A program made the translations under genes and the position numbers. The notes beneath the pieces are model-generated. The model made no database searches, was not told the DNA's origin, and saw only the letters and a list, made by a program, of their open reading frames with translations. A stretch of DNA of 53,966 bases, taken from contig DUBV01000107.1 of assembly GCA_012960105.1 (NCBI GenBank), positions 1 to 53,966 of the forward strand, read 5' to 3'. Numbering within the stretch: the first letter of the stretch is position 1; each line of letters starts with the position of its first letter. Shown one piece after another: positions 1-53,966 of this stretch. The DNA comes from Thiotrichaceae bacterium (GTDB lineage Bacteria; Pseudomonadota; Gammaproteobacteria; Eutrophobiales; Eutrophobiaceae).

Positions 1-45
1 TAATGTGTTACCGATGTGGGTGTATCGTACCCGGCCTTTCTTTTG

Positions 46-79
46 GTTACTTTTCTTTGGCCACGCAAAGAAAAGTGAC
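46..79. repeat. Intergenic hairpin repeat (REP-like)
   Basis: An inverted repeat with 14-nt arms (46-59 and 66-79) around a 6-nt loop. The arms read gttacttttctttg and caaagaaaagtgac, with one G-T wobble. A second weak inverted repeat of the attcc/ggaat type lies at 136-155. Similar hairpins are dispersed between genes in many gammaproteobacteria. It lies downstream of the AEC carrier gene, so it may also end or stabilise that transcript, but there is no clear U-tract. Confidence 0.5.
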
Positions 80-163
80 GCGCCATCAAGCGAAAACAAA
101 AGTTAAAAAAATCAATGATGTTTTTGTTTAACTGGATTCCAGTTTTCACGGGAATGACAAATG

Positions 164-1048
164 TTACCCAAACCTCGGCAACACATACACCAATGCAATT
201 GGTATAGAAACCACACTGAATGCATTTCCAAACAGTACCATCGCCGCTACTTTTGATGGTTCCTGTTTATAATGTTCGGCAAACATATAATTCATTACTG
301 CGGGAGGTAACGCACCGAATAAAAACAATGCACCCTGCTCTAATCTCGTTAACTCGATAAACGGAAGTATTAATAACACAATTATCACGCCACTAACGGG
401 AGCTAATATCGCGGCCAACATTCCTATCTTCCATTCGGATAACTTCATATCGACTAAACGTACGCCTAAAGAAAATAACATCAGTGGCACACAGATATCG
501 CCTATCATCCGTATTGGTTCTAGCAAGGTATTCGATACCGTTATTTCAAATAAACTTAACAGCATCGCTAACATAACAGCCAGTATCATTGGCGAAGTAA
601 AGACCTTTAAGATATTCGAGTGTTTGTTTAATAGATAACTGCCCACGGTAATATGGAAAAAGTTACCTATAACAAAACAAATCACTGCGGCAGTTAGTGC
701 AACATCACCAAAGCTTAAGACGATTAACGGTATACCGAGGTTGCCGCCATTCGCGAACATAATTGGAGGGCATAAACTTTTGGGATTTATGCTAAATAGC
801 CTTGAAACAATCAATGCAATCACGCCAGATAAAAGCACGACAATACTGGTTGCTAACGCGAGATTTCCAAATAAACCTGAAACGCCTGCACGTTCATAAA
901 TAACACTGAAAAGTAGACAGGGAATAAATACATCCATATTCAGACGATTGGGTAAAATCATATCCGGTCTGAATTTTCGCGCATAGAGCAGACCAACCAA
1001 AATAATAGCAAAGATAGGAAAGGTTATTTCAAAGATTCTGAGAGTCAT
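164..1048 (-). CDS. AEC-family (auxin efflux carrier type) permease
   Basis: A 294-residue, almost wholly hydrophobic protein with about ten predicted membrane segments, the usual size and layout of bacterial AEC (Mem_trans) carriers. The first helix starts at the N-terminus with a typical family opening (MTLRIFEITFPIFAIILVG). A central Asn-Gly-Gly-Asn-Leu-Gly stretch (about residues 99-104) matches the conserved loop of the first half-bundle. AEC proteins move organic anions such as malate across the inner membrane; the substrate here cannot be told. It is transcribed away from dsbB, with about 77 bp between the starts, and has no obvious operon partner. Confidence 0.8.
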   Translation of the reverse strand: MTLRIFEITFPIFAIILVGLLYARKFRPDMILPNRLNMDVFIPCLLFSVIYERAGVSGLFGNLALATSIVVLLSGVIALIVSRLFSINPKSLCPPIMFANGGNLGIPLIVLSFGDVALTAAVICFVIGNFFHITVGSYLLNKHSNILKVFTSPMILAVMLAMLLSLFEITVSNTLLEPIRMIGDICVPLMLFSLGVRLVDMKLSEWKIGMLAAILAPVSGVIIVLLILPFIELTRLEQGALFLFGALPPAVMNYMFAEHYKQEPSKVAAMVLFGNAFSVVSIPIALVYVLPRFG

Positions 1049-1125
1049 TTTGATTGAACAAATTTCATTTTTTCGAGTCCACAGGATACTATATGAAAAT
1101 AACTAAACTATAAAAATATACTGCC

Positions 1126-1617
1126 ATGAATTGTACAAGAATATTTTATCTCGCTTTATTCGTTGTTTGCTCATCATTACTCGGCTTTGGCCTTTATCTG
1201 GAACATGCTCAGGGAATTGAACCTTGTCCGCTCTGTGCATTTCAACGAATGTGCTATATCGCTATTACAGTCATTGCCTTGATTGCTGCGATTCATAATC
1301 CTAAAGACATTATGAGACTCGTATATAGCCCATTAGTCCTTATTGCTGCAGTAATTGGCGCAGGTGTCGCTGGTAGACAAGTATGGCTACAACATTTACC
1401 ACCTGAACTAGTACCTGAATGTGGCCCAGGGCTGGAATATATGATGGATGTTTTTCCATTCGCTGAAGCGATGAAAATGATACTAAGCGGTTCTGGTGAA
1501 TGCGCCGAAGTTCACTGGACATTTCTAAGCTTCAGTATCGCTGAATGGAGTCTGGTTTGTTTTAGCCTGATAGCTATCTTAACAATAGTGATGATGTTCA
1601 AGCTGAAAAGTAAGTAG
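1126..1617 (+). CDS. dsbB: Disulfide bond formation protein DsbB
   Basis: Inner-membrane quinone reductase that reoxidises DsbA and so drives disulfide formation in the periplasm. The 163-residue protein has four membrane segments and both periplasmic cysteine pairs of the family: Cys34-Pro-Leu-Cys37, followed by the conserved Phe-Gln-Arg (residues 39-41), and Cys99 with Cys126 in the second loop. Length is normal. It converges with ffh, whose stop lies only 3 bp beyond this stop codon, so the two genes must end within a shared region. No dsbA is seen nearby. Confidence 0.93.
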   Translation: MNCTRIFYLALFVVCSSLLGFGLYLEHAQGIEPCPLCAFQRMCYIAITVIALIAAIHNPKDIMRLVYSPLVLIAAVIGAGVAGRQVWLQHLPPELVPECGPGLEYMMDVFPFAEAMKMILSGSGECAEVHWTFLSFSIAEWSLVCFSLIAILTIVMMFKLKSK

Positions 1618-1620
1618 ATA

Positions 1621-2997
1621 TTAACGTCTGAATGGTGGCATGCCGGGAGGCATACCACCCATGCCGCCCATACCTCGCATCATTTTTGCCATACCGCCTT
1701 TACCGGCCATTTTTTTCATCATCTTTTGCATTTGTTTAAATTGTTTTAACAATCTATTAATGTCTTGAATCTGTGTGCCAGATCCTTTGGCGATACGTTT
1801 TTTGCGTGAACCATTAATAATGTCTGGCTTAATTTTTTCTTTGCGCGTCATCGAATCGATAATCGCACCAAGTTTAATAAACTCTTTATCGTTTACTTGC
1901 GATGCTGCACCGGGAGGTAATTGATTCATGCCAGGTAACTTGTCCATTAAGCCGGCTATGCCTCCCATATTACTCATTTGGTTTAGCTGTTCACGAAAGT
2001 CTTCAAGATTAAAACCTTTGCCACTCTTAAGTTTCTTGGCAAGTTTTTCCGCTTCTTTTTGATCTGTTTTTTCCTGAACTTCTTCAATCAAACTTAGGAC
2101 ATCACCCATACCAAGTATGCGCGAGGCTATGCGTTCAGGATGAAATGCTGATAATTCAGTCGCCTTTTCACCAGTACCCATAAACTTAATAGGTTTACCG
2201 GTAACATGTTTAACCGTTAACGCTGCACCACCACGTGCATCACCATCGGTTTTGGTCAGGATAGAACCGGTTAATGGTAAGGCCTCATTAAATGCCGCCG
2301 CCGCATTAACCGCATCTTGTCCGGTCATGCTATCGATAACGAATAAGGTCTCAACTGGTGAGAGTACTTTATGAACAGACTGAATTTCCTGCATCATTTC
2401 ATTATCGATATGTAAACGTCCGGCACTATCGACAATCAGTACATCGATTAACTGAACTCTAGCTACGTCTAAAGCATTTTTAGCAATGTCCGTCGCTTTT
2501 TGATTTTCATTACTTTCTATCCAGACCAGATCATTATCTTTGGCCAAGGTTTGTAATTGCTTTATTGCCGCAGGTCGGTAGATATCACAACTGACGACAG
2601 CAACCTTTTTCTTTTGTTTTTCTTTTAGGTATCGGCCCAGCTTTGCTGCCGTTGTCGTTTTACCCGCACCTTGCAAACCAGCCAGAAGAATAACTGCAGG
2701 AGGCTGTGTATTGAGATTTAACGGTTCATGATGATCGCCCATTAACGCAATCAGTTCTTCATTAACGATCTTAATTAAAGCCTGACCTGGAGTAAGACTG
2801 GTTAAGACTTCTTTATCAAGCGCTCGATCTTTAACGTGTTGAATAAAATCTCGTACGACCGGCAAAGCGACATCAGCTTCCAGCAAAGCCAAGCGTACTT
2901 CGCGCAAGCCATCACTGATATTTTCTTCAGTCAAACGACCTTGGCCGCGTAAATCTTTAAAAACCCGGGATAATTTATCTGATAAAGCGTCAAACAT
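1621..2997 (-). CDS. ffh: Signal recognition particle protein Ffh
   Basis: SRP54-type GTPase that binds the small SRP RNA and signal sequences, and delivers nascent membrane proteins to FtsY. The 458-residue protein has the N-helical bundle, a G domain with the P-loop GLQGAGKTTTAAKLG (about residue 106), the DSAGR G3-type motif and TKTDGDARGG. It ends in a methionine-rich M domain with many Met-Gly-Gly repeats in the last 30 residues. Its RNA partner ffs is also in this window (39.1 kb). It is divergent from the ypjD homologue, an arrangement common in gammaproteobacteria. Confidence 0.97.
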   Translation of the reverse strand: MFDALSDKLSRVFKDLRGQGRLTEENISDGLREVRLALLEADVALPVVRDFIQHVKDRALDKEVLTSLTPGQALIKIVNEELIALMGDHHEPLNLNTQPPAVILLAGLQGAGKTTTAAKLGRYLKEKQKKKVAVVSCDIYRPAAIKQLQTLAKDNDLVWIESNENQKATDIAKNALDVARVQLIDVLIVDSAGRLHIDNEMMQEIQSVHKVLSPVETLFVIDSMTGQDAVNAAAAFNEALPLTGSILTKTDGDARGGAALTVKHVTGKPIKFMGTGEKATELSAFHPERIASRILGMGDVLSLIEEVQEKTDQKEAEKLAKKLKSGKGFNLEDFREQLNQMSNMGGIAGLMDKLPGMNQLPPGAASQVNDKEFIKLGAIIDSMTRKEKIKPDIINGSRKKRIAKGSGTQIQDINRLLKQFKQMQKMMKKMAGKGGMAKMMRGMGGMGGMPPGMPPFRR

Positions 2998-3103
2998 ATG
3001 AAATTAATTCGTCTTAAATATGGTGGAAATCGAGCGCTATTCTATATCATTCGGGCATAACTTAAAAAGTGAGTTTCTAGCCAGAATGTGCAATCATCAA
3101 ACT

Positions 3104-3910
3104 ATGAGTATTCAATCCATCATCGCTGTTTTACTGTACCTGATATCTGCCTGTGTATTAGGAGCTAGAATTTACGGTATTTCGGAGATATTTAGCAAAA
3201 CTCGAATTCTCGTCCTTATTTTAGGCACTATTGCCCTGGGCCTACATGCTCATTTACTCTATCAATCGATCATTTTGGCTCATGGTCTGGATTTCGGCTT
3301 TTTTAACGCAGTCTCGCTAATAGGCTGGCTGGTAGCACTGATCGTGTTAGTTATTTCTCTAACGCGCCCTCTGGAAAACCTGTTGTTATTCTTATTTCCC
3401 ATCGCGGCGTTTGTGATATTACTAGAGCTATTTATTCCTGATGAACGGATTATTAGTGATTCTCTGTCCACGGGCTTACGTATCCACATCTTATTGTCCA
3501 TCTGTGCCTATAGCTTACTGATGATCAGCGCTGTGCAGGCAATCATGGTTGCTGTTCAGGAAAGACTCATCAAAACGAAACGCGCAGCAAAAATCATGAA
3601 TACTTTGCCGCCATTACAGGTAATGGAAGAGTTGTTAATTCAGATTATTGTTATTGGTTTTTTCCTATTGAGCCTGAGTCTGGCATCAGGAATGATGTTT
3701 ATTGATAACTTATTTGCCCAGCATCTTATCCATAAAACGGTATTATCAATGCTAGCTTGGGTAATTTATAGCATTTTACTCTGGGGAAGATGGTCTGCGG
3801 GTTGGCGTGGCAAACGTATTATTCGCTGGACGCTAGGTGGCTTTTCCACATTATTACTAGCCTATATCGGCTCTAAATTTGTCCTCGAAGTTATTCTGCA
3901 ACGCGTTTAA
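3104..3910 (+). CDS. ypjD: CcsA/YpjD-like cytochrome c assembly family membrane protein
   Basis: Polytopic inner-membrane protein of the cytochrome C assembly (CcsA/CcmF-related) family, often called YpjD or CorE. I take the ATG at 3104 as start, giving 268 residues beginning MSIQSIIAV. A longer frame back to 3020 would add a polar leader unlike the family. About eight hydrophobic segments are visible, with histidines in loops (for example His-Ala-His near residue 50) as expected of haem-handling relatives. Position between ffh and a CorC/HlyC gene is the conserved ffh-ypjD-corB arrangement. A role in haem or cation handling is family inference, not shown here. Confidence 0.8.
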   Translation: MSIQSIIAVLLYLISACVLGARIYGISEIFSKTRILVLILGTIALGLHAHLLYQSIILAHGLDFGFFNAVSLIGWLVALIVLVISLTRPLENLLLFLFPIAAFVILLELFIPDERIISDSLSTGLRIHILLSICAYSLLMISAVQAIMVAVQERLIKTKRAAKIMNTLPPLQVMEELLIQIIVIGFFLLSLSLASGMMFIDNLFAQHLIHKTVLSMLAWVIYSILLWGRWSAGWRGKRIIRWTLGGFSTLLLAYIGSKFVLEVILQRV

Positions 3911-3995
3911 AGCTAATTATTCTCCGAATATCTCTTGAATAACTATGGTTATCCATCAAAATAACCTTTAAGTCATTATTAGAGGTCATTAGTTC

Positions 3996-5279
3996 TTGGA
4001 CGATATTCCCATATCGGTTCTATTTGGAGCCATATTTGTTTTAATCCTATTCTCAGCTTTTTTCTCCAGCTCTGAAACAGCAATGATTGCGTTAAACCGC
4101 TATCGCTTGCGTCATTTGGTTAAAGAAGGAAAACGCAGTGCCATCGTTTCCGAAAAGTTACTGGAACGTCCTGACCGTTTAATCGGACTGATCTTACTCG
4201 GCAATAATCTGGTCAATTTTATTGCCGCATCAATTGCCACACTAATTGGTATACGCTTATTGGGCGATCTCGGTGTTGCTCTTGCGCCTTTTGTATTACT
4301 CGCTGTTTTTCTTATCTTTGCTGAAGTCATGCCGAAGACTCTAGCCGCCATCAAACCAGAAACGATTGCCTTCCCTGCCAGTTATATACTCGCACCTTTA
4401 ATGAAATTCGCTTATCCGGCAGTTTGGCTTATCAATGGCATTTCAAATAGCTTATTGTCATTAATTGGTTTGAATCTCAAAGAACAGGAAGACATTCCCC
4501 TGTCTCGTGAAGAGTTAAGAACCATAGTGCATGAAGCAGGAACGCTGATCCCTAAACGCCACCAAGGTATGTTGATTAATATCCTCGAACTTGAAAATGT
4601 GACTGTTGATGACATCATGGTTCCTCGTAATGAAGTTGCTGCTATTAACCTCGATGACCCTATTAACGAAATTATCGATCAGATCAGTCATTCTCAACAT
4701 ACACGTTTACCTGTTTATGAATCTAATGCTGATAATATGATTGGTGTTCTTCATCTTCGACGTATGACACGTATTTTGAACGATAAGAACGAGCTAACCA
4801 AAGAAACGCTCAAAGGTATCATGATGGAGTGTTATTTTGTGCCTAAGGGTACACCGCTACATACGCAAATGATGAACTTTCAACAATACAAACGTCGTTT
4901 TGGCATCGTTGTCGATGAGTATGGTGTCATTCAAGGATTGGTAACGATAGAAGATATACTCGAAGAAATCGTTGGTGAATTCACGACCGACATGCAAGCC
5001 TATAACCTGGATATTCAAGAACAAGACGACAATTATTATTTGATTGATTGTTCCGTTCACCTACGTGAAATAAATCGCCAATTAAAATGGGAACTGCCGG
5101 CAGAAGGCCCGAAAACATTAAACGGACTTTTGCTAGAACGCCTGGAATATATACCTGAAGCAGGAACCACTTTAAAAATCGATAATTATTTAGTTGAGAT
5201 CACACAAGTCTCTAAAAATTCAGTCAAAATGGCACGCCTAAAATGCCTTGAGGTAAGTTTAGAGACTCCAGAAGATTAG
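3996..5279 (+). CDS. CNNM/CorB-type transporter (DUF21 + CBS pair + CorC_HlyC domain)
   Basis: 427 residues. An N-terminal DUF21 membrane domain (about 1-190) has the typical FFSSSETAMIALNRYRLRHL stretch near residue 24. A CBS pair follows (about 205-330, beginning at the conserved VDDIMVPRNEV), then a C-terminal CorC_HlyC transporter-associated domain (about 345-425). Members of this family (YfjD/CorB, CNNM) are linked to Mg2+ and other cation homeostasis. The start is a TTG at 3996, chosen because AGAGGT sits 9 nt upstream and no better in-frame start exists. A weak GGTTAT/ATAACC stem (3947-3966) lies between it and the preceding gene. Confidence 0.9.
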   Translation: MDDIPISVLFGAIFVLILFSAFFSSSETAMIALNRYRLRHLVKEGKRSAIVSEKLLERPDRLIGLILLGNNLVNFIAASIATLIGIRLLGDLGVALAPFVLLAVFLIFAEVMPKTLAAIKPETIAFPASYILAPLMKFAYPAVWLINGISNSLLSLIGLNLKEQEDIPLSREELRTIVHEAGTLIPKRHQGMLINILELENVTVDDIMVPRNEVAAINLDDPINEIIDQISHSQHTRLPVYESNADNMIGVLHLRRMTRILNDKNELTKETLKGIMMECYFVPKGTPLHTQMMNFQQYKRRFGIVVDEYGVIQGLVTIEDILEEIVGEFTTDMQAYNLDIQEQDDNYYLIDCSVHLREINRQLKWELPAEGPKTLNGLLLERLEYIPEAGTTLKIDNYLVEITQVSKNSVKMARLKCLEVSLETPED

Positions 5280-5340
5280 TCACATATAGATAAAATCGGG
5301 TCTGATTTTTGCATTTAACTTTGCACATAAACAGGAGACA

Positions 5341-5721
5341 ATGATGAGTCTTCACGAAATCAGTTCAGAAAAACGCCTATTCAGTCGTATCGCCTTTGAT
5401 GCACCGGTGATATTGAATAAAGGCAACGAACAATGGACATCAAAACTGTTAGATATTTCATTAAAAGGCGCATTAGTTGTTAGACCCGATGATTGGCAAC
5501 AGGAAAATGATGGCGAATTCAAACTAGCGATTAAATTAGATAACAGTGATGTTGAAATCGATATGGACGTTACATTAGCCCATACAGAAGAAGATCATAT
5601 CGGTTTCCATTGTGAACACATTGATCTTGATAGTGTCACTTCGTTAAAAAGACTAGTTGAATTAAACCTTGGTGATGAAGAGTTACTTGAACGCGAAATA
5701 TTAAATATGCTGTCAGACTAA
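5341..5721 (+). CDS. PilZ domain protein, putative c-di-GMP effector
   Basis: 126 residues that are essentially one PilZ domain. Visible are the arginine motif near residue 11 (KRLFSRIAF) and the D-x-S-x-x-G strand (DISLKGALV, about residues 39-47), the two elements that bind cyclic di-GMP. A good AGGAG precedes a double ATG at 5341/5344. It lies 61 bp after the CorB-type gene and probably shares its transcript, and it converges with radA. Nothing in the sequence shows what output it controls. Confidence 0.85.
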   Translation: MMSLHEISSEKRLFSRIAFDAPVILNKGNEQWTSKLLDISLKGALVVRPDDWQQENDGEFKLAIKLDNSDVEIDMDVTLAHTEEDHIGFHCEHIDLDSVTSLKRLVELNLGDEELLEREILNMLSD

Positions 5722-5734
5722 ATTACGACTAAAA

Positions 5735-7108
5735 TCACAAACCTACTTTTTCCATCACTTGTGATATATGCGTTACCGTTTGAATATCCAGATTGGGTAA
5801 GCCGCCTTTAGGACTATTTGCCTTCGGAACAAGAGCTTGTTTAAAACCATGCTTTACCGCTTCATTTAACCTTTCTATTCCATTCTGAATAGGGCGAATT
5901 TCACCCGATAGTCCTATCTCTCCAAACATAATCATATCGTTTGGTAAGGGTCTATCTTTAAAACTTGAGACGATTGCTAATAACAAAGGTAAATCGGAAG
6001 CTGTTTCTGAAATACGCATACCACCAACGACATTAATAAACACATCCTGATCGCTCATAGAGATCCCAGCATGTCGATGCAGTACGGCTAATAGCATGGC
6101 TAATCGATTTTGTTCTAAACCAACAGCAACACGTCTTGGGTTTCCTAATTGTGATTGATCAACCAAAGCTTGAACTTCAACTAACATCGGCCGCGTGCCT
6201 TCTCTGGTTACCATAATGGAACTACCTGACACTTGATCATCATGGCGTGATAAAAATATCGCAGAAGGATTAGAGACTTCTTTCAATCCTTTTTCGGTCA
6301 TGGCAAAAATACCAAGTTCATTAACCGCGCCATATCTATTTTTAACCGCACGCACAACACGATAGCGACTGCTGCTATCCCCTTCAAAATAAAGTACAGT
6401 ATCAACCATATGTTCCAAAACTCTAGGGCCCGCTAAGGCACCTTCTTTAGTAACATGCCCGATTAAGAATAATGAAGTGTTTGTTTGTTTAGCAAAGCGT
6501 ACAAGTTGTGCAGCACATTCTCTTACTTGAGCAACCGAACCGGGAGCTGATTGCAAAACATCACTGTAAACTGTTTGTATTGAATCAATAACAATGATTT
6601 TTGCTTTTTCTTTATTGGCGACACTAAGTATTCGTTCAAGGTGATTCTCGGTTAGTATTCGTAGAGCATCTAAAGGTAAACCTAAGCGTTGACCACGTAA
6701 GCCCACTTGTTGTGTCGATTCTTCACCAGTGACATATAAACTTGGAACACCTGAAGCACTATCGAGACTGGATAATGTTTGCAGTAATAAAGTTGATTTG
6801 CCAATACCCGGATCGCCACCTATCAAAGTAACCGAACCAGTAACAAGTCCACCACCCATCACTCTATCAAGCTCTGCTAAACCAGTTTGTTGTCGTGGTG
6901 TTTCGCTGGTATCAACTGAACCTAATGAACAAACTTCAACAGGACCTGCCAGGTGTTCATGAAAGCGATCGGTATTCGCTGATGATTTTCTTTCAACGAC
7001 TATTTCTTCGAGTGTGTTCCATGCCATGCAGTCGGGACATTGCCCTACCCATTTAGGCGTCTCACCGCCGCATTCATTGCATTGGTATAAAAGTTTTGCT
7101 TTTGCCAT
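5735..7108 (-). CDS. radA: DNA repair protein RadA
   Basis: RecA-like ATPase that promotes branch migration and processing of recombination intermediates. The 457-residue protein carries the N-terminal C4 zinc finger (Cys10, Cys13, Cys24, Cys27), the Walker A GDPGIGKST near residue 100, the RadA-specific K-N-R-[FY]-G motif (KNRYG here, with Tyr in place of the usual Phe), and the C-terminal Lon-protease-like domain. It follows alr with a 1-nt stop/start overlap (TAATG), so dnaB-alr-radA is likely one transcript. Confidence 0.96.
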   Translation of the reverse strand: MAKAKLLYQCNECGGETPKWVGQCPDCMAWNTLEEIVVERKSSANTDRFHEHLAGPVEVCSLGSVDTSETPRQQTGLAELDRVMGGGLVTGSVTLIGGDPGIGKSTLLLQTLSSLDSASGVPSLYVTGEESTQQVGLRGQRLGLPLDALRILTENHLERILSVANKEKAKIIVIDSIQTVYSDVLQSAPGSVAQVRECAAQLVRFAKQTNTSLFLIGHVTKEGALAGPRVLEHMVDTVLYFEGDSSSRYRVVRAVKNRYGAVNELGIFAMTEKGLKEVSNPSAIFLSRHDDQVSGSSIMVTREGTRPMLVEVQALVDQSQLGNPRRVAVGLEQNRLAMLLAVLHRHAGISMSDQDVFINVVGGMRISETASDLPLLLAIVSSFKDRPLPNDMIMFGEIGLSGEIRPIQNGIERLNEAVKHGFKQALVPKANSPKGGLPNLDIQTVTHISQVMEKVGL

Positions 7109-8187
7109 TAATCTTGCTCAAAAAATTCCAGTCTTTTATGCACACCACACATCAATTCATAAGGAATAGTCTCTGCATATTGAGCAATCTCTTCGATGGG
7201 CAATGATTCACCCCACAACACAACTCTGTCCCCTATTCTGGCTTCAGGTTGGTTGCGTAAGTCTACTGTCAACATATCCATAGAAGCACGTCCAATTAAT
7301 GAACAACGAACATCATTAACTAAAATAGGCGTGCCTGATTTTGCATGTCTAGGAAAACCATCTCCGTATCCAGCAGCAATAACACCGACTGGCATATCTT
7401 CTGGACACTTCCATGTTGCGCCATAACCTACAGTGTCATTTTTTGATAATTGTTGAATTGAAATTAGTTCTGACTCTAACGTCATTACAGGTTTCAATCC
7501 GTGTTCATCGGCACGACCTTCTTTCATAGGAGAAACACCATAAAGCATTAAGCCTGGTCGTATCCAATCAACGTGAGTTTCTGGATAATTTATTATTGCT
7601 GCAGAATTAGAAATTGTTTTTTCAGCCTCTGAATTCTTACTAAGCTGATTAAATAATTCTAACTGCTGTTGCGTTAAAGGATTATTTTTATCGTTAGCTA
7701 CTGCAAAGTGAGTCATCAATTTCGGCGCAGGTTTTACATTCGAACAATTTGACAAACGTTCTAATGCTTCATTAACTTTATCAACAGGGAAACCGAGTCG
7801 ATGCATACCGGTATCAATCTTTAACCAGACTTGTAGTGGTTCATCTAAGTTTGCTTGTTCAAGTATTTGTAATTGCGATTCATTATGAATGACGATATCT
7901 AATTGAAGTTCAACTATACGCGATAAATCATTCGCTTTATGTGGACCTTCAAGTAATACGATAGGATTTTTTATTGAAGCGGCTCTTAGTTGTTCCGCTT
8001 CTTCAAGGCAAGCTACGCCAAAGGCATCGGCATCATGCAGTGTTTGTGCGACTCGAATCAAACCGTGACCATAAGCATCAGCTTTAACAATCGCCATAAT
8101 TTTAGATTTTGGAGCAAGCTCCCTAACGCGTTGAAGATTGTGTTGCAGTGCTTGTTTGTCTATTACTACCCGAGATGGTCGTGTCAT
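7108..8187 (-). CDS. alr: Alanine racemase
   Basis: PLP enzyme that makes D-alanine for peptidoglycan. At 359 residues it is full length. The PLP-binding lysine is Lys35 in the signature VKADAYGHG, and the second catalytic Tyr lies in VGYGATW (about residue 250). The gene overlaps dnaB by 4 nt (ATGA) upstream and radA by 1 nt downstream. The dnaB-alr pairing is widespread in gammaproteobacteria. Confidence 0.96.
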   Translation of the reverse strand: MTRPSRVVIDKQALQHNLQRVRELAPKSKIMAIVKADAYGHGLIRVAQTLHDADAFGVACLEEAEQLRAASIKNPIVLLEGPHKANDLSRIVELQLDIVIHNESQLQILEQANLDEPLQVWLKIDTGMHRLGFPVDKVNEALERLSNCSNVKPAPKLMTHFAVANDKNNPLTQQQLELFNQLSKNSEAEKTISNSAAIINYPETHVDWIRPGLMLYGVSPMKEGRADEHGLKPVMTLESELISIQQLSKNDTVGYGATWKCPEDMPVGVIAAGYGDGFPRHAKSGTPILVNDVRCSLIGRASMDMLTVDLRNQPEARIGDRVVLWGESLPIEEIAQYAETIPYELMCGVHKRLEFFEQD

Positions 8188-9590
8188 TCAGAAAACCCAG
8201 GTGCTGATGGGTGAATATAATCATCAGCAAGGTTTTCAAATCGTGTGTATTGACCACGAAATGCCAATTTAATTTTTCCTATCGGTCCATTACGTTGTTT
8301 ACCAATAATGATTTCTGCTACGCCCTTATCAACACTATCTTCATCATAAACTTCATCACGATAAATAAAGAGTATGACATCCGCATCTTGTTCGATAGCG
8401 CCAGACTCACGAAGGTCAGACATTATTGGTCGTCTATCAGTTCGTGATTCCAGACTACGATTCAACTGCGACAAAGCAATAACAGGAACACTAAGTTCTT
8501 TTGCCATTGCCTTTAAGGAACGTGAAATTTCTGAAATTTCTGTTGCACGGTTTTCTTTCGTTCCGGCAACCTGCATCAATTGTAAATAATCGACAACAAC
8601 CATATCGAGTCCATGCTCACGCGAGATTCGACGACAACGCGCTCGCAATTCTTGTGGTGTCAATGCTGGCGTATCATCAATGAACATTTTAGCTTCTTGT
8701 AAAATACTGACAGCCGAAGTTAGCCTTGGCCAATCTTCATCACTGAGCTTACCGGTACGAATTTTATTTTGATCAATTCGACCTAATGAAGACATCATTC
8801 TCATTGCCAACTGTTCACCCGGCATTTCCATACTAAAAACCGCAACACTATGTTTTCCTTTGATTGCAGCATGCTCGGCAACATTAATAGCGAAGGAGGT
8901 CTTACCCATCGATGGTCTTCCGGCTACTATAATCAAATCAGAACGTTGAAAACCCGCTGTCTTCATATCCAGATCATCATAACCTGTGGCAATACCGGTG
9001 ATCGGACTATCTTTATGAAAGAGCTCATCGATTCTTTCCAGAGCGCCTTTTAAGTATTCCTTAATACCAAGATAACTTTTTCTGCCTTGATTTTCTCTTT
9101 CGGCGATTTCGAATACGGTTTGCTCTGCGTACTCCAGAATCTGCTCGCTAGTACGCCCTTGTGGATTGAAAACGGTATCGTTGATATCCGTTGTCGCAGT
9201 AATTAATTGTCTTAGAATTGAACGTTTACGGACAATATCAGCATAGGCACTGATATTACTTGCGCTAGGTGTATTTTCGGCCAGCGCAGCAAGATTGCGC
9301 ATGCCGCCTGCTTCATCAAGCAATTGGTGATTTTCCAGCCATTCAGCAACAGTAACGATATCGTAAGGTTGCCCATCTTCGCTAAGTTCGCTAATTGCAC
9401 GGAAAATAATGCGGTGGTCTTTACGGTAGAAATCTTCTTGTCGAACTCGTTCGACAACCTTATCCCAAGCTTCTTTATCGAGAAAGGCTCCGCCAAGCAC
9501 AGCCTGTTCGGCTTCAATAGAATGAGGTGGTACTTTTAATGCTGCAACTTCAGCATCTTGTGAGAAAGGTGTTTGTCCCGGTTCCTGCAT
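8184..9590 (-). CDS. dnaB: Replicative DNA helicase DnaB
   Basis: Hexameric 5'-3' helicase of the replication fork. The 468-residue protein has the N-terminal DnaB domain (PPHSIEAEQAVLGG, about residues 21-34), the RecA-fold motor with Walker A GRPSMGKTS (about residue 225), the VVVDYLQLM Walker B strand, and the DLRESGAIEQDAD motif. The start ATG is preceded by AGGAGAG at good spacing. Upstream, between it and rplI, is a strong hairpin. No intein is present. Confidence 0.97.
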   Translation of the reverse strand: MQEPGQTPFSQDAEVAALKVPPHSIEAEQAVLGGAFLDKEAWDKVVERVRQEDFYRKDHRIIFRAISELSEDGQPYDIVTVAEWLENHQLLDEAGGMRNLAALAENTPSASNISAYADIVRKRSILRQLITATTDINDTVFNPQGRTSEQILEYAEQTVFEIAERENQGRKSYLGIKEYLKGALERIDELFHKDSPITGIATGYDDLDMKTAGFQRSDLIIVAGRPSMGKTSFAINVAEHAAIKGKHSVAVFSMEMPGEQLAMRMMSSLGRIDQNKIRTGKLSDEDWPRLTSAVSILQEAKMFIDDTPALTPQELRARCRRISREHGLDMVVVDYLQLMQVAGTKENRATEISEISRSLKAMAKELSVPVIALSQLNRSLESRTDRRPIMSDLRESGAIEQDADVILFIYRDEVYDEDSVDKGVAEIIIGKQRNGPIGKIKLAFRGQYTRFENLADDYIHPSAPGFSE

Positions 9591-9641
9591 TAAGCTCTCC
9601 TAGACCATACCCTTAGATAAGAATAAATCTAATATAAAACA

Positions 9642-9667
9642 GATAGCCCACCTTGTGGCAGGCTATC
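9642..9667 (-). terminator. Hairpin terminator after rplI
   Basis: A nested hairpin with outer arms gatagcc (9642-9648) and ggctatc (9661-9667) and inner arms ccac/gtgg. Read on the minus strand it is followed by TGTTTTATATT, a moderately U-rich tract. It lies 42 bp beyond the rplI stop codon and before dnaB, so it most likely ends the rpsF-rpsR-rplI transcript. Confidence 0.6.
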
Positions 9668-9709
9668 CAGAAGAATTAATATTTAACGCTGTTACCGGTG
9701 TTCGGAAAA

Positions 9710-10168
9710 TTATGACTCTTCTTCTTCCGCAACAACATTTACCTTAATAGTCGCAGTTACATCGGCATGAAGTTGAACAACTAGTTCAATTTCACCAAGA
9801 CTGCGAATAGGTCCTTCAGGTAATCTAATTTCTTGTTTCGTTAGTTCGACACCAGATGCTGTTACAGCGTCTGCTATATCGGCCGTTCCAACTGAACCAA
9901 ACAATTTGCCTTCTTCGCCAGCTTTGCGTGCGATAGAAACAGTAACCGCATTTAACTTTTCAGCGCGTGCTGCCGCTGTATCAGACAGTACTTTTTGCTG
10001 TTTTTCCAGCTCAGTTCTACGAGCATCAAACTTGGCAATGTTGTCAACTGTAGCTGAAACTGCTTTTCCACTAGGGATAAGGTAGTTTCTACCAAAACCA
10101 GGCTTAACGTTGACTCGGTCACCTAAAGCTCCGAGTTTATGCACTTTTTCAAGCAAGATAATTTCCAT
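9710..10168 (-). CDS. rplI: 50S ribosomal protein L9
   Basis: 152 residues with the diagnostic L9 N-terminus ([19 protein letters not shown]), the rRNA-binding loop [13 protein letters not shown], a long connecting helix, and the C-terminal domain with an acidic tail. It is the last gene of the ribosomal cluster, separated from rpsR by the DUF2232 gene. Length is normal for the family. Confidence 0.97.
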
Positions 10169-10239
10169 CAGACTACCTCAATTCAATACAATTTATGATA
10201 ACAGATTCTTTATTTGATTCTTTAATTTATTGGCTCGTT

Positions 10240-11142
10240 TCACAATTCGTTTTCTGAGCCAATTTTCTTTCTACGCCAACTAATATAAACGTCCGTCATT
10301 CCCAAACAGGCTATTAACAACCCCATTTGCGGTATTAATACTAATAAACAGTACATCGCACCTATCCAGGCTGTTGATAGCTTCAATTTATCAACATTTC
10401 GATGTACTGAAGAGATGCCCTGTATCAAATACATGAACATCAAAATAACCGTGATATCCCTGAACATCGCCTGCCATTGTTCACCAAGCGTGAAAACCAA
10501 CAGTATCATAATCCCACTTACTGGCAATATTACTGGCGGTAAATGCAGAGCATAAAATTCTTTTCGGAACGCACCCAGATTAAATAATCGGGATTGCCAC
10601 CATCTGGCACAAAATACAGCTATGAGAATATTCAACATCAAAGCTATTGCCATCATGGAATTAACCATCGGCGCACCGGCTTTCATTAACTCTTGATATT
10701 GCTCAAGTCGCTCAGGCGGTGCCGCTTCTGCAAGCATCAGATCAAACCACTGTTGCCACCAGTGAGCTACATCATCAATCGTAATGTAGGCTGCAGCAAT
10801 CAGCGAAATAACAAGTAAAGCAACCGCACTGAGTAATAAACCTTGCTGCTCACTTAATCGCAATACTGCAGAGGCAAACCAAACTGGCAACCAAATCACC
10901 ATCGCATAAGCGATACCGAATTGCGGCGGTAAACTCGCAACCACAAAAAATACTTGCAGCAATAATAAACTTAGAACTAACGTTTGCAGACCTATAGCAG
11001 CCCCTTTTCTCAGGGTAATTAAGCCAAGTACTGAACCGCTAATCAGATAAGCAAACGGTAGCATCAACACCGAAACCAACGCACTCAATGTTGTCACTAC
11101 TATGGCCTGAACTCTGCCACTCAGTATAAAGTTGCCTATCAT
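10240..11142 (-). CDS. DUF2232-type polytopic membrane protein
   Basis: 300 residues with about eight membrane segments (start MIGNFILSGRVQ). Its position between rpsR and rplI is the usual place for the DUF2232 (YybS-like) membrane protein in non-enteric gammaproteobacteria. Function is unknown. YybS-like proteins resemble ECF-type substrate-binding membrane components, but that is only family-level similarity. A perfect 8-bp hairpin lies between rpsR and this gene, suggesting separate transcript levels. Confidence 0.65.
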   Translation of the reverse strand: MIGNFILSGRVQAIVVTTLSALVSVLMLPFAYLISGSVLGLITLRKGAAIGLQTLVLSLLLLQVFFVVASLPPQFGIAYAMVIWLPVWFASAVLRLSEQQGLLLSAVALLVISLIAAAYITIDDVAHWWQQWFDLMLAEAAPPERLEQYQELMKAGAPMVNSMMAIALMLNILIAVFCARWWQSRLFNLGAFRKEFYALHLPPVILPVSGIMILLVFTLGEQWQAMFRDITVILMFMYLIQGISSVHRNVDKLKLSTAWIGAMYCLLVLIPQMGLLIACLGMTDVYISWRRKKIGSENEL

Positions 11143-11185
11143 GTGTTATTGATAAGCCAGAACACACTACTTCTGACCTTTCTAA

Positions 11186-11205
11186 GTTCATCTAAACAGA
11201 TGAAC
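11186..11205. other. Perfect 8-bp hairpin between rpsR and DUF2232 gene
   Basis: GTTCATCT (11186-11193) and AGATGAAC (11198-11205) form a perfect stem with an AAAC tetraloop, 24 bp after the rpsR stop codon. On the minus strand it is followed by TTAGAAAGG, not a U-tract. It is therefore more likely an mRNA end-stabiliser, attenuator or processing site than a classic terminator. Confidence 0.45.
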
Positions 11206-11229
11206 ATATTTCCTAATATTTCTTACAGA

Positions 11230-11454
11230 TTAATGCGCATCACAGTAAGGAATCAATGCAAGGTAGCGCGCACGCTTGATTGCAGTTGATAACTGACGTT
11301 GATAACGAGCATTGGTTCCTGAAATACGGCTAGGTACAATCTTTCCTGATTCAGAAACATAATTCTTTAGTGTATTGATATCTTTATAATCAATTTCAAT
11401 TACACCGTCTGCGGTGAAGCGACAAAATCTTTTACGTTTGAAATAACGAGCCAT
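11230..11454 (-). CDS. rpsR: 30S ribosomal protein S18
   Basis: 74 residues with the S18 signature: [12 protein letters not shown] at the N-terminus, [20 protein letters not shown] in the core and the conserved [12 protein letters not shown] end. It follows rpsF by 14 bp. The primosomal gene priB, which sits between these two in enterics, is absent. Confidence 0.97.
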
Positions 11455-11468
11455 TTGATAATCCCCTC

Positions 11469-11990
11469 TTATTCTTCAGTTGCAGGAGCTTCAGATTTTT
11501 CATCTGATTCCTTGTCAGTTTCTTGGGCAGGTTCTTCTGCAGCAGCTTCCGCAACAACAGGTTCTGGTTTAGCTTCTTCTGCAGGCTTAGCTTCTGCAGC
11601 AGGTTTAGCTTCTGCAACAGGCTTAGCTTCTGCAGCAACTCTAGGAGCTGGTGCTGATTTGCTTTCTTCTTCCTTGATCTTAATCAATGGAGAATCACCA
11701 GTAACAGCTTCGTCTTTTTTGACAACTAAGTTACGAATAACAGCATCATTAAAACGAAATGCTTCAGATAGTTGTTTCAAAGAATCAGCATCACATTCAA
11801 CGTTCATAAGAACATAATGTGCTTTATGGATTTTGTTTATTGGGTAGGCTAGAACTCGACGGCCCCAGTCTTCAAGACGATGGATAGTTCCGCTATTGCT
11901 GGTAACCATCTCTTTATAGCGATCGATCATCGCAGGTACTTGTTCACTCTGGTCAGGATGCACCAGAAATATAATTTCATAATGTCGCAT
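11469..11990 (-). CDS. rpsF: 30S ribosomal protein S6 with long low-complexity C-terminal tail
   Basis: The first ~100 residues are a canonical S6 ([19 protein letters not shown]; the central [20 protein letters not shown]). The remaining ~70 residues are an Ala/Glu/Lys/Pro-rich tail that repeats AEAKP about five times and ends in acidic residues, giving 173 residues in total against about 131 in E. coli. An AGAGGA Shine-Dalgarno lies 7 nt before the ATG. Tail length varies among S6 proteins and is the target of RimK glutamylation in E. coli; whether that applies here is unknown. First gene of the rpsF-rpsR cluster. Confidence 0.95.
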
Positions 11991-12060
11991 TATAATTCCT
12001 CTAGGTTAAAGCCTCCACGTATTTCAGAGTGAGGCAAGGACAAAGTCGGCGCGATTCTAA
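11991..12060 (-). promoter_or_regulatory. rpsF mRNA leader, candidate S6:S18 binding element
   Basis: The leader immediately upstream of rpsF contains a hairpin with arms gcctc and gaggc (about 12011-12035, minus strand) and a nearby CCG, followed by the Shine-Dalgarno. Many bacteria autoregulate rpsF through an S6:S18-binding hairpin with a CCG bulge in exactly this place. I see the stem and position but cannot confirm the consensus fold. Confidence 0.35.
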
Positions 12061-12165
12061 TGGATTGGCTAGCTGTCTGCAATGTGTCTTGTGACTAAAA
12101 CCGAAAAAATAGTCCTGAAACTGAGGTAAAGACAGCTTTTCGACGAAACTTTGCGAAAAATAAGA

Positions 12166-12918
12166 CTATTTAGCACCTCTTTGGCGAATAACCTCATATA
12201 AAACAACGCCTGTAGCAACGGAGACATTTAAACTCTCGATTTTGCCCAATATCGGCAATGAAGCGACATAATCACACTCTTTTAATATCGACTCGCGCAT
12301 ACCTTTGCCTTCACCGCCCATAATAATAGCCGTCGGGACGTTCATATTCATATCATATATAGACTGCTCCGCGCCGCCAGCCGTACCGACGACCCAGATT
12401 CCGGCTTCTTTCATTTTCTTTACTACACGTACCAAATTCACAACTGAAAGTATCGTCACATTCTCTACCGCGCCGCTAGCCACTTTTCTTACTGTCTCAT
12501 TAATACTTGCAGAACGATCTTTGGGAATAATAATAGCCGTCACACCCGCTGCATCTGCCGTACGAATACAAGCACCTAAATTATGCGGATCTTGTACTGA
12601 ATCAAGAATGAGATATAAAGGATTGTTGTCCTTGTTCAGTTCGAGTATCCCACCAAGATCATCATCAGTTTTTTTCTTCGCCGGTTTGATTTCAATAATC
12701 ACACCCTGATGATTCTGGTTCTTAGTCATCCTGCTCAGCGTCGCACGCGGCACAACTTGAACTGACGCGCCTAAAGTATTCACTTGCTGATGAATTACTT
12801 TTACAGATTCAGAGTTAATCGCTTCTTGTATCCAAACACTAAGGATCCTATCCGGTGATGTTTCTAATATCTGATTAACTGCGTGTAATCCAAAAATTTG
12901 TTCTGTTCTTCTAGCCAT
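12166..12918 (-). CDS. rlmB: 23S rRNA 2'-O-methyltransferase RlmB (Gm2251)
   Basis: SpoU/TrmH-family methyltransferase with an N-terminal substrate-binding domain (residues 1-75, starting with the typical IFGLHAVNQIL) and a C-terminal knotted SPOUT domain. All three SPOUT motifs are visible: DSVQDPHNLGACIRTADAAG, IIMGGEGKGM and SLNVSVATGVVLYE. It modifies G2251 in the 23S rRNA P-loop. At 250 residues it is normal length. It follows rnr by 16 bp, the classical rnr-rlmB pair. Confidence 0.95.
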   Translation of the reverse strand: MARRTEQIFGLHAVNQILETSPDRILSVWIQEAINSESVKVIHQQVNTLGASVQVVPRATLSRMTKNQNHQGVIIEIKPAKKKTDDDLGGILELNKDNNPLYLILDSVQDPHNLGACIRTADAAGVTAIIIPKDRSASINETVRKVASGAVENVTILSVVNLVRVVKKMKEAGIWVVGTAGGAEQSIYDMNMNVPTAIIMGGEGKGMRESILKECDYVASLPILGKIESLNVSVATGVVLYEVIRQRGAK

Positions 12919-12934
12919 TTAAATTAAATACCTA

Positions 12935-15124
12935 TTATTCTTCTTCTTGTAGTTCAAAATCTATTTTACGTTCGTCCAAATCAACTCTTGTTAATAACAC
13001 TTTTAATCGTTGACCCAATTTAAATACTGTACCACCACGCTCGCCACGTAAGGTATGTGTAATTGCATCATGATGATAATAATCCACCGGCAAGTTACTA
13101 ATATGAATCAAACCTTCGATATGTATGTCATCCAATACAACAAACAAACCAAACGCGGTTACCGAACTCACCATACCTTCAAATACTTCGCCGACCTTGT
13201 CTTTCATAAAGGCACACTTAAGACGCTGTACGGCATCACGTGAGGCTTCTTCTGCGCGCCGCTCTGTCATCGAACAATGCTCAGCTAACTCAAGCATCTC
13301 TTGCAGCGAATATTGAAATGTTTCTGAAGTATTACCATTAGTAATATGTTCAATGGCTCGATGTACCATCAAATCTGGATAACGTCTTATCGGTGAAGTA
13401 AAATGCGCATAGGTTGCAAAGCCTAAACCAAAGTGACCTTCGTTAACGATACTATATGCAGCCAACGGCATACTTCTTAATAAAATAGTTTCCAACATTT
13501 CTGTATCTTCGCGTTCGCGAATCACTTTCATTAATACTGCATAGTCTTTAGAGGTAGGTTCTTCTCCACCGCCTAGAGATAAACCTAGCTGAGATAGTAA
13601 TGTTCGTACATTTTCAAGTTTCTCAACTTTAGGTGTTTCATGAATACGATACATACAAAAAATGTCATTTTCTTGCAGAAATTCACCCGCAGCAACATTA
13701 GCTGCCAACATCATTTCTTCGATCAAGCGATGCGCTTCATTTCTATCTACCTGATGTATCGCCGCTATATTTCCTTCATCATCAAACTCAAAACGTGATT
13801 CCATTGAAGAAAAGTCAATCAGTCCATTTTTCTTACGTTCTGCATGTAAGAGTTGATACAGTTGAAACAAATCATCTAAGTGTGTAACTAATTCACCACG
13901 TTTATTTCTGGCATCATCATCTTTATCAACGACAATCGATTGCATCTCATCATAAGTCAGTCGTGCAGACGATTTAATAAGACCTTTGAAAAAAGTAGTG
14001 CGTTTCACTTTTCCCTTGGCATCAAGATTTAACTCGCAAACAAGACTATAACGTTCAACGTCAGGTTTAAGAGAACATAAACCATTAGATAATATTTCCG
14101 GCAACATCGGAATAACACGATCAGGAAAATAAACAGAGGTGCCACGCAAACGTGCTTCATCGTCCAGCGAATTTTGTTTCTTTACATAATGAGATACATC
14201 CGCAATCGCAACTAATAATTTCCAGCCATTACCTTCTTTCTCACAATATACGGCATCATCAAAATCACGTGCATCTGCACCATCGATAGTAACTAAAGGA
14301 AGTTCACGAATATCTTTTCTATTATCAAGGTCATCCAATACGATTTTATTGTTTAAACCTTCAATCTCTTTTTCAACTGCATCAGGCCATTCAAACGGAA
14401 GTTCATAACTACGCATAGCAAGGTCAACCGCCATGCTACCTTCAAGATCATCACCAATAATACTTAAAATCTTACCGATAGCTTGACGGTGTTTTTCCGG
14501 CTGATGAATAATCTCGACAACAACATATTGTCCATATTTAGCTTTATTCTTTTTATTGGGAGGTATTAATAAATTCTGACTAATACGTTTATTGTCAGGA
14601 ATAACATAAGCAACTCCTTTATCTTCGAGATAACGTCCTACCAATTGATGATTAGCTCGTTCTAATACTTCGACCAGCGAACCTTCTCGTTTACCACGTT
14701 TATCAACACTCACCTGACGAACCAGAACTCGATCACCATTTAGTATGGTTCGCATTTGTCGTGCGGATAAAAACAAATCTTTACCACCTTCATCGGGTAC
14801 TACAAAACCATATCCATCTGGATGACCAATGACTCGACCTTTAATCAAATCCATTTTTTCAATTAAACCGTAACTACCTCGGCGATTACGAATTAATTGA
14901 CCATCACGCGTCATCGCTTTTAAACGGTGACCTAAAGCACGTCGAATCTCAGGATCACGAATAATAAAAGCTTCTGCTAAATCCTTACGCGCAAGCGGCC
15001 GCCCTGCTTCACGTAAAACCTCCATAATGGCTTCGCGTTCAGGCAAATCGAATTTTCTCTTTGAGGAGGATTCTGACTTTGCTTTTGGATTATATTTAGA
15101 TTTCTTTTTTGTATTCTTTGACAT
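12935..15124 (-). CDS. rnr: Ribonuclease R
   Basis: 3'-5' exoribonuclease of the RNB family that degrades structured RNA. The 729-residue protein has a basic, Lys/Ser-rich N-terminus, a winged-helix region, cold-shock domains, the RNB catalytic core (TIDGADARDFDDAV with clustered acidic residues; YAHFTSPIRRYPDLMVHR near residue 570), and a C-terminal S1 domain (VGEVFEGMVSSVTAFGLFV). E. coli RNase R is longer, mostly through its C-terminal basic tail, which is missing here: this protein ends just after the S1 domain. Confidence 0.96.
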   Translation of the reverse strand: MSKNTKKKSKYNPKAKSESSSKRKFDLPEREAIMEVLREAGRPLARKDLAEAFIIRDPEIRRALGHRLKAMTRDGQLIRNRRGSYGLIEKMDLIKGRVIGHPDGYGFVVPDEGGKDLFLSARQMRTILNGDRVLVRQVSVDKRGKREGSLVEVLERANHQLVGRYLEDKGVAYVIPDNKRISQNLLIPPNKKNKAKYGQYVVVEIIHQPEKHRQAIGKILSIIGDDLEGSMAVDLAMRSYELPFEWPDAVEKEIEGLNNKIVLDDLDNRKDIRELPLVTIDGADARDFDDAVYCEKEGNGWKLLVAIADVSHYVKKQNSLDDEARLRGTSVYFPDRVIPMLPEILSNGLCSLKPDVERYSLVCELNLDAKGKVKRTTFFKGLIKSSARLTYDEMQSIVVDKDDDARNKRGELVTHLDDLFQLYQLLHAERKKNGLIDFSSMESRFEFDDEGNIAAIHQVDRNEAHRLIEEMMLAANVAAGEFLQENDIFCMYRIHETPKVEKLENVRTLLSQLGLSLGGGEEPTSKDYAVLMKVIREREDTEMLETILLRSMPLAAYSIVNEGHFGLGFATYAHFTSPIRRYPDLMVHRAIEHITNGNTSETFQYSLQEMLELAEHCSMTERRAEEASRDAVQRLKCAFMKDKVGEVFEGMVSSVTAFGLFVVLDDIHIEGLIHISNLPVDYYHHDAITHTLRGERGGTVFKLGQRLKVLLTRVDLDERKIDFELQEEE

Positions 15125-15200
15125 CGTTATTCAACGGATTGACAATATTCAGGCGGATAGTTAAAGTCCGCCGTTCTTTAGTTCCTATACTATAACACAT

Positions 15201-15287
15201 GCCCAGGTGGCGGAATTGGTAGACGCGCTAGCTTCAGGTGCTAGTAGGAGTAATCCTGTGGAGGTTCAAGTCCTCTTCTGGGCACCA
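15201..15287 (+). tRNA. tRNA-Leu (anticodon CAG), CCA encoded
   Basis: 87-nt class II tRNA. The acceptor GCCCAGG pairs with TCTGGGC before the discriminator A and an encoded CCA (15285-15287). The anticodon stem ctagc/gctag encloses the loop ttCAGgt, so the anticodon is CAG, reading CUG leucine codons. There is a long variable arm, and the T-arm loop is TTCAAGT. A -10-like TATACT/TATAAC pair lies at 15186-15196. It is transcribed opposite to rnr. A GGCGGA/TCCGCC inverted repeat (15152-15172) lies between the two. Confidence 0.95.
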
Positions 15288-15350
15288 TTCTTTATTACAA
15301 ATAATATTAAGTCTCTATCGTCCATAAGCTGACTTACCAGAATAATGAAA

Positions 15351-16163
15351 TTAATCATTATCGAGCATTTTAGTAGTATTTTGCTTTATATTGTTAGATA
15401 GATCTTCTTTTGCCTGATAGCCCTTAATTAGTATAAGGAGACCAATCGCTGCAAAAATATGCTTTAATGAGTGTCCACTAATAACTACCATAATATCGTG
15501 CAAAATAAAATCATAGTGTTCGAATAATTTTGCAAGTATATAAGTAGCTAATAACCACCAATAATGATCTACCTTTTCAAATACTGAAGTGAACATACAT
15601 AGTACTATGGGAATTGCCGCTATAGGAAAAAACTGAACGATAATATAAGGACGGAGGTCCCCTTTTCCATTCATTTCCGTTACATCCCAATATATAACAG
15701 ATGAAAGCCCAATTAATAGCAACGGCAACAAAAAAACCTTACCGAATTTTATAGAAAAAAATTCACTTATAATGATAGAAAGCAAGCCCATAAATACAAT
15801 CGTCATTGGGAGTCGATCCCAAACTAAAGTGTCGTTACTAGGATATAAATGATAATAACCTGAACCAAATGAAACTAATGCTGCACCTAAGAAGAGTGTT
15901 ATATACGCATATTTATTTTCATATAGTATATTTAGATCTCTATTTTTTAATATGCTAACAAGACCTAAGCATCCGACTGCCAAAAAGAAAATATTAGATA
16001 AAACATTTAATGCGTTTGGAATTCCAAAAACAGTATCCTTATCAGAAAATTGATGATACATGATATCTTGAGTGATCGGGGGCACTATCAAAAAAGAAAC
16101 AGTTACAACTATTACGAAACAGATAATAAAAAAAACACCCATCTTTTCTTTTGTTGATTCCAT
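15351..16163 (-). CDS. Ceramidase-fold (CREST superfamily) membrane hydrolase-like protein
   Basis: 270 residues from the ATG at 16163; a longer upstream frame overlaps the preceding gene and is rejected. About seven membrane segments. The motifs GSGYYHLYPSNDTLVWDRLP (about residues 92-111) and GHSLKHIFAA (near residue 240) supply the Ser/His/Asp and His-x3-His-type metal ligands typical of bacterial alkaline-ceramidase-like proteins. The start lies 1 nt after the stop of the acyltransferase/ligase fusion, so the two are co-transcribed and may act on the same lipid pool. Whether the substrate is an amide lipid is not shown. Confidence 0.7.
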   Translation of the reverse strand: MESTKEKMGVFFIICFVIVVTVSFLIVPPITQDIMYHQFSDKDTVFGIPNALNVLSNIFFLAVGCLGLVSILKNRDLNILYENKYAYITLFLGAALVSFGSGYYHLYPSNDTLVWDRLPMTIVFMGLLSIIISEFFSIKFGKVFLLPLLLIGLSSVIYWDVTEMNGKGDLRPYIIVQFFPIAAIPIVLCMFTSVFEKVDHYWWLLATYILAKLFEHYDFILHDIMVVISGHSLKHIFAAIGLLILIKGYQAKEDLSNNIKQNTTKMLDND

Positions 16164-16164
16164 G

Positions 16165-19100
16165 TTAAGAAGTCTCAACCAACAATTTCTTCGCCATCTT
16201 AAAATCTGTCTTTCCACTACCCAACTTAGGTATTTCATCAACTACTTTAACGTCTGAAGGAATCATCAACGAATTAGCTTTTGCTTCAAGCATTCCTTTT
16301 TTAATCTCTTCAAGTTGGATTTCTTCGGTAATGATTAATGCTATTTTTTCACCTTTCTTTTCATCAGGCAGATTAATCGCAACCAGTTCCAACTCCGGTT
16401 TATCTAGTGCAGTTCGTACAGCATCTTCCACTGCCGTTAAGCTAACCATTTCACCACCGAGTTTGGCGAATCGTGAATAACGATCGACTATGGTTAGGAA
16501 GCCATCTTCATCCAAGTGTCCTTTATCACCAGTTTTATACCAGCGGGTATCATCGATAATGGTTATCACCTCATTGGTTTTTTCTTCGTCATCTAGGTAA
16601 CCCAACATGACTTGTGAACCGCCAATTAAAATCAGACCATCTTCACCTGTTGTTAATTCTTCTAATGAATCAGGATCGACTATGCGATAACTTGTGCCGG
16701 GTAATGGCATACCAACGGTACCTAACTTATTACCTTGTTGTACTTTCCAGTAGTTAACATCTAGTGCATCAGGAATATTTACACTGGCAACCGGTGTTGT
16801 TTCAGTTGCGCCATAGCCTTCATAGATATCTTTATTAAATTTAAGTTTGAAGGCTTCACGTACATCAGGCCTTAATCTTTCTGCACCGGCTATAACGATA
16901 CGCAATGACTCCAGCATTAGTGGATGGATACGGCGATTCTTTGTATAGAGTCGTAAGAATGTGGATGTACCAATAAGAACCGTGGCACGATATTTAGCTA
17001 TCGCTTTGGCAACGTTAACCACATCGGTTGGATCTGGATGACAAACTACCGGAATACCTTCAACCAATGGCATAAATGTTGTTGCCGTTAAGCCTATGGC
17101 ATGAAACAAAGGTAAACTTGCCATGATAACATCGGTATCTTGCGTATTTAACATATCTGAAATCTGTTTCAGGTTCGCCATGATATTACGATGACTAAGC
17201 ATGATACCTTTCGGTGTGCCTTCACTACCGCTGGAAAATAATATTGCCGCAGGTGAATTAATATCCTCTCTTTTACAATACAACAATTTCAATAAACATG
17301 CCGGTGAAATCAGAACCGTTAACAATGTACGTAAGCTTGTTGCCTTACTGATGTCTTCTTTCAAATCTTCCATGTAGAAAAACTTACTGTCAGGAAAAGC
17401 ATCGTTAAGATCGATGCCTTTCTTTACCAACTTCTCCATGAACTTTCTAGAAGTATAGATCGATTTAACACCTGCTTTAGTCACTGACGCCTGCAGTGCT
17501 TCACGACTCGACGTAAAGTTTAAATTCACTACTGTCTTGCCACGAATAATCGTCGCCATATTAGCAATACAACCGGCACTACTTGTTGGTAATAACAAAC
17601 CTATATTTTGTTCCGGCGAATGTTTTTTGATTAAACGAGAAAAGCAAATCACACTGGTTAAGAACTTATTATTATTTAATGAGCCTGCAATTGAGTCGGC
17701 AACAGATAATTCATCACCATTGCATTTTGCTGTATCGATAAATGCTGAGCCTATGGTCGGTAAATTAGCGGTGTAGTGTTCCCATGAATCGATAGACAAA
17801 TCACAGATACGTTTCTTTAACGTTTCCGGTGTCGTATCTATCGGTAATTTTTCACCAAAGGCAACACTGATATCATGTCGAATACCACTACTGCGCAAAT
17901 TCTTTAATTTTTCACTGGAACGCGAAAACCAGCTTCCCCATAAACCGCGTAGATAAAAAGGCAAGATGACGGCATTGGTATCTTCCGCGGCTTTTTCATA
18001 ACCACGTTGGAATTCGGCTAACTGACCTGTACGACTGATAGTACCTTCCGGAAATAAACAAACCACATCACCTTTATTCAAACTATCACTGATTTCTTGA
18101 AGTGCTGAGCGACTTGCCCCGGTTGATATAGGAATCACATTAAAAATATCGAGAAACCATTTTAAATACCAGCGTTCGTAAATATTACGGATCATAACGA
18201 AACGTATTGGACGCGGCGAAGCCATTTGAATGATGCCCCAATCTATCCAACTAATATGATTACCTAACATCAACACGCCACCGGTCTCTGGTATGTTTTT
18301 TAATCCCAATACTTCAAGGCGATAACGATGACCGATAATGTAACCAATAATAAAGCGAACTAATGACTGCGGTAATTTATAAATTGTATAAATTGTACCG
18401 ACGACGGCAACGACAAATAGAATATTAAAAAGCCCAATACTACCCATACCCATTAATGCAAAAATAACAGTCAATCCGAGGAAACTTATCATGAAGATGT
18501 TTTGTATGAAGTTATTACCAGCCAGAACGCGGCCTACTTCATCTTCTTCAGAATGAAACTGAATCAAGGCGTTAAGTGGAATAAGTAACAAGCCACCGAA
18601 TACACCCCATGCAAAGAAGTTCACCATTTGAAAATAAATATTTTGAACCATTGGTAACGCTAATAAACAAACAGCAATACCTATTGAACCTATAGGTATC
18701 ATTCCTGTTTCAATATGTGTTTTTGAAATACGGCCAGCGATAATCGAACCCATCATGATGCCTAAGCCAGCACAAGCTAAGGTACCTTGAATAATTATGG
18801 TATTCATAATGCCCATGGATTCTTTCGCGTATGCCGGAAATGATGACAACATGACTTGAGACAGAGACCAAAATATAGACAAACCAATGACAGACAAAAA
18901 GATTACTTCGCGATCAGTAACAGATCGGAGATTTGATTTTAAATAGGAACCGCTGGTATATATTTTCCAATCAAAATTCATCGTATCATCAACTTTCTGT
19001 TTTGCTGGCAAGCCATAGGCAAAACATAATTCAACAATACTAAATGCAACTAACGCCCAACCTATTGGCGCGATACTTTCCAATAACAAAGAAGTATCAG

Positions 19101-19614
19101 TAAAACTTACATCAGCAAGAAGAGATTCGAACAGAATTGAAAAGGCGAAAATACCCGCCAAAATAGCAATGGTTGTCGCCGCTTGAACCACGCCATTGGC
19201 ACCTGCCAAATTATCCTTACCAACCAATTCTTTGATATAGCCGTATTTAGCTGGCGAATAAAATGCACTTTGTAATGCCAACAAAAATGTCATGGCAAAA
19301 GCCGGCCAAAACCATCCCAGGTAATAAAATAAAGTAATACAAAGCGTGATGCCGACAGCAAGCCAGGCACTGATACGCATCACTTTGTTTTTCGGAAATT
19401 TATCTGCGCAATAACCCGCAGGAGAAAGCAACATAATGAAAGGAAGTAGAATGAGACCATTTACAATTGCGGTTAGAACAATCTGTTCTGTACCGTCGTA
19501 AACCTTGAACACCGTATTTTGAATAATGATCTTATGGCCAAGATCGACAAAGGCATTTAAGAAAACCATAACGATAAATGGAATAAAGCCTTTAAACTTG
19601 AATAAATATGCCAT
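16165..19614 (-). CDS. aas: LplT-PlsC-acyl-ligase fusion, lysophospholipid import and re-acylation
   Basis: About 1,149 residues in three parts. Residues 1-415 are an MFS transporter related to the lysophospholipid flippase LplT. Residues 430-600 are a PlsC acyltransferase with the NHISWIDW (H-x4-D) box and FPEGTISRTG. Residues 640-1149 are an AMP-forming acyl-ACP/CoA ligase with SSGSEGTPKG and YKTGDKGHLDEDGF. In E. coli LplT and Aas are separate neighbours; here they form one chain. I start at ATG 19614, with AGGAG 9 nt upstream, rather than the TTG at 19623. It is followed by the ceramidase-fold gene, and divergent from an HTH regulator. Confidence 0.92.
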   Translation of the reverse strand: MAYLFKFKGFIPFIVMVFLNAFVDLGHKIIIQNTVFKVYDGTEQIVLTAIVNGLILLPFIMLLSPAGYCADKFPKNKVMRISAWLAVGITLCITLFYYLGWFWPAFAMTFLLALQSAFYSPAKYGYIKELVGKDNLAGANGVVQAATTIAILAGIFAFSILFESLLADVSFTDTSLLLESIAPIGWALVAFSIVELCFAYGLPAKQKVDDTMNFDWKIYTSGSYLKSNLRSVTDREVIFLSVIGLSIFWSLSQVMLSSFPAYAKESMGIMNTIIIQGTLACAGLGIMMGSIIAGRISKTHIETGMIPIGSIGIAVCLLALPMVQNIYFQMVNFFAWGVFGGLLLIPLNALIQFHSEEDEVGRVLAGNNFIQNIFMISFLGLTVIFALMGMGSIGLFNILFVVAVVGTIYTIYKLPQSLVRFIIGYIIGHRYRLEVLGLKNIPETGGVLMLGNHISWIDWGIIQMASPRPIRFVMIRNIYERWYLKWFLDIFNVIPISTGASRSALQEISDSLNKGDVVCLFPEGTISRTGQLAEFQRGYEKAAEDTNAVILPFYLRGLWGSWFSRSSEKLKNLRSSGIRHDISVAFGEKLPIDTTPETLKKRICDLSIDSWEHYTANLPTIGSAFIDTAKCNGDELSVADSIAGSLNNNKFLTSVICFSRLIKKHSPEQNIGLLLPTSSAGCIANMATIIRGKTVVNLNFTSSREALQASVTKAGVKSIYTSRKFMEKLVKKGIDLNDAFPDSKFFYMEDLKEDISKATSLRTLLTVLISPACLLKLLYCKREDINSPAAILFSSGSEGTPKGIMLSHRNIMANLKQISDMLNTQDTDVIMASLPLFHAIGLTATTFMPLVEGIPVVCHPDPTDVVNVAKAIAKYRATVLIGTSTFLRLYTKNRRIHPLMLESLRIVIAGAERLRPDVREAFKLKFNKDIYEGYGATETTPVASVNIPDALDVNYWKVQQGNKLGTVGMPLPGTSYRIVDPDSLEELTTGEDGLILIGGSQVMLGYLDDEEKTNEVITIIDDTRWYKTGDKGHLDEDGFLTIVDRYSRFAKLGGEMVSLTAVEDAVRTALDKPELELVAINLPDEKKGEKIALIITEEIQLEEIKKGMLEAKANSLMIPSDVKVVDEIPKLGSGKTDFKMAKKLLVETS

Positions 19615-19663
19615 TAATGACAACTCCTCTTACTACTCTTGAAAGATTTCCTTGTAAACTAGC

Positions 19664-19690
19664 TATTAGTTTAGTAATTAACAACTAATA
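19664..19690. promoter_or_regulatory. Inverted repeat in divergent promoter region, candidate operator
   Basis: TATTAGTT (19664-19671) and AACTAATA (19683-19690) form a perfect 8-bp inverted repeat with an 11-bp spacer, between the divergently transcribed aas fusion and the HTH regulator. The spacing suits a dimeric regulator. That it is the site of the adjacent HTH protein is inference from position only. Confidence 0.35.
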
Positions 19691-19751
19691 ATGTAATTGT
19701 GTTATTTATATGTTCTATTCGTATTAACTATTAATACTTAATGTGATCACT

Positions 19752-20483
19752 ATGGCACAAACACTACATCTGATAAATACCCTGAAAAAAGCTCTTAAGG
19801 CTCATGGCCTAACTTACGCTGATATCGCCAAGAAGATTGATATGTCCGAGGCCAGTATTAAGCGTATGTTTTCAGAGAAGAACTTTACCCTGAATCGACT
19901 GGAACAGCTATGTCAGTGTATGGAACTGGAACTGTCTGATTTATTAACATTAATGAAAGAAGATGAAGCCAATATCAGCCAACTTAGTGATGAGCAGGAA
20001 AAAGAGATTGTTAATGATCTGACCTTGTTACTGGTCACCGTATGTGTTTTAAATCGATGGACGCTGGATGAGATTTCAGAACGATACAAAATATCAGAAA
20101 CAGAAGCTATTCAATATCTATGTAAATTGGATAAATTGAAAATTATTGATTTGCTACCAAAGAATAGAATCAAACTACTGGTCGCTTCTAATTTTTCCTG
20201 GAGAAGAAACGGTTCAATACAAAAATTCTTTCAATCAAAAGTTGAAAAAGAATTTTTTAGCAGTCGATTTAACAATTCTAACGAAAGACTATTTGTTGTT
20301 AATGGCATGTTAGCTAATAGTTCGAATATAGTGTTTCAAAAAAAAATGGAAAAGCTTGTGAGGGAATTTAATGAATTGAATGATAGTGATGCAAACTTAT
20401 CTCTGGAGGAACGTACAGGTACCACTGCAGTTATAGCCATTAGAAACTGGAATTATGGTGTGTTTGAACATCTAAGAAAATAA
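19752..20483 (+). CDS. XRE/Cro-type helix-turn-helix transcriptional regulator
   Basis: About 243 residues from ATG 19752; a GTG at 19743 is also possible and neither start has a clear ribosome binding site. An N-terminal Cro/C1 HTH (about residues 10-65) has the pattern GLTYADIAKKIDMSEASIKR. It is followed by a linker and a second winged-helix-like segment (RWTLDEISERYKISETEAIQ), then an unrecognised C-terminal ligand or dimerisation domain. It lies 1 nt before the TfoX-domain gene and is divergent from the lipid-remodelling operon, which it may control. Confidence 0.75.
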   Translation: MAQTLHLINTLKKALKAHGLTYADIAKKIDMSEASIKRMFSEKNFTLNRLEQLCQCMELELSDLLTLMKEDEANISQLSDEQEKEIVNDLTLLLVTVCVLNRWTLDEISERYKISETEAIQYLCKLDKLKIIDLLPKNRIKLLVASNFSWRRNGSIQKFFQSKVEKEFFSSRFNNSNERLFVVNGMLANSSNIVFQKKMEKLVREFNELNDSDANLSLEERTGTTAVIAIRNWNYGVFEHLRK

Positions 20484-20484
20484 A

Positions 20485-20751
20485 ATGGAAATAAGAAAGC
20501 TAAAAGGTCTAGGGCCAAAATCAGAACAATGTTTGAATGCCATAGGTATCTTCAACAAAGAAGATTTAGAAAAAATCGGTGCTGTTAATGCCTACTTGAA
20601 ACTAAACAATCAATCTATTATGAAACCCAGCTTGAATCTCCTATATGCCATGGTTGGCGCATTAGAAAATAAACATTGGACAGAAATCGCTAAGAACGAC
20701 AAGTACCGTTTATTAATGGAACTGGAAGACTTAAAAGAACTAAATAAATAA
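20485..20751 (+). CDS. TfoX C-terminal domain protein
   Basis: 88 residues matching the TfoX_C helix-hairpin-helix-like domain: LKGLGPKSEQCLNAIGIFNK at the N-terminus, then the LYAMVGALENKHWTEI helix. The TfoX N-domain is absent. Stand-alone TfoX_C proteins are widespread and mostly uncharacterised; full TfoX/Sxy regulates competence through CRP in enterics and vibrios. Translation is coupled to the upstream HTH regulator (1 nt apart). It converges with purA, whose stop is 11 bp away. Confidence 0.8.
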   Translation: MEIRKLKGLGPKSEQCLNAIGIFNKEDLEKIGAVNAYLKLNNQSIMKPSLNLLYAMVGALENKHWTEIAKNDKYRLLMELEDLKELNK

Positions 20752-20762
20752 TTTCTTAATAT

Positions 20763-22058
<1,296 letters not shown>

Positions 22059-22072
22059 TTATATCTTATAAA

Positions 22073-23254
22073 TTAATTAATCTTTTTAATAACCCACTCA
22101 CCTTTTTCTTGCGCGAGTTGTTGGTCACAATTCATTTCATTTGCCGTTGCTTGTTGACCCTGTAGCTCTTGCACAACGATTTCTCCTAAAGCACGTAGTT
22201 CATTAATTTTTTTCTGTAATGAAGCATCGTCTGATACAGGTGCAAAAATTCCTTTTACATTATTCTCTTCAGTACTTTGAAGGTTTAATAAAGACTTCAC
22301 ATCAGTACTAAAACCCGTTGCCGGTCTGGCACGACCAAAAGCGCTGCCTATGTCATCGTAACGACCACCAAAGGCGATACCTTCTCCATGACCGGGAACA
22401 AATGCGGTATAGACCATTCCCGTGTGATAGTGATAGCCACGTAATTCTGCTAAATCGATATTGATAGCAACATCCGATTGATCCTTTATAGAATCAGCAA
22501 GCGTTTTTACTTCAGCAATATAATTTACGACTTCTGGAGATAATGTTTTAAACAATTTTTCAGCTTCCGTCAGTACCGACACATCGCCATTGAGATTAAC
22601 TAACTCCAGTAGTGCATTACTGGAATCATCAGTGACATTCCAACTCTTATACAAAGACTTTAATTCATCTTTCGCTTTACGTTGTAAGGCTTCAAACACA
22701 GCCGCTTGTTGTTCCGCAGTTAATGATGATTGAGAACTTAAAGTACGGAATATTCCGATATGTCCAAGATCGATATACGTTTGATTAATGCCCGCTTGTT
22801 TTAATGTGGCTAACATTAACTTAACAATTTCAATATCACTGGCAACACCTGCGTGACCATAGAGTTCTGCACCAACTTGTAATGGTGAACGTGTCTCCCC
22901 CGATTTACTCGGACGCGCGTGTAACACAGAACCCAGATAGCATAGCCTTGTCGGTGTATCGCGTTTTAATATGTGTGCATCGATACGTGCTACTTGTGGT
23001 GTAATATCTGCACGTATGCCCATCAAGCGGCCACTTAATTGATCAATTAACTTGAATGTTTTTAAATCAAGATCTTCACCTGTACCCGTAAGCAAAGATT
23101 CCACATATTCAATCATCGGAGGGATAACGAATTCATATCCCCAAGTAGTAAGCAGATCAATGATCGTTCGAGACAGTTGTTCGAGTTGTATTGCCTTAGC
23201 CGGCAAGATCTCTTCAACACCTTCGGGAAGTAACCAACGATTAGTAATAGTCAT
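22073..23254 (-). CDS. hisZ: ATP phosphoribosyltransferase regulatory subunit HisZ
   Basis: 393-residue class II aminoacyl-tRNA synthetase-like protein, related to HisRS but without tRNA-charging function. Start MTITNRWLLPEGVEEILPAK; motif 2-like region GIRADITPQVARIDAH; late glycine-rich GIAFGGRYDDIG. HisZ forms the regulatory subunit of the short-form HisG, so this organism should encode a short hisG elsewhere. Its position between yjeT and purA, rather than in a his operon, is typical. Confidence 0.95.
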   Translation of the reverse strand: MTITNRWLLPEGVEEILPAKAIQLEQLSRTIIDLLTTWGYEFVIPPMIEYVESLLTGTGEDLDLKTFKLIDQLSGRLMGIRADITPQVARIDAHILKRDTPTRLCYLGSVLHARPSKSGETRSPLQVGAELYGHAGVASDIEIVKLMLATLKQAGINQTYIDLGHIGIFRTLSSQSSLTAEQQAAVFEALQRKAKDELKSLYKSWNVTDDSSNALLELVNLNGDVSVLTEAEKLFKTLSPEVVNYIAEVKTLADSIKDQSDVAINIDLAELRGYHYHTGMVYTAFVPGHGEGIAFGGRYDDIGSAFGRARPATGFSTDVKSLLNLQSTEENNVKGIFAPVSDDASLQKKINELRALGEIVVQELQGQQATANEMNCDQQLAQEKGEWVIKKIN

Positions 23255-23276
23255 AAATTATTTATCAATTAAAATT

Positions 23277-23474
23277 CTATCTAACAACATAGAGAAGTAT
23301 CAGACCTACCATCATGCTGGTAAACCCTAAAAAGCGTAATGTTTGATTATCCATTTGCGATGCCATTAAAAATACTTTTCGAATAGCATCAGGATTTATA
23401 AATGGCGTTAAACCTTCTATTACAAAAACCAGTGCTATCGCAGTTAAAAGATCTGAAAAATTAATATCGAGCAA
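23277..23474 (-). CDS. yjeT: DUF2065 (YjeT-like) small inner-membrane protein
   Basis: 65 residues with two hydrophobic helices: residues 5-27, with the conserved VIEGLTPFINP, and residues 47-64. Typical DUF2065 protein. Function is unknown. It lies between hflC and hisZ as in many gammaproteobacteria. A strong hairpin just upstream suggests it is not simply read through from hflKC at full level. Confidence 0.85.
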   Translation of the reverse strand: MLDINFSDLLTAIALVFVIEGLTPFINPDAIRKVFLMASQMDNQTLRFLGFTSMMVGLILLYVVR

Positions 23475-23504
23475 CCAGCTTCACCATTATCATTTTAACG
23501 AGAC

Positions 23505-23536
23505 AAAACCAGTGAGCCGTGTGACTCACTGGTTTT
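23505..23536 (-). terminator. Strong hairpin terminator after hflC
   Basis: Perfect 12-bp stem, AAAACCAGTGAG (23505-23516) with CTCACTGGTTTT (23525-23536), around an 8-nt loop. It has a U-rich arm on both strands. It lies 10 bp beyond the hflC stop codon and separates the hfq-hflX-hflK-hflC run from yjeT-hisZ-purA. Confidence 0.75.
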
Positions 23537-23545
23537 ATACCTAAA

Positions 23546-24415
23546 CTAATTGCCTTTTGGATTGTTAAAGTATTTAAAGAAATCTGATTTAGGATCAAGC
23601 AGCAAAATATCATTGCTGTTGAAACTGCTCTTATAGGCATCCAGACTACGATAGAAAGAATAGAACTCTCTATCTTTACCATAAGCAGCGGCATAGATTT
23701 CAGTTGCCTGAGCATCACCTTCACCACGATTTATTTCAGCATCTCGATAAGCTTTAGCCAGAATGACCTCACGATCTCTGTCTGTTACAGCCTGAATTCT
23801 TTCTGCAGCTTCTTTACCTTGTGCACGGAGTTCTTCAGCCACACGAACTCGATCAGAACGCATACGTTTGTATACATCTTCACTAACTTCATCGGGCAGA
23901 TCGATACGCTTGGTTCTAACATCAACTATTTCAATACCGTAACTTTCTTTTAATTGTTCTGACGTTGATGTCACAATCTTAAGAATTTCATCACGTTCAC
24001 CGGCAACTACTTCCTGAACGGTGCGTTTACCAAACTCATCTCGTAACGCCTGATCCAGACTCTGAGAAATCAATTCTGTTTTAGCGTATTCAATATTACC
24101 GCCGTTACTTGCGATATAGAATTTTCTTACATCTGAAATTCGCCATTTCGCATAGTAATCCACAATCACATCTTTCTTTTCAGACGTTAAGAAACGTCTT
24201 GGTGGTTGATCAAGATTAAGTAAGCGCTTTTCAAATTTCGACGCGGTATTGACGAAAGGTTTCATGAAATGCAAACCAGGTTCAAAATCTGATTTTTTAA
24301 TTTTCTTAAATTCAAATACGACCGCTTGTTCCCATTGATTAACTGTAAACAATGAAAAAGAACCAAGGACGGCAATAATAACCAGAGGAATAAAAATCTT
24401 TTGCAATGGAGTCAT
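23546..24415 (-). CDS. hflC: HflC, FtsH-associated SPFH-domain membrane protein
   Basis: 289 residues with an N-terminal membrane anchor (residues 5-25) followed by an SPFH/Band 7 domain facing the periplasm (NQWEQAVVFEFKKI onwards), a long coiled region rich in Ala/Glu/Arg (DRDREVILAKAYRDAEINRG) and a short C-terminal tail. With HflK it forms a ring around the FtsH protease and modulates its proteolysis. Its start overlaps the hflK stop by 1 nt (TAATG). Confidence 0.95.
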   Translation of the reverse strand: MTPLQKIFIPLVIIAVLGSFSLFTVNQWEQAVVFEFKKIKKSDFEPGLHFMKPFVNTASKFEKRLLNLDQPPRRFLTSEKKDVIVDYYAKWRISDVRKFYIASNGGNIEYAKTELISQSLDQALRDEFGKRTVQEVVAGERDEILKIVTSTSEQLKESYGIEIVDVRTKRIDLPDEVSEDVYKRMRSDRVRVAEELRAQGKEAAERIQAVTDRDREVILAKAYRDAEINRGEGDAQATEIYAAAYGKDREFYSFYRSLDAYKSSFNSNDILLLDPKSDFFKYFNNPKGN

Positions 24416-25569
24416 TATCTTGCCCCCCTTATACGACTATCAAATTTCTGCCTGGCATCCTCTAAAGAAGATGATGATAAATCATTAAAATTTGGAGAAG
24501 AAAAAGTTGAACTGCTATTTTGTCGTTTTTCAATCAACTTATCGATTGGTAAGTACATCAAACTATTTCCATTATCATTATCAATGAATACTTTACTTGA
24601 ATTACTATAAACCGATTCAATTGCATCAAGATACAAACGTTCACGCGTTACTTCTGGTGCGCGTTGATACTCAGTTAGTAGCTGTTCAAAACGGCTAGCT
24701 TCACCTTCCGCTCTTGATATAACACGTGCTTTATAGCCATTTGATTCTTCAAGTAAGCGCGCTCCATTACCGCGAGCAATAGGGATAATCTTGTTTTGAT
24801 AAGCCTTAGCCTCATTCACATAACGCTGCTCATCTTCTCTCGCTTTAATCGCATCATCAAATGCCGCCTTAACTTGTTCCGGTGGTTTAACCGATAACAT
24901 TTCCACGCTTTCGATGTGTATACCAATATGATAAAGCTCTTCCAATACCGAAGAGATCAACTCTCTTTGTAAATTGGCAATTTCAGAACGCCCTTCAGTC
25001 AATACATAATCAAGCTTGTTCTTACCGACTACTTCACGCACAACACTTTCAGTCACTTGTTTTAATGTTGCTATAGGCATGTTTACGTTGAAAAGAAAGT
25101 CACTTGGGTCTTCCTTGATTTTCCATTTCACCGCCACTTCCAAATCAACAATATTCTCATCTTGAGTCAACATGGTTGCTCGATGTGTCATTCTTTGCAC
25201 TCGTCCCACATTGGCAATAACGATTTTTTCTATTGGTCGAGGAAAACGGAAACTAATACCCGGTTGAATGGTTTCAACATGCTCACCAAATCGCAGCACT
25301 GCACCGCGTTCTTGCTGATCAATCACATAGGTCATGTCGTAAATTAACCATGCCACTAGAAGTATAAGCCCCATCGCAAATGGGAAAGCTGAATTATTGT
25401 TATCGATGTGACTTGGGCCACCGCTGCCAAATATTCCACCCAGGCCTTTTGACATTTTATCAAAAATTTCGCCTAAATCTGGTGGACCATCATTATTTCC
25501 ACGGTTACCCCCATTATTACCCCAGGGATCTTTACCCTTCTTTCCATCAGGTGGTTCATTCCAGCCCAT
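24415..25569 (-). CDS. hflK: HflK, FtsH-associated SPFH-domain membrane protein
   Basis: 384 residues. The Gly/Asn-rich cytosolic N-terminus (about 1-55) opens MGWNEPPDGKKGKDPW, typical of HflK. A membrane helix (about 63-82) follows, then a Band 7 domain (QQERGAVLRFGEHVETIQPG) and an extended helical region. It acts as a heteromultimer with HflC. It follows hflX by about 60 bp. Confidence 0.96.
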   Translation of the reverse strand: MGWNEPPDGKKGKDPWGNNGGNRGNNDGPPDLGEIFDKMSKGLGGIFGSGGPSHIDNNNSAFPFAMGLILLVAWLIYDMTYVIDQQERGAVLRFGEHVETIQPGISFRFPRPIEKIVIANVGRVQRMTHRATMLTQDENIVDLEVAVKWKIKEDPSDFLFNVNMPIATLKQVTESVVREVVGKNKLDYVLTEGRSEIANLQRELISSVLEELYHIGIHIESVEMLSVKPPEQVKAAFDDAIKAREDEQRYVNEAKAYQNKIIPIARGNGARLLEESNGYKARVISRAEGEASRFEQLLTEYQRAPEVTRERLYLDAIESVYSNSSKVFIDNDNGNSLMYLPIDKLIEKRQNSSSTFSSPNFNDLSSSSLEDARQKFDSRIRGAR

Positions 25570-25630
25570 TTAATACTCTCCAACGATTTAAAATATGTAT
25601 TTCTTTAACTACGAATTCCGGATGTGGATA

Positions 25631-26932
25631 TTAATAGCGAGTGGCCCCTGACTGCAACTGTGAAATGTCCAAACTGGCTTCTTCACATAATTTAAGCAGC
25701 CTAAATTCCTCAAGCTCTACTTCCAGCGTCCAGCCCCCTTCTTCATTTACATCTTCGTGTCTCACCGCACCCATTTCAAAGAGTCTGGCACGTAATTGGC
25801 CGGCGGTTACCGGTAAATTCAGAAAATGTGGCTTTCTGTCTCGACTGATATGTTGCTCAATACTTTCCAATAAAAACTCAACCCCATCGCCCGTGTGCGA
25901 TGATAACCAAATTCGCGTATTGATATCACTATCAATATCTTCAATTCTTGCCTCAATTTCCGGATATTGGTCTATTTTATTATAGACCTCGATTTGAGGT
26001 ACTTCTGTAGCGCCGATTAATTCTATTACTTTATTAACGTCATCGATACGCTGCTGACGATCATCATGGTCGACATCAATCACATGAATTAATAAATCCG
26101 CTTCGCGTATTTCGTCTAGAGTCGCCTGAAAAGACTCAACCAGCTCATGCGGCAAGTCACGAATAAAGCCTACTGTATCCGTCAAAATGACATCTCTGCC
26201 TGTCGCCGTCCGCATTTTTCTCAATGTTGGATCTAGCGTTGCAAACAATTGATTCGCTGCGTGAACATTGTCACCGGTAATGTAGTTAAATAAGGTCGAT
26301 TTACCGGCATTGGTATAACCCACTAGCGATATTACTGGAACGTTGTTCTTTTTGCGTTGTTGACGACTTAGATGGCGTTGTTTATGAACTTTTTTTAATC
26401 GCTGTTTAATCAGCTTAATTCTGTCACCTATCAAACGTCTATCCGTTTCAAGCTGGGTTTCACCCGGACCACGTAAGCCAATACCACCTTTTTGGCGTTC
26501 TAAATGTGTCCAACCACGAATTAAACGCGTCGATAAATGTTGTAGCTGCGCCAATTCAACTTGTAATTTACCTTCGTGACTACGCGCACGTTGAGCAAAG
26601 ATATCGAGAATCAGACCGATTCTGTCGATAACGCGAACTTTGAGCTGCGCTTCTAAGTTTCGTTCTTGTGCAGGTAACAGAGGATGATTAAAAATAACCA
26701 CATCCGCCTCTAATTCTTCTGCGGCAGCGGTTATTTCTTCGGCTTTACCTTTACCAACAAAAAGTTGTACATCAGGTTTTTGACGAGGTGCTCTAATTGA
26801 ATCAATAACTTCCAGACCGGAGGATTCGACCAATTGCACAAATTCATGATATGCACCTTCTTCTTCAGCCGCTTTGTTAAATTCGACATGAACGATTAAG
26901 GCGCGCTGAATACCAGCGGGTTCTAATTCCAA
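25631..26932 (-). CDS. hflX: Ribosome-associated GTPase HflX
   Basis: 433 residues. The N-terminal HflX domain contains the glycine-rich linker GGIGLRGPGETQLE, followed by a G domain with GYTNAGKST (about residues 207-215), DTVGFIRDLP and NKID. HflX splits or rescues stalled 70S ribosomes under stress. The start appears to be TTG at 26932, with only a weak Shine-Dalgarno; the protein begins at the expected place relative to homologues. It lies 24 bp after hfq. Confidence 0.95.
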   Translation of the reverse strand: MELEPAGIQRALIVHVEFNKAAEEEGAYHEFVQLVESSGLEVIDSIRAPRQKPDVQLFVGKGKAEEITAAAEELEADVVIFNHPLLPAQERNLEAQLKVRVIDRIGLILDIFAQRARSHEGKLQVELAQLQHLSTRLIRGWTHLERQKGGIGLRGPGETQLETDRRLIGDRIKLIKQRLKKVHKQRHLSRQQRKKNNVPVISLVGYTNAGKSTLFNYITGDNVHAANQLFATLDPTLRKMRTATGRDVILTDTVGFIRDLPHELVESFQATLDEIREADLLIHVIDVDHDDRQQRIDDVNKVIELIGATEVPQIEVYNKIDQYPEIEARIEDIDSDINTRIWLSSHTGDGVEFLLESIEQHISRDRKPHFLNLPVTAGQLRARLFEMGAVRHEDVNEEGGWTLEVELEEFRLLKLCEEASLDISQLQSGATRY

Positions 26933-26955
26933 ATGATTACCAAATTATTTATAGA

Positions 26956-27201
26956 TCAGCTTTCTTCGCCTGAGTCCTCATCCGCACGAGGAAGTTTGAC
27001 ATTTCTCGCTGGCACGATGGTAGATACTGCATGTTTATATACCAATTGGCTCACCGAGTTTTTAAGAAGTATGACAAATTGATCGAAAGATTCTACTTGT
27101 CCTTGTAGCTTTATACCATTTACGAGAAAGATAGATACTGGAACGCGTTCTTTTCTAAGTGCATTTAAAAAAGGATCCTGCAATGAGTGCCCCTTACTCA
27201 T
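26956..27201 (-). CDS. hfq: RNA chaperone Hfq
   Basis: 81 residues with both Sm motifs: [20 protein letters not shown] (Sm1) and the KHAVSTIVP (Sm2) of the proximal RNA-binding face. The C-terminal tail is short and acidic (ADEDSGEES), shorter than E. coli's. It forms a hexamer that pairs sRNAs with mRNAs. It sits between miaA and hflX as in E. coli. Confidence 0.98.
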
Positions 27202-27307
27202 GATAAATTCCTCCCTAGCCTATTATTCTTATTGTGAATCGCCACATCCGGGCGACAGTTTTACTTATTATCGAATAAGTATATTACATAATAATGGGGA
27301 TTCACGG

Positions 27308-28234
27308 CTAATTTTCAAGATATTGCAGAATTTTAGAGAAAATATCGGATTTCATTGAATCAAACCATTCAGCATTCTTTTCACTTCGGCACCAGGTTAT
27401 CTGCCGTTTGGCCAATTGCCGCGTGGCAATGATGGCACGTTCCATCATTTCTTCATAACTCGTCTCAGCATCTAAATAGCGCCAAACCTGTCTATAACCG
27501 ACTAAACGCATAGAAGGTAAAGCCAAAGATAAGTCACCACGTTTATACAAAGCCTCTACTTCCTCAACCAATCCTGATTCCAGCATGGTCAAAAACCGCA
27601 GTTTTACACGCTCATGCAGATCCGAACGATCTTCAGGCGACAAGATTATTTTCTTTATAGGATGCGGAAATGCCTGTTTGCGACCTTCAGATAATAATGC
27701 CGACATGGTTTCACCGGTAATTTCATACACTTCCAAAGCACGCTGTATACGCTGCGGATCATTTTCATTTATTCGTGCCGCAGCTTCAGGATCAATTTTA
27801 GCTAATCGATTATGCAGGATTCGCCAACCTTCGGACTCACCTTCAGCTTCGAGTCTGGCGCGTATTCGATAATTTGCTTCGGGCAGTTCCGCCAAGCCCT
27901 GCTCTAATGCACGGAAATATAATCCAGTACCACCAATTAATACTGGCGTTTTACCCTTAGCTTGTATTTCCTTGATAGCAGCATTTGCATCTTTTAGAAA
28001 ATGCGCAGCAGAATAAGATTCAAGTGGATCGCAAATATCGATTAAGCGATGCGGTACTTTTTCTAATAACTCTTTATCCGGTTTAGCCGTACCGATATCC
28101 ATACCACGGTAAACTAAAGCAGAATCGACGCTGATAATTTCACAATCGATATGCTCATATAGATAAACTGCCAAATCTGTTTTACCAGCAGCAGTCGGCC
28201 CCATTATAAAAATAACCGATGCTGTATCAGACAT
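27308..28234 (-). CDS. miaA: tRNA dimethylallyltransferase MiaA
   Basis: Adds the dimethylallyl group to A37 of tRNAs reading codons that begin with U. 308 residues with the P-loop GPTAAGKTDLA (residues 12-22), the DSALVYRGMDIGTAKP motif, and the later GYRQVWRYLD and TRQLAKRQITWCR motifs. It overlaps the end of mutL by 8 nt and precedes hfq by about 106 bp. Confidence 0.97.
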   Translation of the reverse strand: MSDTASVIFIMGPTAAGKTDLAVYLYEHIDCEIISVDSALVYRGMDIGTAKPDKELLEKVPHRLIDICDPLESYSAAHFLKDANAAIKEIQAKGKTPVLIGGTGLYFRALEQGLAELPEANYRIRARLEAEGESEGWRILHNRLAKIDPEAAARINENDPQRIQRALEVYEITGETMSALLSEGRKQAFPHPIKKIILSPEDRSDLHERVKLRFLTMLESGLVEEVEALYKRGDLSLALPSMRLVGYRQVWRYLDAETSYEEMMERAIIATRQLAKRQITWCRSEKNAEWFDSMKSDIFSKILQYLEN

Positions 28235-29978
28235 TATTTTCTATCCATGCATGTAAGCTTTGTGGCTCAAGCTTGCGCCAAGGCAGACAACCCGATGGTT
28301 CTTGTTTGTTTTCAAACGAACTAATTTCATTTAACAACTGTAGGGTACTTTCTTCATTTAACTCTGTTCCTGAATCGTTAACATGGCTTGCAAGTAATTC
28401 AGCAACTTCTGATTCTGCTTTGTTTTTTGATAAGACATCTAATAAATCTTTCACTAATGCGATTGTCTCTGCATAAGCTAATCGTGAAGGTAGCGATCGA
28501 ATCATAATTTGTGTCGGCGCGATTTGTTCTAATTCAAAACCCCATTGATTGATTAATGCTGATTTATTAATCATTAATTCAATTTCAGCTTCATTAAGCT
28601 CACAGCTAATAGGCACAAGGATCGGACGTTTAATAATTTTTTTCACATTAAAATTATTAATAAGATAATTCCTTGTTGTTAATATTCTTGATTTAGTGAT
28701 ATCAATTAGATATTGATCATTCTCTATCGCCGCGATAACAAACTGTCCTGAAAATAAAGAAAGATATTTAGTCGAAGTTTTTTTAGTCTGAAAAGTATCA
28801 AATTGTTTAAAATCACTGCTATCACTTTGATAGGAACTACGTTGTTCATCAATCGTATGTCGCGCTTCATTACTACTATCTATTTCATATTGAACATTGC
28901 TTCGCACGTCTCTTTGTACACCCCTTTGAACATCATAGCCAACAGACATAAGCGACTGTTTCAGACTATCCAATAAACTGCCATAAATAAAATCATGAAC
29001 ATTTCTAGTATCGGAAAAACGAACTTCAGATTTGGCCGGATGCACGTTCACATCAAGCAAAGACGGATCGAGTTGAAAATGTAAAACAAAACTAGGATAA
29101 CGCCCTGTGGCAATACGGTCGTCATAAGCTAAACGTATTGCATGACTGATATTTTTATCTCGCACCATACGACCATTTACATAAAAATATTGTCTGTCAG
29201 ACTGACTACGTGCGACATCATTTAAACCTAACCAACCCCAGAGATGCATACCGTCTTTTTCAGAATCAACACGCACACTTTTATTTAGAAAAGAACTGCC
29301 ACAAATATTTTTTATACGCTGATCAAAATCATCACAACAGGCAGGTAATCTAAATAGAGATTGCTCATCATTTTTAACAAAAAAACCAGTGGAAAAATGA
29401 CTTAAAGAAATCGCACGTATTAATGATTGAATATGTAAGTATTCAGTTTTTTCTGTTTTTAAAAACTTACGCCGTCCCGGCGTAGAGAAAAACAAGTCAT
29501 TCACTTCAACCGTTGTACCGGTCTCATGTGCAGCAGGTTTTATTGTAAATTTGTTATCGCCAATTTTATTCTCTATAGAGTTATTACTTATACACCAGGC
29601 CTGTTCTTCACCAAGCTGACGTGATGTCATTTTAAATCGAGACACCGATGCAATACTCGGTATGGCTTCACCACGAAAACCTAAACTAACAATCTGCGAC
29701 AGATCAGAAAAATCAGACAACTTACTCGTCGCATGCGGTTGCAAAGCTAATTGTAAGTCATCCTTATGAATCCCCTGCCCATTATCACGCACACGTATTA
29801 AACCTACACCTGCCTGTTCAATATCAATATAAATATTAGTCGCCGCCGCATCAATACTGTTTTCGAGGAGTTCTTTAACAACAGAAGCCGGACGTTCAAT
29901 CACCTCACCCGCCGCAATTTGATTAGCAACCGCTTCAGAGAGTTGATGAATACGTGGAAAAGAAGTACTCGATGACAT
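28227..29978 (-). CDS. mutL: DNA mismatch repair protein MutL
   Basis: 583 residues. The GHKL ATPase N-terminus (to about residue 330) has all hallmark motifs: ANQIAAGEVIERPASVVKEL, DNGQGI, GFRGEAIPSI and the NVHPAKSEVRF region. The linker is unusually rich in Ser/Asp/Arg. The C-terminal dimerisation domain lacks the DQHA-x2-E-x4-E endonuclease motif, as in E. coli MutL, so strand discrimination would be by another route. I see no mutH in the window. Confidence 0.96.
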   Translation of the reverse strand: MSSSTSFPRIHQLSEAVANQIAAGEVIERPASVVKELLENSIDAAATNIYIDIEQAGVGLIRVRDNGQGIHKDDLQLALQPHATSKLSDFSDLSQIVSLGFRGEAIPSIASVSRFKMTSRQLGEEQAWCISNNSIENKIGDNKFTIKPAAHETGTTVEVNDLFFSTPGRRKFLKTEKTEYLHIQSLIRAISLSHFSTGFFVKNDEQSLFRLPACCDDFDQRIKNICGSSFLNKSVRVDSEKDGMHLWGWLGLNDVARSQSDRQYFYVNGRMVRDKNISHAIRLAYDDRIATGRYPSFVLHFQLDPSLLDVNVHPAKSEVRFSDTRNVHDFIYGSLLDSLKQSLMSVGYDVQRGVQRDVRSNVQYEIDSSNEARHTIDEQRSSYQSDSSDFKQFDTFQTKKTSTKYLSLFSGQFVIAAIENDQYLIDITKSRILTTRNYLINNFNVKKIIKRPILVPISCELNEAEIELMINKSALINQWGFELEQIAPTQIMIRSLPSRLAYAETIALVKDLLDVLSKNKAESEVAELLASHVNDSGTELNEESTLQLLNEISSFENKQEPSGCLPWRKLEPQSLHAWIENNV

Positions 29979-30040
29979 AGGCCGTATAATACGGTAGGAG
30001 ATAAAAACTCGAAAGCCTAACTATCTATTAATAGATAGTT

Positions 30041-31342
30041 TTAAGTGCCACTACTTCTTGGGATACTAAGACTCTGCCCCACCCTCACCAAATCACCTTT
30101 CAAACCATTGTACTGTCGCAAGGTATTCGTACTAACTCGGTATTGCTTAGCAATCGTTGAAAGTGTTTCACCTCTTCCAATAATATGTTTGCGGGAAGCC
30201 AGTATGGTTCCTTCCGGTGCGAAGTCTCTGAAGTAACCTCGTAGGCCGACGACTATTGCATTTGCCATCTTGGTACGATGTTTTTTGCTTAGTAATTTTT
30301 TCTCTTCTGCTGGATTCGAAATGAATGCTGTTTCGACTAAAATAGAAGGAATGTCTGGTGACTTTAGTACTGCAAAGCCTGCTGACTGCACGGTACGTTT
30401 GTGTACTTTACCGACACCTTTTAATCCTCTTAACACGCGATCAGCAATATCAATACTAGCTTCCAGACTCGCTGTTTGTGATAAGTCGAATAATACCGAA
30501 GCAAGTACATCATCTTTATCACCGAGACTAACACCACCTATTAAATCCGATGCGTTTTCTGATTCAGCTAACCATTTTGCTGCCTCACTACTCGCGCCTC
30601 TTTGCGATAAGACATAAACCGATGAGCCATGTACTTTTGGATCACGAAAGGCATCGGCGTGAATCGACATGAATAAGTCAGCTTTGTATTCGCGTGCTTT
30701 ATTGATACGTTTGCGTAAAGACATGTAGTAATCACCTTTACGAATTAATACGGCTTTCATGCCGCGTTCTTTGTTTATTGCGGTTACCAGGTCTTGTGCA
30801 ATTTTTAGAACAACCTTCTTTTCATAAACACCGCTTGGCCCTTTGGCTCCCGGATCTTCACCGCCATGACCGGCGTCTATAGCGATGACGACATTTCTTG
30901 GTAAATTATTTGCTGTGATTTCTTTTTCAACATCGACGGCTTTTACTTCTTTCTGTTCATTGCTGTACAAATCAACAACGAGTCGATGTCCATAATGCTT
31001 GTTTGGTTTTAACTGAAAGCTTTTGTACTTAGCGAATTTTTTTAGATCTAAAACTATACGCAAATCTTTATTGTTGCGCGTCGCGGTACGAATACCTTGT
31101 AGATATTTATCTTCGCTTCCTGGTTGGGCGGTATCTCTGCTTAGAGATGTACCTTTAAGATCAATGACGGTTCGATAGGGTTCCGTCAACATAGTGAACT
31201 GATGGTCTACTGGACCACTAACATCGAAAACAATACGGGTACTGTCAGGTGCTGCCCAAACGCGGACATTCTCAACCGTCACTGGTTTTGCAACAAGCAA
31301 TGATGAGAAAATCAAAAGACTATGTAGTAATAAAAAACGCAT
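30041..31342 (-). CDS. amiB: N-acetylmuramoyl-L-alanine amidase (AMIN + Amidase_3 + LysM)
   Basis: Periplasmic septal cell-wall hydrolase. I take ATG 31342 as start because it gives a clean signal peptide (MRFLLLHSLLIFSSLLVAK); the frame upstream to 31471 has only a TTG and no family similarity. After the signal come an AMIN domain (VENVRVWAAPDSTRIVFDV), a linker, an Amidase_3 zinc domain (IAIDAGHGGEDPGAKG; SIHADAF; later glutamate in SILVETAFISN) and a C-terminal LysM (GETLSTIAKQY). About 433 residues, co-directional with mutL and tsaE as in E. coli, where the locus is amiB. Confidence 0.93.
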   Translation of the reverse strand: MRFLLLHSLLIFSSLLVAKPVTVENVRVWAAPDSTRIVFDVSGPVDHQFTMLTEPYRTVIDLKGTSLSRDTAQPGSEDKYLQGIRTATRNNKDLRIVLDLKKFAKYKSFQLKPNKHYGHRLVVDLYSNEQKEVKAVDVEKEITANNLPRNVVIAIDAGHGGEDPGAKGPSGVYEKKVVLKIAQDLVTAINKERGMKAVLIRKGDYYMSLRKRINKAREYKADLFMSIHADAFRDPKVHGSSVYVLSQRGASSEAAKWLAESENASDLIGGVSLGDKDDVLASVLFDLSQTASLEASIDIADRVLRGLKGVGKVHKRTVQSAGFAVLKSPDIPSILVETAFISNPAEEKKLLSKKHRTKMANAIVVGLRGYFRDFAPEGTILASRKHIIGRGETLSTIAKQYRVSTNTLRQYNGLKGDLVRVGQSLSIPRSSGT

Positions 31343-31500
31343 TTTTATGATCGTTAATCCCGACACTATTATTATTAATGTAGCTCTAAAACTAATAGTT
31401 TCAAGTTTTCTCGAAGAAATCAAGCTATATCCATGTTTTTTATGAAGAATAGCCTGTTTATAGCCTAGCAATATCAGCTATAAAAAGGAGAAATAAGTCA

Positions 31501-31947
31501 TTAAAAATGGCTGAGAATATTGTCACCTTTGGGAGATTTTGATTCAAATTTCACCTCTCTTCCCAAGTCAGAATGACTCAAGGATAAAATAATATCTGCT
31601 GCTGGTAATACGTCTTCCCCTTGTTCTGGCCACTCAAACAAACAAATCGACGCATCATCGCAATAATCCCTAATACCCATTGCCTCGAGTTCTTCAGGAT
31701 CATTTATTCTATATAAATCAAAGTGATAGATGTTTTTCTCGTTTATCGAATATGGTTCAACCAGTGTATACGTTGGGCTTTTTACCTTGCCTGTATGCCC
31801 CAGCGCATTTAATAAACCTCGGACAAAAGTTGTCTTGCCTGCGCCTAATTCACCACTCAAATAAATCATCTCACCACCTTGCAAAGCAGCCGCTACCTTT
31901 GCGCCTAATGCGACGGTTTCAGCCTCATTTTCTAGTTTCAACAGCAT
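31501..31947 (-). CDS. tsaE: tRNA threonylcarbamoyladenosine biosynthesis ATPase TsaE
   Basis: 148 residues with Walker A GELGAGKTTFVRG (about residues 32-44), the conserved SPTYTLVEPY and the HFDLYRINDPEEL motif. TsaE is the ATPase partner of TsaB/TsaD in making t6A37. It follows nnr by 4 bp, the classic yjeF-yjeE pair. Confidence 0.95.
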   Translation of the reverse strand: MLLKLENEAETVALGAKVAAALQGGEMIYLSGELGAGKTTFVRGLLNALGHTGKVKSPTYTLVEPYSINEKNIYHFDLYRINDPEELEAMGIRDYCDDASICLFEWPEQGEDVLPAADIILSLSHSDLGREVKFESKSPKGDNILSHF

Positions 31948-31951
31948 AAAC

Positions 31952-33466
31952 TTAAGGATTTACCAGATTGCGTAAATGCGGCATTAAATCCAGTGCCAGC
32001 AATCCACGCTCATCCGGTACAGCAGCACGGTCTGCCGCAGTTGCATGTAAACAAACACCCAATTTTGTCGCATGATTGATTTCTATTCCTTGTGCAATTA
32101 GGCCTGCAATAACACCGGTTAAAACATCACCCATACCACCAGAAGACATGCCTGCATTTCCTTTATCACACACAAACACTTTACCTTCGATATCGCTTAC
32201 CAAGCTTCCACTACCTTTAAGAACGACGGGGCCTTTATATTTTTCATGTAATTGTTTTATGGATTGAAACCTATCCGCCTGTATTGTCTGTGAATCTGTT
32301 TGTAACAAACGTGCGGCTTCACCGGGATGCGGAGTCAGTACCCAGTTGGCTGATGATTGTTCATCTTCATCTAATAAATTTAATGCATCAGCATCGATAA
32401 CAAGCGGAAGCTTTGATTCTAAAACTCGCGCTAATAATAATTTTGCCCATTCCGATTGTCCCAAACCGGGACCGATAGCTATAACATTCGCCTGTTTTAT
32501 CAACGGCATTAATTCACCCAGCGTTTCTACACCTTTCGACATAATCTCAGGTCTTATCGTGCTGAGTAAACTCGCATGAGATGAACGTGTGGCAATACTA
32601 ACTAAACCAGCGCCAACTCGCGCGGCAGCTTCTGCAGCCATACGCGCTGCACCGAGATAACCTTCATCTCCCCCAATAATCAGCACATGTCCATAGTGAC
32701 CTTTATGAGAATTACGTTGGCGTTTAGTTAAAACGGAATTTAAAGAATTGAGTTCTAATCTCGAAACCGTATCACTAATATTTTTATTATCGTTCTTCTT
32801 TAAGCGTTCATAGGTTTCTTCGGGGATATCAAGATCATAGAATTTAATTTCACCTGAACACTCTGCACCATCTGCGGTAAACATGCCTTTTTTTAATCCG
32901 ATGAATGTCGATGTCATGTCTGCTTTAACAGCAGTATTCATAATATTGCCTGTATCTGCATTTAATCCTGAAGGAATATCCATAGATAAAACGGAAGCAG
33001 ATGAAGAATTGATAGCATTAATAGCATCGGCATAGTCGCCCTCTACATCTCGATCGAGACCCGTACCAAAAATTGCATCAACAATGACTTCAACATCGAT
33101 TACGTTCTTTGAAGAAAATTTCGATGGATTGATATTGCTTGCTTGTAAATACTTATACGCCGTTACAGCATCACCGTTTAATTTTTTAGGATCGGATAAA
33201 TAGTAAACAGAAACTTGTTTGCCATCTTCTTTCGCTAAACCCGCAAGTACATAACCATCACCGGCATTATTACCGCCACCACAGAGTACCGTAATTGATT
33301 TAGCATTCGGCCATTTCTGTTTCAGTGTTTGATAACTGTATGTAGCAGCACGATGCATCAAGGTATAACCGAGGATGTCGAATTCCTCGATAGCGATGCG
33401 ATCAAGCTCTCTGACTTGCTCTGCTGAATAAAGCTCTACCGGCAAATATTTAAAACTGTGAGGCAC
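31952..33466 (-). CDS. nnr: Bifunctional NAD(P)H-hydrate repair enzyme Nnr (epimerase + dehydratase)
   Basis: 504 residues. The N-terminal YjeF_N epimerase (about 1-220) has GGGNNAGDGYVLAG, and the C-terminal ribokinase-like ADP-dependent dehydratase (about 235-500) has the GNAGMSSGGMGDVLTG motif and DADALNLL. It repairs hydrated NADH and NADPH. Start GTG at 33466, overlapping the orn stop by 1 nt. Normal full-length fusion. Confidence 0.95.
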   Translation of the reverse strand: MPHSFKYLPVELYSAEQVRELDRIAIEEFDILGYTLMHRAATYSYQTLKQKWPNAKSITVLCGGGNNAGDGYVLAGLAKEDGKQVSVYYLSDPKKLNGDAVTAYKYLQASNINPSKFSSKNVIDVEVIVDAIFGTGLDRDVEGDYADAINAINSSSASVLSMDIPSGLNADTGNIMNTAVKADMTSTFIGLKKGMFTADGAECSGEIKFYDLDIPEETYERLKKNDNKNISDTVSRLELNSLNSVLTKRQRNSHKGHYGHVLIIGGDEGYLGAARMAAEAAARVGAGLVSIATRSSHASLLSTIRPEIMSKGVETLGELMPLIKQANVIAIGPGLGQSEWAKLLLARVLESKLPLVIDADALNLLDEDEQSSANWVLTPHPGEAARLLQTDSQTIQADRFQSIKQLHEKYKGPVVLKGSGSLVSDIEGKVFVCDKGNAGMSSGGMGDVLTGVIAGLIAQGIEINHATKLGVCLHATAADRAAVPDERGLLALDLMPHLRNLVNP

Positions 33467-34008
33467 TAGATTTTAAAGACGTGTTCGCGGTAATACTTCA
33501 ATTCTGTAATGGAATCACGAATATCATCCATAGCAAGATGATTACCCTGTTTGTTGTAGCCAGCTTGATCGGGCGCCCAACGTTTCATAATTTCCTTGAT
33601 GGTACTAACATCGAGGTTTCGATATAAAAAATATTCTTCCAAATCTGGCATCAAACGGTGCATAAATCGTCGATCCTGACATATACTATTACCGCACATT
33701 GGTGATTTTCCTTTTGGAACGAACTTTTTAAGGAATTCCAATGTCATACTTTCAGCTTCAGCAACGTTATGTGGACTCTTCTGTATTCTTTCGACCAAAC
33801 CGGATTGATTGTGTTGCCGCGTATTCCAGTCATCCATTTGCTCAAGAACTTCATCAGGAGTTTGAATTGCTACTATAGGGCCTTCATCCAGTATATTGAG
33901 TTGAGAATCAGTAACAATCGTAGCAATTTCAATAATATAATCATTATCGGTGTCGAGACCAGTCATTTCCAGGTCGATCCATATGAGGTTATTTTCTAAT
34001 TGTGACAT
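33466..34008 (-). CDS. orn: Oligoribonuclease
   Basis: 180-residue DEDDh 3'-5' exonuclease that degrades 2-nt RNA and the pGpG left from c-di-GMP turnover. Exo [10 protein letters not shown] (about 12-20). Exo II region: [15 protein letters not shown]. Exo [15 protein letters not shown] near residue 155. Divergent from the M48 protease gene, with about 114 bp between starts. It is the first gene of the orn-nnr-tsaE-amiB-mutL run. Presence of two PilZ-type genes in the window makes pGpG removal relevant. Confidence 0.97.
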
Positions 34009-34122
34009 GATGCGTCCAGTTTCTAATTGAATAATTTATTTTAACCACTATTTAGATAATATGAACAGAATTAACAACTTATTTTCAAATCCCTTGAATA
34101 TTGCTCAGGAGCGAAAAACCGC

Positions 34123-35367
34123 GTGAACTTATTTACTACCTTATTCTTATGCAGCTTGGGTACCAGCATTGTTGTGCAATGGTATCTCGTACAACGACAT
34201 ATAAAACATATTCAAGCAAATCGCCAACACGTCCCTGCTGATTTTAGCGACAAAATCCCTGTAGAAGCACACCACAAGGCAGCTGATTATACTCAGGCCA
34301 AAGTAAAGACAGGTATGGCTGAACTTATTATCGGTTCACTATTTTTACTGCTATGGACATTGGCAGGCGGTCTACAGTATTTGGATAACTGGTGGCGTGG
34401 ATTTGGATTATCCGAAATTTGGACGGGTACCGGTTTCATCATCAGCGTTTTTGCCATTATGACGATACTCGATTTACCAGTAGCTATTTATCGTACGTTT
34501 AAACTAGAACAATCATTTGGCTTTAATAAAATGACACCAAAGATATTCGTCATGGATATGATAAAAAATGGTGTTGTAGGATTGTTGATTGGTACACCAT
34601 TATTGTTATTGGTCTTATGGATTATGGAAAATAGCGGTAGTAACTGGTGGCTTTACGTTTGGGCAGTCTGGTTAAGTTTTAGTCTCTTTATGATGTGGGC
34701 TTATCCTGCATTCATTGCGCCACTCTTTAATAAATTCCGTCCATTGGAAGACGGTGAATTAAAAACACGTATAGAAAATTTATTATCTCGCAATGGTTTT
34801 AAAAGCCAGGGTATTCATGTCATGGATGGTTCTACACGATCTGCACATGGTAATGCTTACTTTACCGGCCTTGGTGCAAACAAACGGATAGTATTCTTTG
34901 ATACTTTAATCGACGAACTGACTCATGATGAAATCGAAGCTGTACTCGCGCATGAGTTAGGACATTTCAAATGTAATCATATTAAAAAACGTATTTCTGT
35001 ATTAGGCACTGTATTTTTAATTGGTTTAGCTGTACTTGGATGGTTAATAAAAGAAACGTGGTTTTATAATGGTCTTGGTGTAGAACTTGAATCGACCTAT
35101 ATGGCATTAATATTATTTTTAATGGCATCACCGGCATTCACTTTCTTTATGCAACCTTTATTCTCATACATCTCGCGACAACATGAATTTGAAGCTGATG
35201 ATTTTGCCGCAGGTCAAGCTCAGTCAGAACATTTAATCACTGCGTTAGTGAGTCTTTATCGTGAGAATGCAAATACACTAACACCTGATCCGATGTACTC
35301 CGCGTTTCATGATTCGCATCCACCGGCACCGATAAGAATTGCTCACCTGAAAAATCAGATTGCATGA
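34123..35367 (+). CDS. M48-family Ste24-type (CAAX prenyl protease-like) membrane metallopeptidase
   Basis: 414 residues with about seven membrane helices and the zinc motif H277-E-L-G-H281 (AVLAHELGHFKCNHIKKR), followed by the third-ligand glutamate in EFEADDFAAG. The architecture is that of Ste24/ZMPSTE24 rather than the shorter HtpX. Bacterial homologues are thought to clear membrane or misfolded proteins; prenylated substrates are not expected. Start GTG at 34123 with CAGGAG 11 nt upstream. It overlaps the small cytochrome gene by 4 nt. Confidence 0.9.
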   Translation: MNLFTTLFLCSLGTSIVVQWYLVQRHIKHIQANRQHVPADFSDKIPVEAHHKAADYTQAKVKTGMAELIIGSLFLLLWTLAGGLQYLDNWWRGFGLSEIWTGTGFIISVFAIMTILDLPVAIYRTFKLEQSFGFNKMTPKIFVMDMIKNGVVGLLIGTPLLLLVLWIMENSGSNWWLYVWAVWLSFSLFMMWAYPAFIAPLFNKFRPLEDGELKTRIENLLSRNGFKSQGIHVMDGSTRSAHGNAYFTGLGANKRIVFFDTLIDELTHDEIEAVLAHELGHFKCNHIKKRISVLGTVFLIGLAVLGWLIKETWFYNGLGVELESTYMALILFLMASPAFTFFMQPLFSYISRQHEFEADDFAAGQAQSEHLITALVSLYRENANTLTPDPMYSAFHDSHPPAPIRIAHLKNQIA

Positions 35368-35660
35368 AATATTTAAATAAGCTTGTACTGGTAAATTTTA
35401 TAACACTGTTGTTATTTAATCTGCCGGTACTCGCTGTTGATATTGAGAATGGTAAAACACTACATAACGAAAACTGTGTACGTTGTCATCAGGTTTCTCA
35501 GTACACGCGTGAAAATAGAATAGTAAATAATTTTGATGAATTACGAACACGAATTAGTGATTGTGAACTATCAGCAGAGCTAACCTGGTTCGATGAAGAA
35601 ATTGATGATGTGACAGCTTATTTAAACGAGGCTTTTTATCGCTTCAATCTAGAAAAATAA
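35364..35660 (+). CDS. Small periplasmic c-type cytochrome
   Basis: 98 residues with a cleavable signal peptide (hydrophobic residues 8-24, ending about LAVD) and one haem motif Cys-Val-Arg-Cys-His (about residues 38-42). It is short, and a C-terminal Met ligand is not evident, so the sixth haem ligand is unclear. Translation is coupled to the M48 protease through ATGA. This coupling recurs in some gammaproteobacteria, but the functional link is unknown. A near-perfect hairpin lies 14 bp downstream. Confidence 0.8.
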   Translation: MKYLNKLVLVNFITLLLFNLPVLAVDIENGKTLHNENCVRCHQVSQYTRENRIVNNFDELRTRISDCELSAELTWFDEEIDDVTAYLNEAFYRFNLEK

Positions 35661-35673
35661 ATATGAAATCACA

Positions 35674-35703
35674 ACGTCATACCCGCACAAGCAGGTACGA
35701 CGT
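35674..35703. repeat. Intergenic inverted repeat / hairpin
   Basis: Arms acgtcatacccgc (35674-35686) and gcaggtacgacgt (35691-35703) pair fully if two G-U wobbles are allowed, around an ACAA loop. It lies just after the M48-cytochrome operon and before the convergent yaiI. The sequence resembles the dispersed cgtcat-cccgc type of intergenic repeat known in many proteobacteria. It may act as a transcript end. Confidence 0.5.
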
Positions 35704-35721
35704 GTTAACGGGACAACATTA

Positions 35722-36168
35722 TTATTTATTCTTAGTTAAGAATTTATCCAACTGATTAGCGAAGACCTGTCGATCAGTTTTATTCAAAGCCGGCGGTCCA
35801 CCCATGTGTATACCGCTGGAACGCATGGTGTCCATAAAGTCTCTCATGGTTAAACGCGCTTTGATATTGTTAGTGGAATACATTTCGCCACGAGGATTAA
35901 GAGCATGGCCACCCTTTTCTATTATTTCTGCCGCTAGAGGAATGTCCGCAGTAATAACAAGATCACCTGCATCACATCGTTGAACAATTTCATTATCAGC
36001 AACATCAAAACCCGATGCGACACGTATAGAGTTAATGAAACGCGATGATGGGACATTAATAGTCTGATTAGCAACTAATGTTACTTCGACTTCAGTACGA
36101 ATTGCTGCTTTAAATAAAATTTCTTTTATAACAACAGGACAAGCATCGGCATCAACCCATATTTTCAT
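35722..36168 (-). CDS. yaiI: UPF0178 (YaiI/YqxD) family protein
   Basis: 148 residues with the typical start [18 protein letters not shown], the [24 protein letters not shown] core and [13 protein letters not shown] near the C-terminus. The fold is PIN/NYN-like with conserved acidic residues (Asp6, Asp8), so a nuclease role is suspected in the family but unproven. It follows recR by 15 bp. Confidence 0.93.
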
Positions 36169-36183
36169 ATTAGATGATCTTTA

Positions 36184-36777
36184 TTAGATTGCTTTTCTTC
36201 CATCCAAAGCATGTGCAATAGTCAAGCTATTCACATACTCAAGTTCTCCGCCCATCGGTACACCATGTGCGATGCGGGTAACTTCTTTGCCACTGGCTTT
36301 AACCATTTCGCTAATGAAGTGCGCGGTTGCTTCACCTTCAACAGTCGAGCTGGTTGCAAGGATAACTTCTTTTAAATCTTCGTTATCGAGTAACAATTTA
36401 AATTCATTCAAACCAATATCATCTGGACCAATACCATCAAGCGGTGATAAGTGGCCAAGTAAAACAAAGTAACGCCCGCGGTAATTTGTTTCCTCTATGG
36501 AATCAACATCGGAAGGATTTTCTACTACGCAAATAGTACTGTCATCGCGACGTGTATTTTCACAAAGATGACAAAGTTTATTTTCGGTATAAGTACGACA
36601 ACGTTGGCAATGACCTATTCTTTCCATAGCATCAGCCATAATCCTGGAAAGATGTTTTGCTCCATCACGATTACGTTGCAAGAGTTGATGTGCAATTCGT
36701 TGCGCAGATTTTCTGCCTATGCCCGGCATAACACGTAAGGCTTCGACCAGTTGTTCTAATAAGGTTTGTTCTATCAC
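36184..36777 (-). CDS. recR: Recombination protein RecR
   Basis: 197 residues. An N-terminal helix-hairpin-helix (LRVMPGIGRKSAQRIAHQLL), a C4 zinc finger (CQRCRTYTENKLCHLC), and a TOPRIM domain with the conserved glutamate in ICVVENPSD. RecFOR pathway loading of RecA at gaps. The start is GTG at 36777. The recR-ybaB-dnaX order is conserved, but here about 185 bp containing a dispersed repeat separates recR from ybaB. Confidence 0.96.
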   Translation of the reverse strand: MIEQTLLEQLVEALRVMPGIGRKSAQRIAHQLLQRNRDGAKHLSRIMADAMERIGHCQRCRTYTENKLCHLCENTRRDDSTICVVENPSDVDSIEETNYRGRYFVLLGHLSPLDGIGPDDIGLNEFKLLLDNEDLKEVILATSSTVEGEATAHFISEMVKASGKEVTRIAHGVPMGGELEYVNSLTIAHALDGRKAI

Positions 36778-36843
36778 TATGAAATCAAATTAAGTTGATG
36801 ATGTTATATAAATAGCTAGTTTGTTCTCAGACGAGGCAACCAT

Positions 36844-36889
36844 GCGCACAGAAGCGGAGTTTATTAATAATAAATGAGCATTCGAGCAC
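36844..36889. repeat. Dispersed intergenic repeat, copy 1 (46 nt core)
   Basis: A 46-nt stretch from gcgcacagaa to gagcac aligns without gaps to 43538-43583, with 33 identities. The flanks are the same and the centre is a palindrome in each copy (tttatta/taataaa here) whose sequence differs but whose pairing is kept. It lies in the gap between recR and ybaB. This looks like a member of a genome-wide intergenic family. Confidence 0.6.
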
Positions 36890-36961
36890 ATTTTCACCAA
36901 CAGTAGGCGCTTTAGGCGACGAAGTAAAAATTGAGGATAAAATAGCATTTGTAGAATGTTA

Positions 36962-37285
36962 TCAAAATGGGAGCTTCATACCTGGAGGTAAACCCATACC
37001 CGCGGTAACACTGGACATTTTTTCTTGTGACATTTTTTCAATACGTCGATTAGCATCGTTTACTGCTGCAGCAACTAAATCTTCAAGCATTTCTTTATCG
37101 TCTTTCATTAACTCAGGATCAATTTCAACACGTTTAACATCGTGCTTACCATTCATTGTTACTTTAACCATACCGGCACCTGACTCACCAACGACTTCAG
37201 CTTCAGCTAGTTCTTTTTGTACTTTTTCCATATTGGCCTGCATCTGCTGGGCCTGCTTCATGATGTTATCCATACCACCTTTCAT
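36962..37285 (-). CDS. ybaB: YbaB/EbfC family nucleoid-associated protein
   Basis: 107 residues from ATG 37285, preceded by GAGG at 11 nt. A longer frame would run into dnaX and lacks family similarity. Met/Gln-rich N-terminus ([18 protein letters not shown]), the [19 protein letters not shown] strand region and the conserved C-terminus. A small DNA-binding dimer thought to shape the nucleoid. It immediately follows dnaX. Confidence 0.95.
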
Positions 37286-37310
37286 TATATTTAATACCTC
37301 GTAATATTGT

Positions 37311-38930
37311 TTATTGTGGTTGAATAGAATCCTGATCAATTGCTCCATTAAATGTATCTAGCAATGATTGAACTCCAGAATCACTATTCATTGAATTTTC
37401 TGCGACTTTCTGACGCTCACGTCCCACCCGCGCATTGGTTTCGGCAGGTGTTTCGTTATCAGAATTTTCTATAACAATAGATAATTTTACCTCTTCACCC
37501 AAGTAGGTTTTAATTGCTTGCTCAAACCGGATTTTCTGACTTGGATTTAATAAATGTTCTTGTGACGTAGCTAACGCTAATTCAAGTTTAATATCAGTCT
37601 GCGATTTTATAACACAGTTTCCAGCAAGTTCTTTTGTTAAACCTTTCAAGCCCATTGCTTCAATCATACTTTGCCAATTGCCATCAACTTTCTTTGCTGG
37701 AGTATTATTCGCAGTAACTTCTGCTATCGGTTCTACCTGTGTATGAACAACGGCTTGTGTAACTGGTTTGCTAGTTGTTTGTGAAGTAGCCGTATTATTC
37801 GTCGCCGGTTTAAGTGTTTGTGTTTTATTAGTAATTTCTCCTGCAGCTGCAGGTTTAAATGCCAGCATACGAATCATCACCATTTCAAAACCAGACTTTG
37901 GATCAGGCGCTAAATAAAGATCTTTGCGCCCCATCATGCCGATTTGATAATAAAGTTGTGTGTCTTCTTTATTCATCGCATTGGCAAAGTTTACTAGTTC
38001 TTTCATTGTCATTAATAAATTATTCGAGTTCTCTGGCAATACTTGAATGATTGCGATCTTTTGTAACAAACTTAGTAGTTCGGATAATAAAGAATCAAAG
38101 TCGGGACTTTGTAATGCAATGGTTTCAATTGTATTTAACAGTGCTTCTGGATCAGCATCGATCAATGCTTGTATAAGACCATGTAGGTCAGCACTTTCTA
38201 TCGTCCCCATCATCGCCCGGACTTGAGACTCTTCAAGTGCACCGCCGCCATAGGCAATGGCTTGATCTAATAAGCTTAAGGCATCACGCATACTGCCATC
38301 GGCACCACGTGCAACCAGTTCTACAGAACCTTGATCGAACTTTATCGATTCTTCACCAAGTATCATTTCAACTTGTTTACCAATTTGATCATTGGTTAAG
38401 TGACTTAAATTAAATTGCAGACAACGCGACAAAATCGTTACTGGCAATTTCTTTGGCTCTGTTGTTGCGAGTAAAAATTTAACGTGCGGTGGCGGTTCTT
38501 CGAGTGTTTTTAATAAGGCATTGAAACTGTGATTGGAAAACATGTGTATTTCATCAATCAGATAGACTTTGTAACGACCGCTGGTTGGAGCGTATTGGAC
38601 GTTATCCATTAAGTCGCGCGTTTCTTCAACCTTGGCGCGGGAAGCTGCATCAACTTCAATTAAATCGATAAAGCGACCTTCATCAATAGCAACACAGGCA
38701 TTACATTCACCACATGGAGTAGAGCTAACGCCATTGTCACAATTCAGACATTTTGCCAGAATTCTCGCTAGCGTGGTTTTGCCGACACCGCGGGTTCCAC
38801 TAAATAAATAAGCATGATGCAAACGATCCTGATCCAGTGCATTAGATAATGTTTTTAATACATGTGATTGACCGACCATGTCTTGAAATGTTCGTGGCCG
38901 CCATTTTCGCGCAAGTACTTGATAACTCAT
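37311..38930 (-). CDS. dnaX: DNA polymerase III subunits tau/gamma
   Basis: 539 residues: clamp-loader AAA+ ATPase with [11 protein letters not shown] (Walker A, about residue 44), a C4 zinc site ([19 protein letters not shown]), the DEIH Walker B and the SRC sensor motif. A Thr/Pro/Ala-rich linker follows (about 365-415), then a tau-specific C-terminus of modest length. I do not see an E. coli-style A-rich slippery site, so separate gamma production by frameshifting is not evident. Its start lies about 130 bp from the ffs gene. Confidence 0.95.
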
Positions 38931-39061
38931 TAGATTTTTATCGTTTTTATCTCAAAATGGTATCGGAATAATATTGAATTCAAGACACTGATCATACATG
39001 AGGATACCTACGCGGCAAGTACTCAATAGATGGCTATATTTGGTGCATATAAATTGGAGGC

Positions 39062-39167
39062 GACCCATACCGTCCCTACCCCGGCACACACATCCACTGC
39101 TGTCGTTGCTCCCTTCCGGGCCTGGCGAGGTTCACAATTTCGCGTTGCGAGGGGACCGGTACGGGCC
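39062..39167 (-). ncRNA. ffs: Signal recognition particle RNA (4.5S, small type)
   Basis: The minus strand contains the universally conserved SRP domain IV (ccaggcccggaagggagc) with the GGAA tetraloop. The terminal arms pair: GGCCCGTACC at the 5' end with the 3' GGTATGGGTC, then GTCCC with GGGAC, giving a 106-nt hairpin. It is the RNA partner of Ffh (encoded at 1.6-3.0 kb). It lies next to dnaX, as in several gammaproteobacteria. Ends are set from the pairing and may be off by a few bases. Confidence 0.93.
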
Positions 39168-39225
39168 ACCATAAACTTGAGGGCGCGATGGTATCAATTC
39201 AGAGGTGCTATAGCACTATTCTTTT

Positions 39226-40509
39226 TTACAAAGCTGAAATTATTTTTACTATTGCATCTGTTAACAACTTCAAATCATTATCTTCAATAATATAAGGTGG
39301 CATTAAATACACTAGTTTACCAAAGGGACGAACCCAAACTCCTGCTTCAACAAATTGCGGTATTGTAGTCTTCATATCCACCGGCTCATTTAATTCGACT
39401 ACACCTATCCCACCTAAGACCCTAACATCACTAACTTGAGTCAATTCCTTGCAAGGTTGTAAGCCCTGCTCTAGTCCTTGCTGAATTCGTCTGATATTTT
39501 CTTGCCAGTTTGATGCTAGCAATATACGTATGCTGGTCAGTGCGGCGGTACAGGCCAAGGGGTTTGCCATAAATGTAGGGCCATGCATAAAGACACCGGG
39601 ATCGCCATTATCAATAGTCTGGTGAATTTCTTTGCTACTTAAAGTGGCCGCTAAAGAAAGATAACCTCCTGTAAGCGCTTTACCTACACACATAATATCG
39701 GGTACGACATCCGCGTGTTCACAAGCAAATAGCTTTCCGGTTCGGCCAAACCCAGTAGCAACCTCATCCAGAATTAGTAAGACATTATGCTCACTACATA
39801 ACTCGCGGGCCTGTTTTAAATAGTCCGCAGAATAAAACCACATGCCTCCAGCACCCTGTACTATCGGCTCCATAATTAATGCGGCGACATGGCCGCTTTG
39901 CCCAATCAATGCTTGCTTCAACGGCGCCATATCCTCTTCGGTGCAAGCCTCTCCAAAACGACATTGTGGTTGTTCGATAAATACTTGTTTAGGCATCGCA
40001 TCTGCAAACAAGCTGTGCATACCGGTTTCAGGATCACACACCGACATCGCACCGAAAGTATCACCATGATACGCATGCCGCAGACTAATAAATTTCTGTC
40101 GTTGCGGAGCACCTTTTGCCTGCCAATATTGAATCGCCATTTTCATAGCAACCTCAACTGAAACGGAACCCGAATCAGAATAAAACACGGCATCCAGAGC
40201 TTCAGGCGTAATAGCGAGTAGTTGTTCGGTTAGCTCTATAGCTGGCGTGTGTGTCAATCCACCAAACATGACGTGCGCCATACTCTTTAATTGTTGTTCT
40301 AAAGCCTTGTTTATTTCAGGTTGGTTATATCCGTGAATCACACTCCACCAGGACGACATACCATCAATTAATTCTCGACCATCAGACAGTTTTAAACGTA
40401 CACCATCAGCAGAATCCACATGATAAACGGGTAACTCAGAAGCTAAGGCGGTATAGGGGTGCCAGATAGAATCTCTGTCAATTTTCAGTAAGTTTTCTAA
40501 ATTTTGCAT
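39226..40509 (-). CDS. bioA: Adenosylmethionine-8-amino-7-oxononanoate aminotransferase
   Basis: 427-residue class III PLP aminotransferase of biotin synthesis. Diagnostic BioA features are DGMSSWWSVIHGYNQPEIN (about residues 48-66), HAYHGDTFGAMSVCDP, DEVATGFGRTGKLFA and the PLP lysine in VGKALTGGYL. It uses S-adenosylmethionine as amino donor to make 7,8-diaminopelargonate. No other bio genes are in the window. Divergent from the cyclophilin gene. Confidence 0.96.
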   Translation of the reverse strand: MQNLENLLKIDRDSIWHPYTALASELPVYHVDSADGVRLKLSDGRELIDGMSSWWSVIHGYNQPEINKALEQQLKSMAHVMFGGLTHTPAIELTEQLLAITPEALDAVFYSDSGSVSVEVAMKMAIQYWQAKGAPQRQKFISLRHAYHGDTFGAMSVCDPETGMHSLFADAMPKQVFIEQPQCRFGEACTEEDMAPLKQALIGQSGHVAALIMEPIVQGAGGMWFYSADYLKQARELCSEHNVLLILDEVATGFGRTGKLFACEHADVVPDIMCVGKALTGGYLSLAATLSSKEIHQTIDNGDPGVFMHGPTFMANPLACTAALTSIRILLASNWQENIRRIQQGLEQGLQPCKELTQVSDVRVLGGIGVVELNEPVDMKTTIPQFVEAGVWVRPFGKLVYLMPPYIIEDNDLKLLTDAIVKIISAL

Positions 40510-40647
40510 AGTGGTTCATATTAATACGGATTAGCTATTGTGACATTGCATAATCTTTCATATAAAATCTTCTCATTCGTTTATTACTGAATTTTCTTCA
40601 CTTTTGGTATCTAAAAGAATACATAATTAACTTAACGGAGTTTTATC

Positions 40648-41208
40648 GTGCATATTAAATTTCTTCAAAAGATCATTTTCAGTTTTTTATTTATCGTAGC
40701 ATCAACAAATCTACTTGCAGATGAAGCAACACCTAATGCGGTTATCGAAACCAATCTAGGAAATATTGAAATACGCTTCTTTCCTGATATTGCACCAAAA
40801 CACGTTGAGAATTTTTTAACGTTGGCTAAATCAGGCTTTTATGATGGAACGATTTTTCATCGCGTTATTCCTGGATTCATGATTCAAGGTGGCGATCCAA
40901 ATACTAAAGGCTCAGATAAATCAAAATATGGACAAGGTGGCCCTGATCACAGTGTCAAAGCGGAATTTAGTAAACGCACACATAGCAGAGGTATCCTCTC
41001 TATGGCACGTTCTAGTAATCCAGACAGTGCTGGCTCACAATTCTTTATTGTTGTTCAAGACTCTAAGTTTCTAGATGGACAATACACTGTCTTTGGAGAA
41101 GTCGTTAGTGGTATGGATGTCGCTGATAATATCGTTTCTCAGAAGAAAGATGGTCGCGACAATCCGTTACAGCGGATTGAAATGAAAGTAAAAGTATTGG
41201 CCGAATAA
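40648..41208 (+). CDS. ppiA: Periplasmic cyclophilin-type peptidyl-prolyl isomerase
   Basis: 186 residues. A signal peptide (about 1-24, cleavage near NLLADEATP) is followed by a complete cyclophilin domain: NFLTLAKSGFYDGTIFHRVI, FMIQGGDP, ARSSNPDSAGSQFFI with the catalytic-site residues, and YTVFGEVVSGMDVAD. Start GTG at 40648 with ACGGAG 7 nt upstream. It catalyses proline isomerisation in the envelope. Confidence 0.93.
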   Translation: MHIKFLQKIIFSFLFIVASTNLLADEATPNAVIETNLGNIEIRFFPDIAPKHVENFLTLAKSGFYDGTIFHRVIPGFMIQGGDPNTKGSDKSKYGQGGPDHSVKAEFSKRTHSRGILSMARSSNPDSAGSQFFIVVQDSKFLDGQYTVFGEVVSGMDVADNIVSQKKDGRDNPLQRIEMKVKVLAE

Positions 41209-41260
41209 GTGAACAATCAAGAGGAAGAGGTCACGACCAAATACCAATAAAAACTAGTAT

Positions 41261-41292
41261 CGCGAGTTGATACTCCTAAGTATCAGCTCGCG
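41261..41292. terminator. 14-bp hairpin terminator between convergent genes
   Basis: CGCGAGTTGATACT (41261-41274) pairs with AGTATCAGCTCGCG (41279-41292) over a CCTA loop, with one G-U. The right arm includes the last codons and stop of the PilZ-like gene. On the minus strand the stem is followed by ATACTAGTTTTTATT, a delayed U-tract, so it most likely ends that gene. It could also block read-through from ppiA. Confidence 0.7.
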
Positions 41293-41672
41293 TATTCGCA
41301 AGAACGTAAAAGCAATTCCAAGTCAGCATCAGAACTGGTGCGTAACCAGATTCCTATTTCATAAGCGCCATTCTTCTCAGCAGAAACTATCACATCAGCT
41401 TGAAAGCGATGCATTGCTTCAGGAACAGGAATACCGATATCTAATACGGTACCTGGCTCAATGTATCTAGGATAATTAAAAACCAAACCCAAGCCATCTT
41501 GCTTCATGTCCAGACCACCGAAAAAATCGGTAACCCAATCATGACGATAACGTACACGGGTATTATCCGGCTGAATTAAAAACCAAGGAAACGATTCATT
41601 TCTATCTCCAGCAATATTGCTATCAATAGCATGAATATTCGATTGTGTGACTTCCATCGCTGCTTGTTGCAT
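41283..41672 (-). CDS. PilZ-like beta-barrel protein, degenerate c-di-GMP motif
   Basis: 129 residues from ATG 41672, which has AGAAGG 7 nt upstream; a TTG at 41711 is less likely. The second half looks like a PilZ barrel (GLGLVFNYPRYIEPGTVLDI, then VSAEKNGAYEIGIWL). The D-x-S-x-x-G motif is not kept and the arginine motif (RYRHDW) is only approximate, so c-di-GMP binding is doubtful. The N-terminal 40 residues are unrecognised. Stand-alone gene; convergent with ppiA. Confidence 0.55.
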   Translation of the reverse strand: MQQAAMEVTQSNIHAIDSNIAGDRNESFPWFLIQPDNTRVRYRHDWVTDFFGGLDMKQDGLGLVFNYPRYIEPGTVLDIGIPVPEAMHRFQADVIVSAEKNGAYEIGIWLRTSSDADLELLLRSCEYAS

Positions 41673-42084
41673 ATCAATACCTTCTCTATATAGCTTGCTG
41701 CCCAGAGGCAATATGGCACTACTATATACCTAGCATTATCAACACATCAAGAATAATTTCATATAAAACAATACTTTATAGAAGTTAATTAATGTTATAA
41801 ATAATAATTATACTTTATAAATATACTATATCTAATTGTTTTTATTATAATTAATACTTGCTTGATGTCTTTTCCAAAAAGAATCTAAAAATTAAAATAT
41901 TTCTAAAATAATACTCACATATCAGCATTATTCTTTAATAAATAGAATCCATAGCTTTTGACCTAAACTACCGTCACGATTACAGCGATATAATAAATAC
42001 TCTATATAATTGAAGAGCTTGAAAAAGAAATAATCATCCCCGTATAGACTAGTTAAGACTCAATTAATCATAAGGAGTAACAAA
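41673..42084. other. AT-rich intergenic region, no gene seen
   Basis: About 410 bp of very AT-rich DNA between the PilZ-like gene and a small membrane-protein gene on the other strand. No open frame of note and no tRNA or repeat is recognised. A TATAAT hexamer sits at 41990-41995, and a TTGACC at 41959-41964 is too far away (25 bp) for a standard promoter pair. The region must hold promoters for both flanking genes. Confidence 0.5.
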
Positions 42085-42276
42085 ATGATTAGATTATTCT
42101 TGTTACTAGCAATAATTTTGTTGTTGTATATTTTTATAACACAACTTAAAAATTATTTAACTCGTGATAATAAATTGAACGAGCTATACGGAATCGAACT
42201 GGAAGGCGATTTAATCGATATCGATAAAGATATTGCCGAAGAAAAATCACGTCAAAAGATCAAATTAGCCCATTAA
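42085..42276 (+). CDS. Small single-pass membrane protein, unknown
   Basis: 63 residues, not recognised. Residues 3-20 form one strongly hydrophobic helix, followed by a charged cytoplasmic-type tail (ELEGDLIDIDKDIAEEKSRQK). The start ATG has a good AAGGAG at 7 nt, which supports it as a real gene. It is alone on the plus strand and converges with the catalase-related gene. Confidence 0.6.
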   Translation: MIRLFLLLAIILLLYIFITQLKNYLTRDNKLNELYGIELEGDLIDIDKDIAEEKSRQKIKLAH

Positions 42277-42367
42277 CAGTTCAGCATTTAAAAAACTGGC
42301 TGGAAATGGGAATCATACATCGCATTCAGTTTTAAACACTGAGCTTGAAGGAAACTTTTTATTAAAA

Positions 42368-43459
42368 TTACCAATCCAAGTTTATCGGGATCTCTTGAGA
42401 ATTTTCATTATGCCGATAATCTGAACTCGCTTGATACACTGCTTTACGTATTCTATTTAACTCACCTATCGGTCTGTGTTCATTTAGACTATGCCACGGT
42501 GAAAAGGACAAGTTTTCACAAAACTGTTGTTGCTCGACTGAGTCAAATTCCTGAACTGGAATAGTGATCTTTGCAATGACAATATAAGGTGAGTCAGATT
42601 CTTTCCATTCAATGCTCGGATCTTCTATCGGCATGTATTTATCTGGATCTTGAATTTGAACCATGAACACAAAGCACGCCTCTCCTGTTTTCAATTCTTC
42701 CGCCATCGTTTTTCGTAAGAAATCAGCATCTGTCTTATCTTGTTTGTTTACTGTTTCTAATGCAGAACATGATTGTGCAGAAAATTTAATATTATGAGGG
42801 CCCAGTTTGTACGCTGTATTACTAAAATATTTGCTCCATAATGGACTTGCCGGCGCTTCTTTTAATGTAGCCAAGCCATGAAACAATTCTCTTATATTCC
42901 ATTTAAAGGGATTAAGCCCGGAAAAGAAATATAAAATTTTATCGTCGCTTTCAACAAAGCGATTATAGTCTTCTACATTGGCAGCGAAAAACACAGGAGC
43001 ATCATGCATTAAAAATTCTTGTGTTTCCGAACTATCTTCTTCCTGAATTAATTCATTGTCATAAATATTAAATAATTTTATAGCCATGCCATGCGCATCT
43101 TTGTCTGCATCATGATGCGCTTTCATACTAGAACGCCCATTTGAAAAACGTATCCAGCTTTTATAACGTTTACCTGGAGAATGAAATACACCGTGCTGTA
43201 AACTTGACGCGAGCGATTCGTTAATATCAAAGTAAGCTTTTACACAGGCATGACCTTTGGCATGAGCACCACGGGCAACATAGTCCGTTTTGTTTTCTTC
43301 AACGACTTTTATAAAGTTATCAACCGAACGTTGAATCTGTTCAGGTTCATCATGACGAAAAATCTCATCAGTTGTTACGGGAGAATCACTATATAAATGA
43401 TAAGAAATAAAAAGAATCATAAGTATCAAACTTATTAAGATTACTTTTAGCAAGGTCAT
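42368..43459 (-). CDS. Membrane-anchored catalase-related haem protein
   Basis: 363 residues. An N-terminal membrane anchor (residues 3-22), then a short catalase-fold domain. The distal-site histidine lies in YVARGAHAKGHACVKAYF, the distal Asn in WIRFSNGRSS, and HDAPVFFAANVEDYNRF follows. The NADPH-binding and C-terminal regions of true catalases are missing, as in SrpA-like proteins and in the catalase-related allene oxide synthases. It is the last of a minus-strand trio with a lipase and a di-haem cytochrome, 170 bp downstream of the latter. A role with lipid peroxides is inferred from that context. Confidence 0.75.
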   Translation of the reverse strand: MTLLKVILISLILMILFISYHLYSDSPVTTDEIFRHDEPEQIQRSVDNFIKVVEENKTDYVARGAHAKGHACVKAYFDINESLASSLQHGVFHSPGKRYKSWIRFSNGRSSMKAHHDADKDAHGMAIKLFNIYDNELIQEEDSSETQEFLMHDAPVFFAANVEDYNRFVESDDKILYFFSGLNPFKWNIRELFHGLATLKEAPASPLWSKYFSNTAYKLGPHNIKFSAQSCSALETVNKQDKTDADFLRKTMAEELKTGEACFVFMVQIQDPDKYMPIEDPSIEWKESDSPYIVIAKITIPVQEFDSVEQQQFCENLSFSPWHSLNEHRPIGELNRIRKAVYQASSDYRHNENSQEIPINLDW

Positions 43460-43537
43460 ATTAAAATTTTAGTTACAGTTTAATTACAAAGGGTGTTTCA
43501 GAAAATTGGATTATTTTTGTGAGAGTAAGGAAGCACC

Positions 43538-43583
43538 GCGCGCAGAACCGGTATGTATATACAATACATGAGGGATTGAGCAC
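43538..43583. repeat. Dispersed intergenic repeat, copy 2 (46 nt core)
   Basis: Gapless 46-nt match to 36844-36889: the same ends (gcgcgcagaa, gagcac) and a central palindrome of different sequence (tgtat/ataca). It lies in the gap between the catalase-related gene and the di-haem cytochrome gene, so it is inserted inside what would otherwise be one operon. Confidence 0.6.
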
Positions 43584-43629
43584 GGAGCTGACGCAGCTAT
43601 CGCGAAAACAAGACATTTTATTATGTGCC

Positions 43630-45354
43630 CTATAGAGTTTTCATGTATTCAACTAAAGCCCAAATCTCATCTTCCGTAAAAGGGTCTGTTCCGTAATCAC
43701 CGGTGCCATATTCATGTCCGACGTTACTGTTTCCTTTTAATGTTGTATCGAAATAGAATGAACCAGGGCGTTCATCATCGACATAACCTACCTTAATCGG
43801 ATCAAATTCCCATGAGCCAATATAGAATGATGTCGATCGTTGATCAGCTGGCAACAGTAATTCATATAGATTTGGTACTGAGCCATTATGTAAGAATGGA
43901 CCTCCCGTCCAAATGCCATTCATTGGTCTGGCTTTATATGCCAATAAGGCTTTTTCGGAAACTTCCTGACCTCGTTCAATAAATTCACCATCCACGTATT
44001 TAGGTGGATGTATTTCATCAGGATGTCCTGCATTTTCAGCATCACGTATAGCCAATAAACTTTGTATAGGGTTGTTCTTTAATACTCCCCCCATAAGATT
44101 ATTGACCATATACAGTGCGGGGGCTTCTTCTCCCAATATTTCACCTACAGTATAAAAACGCGGCTTACCTTTAAATACCCCTGTTTTACCTGTTTGTTCT
44201 AAAGCATTACGTGCCATCCACGGATCCGTTTGAATAACATCAAGCGTACTCATGCGTGTTTTTATTTTTCGATCAGGATCAGTGCGGTTTATATCCTGAT
44301 GACAACTGAGACAATGATTTTCATAAAGCACCCTGCCCGCTGTTGCTTTTTCTTGATCAATTGCTGAAAATAATTCCGGCCAAAGCGGTGAATGTAAAGT
44401 GGCTATCTTTTTTTCTATATCACGCAGATTATTTGCCTGAATAGATGAAGGGTAGCCACCGTCAAAATAAAACAACCATTTTTTGGTTACTGGTTCAACA
44501 TCACCAAACACACCAATAACTTCACCAACATTTCTGGCTAAAGCACCAATACTTGAGTTAGATTGAGAGCCATCCCACTCGACGTAGTCATGTTGAGGTG
44601 TATCCCATATATACGGATAACTTGTTGGTGCATCAGGTTCATTGAAATTATCTTTTACGCCCGTCAACAACAATGCCTTGTTTAAAATAGCGCCGAAAGC
44701 ATCGAGTCGTGAATATCCATAGGGAACTTGAGAATGATTTCTTCTGTTATTTTCTTTACGTATAGAATAATAATTTTCGAATTGTGTTTTTAGATCTGCT
44801 TTCTTTTTTTCTGAGGCATTCTCACCAAGGACTTTATTTTCAAAGCGAGTATATTTATCATTATTGTCGAGAGTTGCCTTCATTGATGCTTCGATTGAAA
44901 TTTGAAATTGAACCAGATCTATCATGCTCTGACCGCCATCAATACGAATAAATTTATCTTGATATTTTATTTGCTGGGTGTGGCAAGCAGCACAAGTCAA
45001 CCCTATATAATCAGCATTACTTGAAAACCCAACTGGTAATCCATCAGGATTATTTTTGCTTTTCTTTGCTGGCAGAAAGCCTAAGCCGAGTAAATTAAAT
45101 GAATCACTGAATAAATTATTATTATCGGCTTGTTCAAGATTCATAAAAATTCGATAGGGTAATAATCGAGATCCTTGATCGATAAAATAAAACTCCTCTC
45201 GATCTGCTTCACTCCAGTTCTGTTCAAGATAAATTAATTCATCCAGAAGCATGGCTTGTTTATCCTGAACCTCTGAGGCTTGCGCAATCGATGTTATTAG
45301 CAACCCTAAACATCCAAAGATAGACAAGTAGGATTTAATGCAATGGAAGTTCAT
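43630..45354 (-). CDS. RoxA-like di-haem c-type cytochrome, putative oxygenase/peroxidase
   Basis: 574 residues. Signal peptide (about 1-26, ending IAQAS), then two haem motifs, Cys121-Ala-Ala-Cys124-His125 and Cys348-Leu-Ser-Cys351-His352, about 227 residues apart. The C-terminus contains FLHNGSVPNLYELLLPADQR and YGTDPFTEDEIWALVEYMK, typical of the RoxA-like branch of the di-haem cytochrome c peroxidase superfamily. RoxA itself cleaves polyisoprene oxidatively in the periplasm. The substrate here is unknown. Start 3 bp after the lipase stop, so it is co-translated with it. Confidence 0.8.
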   Translation of the reverse strand: MNFHCIKSYLSIFGCLGLLITSIAQASEVQDKQAMLLDELIYLEQNWSEADREEFYFIDQGSRLLPYRIFMNLEQADNNNLFSDSFNLLGLGFLPAKKSKNNPDGLPVGFSSNADYIGLTCAACHTQQIKYQDKFIRIDGGQSMIDLVQFQISIEASMKATLDNNDKYTRFENKVLGENASEKKKADLKTQFENYYSIRKENNRRNHSQVPYGYSRLDAFGAILNKALLLTGVKDNFNEPDAPTSYPYIWDTPQHDYVEWDGSQSNSSIGALARNVGEVIGVFGDVEPVTKKWLFYFDGGYPSSIQANNLRDIEKKIATLHSPLWPELFSAIDQEKATAGRVLYENHCLSCHQDINRTDPDRKIKTRMSTLDVIQTDPWMARNALEQTGKTGVFKGKPRFYTVGEILGEEAPALYMVNNLMGGVLKNNPIQSLLAIRDAENAGHPDEIHPPKYVDGEFIERGQEVSEKALLAYKARPMNGIWTGGPFLHNGSVPNLYELLLPADQRSTSFYIGSWEFDPIKVGYVDDERPGSFYFDTTLKGNSNVGHEYGTGDYGTDPFTEDEIWALVEYMKTL

Positions 45355-45357
45355 ATA

Positions 45358-46770
45358 CTAGTCCCTGATTAATAATGCATTTAACAAGTTGTCCTGAAAA
45401 CTTATATTACCTGTCAAACTATTATGTTTTTCACATAAAAAAACGACATGGTCTAATGGGAAAAAAGAATACTTATGTCGTGGCACACTCGGGTCCAAAA
45501 CAGGCCGCCCCATTAAAGATGCTTTGGAAACCGAACCATCACCGGGTTCCATTAACAATTCGTTATAATCTATACCTGCAACGGGATTTGTTATTTCATC
45601 CGGGGACATTCTTACCATTGACTCCCCTTCAACTTCTTCTACGATTATTCTTGCCGGTGTTAAATGACAATCACCGCCAAAAACAATCAACAAAGGATGA
45701 TTCTCAGGTAAAGGAACCGTCAATGACCAAACAAAACGTCTGGCTCTTTCAAGCGTTTTACTAAAGAATTGTTCCAGTGTTTGTAAATACTTTTCAGCAT
45801 CAGCATCGTTATCAAACTCTTTTCTAATTCTTTCTCTGACAACGGGATCAAAAATGGCCCACTCAAATCGACGCCAAATTTCTACATCAAATAAATCACG
45901 ATCCAGTGATTTTCCTTTCGCAGTCACAATCCAGTTATTTAAAGGATGTGGAAACAGATGATATAAACTCGGCATTGTCAGTAATGTTTCAGGGTTAATA
46001 CGCTTCAATCCCAATTGAATGCCACCAATAAAAGCATTCATCATTTTGACCGAGCCCAGATTCGGCGTACCCAATAGAACAACTCGACGTACGCGTTCAC
46101 CACCGTACATATTGACCGGAAATTCATTATCATTAGTGACATCTACACGTCCATAACGCATAAAATAACGCGTTATTAAACCACCCATGCTGTGCGCAAC
46201 AATATCGACCTTAAGATCAGGATTGCCATAATCTTCTCGAATCTGGTCAACCATATCTGCTAGGTGAGCCGCACTGATAACATTGTCTTGTCGCCAATCA
46301 TAGATAAAGGTATATAAATTTTTCTGGTTAGGGTTAATGTCCTGACCAAGCTCGGCATGTTTATAACCACCATTATCAACCAAGGTTTTAATAATGTTGC
46401 CGTAAAAATCCTTACCAATGATGTCACCTGCTAATTCATAGGCTTCATAGATGTTTTCTTTAGGTACTAATGTATTAGGGTCGATATCCAATGCCAGATG
46501 CCGGAATTCGTCAAACAATATATTCCATGGAGAACTAAACCAGCCTTCTATACCGGTTTCTTTATCTCTCAATTTGCTACCTAAAACACCGTGAATAAAA
46601 ATAACCGGAGGTTGGTCTGTCACCATCATGCTTTCGACGAACAAACGTTTGAGATTAGGTTGGGATTCAAATGTTTTAGTAATAAATAGAGATGAGACAA
46701 CAACTACTGTTGTAACTACAATAAGGATGTAACGATTGAATAGAATTTTTCTCAAATTTTTCAAGATCAT
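45358..46770 (-). CDS. LCAT-like alpha/beta-hydrolase (lipase/phospholipase/acyltransferase)
   Basis: About 470 residues from ATG 46770; a TTG at 46782 is possible. N-terminal membrane anchor or uncleaved signal (about 12-32). The lecithin:cholesterol acyltransferase-like hydrolase has PPVIFIHGVLGSKLRD (oxyanion region) and the nucleophile elbow AHSMGG with Ser194, followed by LLGTPNLGS. The likely catalytic His is in PLDHVVFL near the C-terminus. Lipid deacylation or acyl transfer at the outer face of the inner membrane is expected. First gene of the lipase/RoxA-like/catalase-like trio. Confidence 0.8.
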   Translation of the reverse strand: MILKNLRKILFNRYILIVVTTVVVVSSLFITKTFESQPNLKRLFVESMMVTDQPPVIFIHGVLGSKLRDKETGIEGWFSSPWNILFDEFRHLALDIDPNTLVPKENIYEAYELAGDIIGKDFYGNIIKTLVDNGGYKHAELGQDINPNQKNLYTFIYDWRQDNVISAAHLADMVDQIREDYGNPDLKVDIVAHSMGGLITRYFMRYGRVDVTNDNEFPVNMYGGERVRRVVLLGTPNLGSVKMMNAFIGGIQLGLKRINPETLLTMPSLYHLFPHPLNNWIVTAKGKSLDRDLFDVEIWRRFEWAIFDPVVRERIRKEFDNDADAEKYLQTLEQFFSKTLERARRFVWSLTVPLPENHPLLIVFGGDCHLTPARIIVEEVEGESMVRMSPDEITNPVAGIDYNELLMEPGDGSVSKASLMGRPVLDPSVPRHKYSFFPLDHVVFLCEKHNSLTGNISFQDNLLNALLIRD

Positions 46771-47329
46771 TTTAAATCTCAACTTTATTTATAACCATGA
46801 TATTACAGTAATAATGTAAACGATTCGAGTCGAGTCGAGTACCCATATTATTTTTCTATCCCTGAACCCATTAGACATAGCATAACTGTGTATCAATATC
46901 TTTTTAAAACAGAGTAGGTTTCGAAAAACACCTATTCGTCTTGTCCACACAGGACATAGACAAAACATTCCATCCATCACATCCTCTCCCCGCCATTCTG
47001 AACACATTTTTTTTGCAACTTAAAAATGTTCCCGGTCAAAAACATCAACATAGCCATTCCCCACGACTGCCCAACAATCACGTAACTCAACACTAACAAT
47101 ATCACTGTCCATTCCATGCGCTCGCCCCTCGACAGCAAATTTTTCGGCATAATCACTCACTCTGACCATTTCGACCGAATTCGGAAATCGTTCTGTGCAG
47201 TTTCGGTGACTAGTTGCTATAGCTGGCAATGGGATATGAAGAACCATAGACTACAAATCAGGTTCGGCCCTGGATCGGTATTTGGAAAATCGTCCCAGAA
47301 TACCTTACGTCGCATAGGAGTGACTGGTA
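46771..47329. other. Sparse region upstream of the lipase gene
   Basis: About 560 bp without a well-supported gene. It holds the promoter region of the lipase operon, a short direct repeat of gagtc/gtcgagt (about 46815-46838), and one possible gene remnant (47020-47247, listed separately). It ends at the first tRNA-Asn 3' fragment. Confidence 0.4.
47020..47247 (-). CDS. Possible small gene or remnant, unknown
   Basis: 75 residues. The second half (MVRVSDYAEKFAVEGRAHGM and after) has protein-like composition. The N-terminus is weak, no Shine-Dalgarno is visible, and no family is recognised. It could be a truncated gene end left beside the tRNA-fragment repeat. Confidence 0.25.
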   Translation of the reverse strand: MVLHIPLPAIATSHRNCTERFPNSVEMVRVSDYAEKFAVEGRAHGMDSDIVSVELRDCWAVVGNGYVDVFDREHF

Positions 47330-47366
47330 CTGTTAATCACTAGGTCGGCAGTTCGAGCCTGTCCCG
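47330..47366 (+). repeat. tRNA-Asn 3'-half fragment, copy 1 (truncated)
   Basis: 37 nt, from ctgttaatcac to cctgtcccg, identical to the anticodon arm, variable loop and T-arm of a tRNA-Asn (anticodon GTT). It then diverges, so the acceptor end ggggagcca is missing. No tRNA 5' half lies upstream. The same sequence recurs at 49385 and 49945. Fragments of this kind are the usual attachment-site duplicates of elements that integrate into the 3' end of tRNA genes. Confidence 0.85.
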
Positions 47367-47556
47367 AAGAACGAAGTCATAAAAGACCTTAAAAAAGTTC
47401 TTCTTTAAAGTTTTAACAGTTAGTTTAGAGATACATGTTTAAATTAATACTGATATCGAAACATGGATAATGCGAAAACATCCAAATTCAACATGTAAGC
47501 GTGAATGGAGGATCTAAGGCGGTTGTGAGAACGCGACGAAATGTGCGCAGCACACC

Positions 47557-48006
47557 CTAAAAAATGATCCTAATGTGTCGGATGACCAAAATTGGGGCCA
47601 TAAATATTGAATGAATTCCTGTTTCTTTATTGCCTAAAAATGCTGGTTTATTGCCTTCTTTTTTATGTCCCCAAAACTGTAAAACCCAACAAATGATAAA
47701 AAGAGAAATGTGGATGGACAAATATAATTGAGTTGAGAGCTTTGCGAGCAGAAAATCAACCGCGATTAAAGCTGTAAACATTACAAAACACGGCGGCAGA
47801 TAAGTTCGTGCAAAAAAAATATAATAGCTAAAGTACAAAGAGCAAACGATATGGCCGATGCGTATATGTCCCCAAGATATAGGTATAGCATTTAGGATTC
47901 CAACAACACTTAATATAATTAGAGGAACACAAACTACATGAATTTTAATATTTAAGGGATCCTTGTGGTAAGAATCATAATCGCTAATAAATTTGTCCAG
48001 GTTCAT
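47557..48006 (-). CDS. Mpo1/DUF962-like membrane protein, putative 2-hydroxy fatty acid dioxygenase
   Basis: 149 residues with four membrane helices. The N-terminus has the family pattern Y-x2-YH-x4-N-x3-H: SYHKDPLNIKIHVVCVP, with His14 and His23, candidate iron ligands. A further His lies in QFWGHKKEGNKPAF. Mpo1 homologues are Fe(II) dioxygenases that shorten 2-hydroxy fatty acids. Its start overlaps the stop of the TauD-type gene by 4 nt (ATGA), so the two iron oxygenases are made together. They lie between tRNA-Asn fragments 1 and 2. Confidence 0.75.
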   Translation of the reverse strand: MNLDKFISDYDSYHKDPLNIKIHVVCVPLIILSVVGILNAIPISWGHIRIGHIVCSLYFSYYIFFARTYLPPCFVMFTALIAVDFLLAKLSTQLYLSIHISLFIICWVLQFWGHKKEGNKPAFLGNKETGIHSIFMAPILVIRHIRIIF

Positions 48007-48998
48007 TCTTTATTTGAGGACTTCCCAATCAGACCGGTGTAGATTTTTCTATACCCGACAAATGGATTTCTTCCATGCATACATAGATAATTGTCAATTA
48101 TCAAAACATCACCTTTTTGCCATTGAAACATCGAAGTATTTTTATCAATTATTTCTAATACTTGTTTTTTTACAGAGGCTGAGATGACTTTGCCATCACC
48201 GAAAAAAACTTCAAACTCTTCACCGGTTAACTTTCTTAAAAGTCGAATAATCGGACCTAAAATTTTCCCAAACATATATTTTTCGTGAATGAAAAAATGT
48301 ATTGTATTAAACCAAACTTTCTCAGCCGTTTTTGGATGTTTCTGGATAGCACTGACCTTGGCATCTGTCGTTATGGAACGATCACTATTCCATGTATAAG
48401 ATTGATTGGTTTTTTTACAAATTGCTTCGACCTCTTCTTTGTTATCTGTGCCAAAAGCAGAATTCCATGTAGATACATTTATCGAGGATAGAGCTTTACC
48501 AAGAAAATTGCGAAAAGAGCTGCGATACAACATTTTGCGATGGTAAATGATTCCCTTATCTTCAAAATTTTTGATAATGTTACTTGGAATTTCTTTGAAA
48601 ATTTGTCGGGCATCCGCCAAGGGCGTTTCACCACCTTGCTCTGGTGCTTGTTCGCAATAAAAACAAATCTTGGAAGGGAAATCATTGGTGTAACACATCT
48701 CTGGATGTAACAAAATTTTAACAAACGGAGGTGCTGAAGTTGAAGTGTATATTTTTTTATAAATTATTTCTCGAGGAGAAATCCCAGCTGTATAATTCAT
48801 GAGCTCTTCATCAGGCTCAATGAATAGATCTAAAAGGGAATAAAAGTCATTCAAGTCTTGTACCGGGAAACCTCTAAAGAGCAGCGCACCATCACAAATT
48901 AGTCGCTCTTCCAGCGATGATTTATTTTTTTCAATCCATCGTTGAGAGACCTTCAAATTAATTTTTTCTTGATCACCCGCACAAATTGGATAGAGCAT
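48003..48998 (-). CDS. TauD/SyrP-type Fe(II)/2-oxoglutarate dioxygenase
   Basis: 331 residues. Facial-triad ligands are visible as His98-x-Glu100 (ILLHPEMCY) and His308 (DNYLCMHGRNPF), with Arg317 (GYRKI) as the likely 2-oxoglutarate clamp. The FRGFP element near residue 41 is typical of TauD. Glu in place of Asp is common in the SyrP-like branch, which hydroxylates amino-acid or carrier-bound substrates; the substrate here is unknown. No clear Shine-Dalgarno precedes the ATG. Coupled to the Mpo1-like gene. Confidence 0.8.
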   Translation of the reverse strand: MLYPICAGDQEKINLKVSQRWIEKNKSSLEERLICDGALLFRGFPVQDLNDFYSLLDLFIEPDEELMNYTAGISPREIIYKKIYTSTSAPPFVKILLHPEMCYTNDFPSKICFYCEQAPEQGGETPLADARQIFKEIPSNIIKNFEDKGIIYHRKMLYRSSFRNFLGKALSSINVSTWNSAFGTDNKEEVEAICKKTNQSYTWNSDRSITTDAKVSAIQKHPKTAEKVWFNTIHFFIHEKYMFGKILGPIIRLLRKLTGEEFEVFFGDGKVISASVKKQVLEIIDKNTSMFQWQKGDVLIIDNYLCMHGRNPFVGYRKIYTGLIGKSSNKE

Positions 48999-49384
48999 TT
49001 CAATCTTGCTTTAAGTAATTAGGTATAAAGAGAATATACACCATATTTTCATAAGTCCATACCTGCCAGCGTACTTTAATTAAAGCAGCATGATATGATA
49101 AATAAATCTCTTCAAGCGTTCTATCAATTTAGGAGTACGGTCAATCCAGATACAGACAATATAAATTCTCAAATGGACAGCTAAAAAACACGATTAAGAA
49201 CGTATAGGTATCGATAAAACATAGAGAAAATACAGGCTGAACCCAGAATTGAAACGAGGCACTCGATTTTGCAAACCGGTGCTTAATTATTAATATGATG
49301 TTAGTTAGTTATAAAAATTAACCTGCTCGAAATAACTTTCTATATAGGTCGACAATAATTTACGAGCGCGGTTTGAGCGAGTAA
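48999..49384. other. Gene-free region before tRNA-Asn fragment 2
   Basis: About 385 bp without an open frame I can support. It should contain the promoter of the TauD/Mpo1 pair, which points left. Near its right end, the 5' side of fragment 2 reads gagcgagta, like the end of a tRNA D-arm, but the remaining tRNA 5' half (expected around 49354-49375) is not recognisable. Confidence 0.4.
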
Positions 49385-49429
49385 CTGTTAATCACTAGGT
49401 CGGCAGTTCGAGCCTGTCCCGGGGAGCCA
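49385..49429 (+). repeat. tRNA-Asn 3'-half fragment, copy 2 (complete 3' end with CCA)
   Basis: 45 nt, ctgttaatcac to ggggagcca. It contains the anticodon loop with GTT, the T-arm ggcag/ctgtc with loop ttcgagc, the acceptor 3' strand ccgggga, discriminator G and CCA (49427-49429). The upstream sequence lacks a partner tccccgg, so this is not a working tRNA. A rho-independent terminator follows 11 bp later, as after a real tRNA gene. Confidence 0.88.
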
Positions 49430-49440
49430 AACATAAAAAA

Positions 49441-49466
49441 GGGTTTCATGATGAAGCCCTTTTTTT
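49441..49466 (+). terminator. Rho-independent terminator after tRNA-Asn fragment 2
   Basis: GGGTTTC (49441-49447) pairs with GAAGCCC (49453-49459) with one G-U and a 5-nt loop, followed by seven T (49460-49466) and preceded by six A. It can work on both strands. It is probably the original terminator of the tRNA-Asn gene, carried with this copy only; fragments 1 and 3 lack it. Confidence 0.85.
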
Positions 49467-49575
49467 ATTTCTACTTTTGTTGCAGTTTTATTGACACATT
49501 CATAGTCCTATACATTACAAACGAATACCTCATTTAAATATTAGATGCATATTTGGTGTATACATAATCAAAATA

Positions 49576-49926
49576 ATGAATTTAGATAAGATGAAAAATG
49601 CAAACTATCCTGAAAAGACATGTGATGTTGATAGACTCATCAGGAATCGAAAATCAATTATAGCTGCTAAGACAGGAGATAAAACTGAACAGCGCCGAGA
49701 TGGTATTTATGCGTATCCCGACGAAGTATTTGAATTGGAAGGTGACTCTTACACAGTTACTGATCTCACTCGACAATCCTTAGGTCAAATGACTGATGCA
49801 GATGCTAGAGCTGAAGGATATTCAGATCTGGAAACTTATAAAGAACTGATACTACGCATGCATAAAGGCATGGAATGGGAAGAGAGCCATCTTGTGTGGG
49901 TGCATAAATTTAAAAAATCCAATTAA
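49576..49926 (+). CDS. ASCH-domain protein
   Basis: 116 residues. A basic patch with the ASCH-type G-x-K-T-x2-R motif (AAKTGDKTEQRR, about 31-42) is followed by a PUA-like barrel (YAYPDEVFELEGDSYTVTDL), the family's conserved MTDADARAEGYSDLETYKEL helix and a terminal strand (HLVWVHKF). ASCH proteins bind RNA or modified nucleosides; some are nucleases or amidohydrolases. It is the only gene between tRNA-Asn fragments 2 and 3 and has no clear Shine-Dalgarno (ATG 49576 or 49591). Confidence 0.65.
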   Translation: MNLDKMKNANYPEKTCDVDRLIRNRKSIIAAKTGDKTEQRRDGIYAYPDEVFELEGDSYTVTDLTRQSLGQMTDADARAEGYSDLETYKELILRMHKGMEWEESHLVWVHKFKKSN

Positions 49927-49944
49927 TTAGTTTAGGTACTAATA

Positions 49945-49986
49945 TTAATCACTAGGTCGGCAGTTCGAGCCTGTCCCGGGGAGCCA
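49945..49986 (+). repeat. tRNA-Asn 3'-half fragment, copy 3
   Basis: 42 nt from ttaatcac to ggggagcca, identical to the matching part of copy 2. It starts inside the anticodon loop: the base before it is not G, so the GTT anticodon is lost. It lies 18 bp after the ASCH stop codon. No terminator follows. Marks the right edge of the ASCH unit. Confidence 0.87.
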
Positions 49987-50038
49987 TATCAAATAAAAAG
50001 TTCATACAAACCACGTTTTTAACATGTCCGTATATCAA

Positions 50039-51511
50039 CTAAATATTTGTGTTAGGTGATGAATCAATATTGTACCTGTCAATAAATTCAGCTTCTTTGT
50101 CATGAGCGAGCTGTTTATTCAAAATAATTTTACCTAGTGGATTTTCAAACTCGATGATATGAAAATCTGAATGGTTGTCCTTGATAGCCTCCCTAAGTTC
50201 ATCAAGGTTATTTATAGACGTTCCATTAACACTTGTGATTCGCTTGTCTATATAGTCTTCGTAATCAATATTTATTTCATCTGGAAGAATCGTTGCTAGA
50301 AAGACTACTTTGTCTTTTTTGATGCCCACATTTTCTTTAAAGTCATTGTAAAGAATCAACATCCAACTAGGATATTCATCTTCTCCAAATGTATTAACTA
50401 TGTAATCCCGACTCAATTCCTGAAAAACTAACCCCCCAATCACTGCATAGTCAGGAATAAACCCTGAATAATGTCGGGTAACTAGCATGGACTGATAGTC
50501 GTTATAGTTGAGTTGATAATTAAATGATTGTTCTATCCCATTTCGCAACAACCGAATTGAAATGCTTTCTCCTAACTGTTTCCTTGTAAATAAATAGTTA
50601 AGACTAATTCTATCTCCTGTCAAAAAAGGAACCGTCCCATCATTACCAACAGATAAACCGTCAATTTCAAGCAGTACATCTCCTGCCATTATCAGTCCTT
50701 GTTTTTCTTCATGACCAAAATTGCTTTTAGTCACTAACACGCCACTCATATCAGCCTTCATGCGGTATGTCTTACGCATTTGAGGGTTGTGCATTGTTTG
50801 TGTTTTGATTGTGATTGAAGGCACACCGTCAACTTCCCCATCACTGATGTCTTTCAGAAATTGACTGATGACTGACAAAGGAATTATGTAACCTATGTTA
50901 CTAGCACCTTCACTGCTGTCTAGTTGAAACGTGATACCAGCAAGTTTCCCATCAACGATAGCAGGACCACCACTTGCACCGGAATTAATAGCCGCATCAA
51001 TTTGACCAACGAGATTATCTAAGCCTGAATGTGTATATCTATCGAAATCAATGCGGGAAATAATGCCTTTCGTGATGGTGAGCTGACTTCCCCCTATGGG
51101 GAACCCCCATGTCGTAACTTCATCACCTAAATTGGATACTTGCCCTAATAGGAGTGGTTTCGTATCAGTATAAAAGTCATTGTTATCAACGGTGATAATG
51201 ACCAAGTCACTTGCATCTGATATATATTCAATTTTCGCTTTATAGCGTTTGTCTGAACCTGTTTTTCTAACATAAATTGAAAGACTATTATCGACTACAT
51301 GAGCGGCAGTTAGAATACGATTACCTTTGATTATAACGCCTGAGCCACTATTTGATTCTGTGTAATCAATCTGCCACGGATAGAGATAATCAGGAACGAA
51401 ACTCTCAGTGAATATCTGTACAACAGAATTTCTTGTGTCGTTATCCTCCTTAGCACTTACTGAAAATACTACGAAATATATCAAAGCGATGATTATGGTT
51501 TTTATTTTTAT
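50039..51511 (-). CDS. Secreted Deg/HtrA-like trypsin-fold serine protease with PDZ domain(s)
   Basis: Numbering from TTG 51484 gives the triad His62 (ILTAAHVV), Asp93 (SDASDLVII) and Ser171 (NSGASGGP), then a PDZ-like region (GDVLLEIDGLSV) and a second C-terminal one (ITSVNGTSINNLDELREAI). The layout recalls plant Deg9-type proteases. I extend the start to an AUA codon at 51511: it has GAGG 8 nt upstream and restores a full signal peptide (MKIKTIIIAL then IYFVVFSVSA). TTG 51484 has no Shine-Dalgarno and truncates the basic n-region. It lies just right of tRNA-Asn fragment 3. Confidence 0.8.
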   Translation of the reverse strand: MKIKTIIIALIYFVVFSVSAKEDNDTRNSVVQIFTESFVPDYLYPWQIDYTESNSGSGVIIKGNRILTAAHVVDNSLSIYVRKTGSDKRYKAKIEYISDASDLVIITVDNNDFYTDTKPLLLGQVSNLGDEVTTWGFPIGGSQLTITKGIISRIDFDRYTHSGLDNLVGQIDAAINSGASGGPAIVDGKLAGITFQLDSSEGASNIGYIIPLSVISQFLKDISDGEVDGVPSITIKTQTMHNPQMRKTYRMKADMSGVLVTKSNFGHEEKQGLIMAGDVLLEIDGLSVGNDGTVPFLTGDRISLNYLFTRKQLGESISIRLLRNGIEQSFNYQLNYNDYQSMLVTRHYSGFIPDYAVIGGLVFQELSRDYIVNTFGEDEYPSWMLILYNDFKENVGIKKDKVVFLATILPDEINIDYEDYIDKRITSVNGTSINNLDELREAIKDNHSDFHIIEFENPLGKIILNKQLAHDKEAEFIDRYNIDSSPNTNI

Positions 51512-51595
51512 AGCAGTACCCTCAAAATAGTCCGTTAGTGAATTGTACGTCGTCGAAACCTTTTGGCCAAAGAGCTGCTTGATTTAAGAGACACA

Positions 51596-52048
51596 TTAGT
51601 TCATCAATGGGTTGTGTGATTCACTTGTCGTATTACCTGATGAAGTAATTTCGTCAATATTATAATTTTGCCACCCAAAATCTAATTCTGACCTCAAACC
51701 GTTTTGAAATCTCACTCCTGCTCTACCAGAAATGGATAAAGTATCATCGAAAGAAACTCTTTTTATTTCAGCTTTACTCGAACGTCCGCTCTGAACATCG
51801 TAATTAGATAAGCCGCTATACCCCCCCGAAACTCCTAAATTCCTTTCACCGTGCCTATAGTAACTATCACTCCAGTATTCAATATGGCTCTTGTAAGTTA
51901 ATTGCTCTTTAGAATGGTGTAACACATCCAATCTAAATTCAGAAAGCCCTTTGTCTCTAAGGTATATTAAATCTTTAACAGCTTGCTTATCTATTTCTAA
52001 CATATCAATTACGCCCTTCTTAACATGGAAAGGCAATTCTGAAAGCAT
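51596..52048 (-). CDS. Unknown protein, possibly 5'-truncated gene
   Basis: 150 residues from ATG 52048, not recognised. The C-terminal half alternates polar and aromatic residues (YSGLSNYDVQ, RAGVRFQNGLRSELDFGWQN) like a fragment of a beta-barrel or beta-solenoid, and ends with a Ser/Thr/Asn-rich tail. Upstream, in another frame, an ATG at about 52122 with AGGAG encodes a 34-residue signal-like peptide (MKYIIGLIIL) that overlaps this start. A frameshift joining the two would give a longer exported protein. Treat as a possible pseudogene. Confidence 0.4.
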   Translation of the reverse strand: MLSELPFHVKKGVIDMLEIDKQAVKDLIYLRDKGLSEFRLDVLHHSKEQLTYKSHIEYWSDSYYRHGERNLGVSGGYSGLSNYDVQSGRSSKAEIKRVSFDDTLSISGRAGVRFQNGLRSELDFGWQNYNIDEITSSGNTTSESHNPLMN

Positions 52049-52257
52049 TTCCAACTAGAGTCCCTGCCGACAAATGTAATTTCTCAGGGTGTTTAAGAAT
52101 TATTAAACCTATTATATATTTCATAATGTTTTTACTCCTTAAACTCTATAAGCTAAAGCTTCAATTATTTCAGTATAATGAGAACATATAATTACTATAA
52201 GAAGTATTAAAGCTATTAGGATGTGTGAAATTAAGCGCACAGAATTAAAGTTATCCA

Positions 52258-52515
52258 TCAGAGATATACCACTTCGTTATCTTCAATGTAAAAGACAGGA
52301 TTCCATTTCTTAAAGCCAAACACATTACTTTCGTCACCGCATATGAGACGGTCTTTAGCATCATATAAGATTGGAGGTTCTGAATGTTTAGAAAAGAATA
52401 TACATTCATATTCTATACCTAAATAAGTATAGGTAACTATTTCTTCATTCATATATGCTATAGAATGAGTCTGTCCAAATGAAAGCAACAGAATTATTAA
52501 TAGTAATTTTCTCAC
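52258..52515 (-). CDS. Small exported protein of the repeated module (copy A)
   Basis: 85 residues. A signal peptide nearly identical to that of the copy B protein (MRKLLLIILLLSFGQTHS) is followed by an unrelated mature part of about 65 residues with two Cys (YECIFF, LICGDE) that could form a disulfide. Start GTG at 52515, overlapping the upstream gene's stop by 4 nt. The mature part is not recognised. Paired with the gene at 52512-52733. Confidence 0.6.
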   Translation of the reverse strand: MRKLLLIILLLSFGQTHSIAYMNEEIVTYTYLGIEYECIFFSKHSEPPILYDAKDRLICGDESNVFGFKKWNPVFYIEDNEVVYL

Positions 52516-52733
52516 AAACTGATTCCGCCAAAAAAACCAACTTTTAATTTCTTCTTCTTATCTTTAGGGCGAACAGATATCACAGCCGCATTCATCGCGT
52601 CTTGAACGTCTTGCGGTAATTCGCTTCTGTTGACTAGCTGAATATTCGGATATCGCTGTCTTTCCCGACATAATTTTTCTGATTCTATCTGCTTTGACAT
52701 TGCTGCTCTCTCTTGCTCTATCTTTTTTGACAT
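52512..52733 (-). CDS. Module protein with conserved ELPQDVQDAMN block (copy A)
   Basis: 73 residues. The N-terminus contains an 11-residue internal duplication (MSKKIEQERAA then MSKQIE), a charged helix, then the block YPNIQLVNRSELPQDVQDAM, shared almost exactly with copy B (53473-53856). The last 20 residues (basic, then GFFGGISL) are unlike copy B. AGAGAGG precedes the ATG. No family recognised. Coupled by GTGA overlap to the small exported protein. Confidence 0.6.
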   Translation of the reverse strand: MSKKIEQERAAMSKQIESEKLCRERQRYPNIQLVNRSELPQDVQDAMNAAVISVRPKDKKKKLKVGFFGGISL

Positions 52734-52843
52734 TAGGTAATACCTCTCTTAATTGGTTTTCAGCTTAAGTGTGAAGAGATTATGGCTGGGGTGCTGGTAT
52801 GCTGCTTGACCTGATACGCCAATCAATTAGCTTTATGCGCCAA
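52731..52843. repeat. Module repeat, intergenic identical block (copy A)
   Basis: 113 nt identical, as far as I can compare, to 53854-53966. It spans the start of the ELPQDVQDAMN gene, its ribosome binding site, the roughly 90-bp intergenic region and the last codons of the zinc-motif gene. The two copies are offset by 1,123 bp. Part of each coding region beyond it is also repeated. Confidence 0.92.
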
Positions 52844-53116
52844 ACCCTCTATTGTTTCAATCAACGCCTCTTTTAGTGACACATCATTTTTAATTTGTCC
52901 GCTTCCATCACAAATAAGACATGTAAAATTATTATCACCAGGAGAGACTTCATAAATTAATGTGTTTTGATTTCCACTCGACAGTATTGCTGTATGTTTT
53001 TCCTGTAATTGATTTCTAACTAATTGAGATAACATCCCCGTCCCACTACATTCAGGACAAGTTACTTTACTAGTTACAAAATACTTTTTGTCCTGTGTCT
53101 TGGTATTAGTTTTCAT
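52823..53116 (-). CDS. DnaJ-type zinc-motif (CxxCxGxG) small protein
   Basis: 97 residues from ATG 53116 (GGGGA about 6 nt upstream; a TTG at 53131 is weaker). Two CxxCxGxG repeats, CPECSGTG (about residues 20-27) and CLICDGSG (about 69-76), would form a single zinc centre like that of the DnaJ Cys-rich domain, with a helical C-terminus ending LAHKAN. No J domain is present. The next module copy at the window edge ends with the same LAHKAN, so this gene is part of the repeated module. Confidence 0.65.
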   Translation of the reverse strand: MKTNTKTQDKKYFVTSKVTCPECSGTGMLSQLVRNQLQEKHTAILSSGNQNTLIYEVSPGDNNFTCLICDGSGQIKNDVSLKEALIETIEGLAHKAN

Positions 53117-53233
53117 TTTTAATCCCCACAACCCATATCACTTTGTCATTATTAATAAGCATCTAGTGCATCGTCTTTATTTTTATAATCTTCTGTACTG
53201 TTACTATGTGTTTCGATATTTCTAAGCCGTTAA

Positions 53234-53476
53234 TTAGGGAGCTTCTGTATGCGCATTTTCTGGTTCACACCATTTTTTATCCATATTTTTCCATTCAGTA
53301 AAAGTTCCATGTGCGTCTGAAATACCCTCAACATAACCCACACAGCCGTTTCCCTTTGCTACATTTGTCTTATTGACATGTGCCTCGCACCTTTCCAGTA
53401 ATTCACTGCCAGTTATAAAACCTGCCTGTGCCTGTCCAAATGAAAGTAACAGAATTGTTAATAGTAATTTTCTCAT
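53234..53476 (-). CDS. Small exported Rap1a/Tai-like protein (module copy B)
   Basis: 80 residues. Signal peptide MRKLLLTILLLSFGQAQAG, then FITGSELLERC and GCVGYVEGISDAHGTF, which match the core pattern of the Rap1a/Tai family (T6SS-amidase immunity and related periplasmic proteins). A third Cys is in KKWCEPENA. It is shorter than usual members and ends just after the core, so it may be C-terminally truncated. Start ATG overlaps the upstream stop by 4 nt. Confidence 0.6.
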   Translation of the reverse strand: MRKLLLTILLLSFGQAQAGFITGSELLERCEAHVNKTNVAKGNGCVGYVEGISDAHGTFTEWKNMDKKWCEPENAHTEAP

Positions 53477-53856
53477 TCCGTTTCTCCTTCTCTCTCAATA
53501 ATTTCGATGTCTGCTGTAAATATATTTGGGTAGTCGTATTTCGTAAAGCTTCTAAGAGAATTTCCGTTGGCCACCTGTTTCTCTACTCTTACTTTAAAAA
53601 ATTCATCACTCTCCTCAACAATAACGCCCTCGACATACCAGTCTCGGGTATCTTTAAAGTTATATGAACGGACATATTTGCCTACTAAACTCTCTACTTC
53701 CCCAACCAGGTTAGATAACTCTACATTTATTGGAACCACTGCTGAGTTCATTGCGTCTTGAACGTCTTGCGGTAATTCGCTTCTGTTGACTAGCCGAATA
53801 TTCGGATATAGGGGATTTGCCCGATAAGATTTTTCTTGCTCTATCTGCTTTGACAT
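53473..53856 (-). CDS. Module protein with conserved ELPQDVQDAMN block (copy B)
   Basis: 127 residues. Same head as copy A (MSKQIEQEK, then YPNIRLVNRSELPQDVQDAM) without the 11-residue duplication. It is followed by a longer, different tail: a short helix, then a beta-rich domain (VGKYVRSYNFKDTRDWYVEG onward) of SH3/Tudor-like appearance ending in acidic residues. Preceded by the same ribosome binding site and intergenic block as copy A. Function unknown. Confidence 0.6.
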   Translation of the reverse strand: MSKQIEQEKSYRANPLYPNIRLVNRSELPQDVQDAMNSAVVPINVELSNLVGEVESLVGKYVRSYNFKDTRDWYVEGVIVEESDEFFKVRVEKQVANGNSLRSFTKYDYPNIFTADIEIIEREGETE

Positions 53857-53966
53857 TAGGTAATACCTCTCTTAATTGGTTTTCAGCTTAAGTGTGAAGA
53901 GATTATGGCTGGGGTGCTGGTATGCTGCTTGACCTGATACGCCAATCAATTAGCTTTATGCGCCAA
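53854..53966. repeat. Module repeat, intergenic identical block (copy B)
   Basis: Identical to 52731-52843 up to the window edge, showing that the module continues to the right. The real length of identity cannot be seen because the window ends inside it. Confidence 0.9.
53946..53966 (-). CDS. Partial: 3' end of a second zinc-motif gene (module copy B)
   Basis: The last six codons and TGA of a minus-strand gene, encoding LAHKAN, exactly matching the end of the zinc-motif gene at 52823. The rest lies beyond the window. Only the repeat context supports this call. Confidence 0.5.
   Translation of the reverse strand: MAHKAN

Follow-up and report, generated by a model that had tools for sequence, protein, structure and literature searches.

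Several described systems resemble parts of the locus analysed here. The phage-associated promoter element (PAPE) of Pseudomonas syringae levansucrase genes consists of a promoter stretch and a short phage-related N-terminal coding stretch, found before different genes at several places; its coding start is in frame, conserved and 48 bp long (PMC3899960). CdhR, divergent from caiX, belongs to an AraC/XylS regulon with a direct-repeat operator (PMC5806209). The Rap1a/Tai proteins are T6SS immunity proteins of Serratia marcescens (PMC3533786). Lastly, deletion-born fusion genes are new ORFs that result from the joining of distant fragments (PMC12803068).

The locus considered here was at first supposed to be a polymorphic system. 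That view now gives way to a concrete example of a duplicated promoter and fused genes: a regulon promoter was probably joined to a phage-gene fragment, the product was copied onto different genes and the locus has partly decayed. The window, i.e., the whole stretch of DNA analysed (53,966 nt), is the entire contig C107 of genome G000 (2.54 Mb, 116 contigs). Contig numbers refer to G000 unless prefixed and L070 is an IMG/VR contig record. The comparison set comprises 53 family genomes including G000, and the order-level set is made of the identical 53 genomes.

Two direct repeats with common heads and different tails

The constant heads and unrelated tails reported in the preliminary description are borne out (Table 1). 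Two tandem direct repeats, spaced by 1,123 bp, match over 133 nt at 98% and over 121 nt at 85% identity, and L070 carries both copies at 100% identity. The first 118 nt of copies 1 and 2 are identical and are followed by a 33-bp insertion and a divergent patch, then by an exact 42-nt block that ends in the QDVQDA codons, after which the similarity is gone. The 4-nt start/stop overlap of the ELPQ ORF with the exported-protein gene is kept in both copies, as are the signal peptides of the exported proteins (49 nt at 92% for the DNA; 72% for the protein with blastp). In the same way as initially described, the C-termini are unrelated, blastp giving no match between the two ELPQ tails or between the mature exported parts.

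Table 1. Features of the repeat locus and their positions in the window.
Feature	Position	Strand	Remarks
Putative operator, copy 1	53929..53966	-	Two direct half-sites, 53966-53950 and 53945-53929, 21-bp period; identical to copy 2
CATAAT, putative -10 box, copy 1	53902..53907	-	Operator nt 60-65; not flagged by the sigma-70 scan
Putative phage-gene fragment, copy 1	53784..53893	-	85% identical to the end of contig C32
ELPQ1 ORF, 127 aa	53473..53856	-	Head out of the phage-gene frame; 90-aa tail
Signal peptide and rap1a-like front part	53234..53476	-	PF18602 positions 1-55
Remnant of a 63-aa S gene, frame-broken	53105..53215	-	88% over 111 nt to G001
CxxCxGxG zinc-motif protein, 97 aa	52823..53116	-	Single copy here; ORF intact
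Putative operator, copy 2	52806..52843	-	Overlaps the final codons of the zinc gene
CATAAT, putative -10 box, copy 2	52779..52784	-	
ELPQ2 ORF, 73 aa	52512..52733	-	Apparently phage-derived head with 33-bp insertion; tail different from ELPQ1
SP-X	52258..52515	-	Signal peptide shared with copy 1, mature part unrelated; C53 homologue 68% identical
Hydrophobic ORF, 39 aa	52139..52258	-	Overlaps the SP-X stop
Rap1a-like rear remnant	52023..52094	-	PF18602 positions 67-90; 18.9 bits, below cut-off

The repeated module had been thought to start with the zinc-protein gene. Its heads, overlaps and differing tails are indeed repeated, but the zinc gene is single and lies outside the repeat. The extension of the contig to the right, proposed at that time for counting the copies, is provided by L070, which matches window positions 51703-53966 at 100% and continues past the window end: both copies are present in this record but no zinc gene is found upstream of copy 1. 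At this place, L070 contains 43 bp followed by a stretch of 4,847 bp that is identical to contig C53, whose cluster encodes an N6/N4 methylase with a ParB domain, DUF5681, a terminase domain, DUF2924 and a serine recombinase. Beyond the 4,847 identical bp (L019:2239 for C53; position 4847 for L070), L070 leads into the window and C53 into a transporter gene and an SP-X homologue. This divergence reflects either strain variation or a chimeric contig; the alternative C53 junction was absent from the viral_contigs scan, a result compatible with either layout. At the C53 end, the first 77 bases match copy 2 exactly and are followed by the SP-X homologue, so that the SP-X end likely existed in a third copy, lost at an assembly break.

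An assembly artefact as the source of the two copies is unlikely because both are contained in the separately deposited L070, which possibly derives from the same sample or reads as the window. A simple old duplication is rejected since the similarity ends abruptly; the drop occurs directly after the conserved blocks, at the breakpoints that had been predicted, and this supports recombination.

The operator-like block and its distribution

The intergenic block common to both copies looks like an AraC-type operator-promoter. It contains TTGGCG direct half-sites 21 bp apart, i.e., direct repeats at about two helical turns, as in AraC/XylS promoters. The LAHKAN-stop codons, which in copy 1 give the appearance of a zinc-protein C-terminus, correspond to the operator half-site TTGGCGCATAAAGCTAATTGA. 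In copy 2, and likewise in C17 and G001, the zinc gene ends in codons that are at the same time a half-site. Fifteen sites from three genomes were considered, 14 of them retrieved with the pattern given below and one being a weaker site beside the AraC gene of G038. The self-match of the first 17 nt of the operator peaks at offset 21 (10.87/17; next best 6.07 for offsets 10-39) and reaches 10.85 at this offset over the 13 sites left after removal of near-duplicates. Nine of the 15 sites have ATAAT starting at nt 61 and four others CATATT or CGTATT at nt 58; the two remaining sites, located at zinc-gene ends, have neither a -10-like box nor a recognised gene behind them. A sigma-70 scan flagged a promoter at neither copy 1 nor copy 2, which fits an activator-dependent promoter or no promoter.

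The first 68-79 bp of the block are also found upstream of rap1a-like genes at C61, C93 and C17 (C17:6580) and of a lipoprotein-like gene at C17:1823. The operator recurs ahead of rap1a-like, lipoprotein-like, zinc and small-protein genes. The pattern YTGKCGSAYWARGNNNANNNNTTGGCR has nine matches in G000, two in G001 and three in G038 and is absent from the remaining 50 of the 53 family genomes, and the reversed pattern used as a control matches in none of the 53. It should be emphasized that this pattern was drawn from the G000 and G001 sites and that, therefore, only the three G038 sites test it independently; it misses the weaker site adjoining the AraC gene of G038. The zinc protein is encoded by the same three genomes as the operator. 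Furthermore, G001 (zinc protein 78% identical) and G038 (67%) both preserve the operator geometry.

At three loci (C17, C16 and G038:C116), an AraC gene is divergent from a zinc or S gene, with an operator site between the two. The regulator, present in two copies in G000, has PF12625 and HTH_18 domains, and its best NCBIfam match is QhpR, at 200.6 bits, i.e., below the cut-off of 250. Regulators with at least 70% identity are the two of G000 and are also found in G038. In G001, which has two operators, no AraC match was obtained at E 1e-40 and a first inspection yielded no candidate either; this counts against a one-regulator model. The AraC regulator would probably act through the operator to switch on dispersed small-protein, rap1a-like and lipoprotein-like genes. 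One guess is that this regulon may serve as an envelope response to some signal.

Other features were seen around these sites. In G038:C116 (L071:140-790), tandem operator-S units of about 350 bp each are found next to the AraC gene and continue as far as the end of the contig. In C17 (L016:2503-4510), the gene of a Ser/Thr kinase-PilZ protein is divergent from that of a 206-aa protein, which has a 34%-identical homologue behind an operator in G038:C208.

Putative leader ORFs, phage-like DNA and the genes behind them

A stretch of 110 bp that runs from within the intergenic block into ELPQ1 is 85% identical to the end of C32; because C32 ends at the matched stretch, the fragment may extend to about 53740. 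An ORF of C32, at least 1,241 aa long, runs through the ELPQ-head DNA in another frame, and in a protein search window 53789-53902 aligns with its residues 1203-1240 (74%, E 8.8e-10, one TAA). The phage-like label of the C32 ORF rests on one phage record, its sole match among 50,697, i.e., the putative internal virion D protein of Pseudomonas phage LUZ100 (30.6% over 13%, E 1e-9); the ORF has no match in PHROG, Pfam or viral_contigs. According to these matches, the ELPQDVQDAMN head is an out-of-frame 3'-end piece of a podovirus internal-virion-protein-like gene. Copy 1 and C32 differ at 13 sites, which are distributed evenly among the codon positions (5/4/4 in one frame and 4/4/5 in the other), so that neither frame of the head shows a sign of constraint in this very small sample. 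ELPQ1 has no match in phage records at E 1, and in viral_contigs both ELPQ1 and the zinc protein are found only in the L070 record.

These data bear on whether the block is a mobile promoter of phage origin that spreads by itself or a host operator copied with its gene. The first possibility would agree with the scattered places of the block, several of them at contig ends, with the phage-derived DNA of the leader at C107 and with the precedent in P. syringae. Nevertheless, it seems very unlikely, since phage DNA follows only the two C107 operators and not those of C61, C93 and C17, and since operators adjoin an AraC gene at the three loci mentioned above.

The rap1a-like gene behind copy 1 is split. 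Its front part scores 29.6 bits against a PF18602 cut-off of 27.7, and the DNA of its rear remnant, about 1.1 kb away, is 84-86% identical to the rap1a genes of C93 and C61. Between the two parts lie the S remnant, the zinc gene, operator copy 2, ELPQ2, SP-X and the 39-aa ORF, and from this gene order an S-zinc-operator-SP-X operon interrupts the rap1a-like gene. The window gene hence does not have the full PF18602 domain behind a signal peptide that characterizes Rap1a/Tai. Intact PF18602 members of G000 are found at C61, C93, C17 and C87, and PF18602 genes occur in 40 of the 53 relatives.

The first interpretation of this locus, as a recombination-driven system such as an immunity or surface-protein repertoire, keeps its recombination part, with breakpoints after the conserved blocks, but the repertoire is not supported, because the head is a control region and out-of-frame phage DNA, not a conserved protein. 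A repertoire in which variable tails are swapped in behind a constant promoter, ELPQ and signal peptide would be in line with the abrupt loss of similarity after the heads and the retained signal peptide, with the probable third SP-X copy at C53 and with the membership of one tail in the Rap1a family, which echoes T6SS immunity proteins. It is highly improbable given the origin of the ELPQ head and its lack of detectable constraint (again, in a very small sample), and given that one of the two exported proteins is only a truncated, broken rap1a-like front. The search of both proteins across genomes, which had been proposed as a check, retrieved the zinc protein in three of the 53 genomes, as stated above, but ELPQ in one (G000 alone). 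Moreover, the VipB/TssC sheath gene was not found in G000 by a test that detected the E. coli control and covered one T6SS family, and a PADLOC-DB comparison at E 0.01 gave no match for any of 10 proteins from the locus and its relatives. An immunity function for the PF18602 gene is not supported here, because PF18602 is so common among the relatives and VipB was not found, the latter being a thin test restricted to one T6SS family.

Several observations concern the other genes of the locus and its surroundings. SP-X has no match in phage records at E 1, its C53 homologue has no confirmed match in viral_contigs and the zinc protein has no match in plasmids at E 0.01. An AlphaFold2 model of the zinc protein (4 sequences) had a mean pLDDT of 44.8 and was set aside. 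A second family of proteins of about 60 aa, T, has two copies in the C16 operon (L021:845-1193) and also occurs after SP-X at C53 (L019:340-516), with 33-57% identity; SP-X and the zinc operon therefore have neighbours in common. At C61 (L017:700-720), the start codon position of rap1a, after a conserved AGGAGAAACG, is ATC where ATG is expected, and translation may begin at a different codon. A trypsin-like protease with PDZ domains is encoded on the same strand as the locus and downstream of it, at window 50039-51484. A 58-nt direct repeat (88%) is found at 49388-49445 and 49945-50002; we take it to resemble a tRNA 3' end, ARAGORN detected no tRNA there, and it may mark an integration boundary.

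The locus could also be the product of decay alone, with remains of a phage and of the regulon left next to a mobile element and nothing functional among them now. The split rap1a-like gene, the frame-broken S remnant, the adjoining terminase/recombinase cluster and the absence of detected constraint in the ELPQ head point in this direction. However, decay alone is rather unlikely in view of the identity of the two operators over 118 nt, the operator geometry kept in G001 and G038 along with zinc proteins of 78% and 67% identity, and the intact zinc ORF.

The duplication of a promoter fused to phage DNA remains the preferred reading, and its probable steps are as follows. An AraC/XylS-type operator just upstream of a -10-like box, through which an AraC regulator would control dispersed genes, would have been joined, immediately behind this box, to the terminal 3' piece of the gene resembling that of a podovirus internal virion protein. 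This junction would yield an out-of-frame leader ORF, ELPQ. The operator and the phage fragment would then have been duplicated or converted and linked to the rap1a-like gene (copy 1) and to SP-X (copy 2), and the S-zinc-operator-SP-X operon now interrupts the rap1a-like gene.

A wider proposal, possible but doubtful, is that the AraC operator, embedded in places in the 3' ends of small genes of its own regulon, propagates in the form of tandem operator-gene units, i.e., S-S in G001, operator-S repeats in G038 and the two chimeric units here. The regulon would then grow by placing new DNA under the same control, including out-of-frame fragments of phage virion genes as leader ORFs.

Comparison with described systems

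An AraC-type operator and the genes that it likely controls are thus sketched for uncultured Thiotrichaceae relatives. Should ELPQ be translated, it would be a testable example of phage-gene debris turned into a leader protein under a host promoter.

As for CdhR and caiX, an AraC gene is divergent and two direct half-sites lie upstream of the promoter, whereas the putative operator is reiterated here, in places inside the end of the previous gene, and its targets are small uncharacterised proteins (PMC5806209). The rap1a-like gene shares a signal peptide and PF18602 with Rap1a/Tai but is truncated, in a genome where VipB/TssC was not found and with PF18602 widespread among the relatives (PMC3533786). 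As in deletion-born fusions, distant fragments are joined into new ORFs; however, a promoter and a phage fragment would have been joined here, the product would have been duplicated and deletion is not part of the reconstruction (PMC12803068). Among the literature examined, the closest published design is PAPE, since a shared promoter and a phage-related stretch precede different genes in both cases. The in-frame phage-derived coding start that PAPE places, with its promoter, before different genes is not found here: the phage DNA of this locus is a 3' end in another frame, and its promoter resembles a host AraC operator (PMC3899960).
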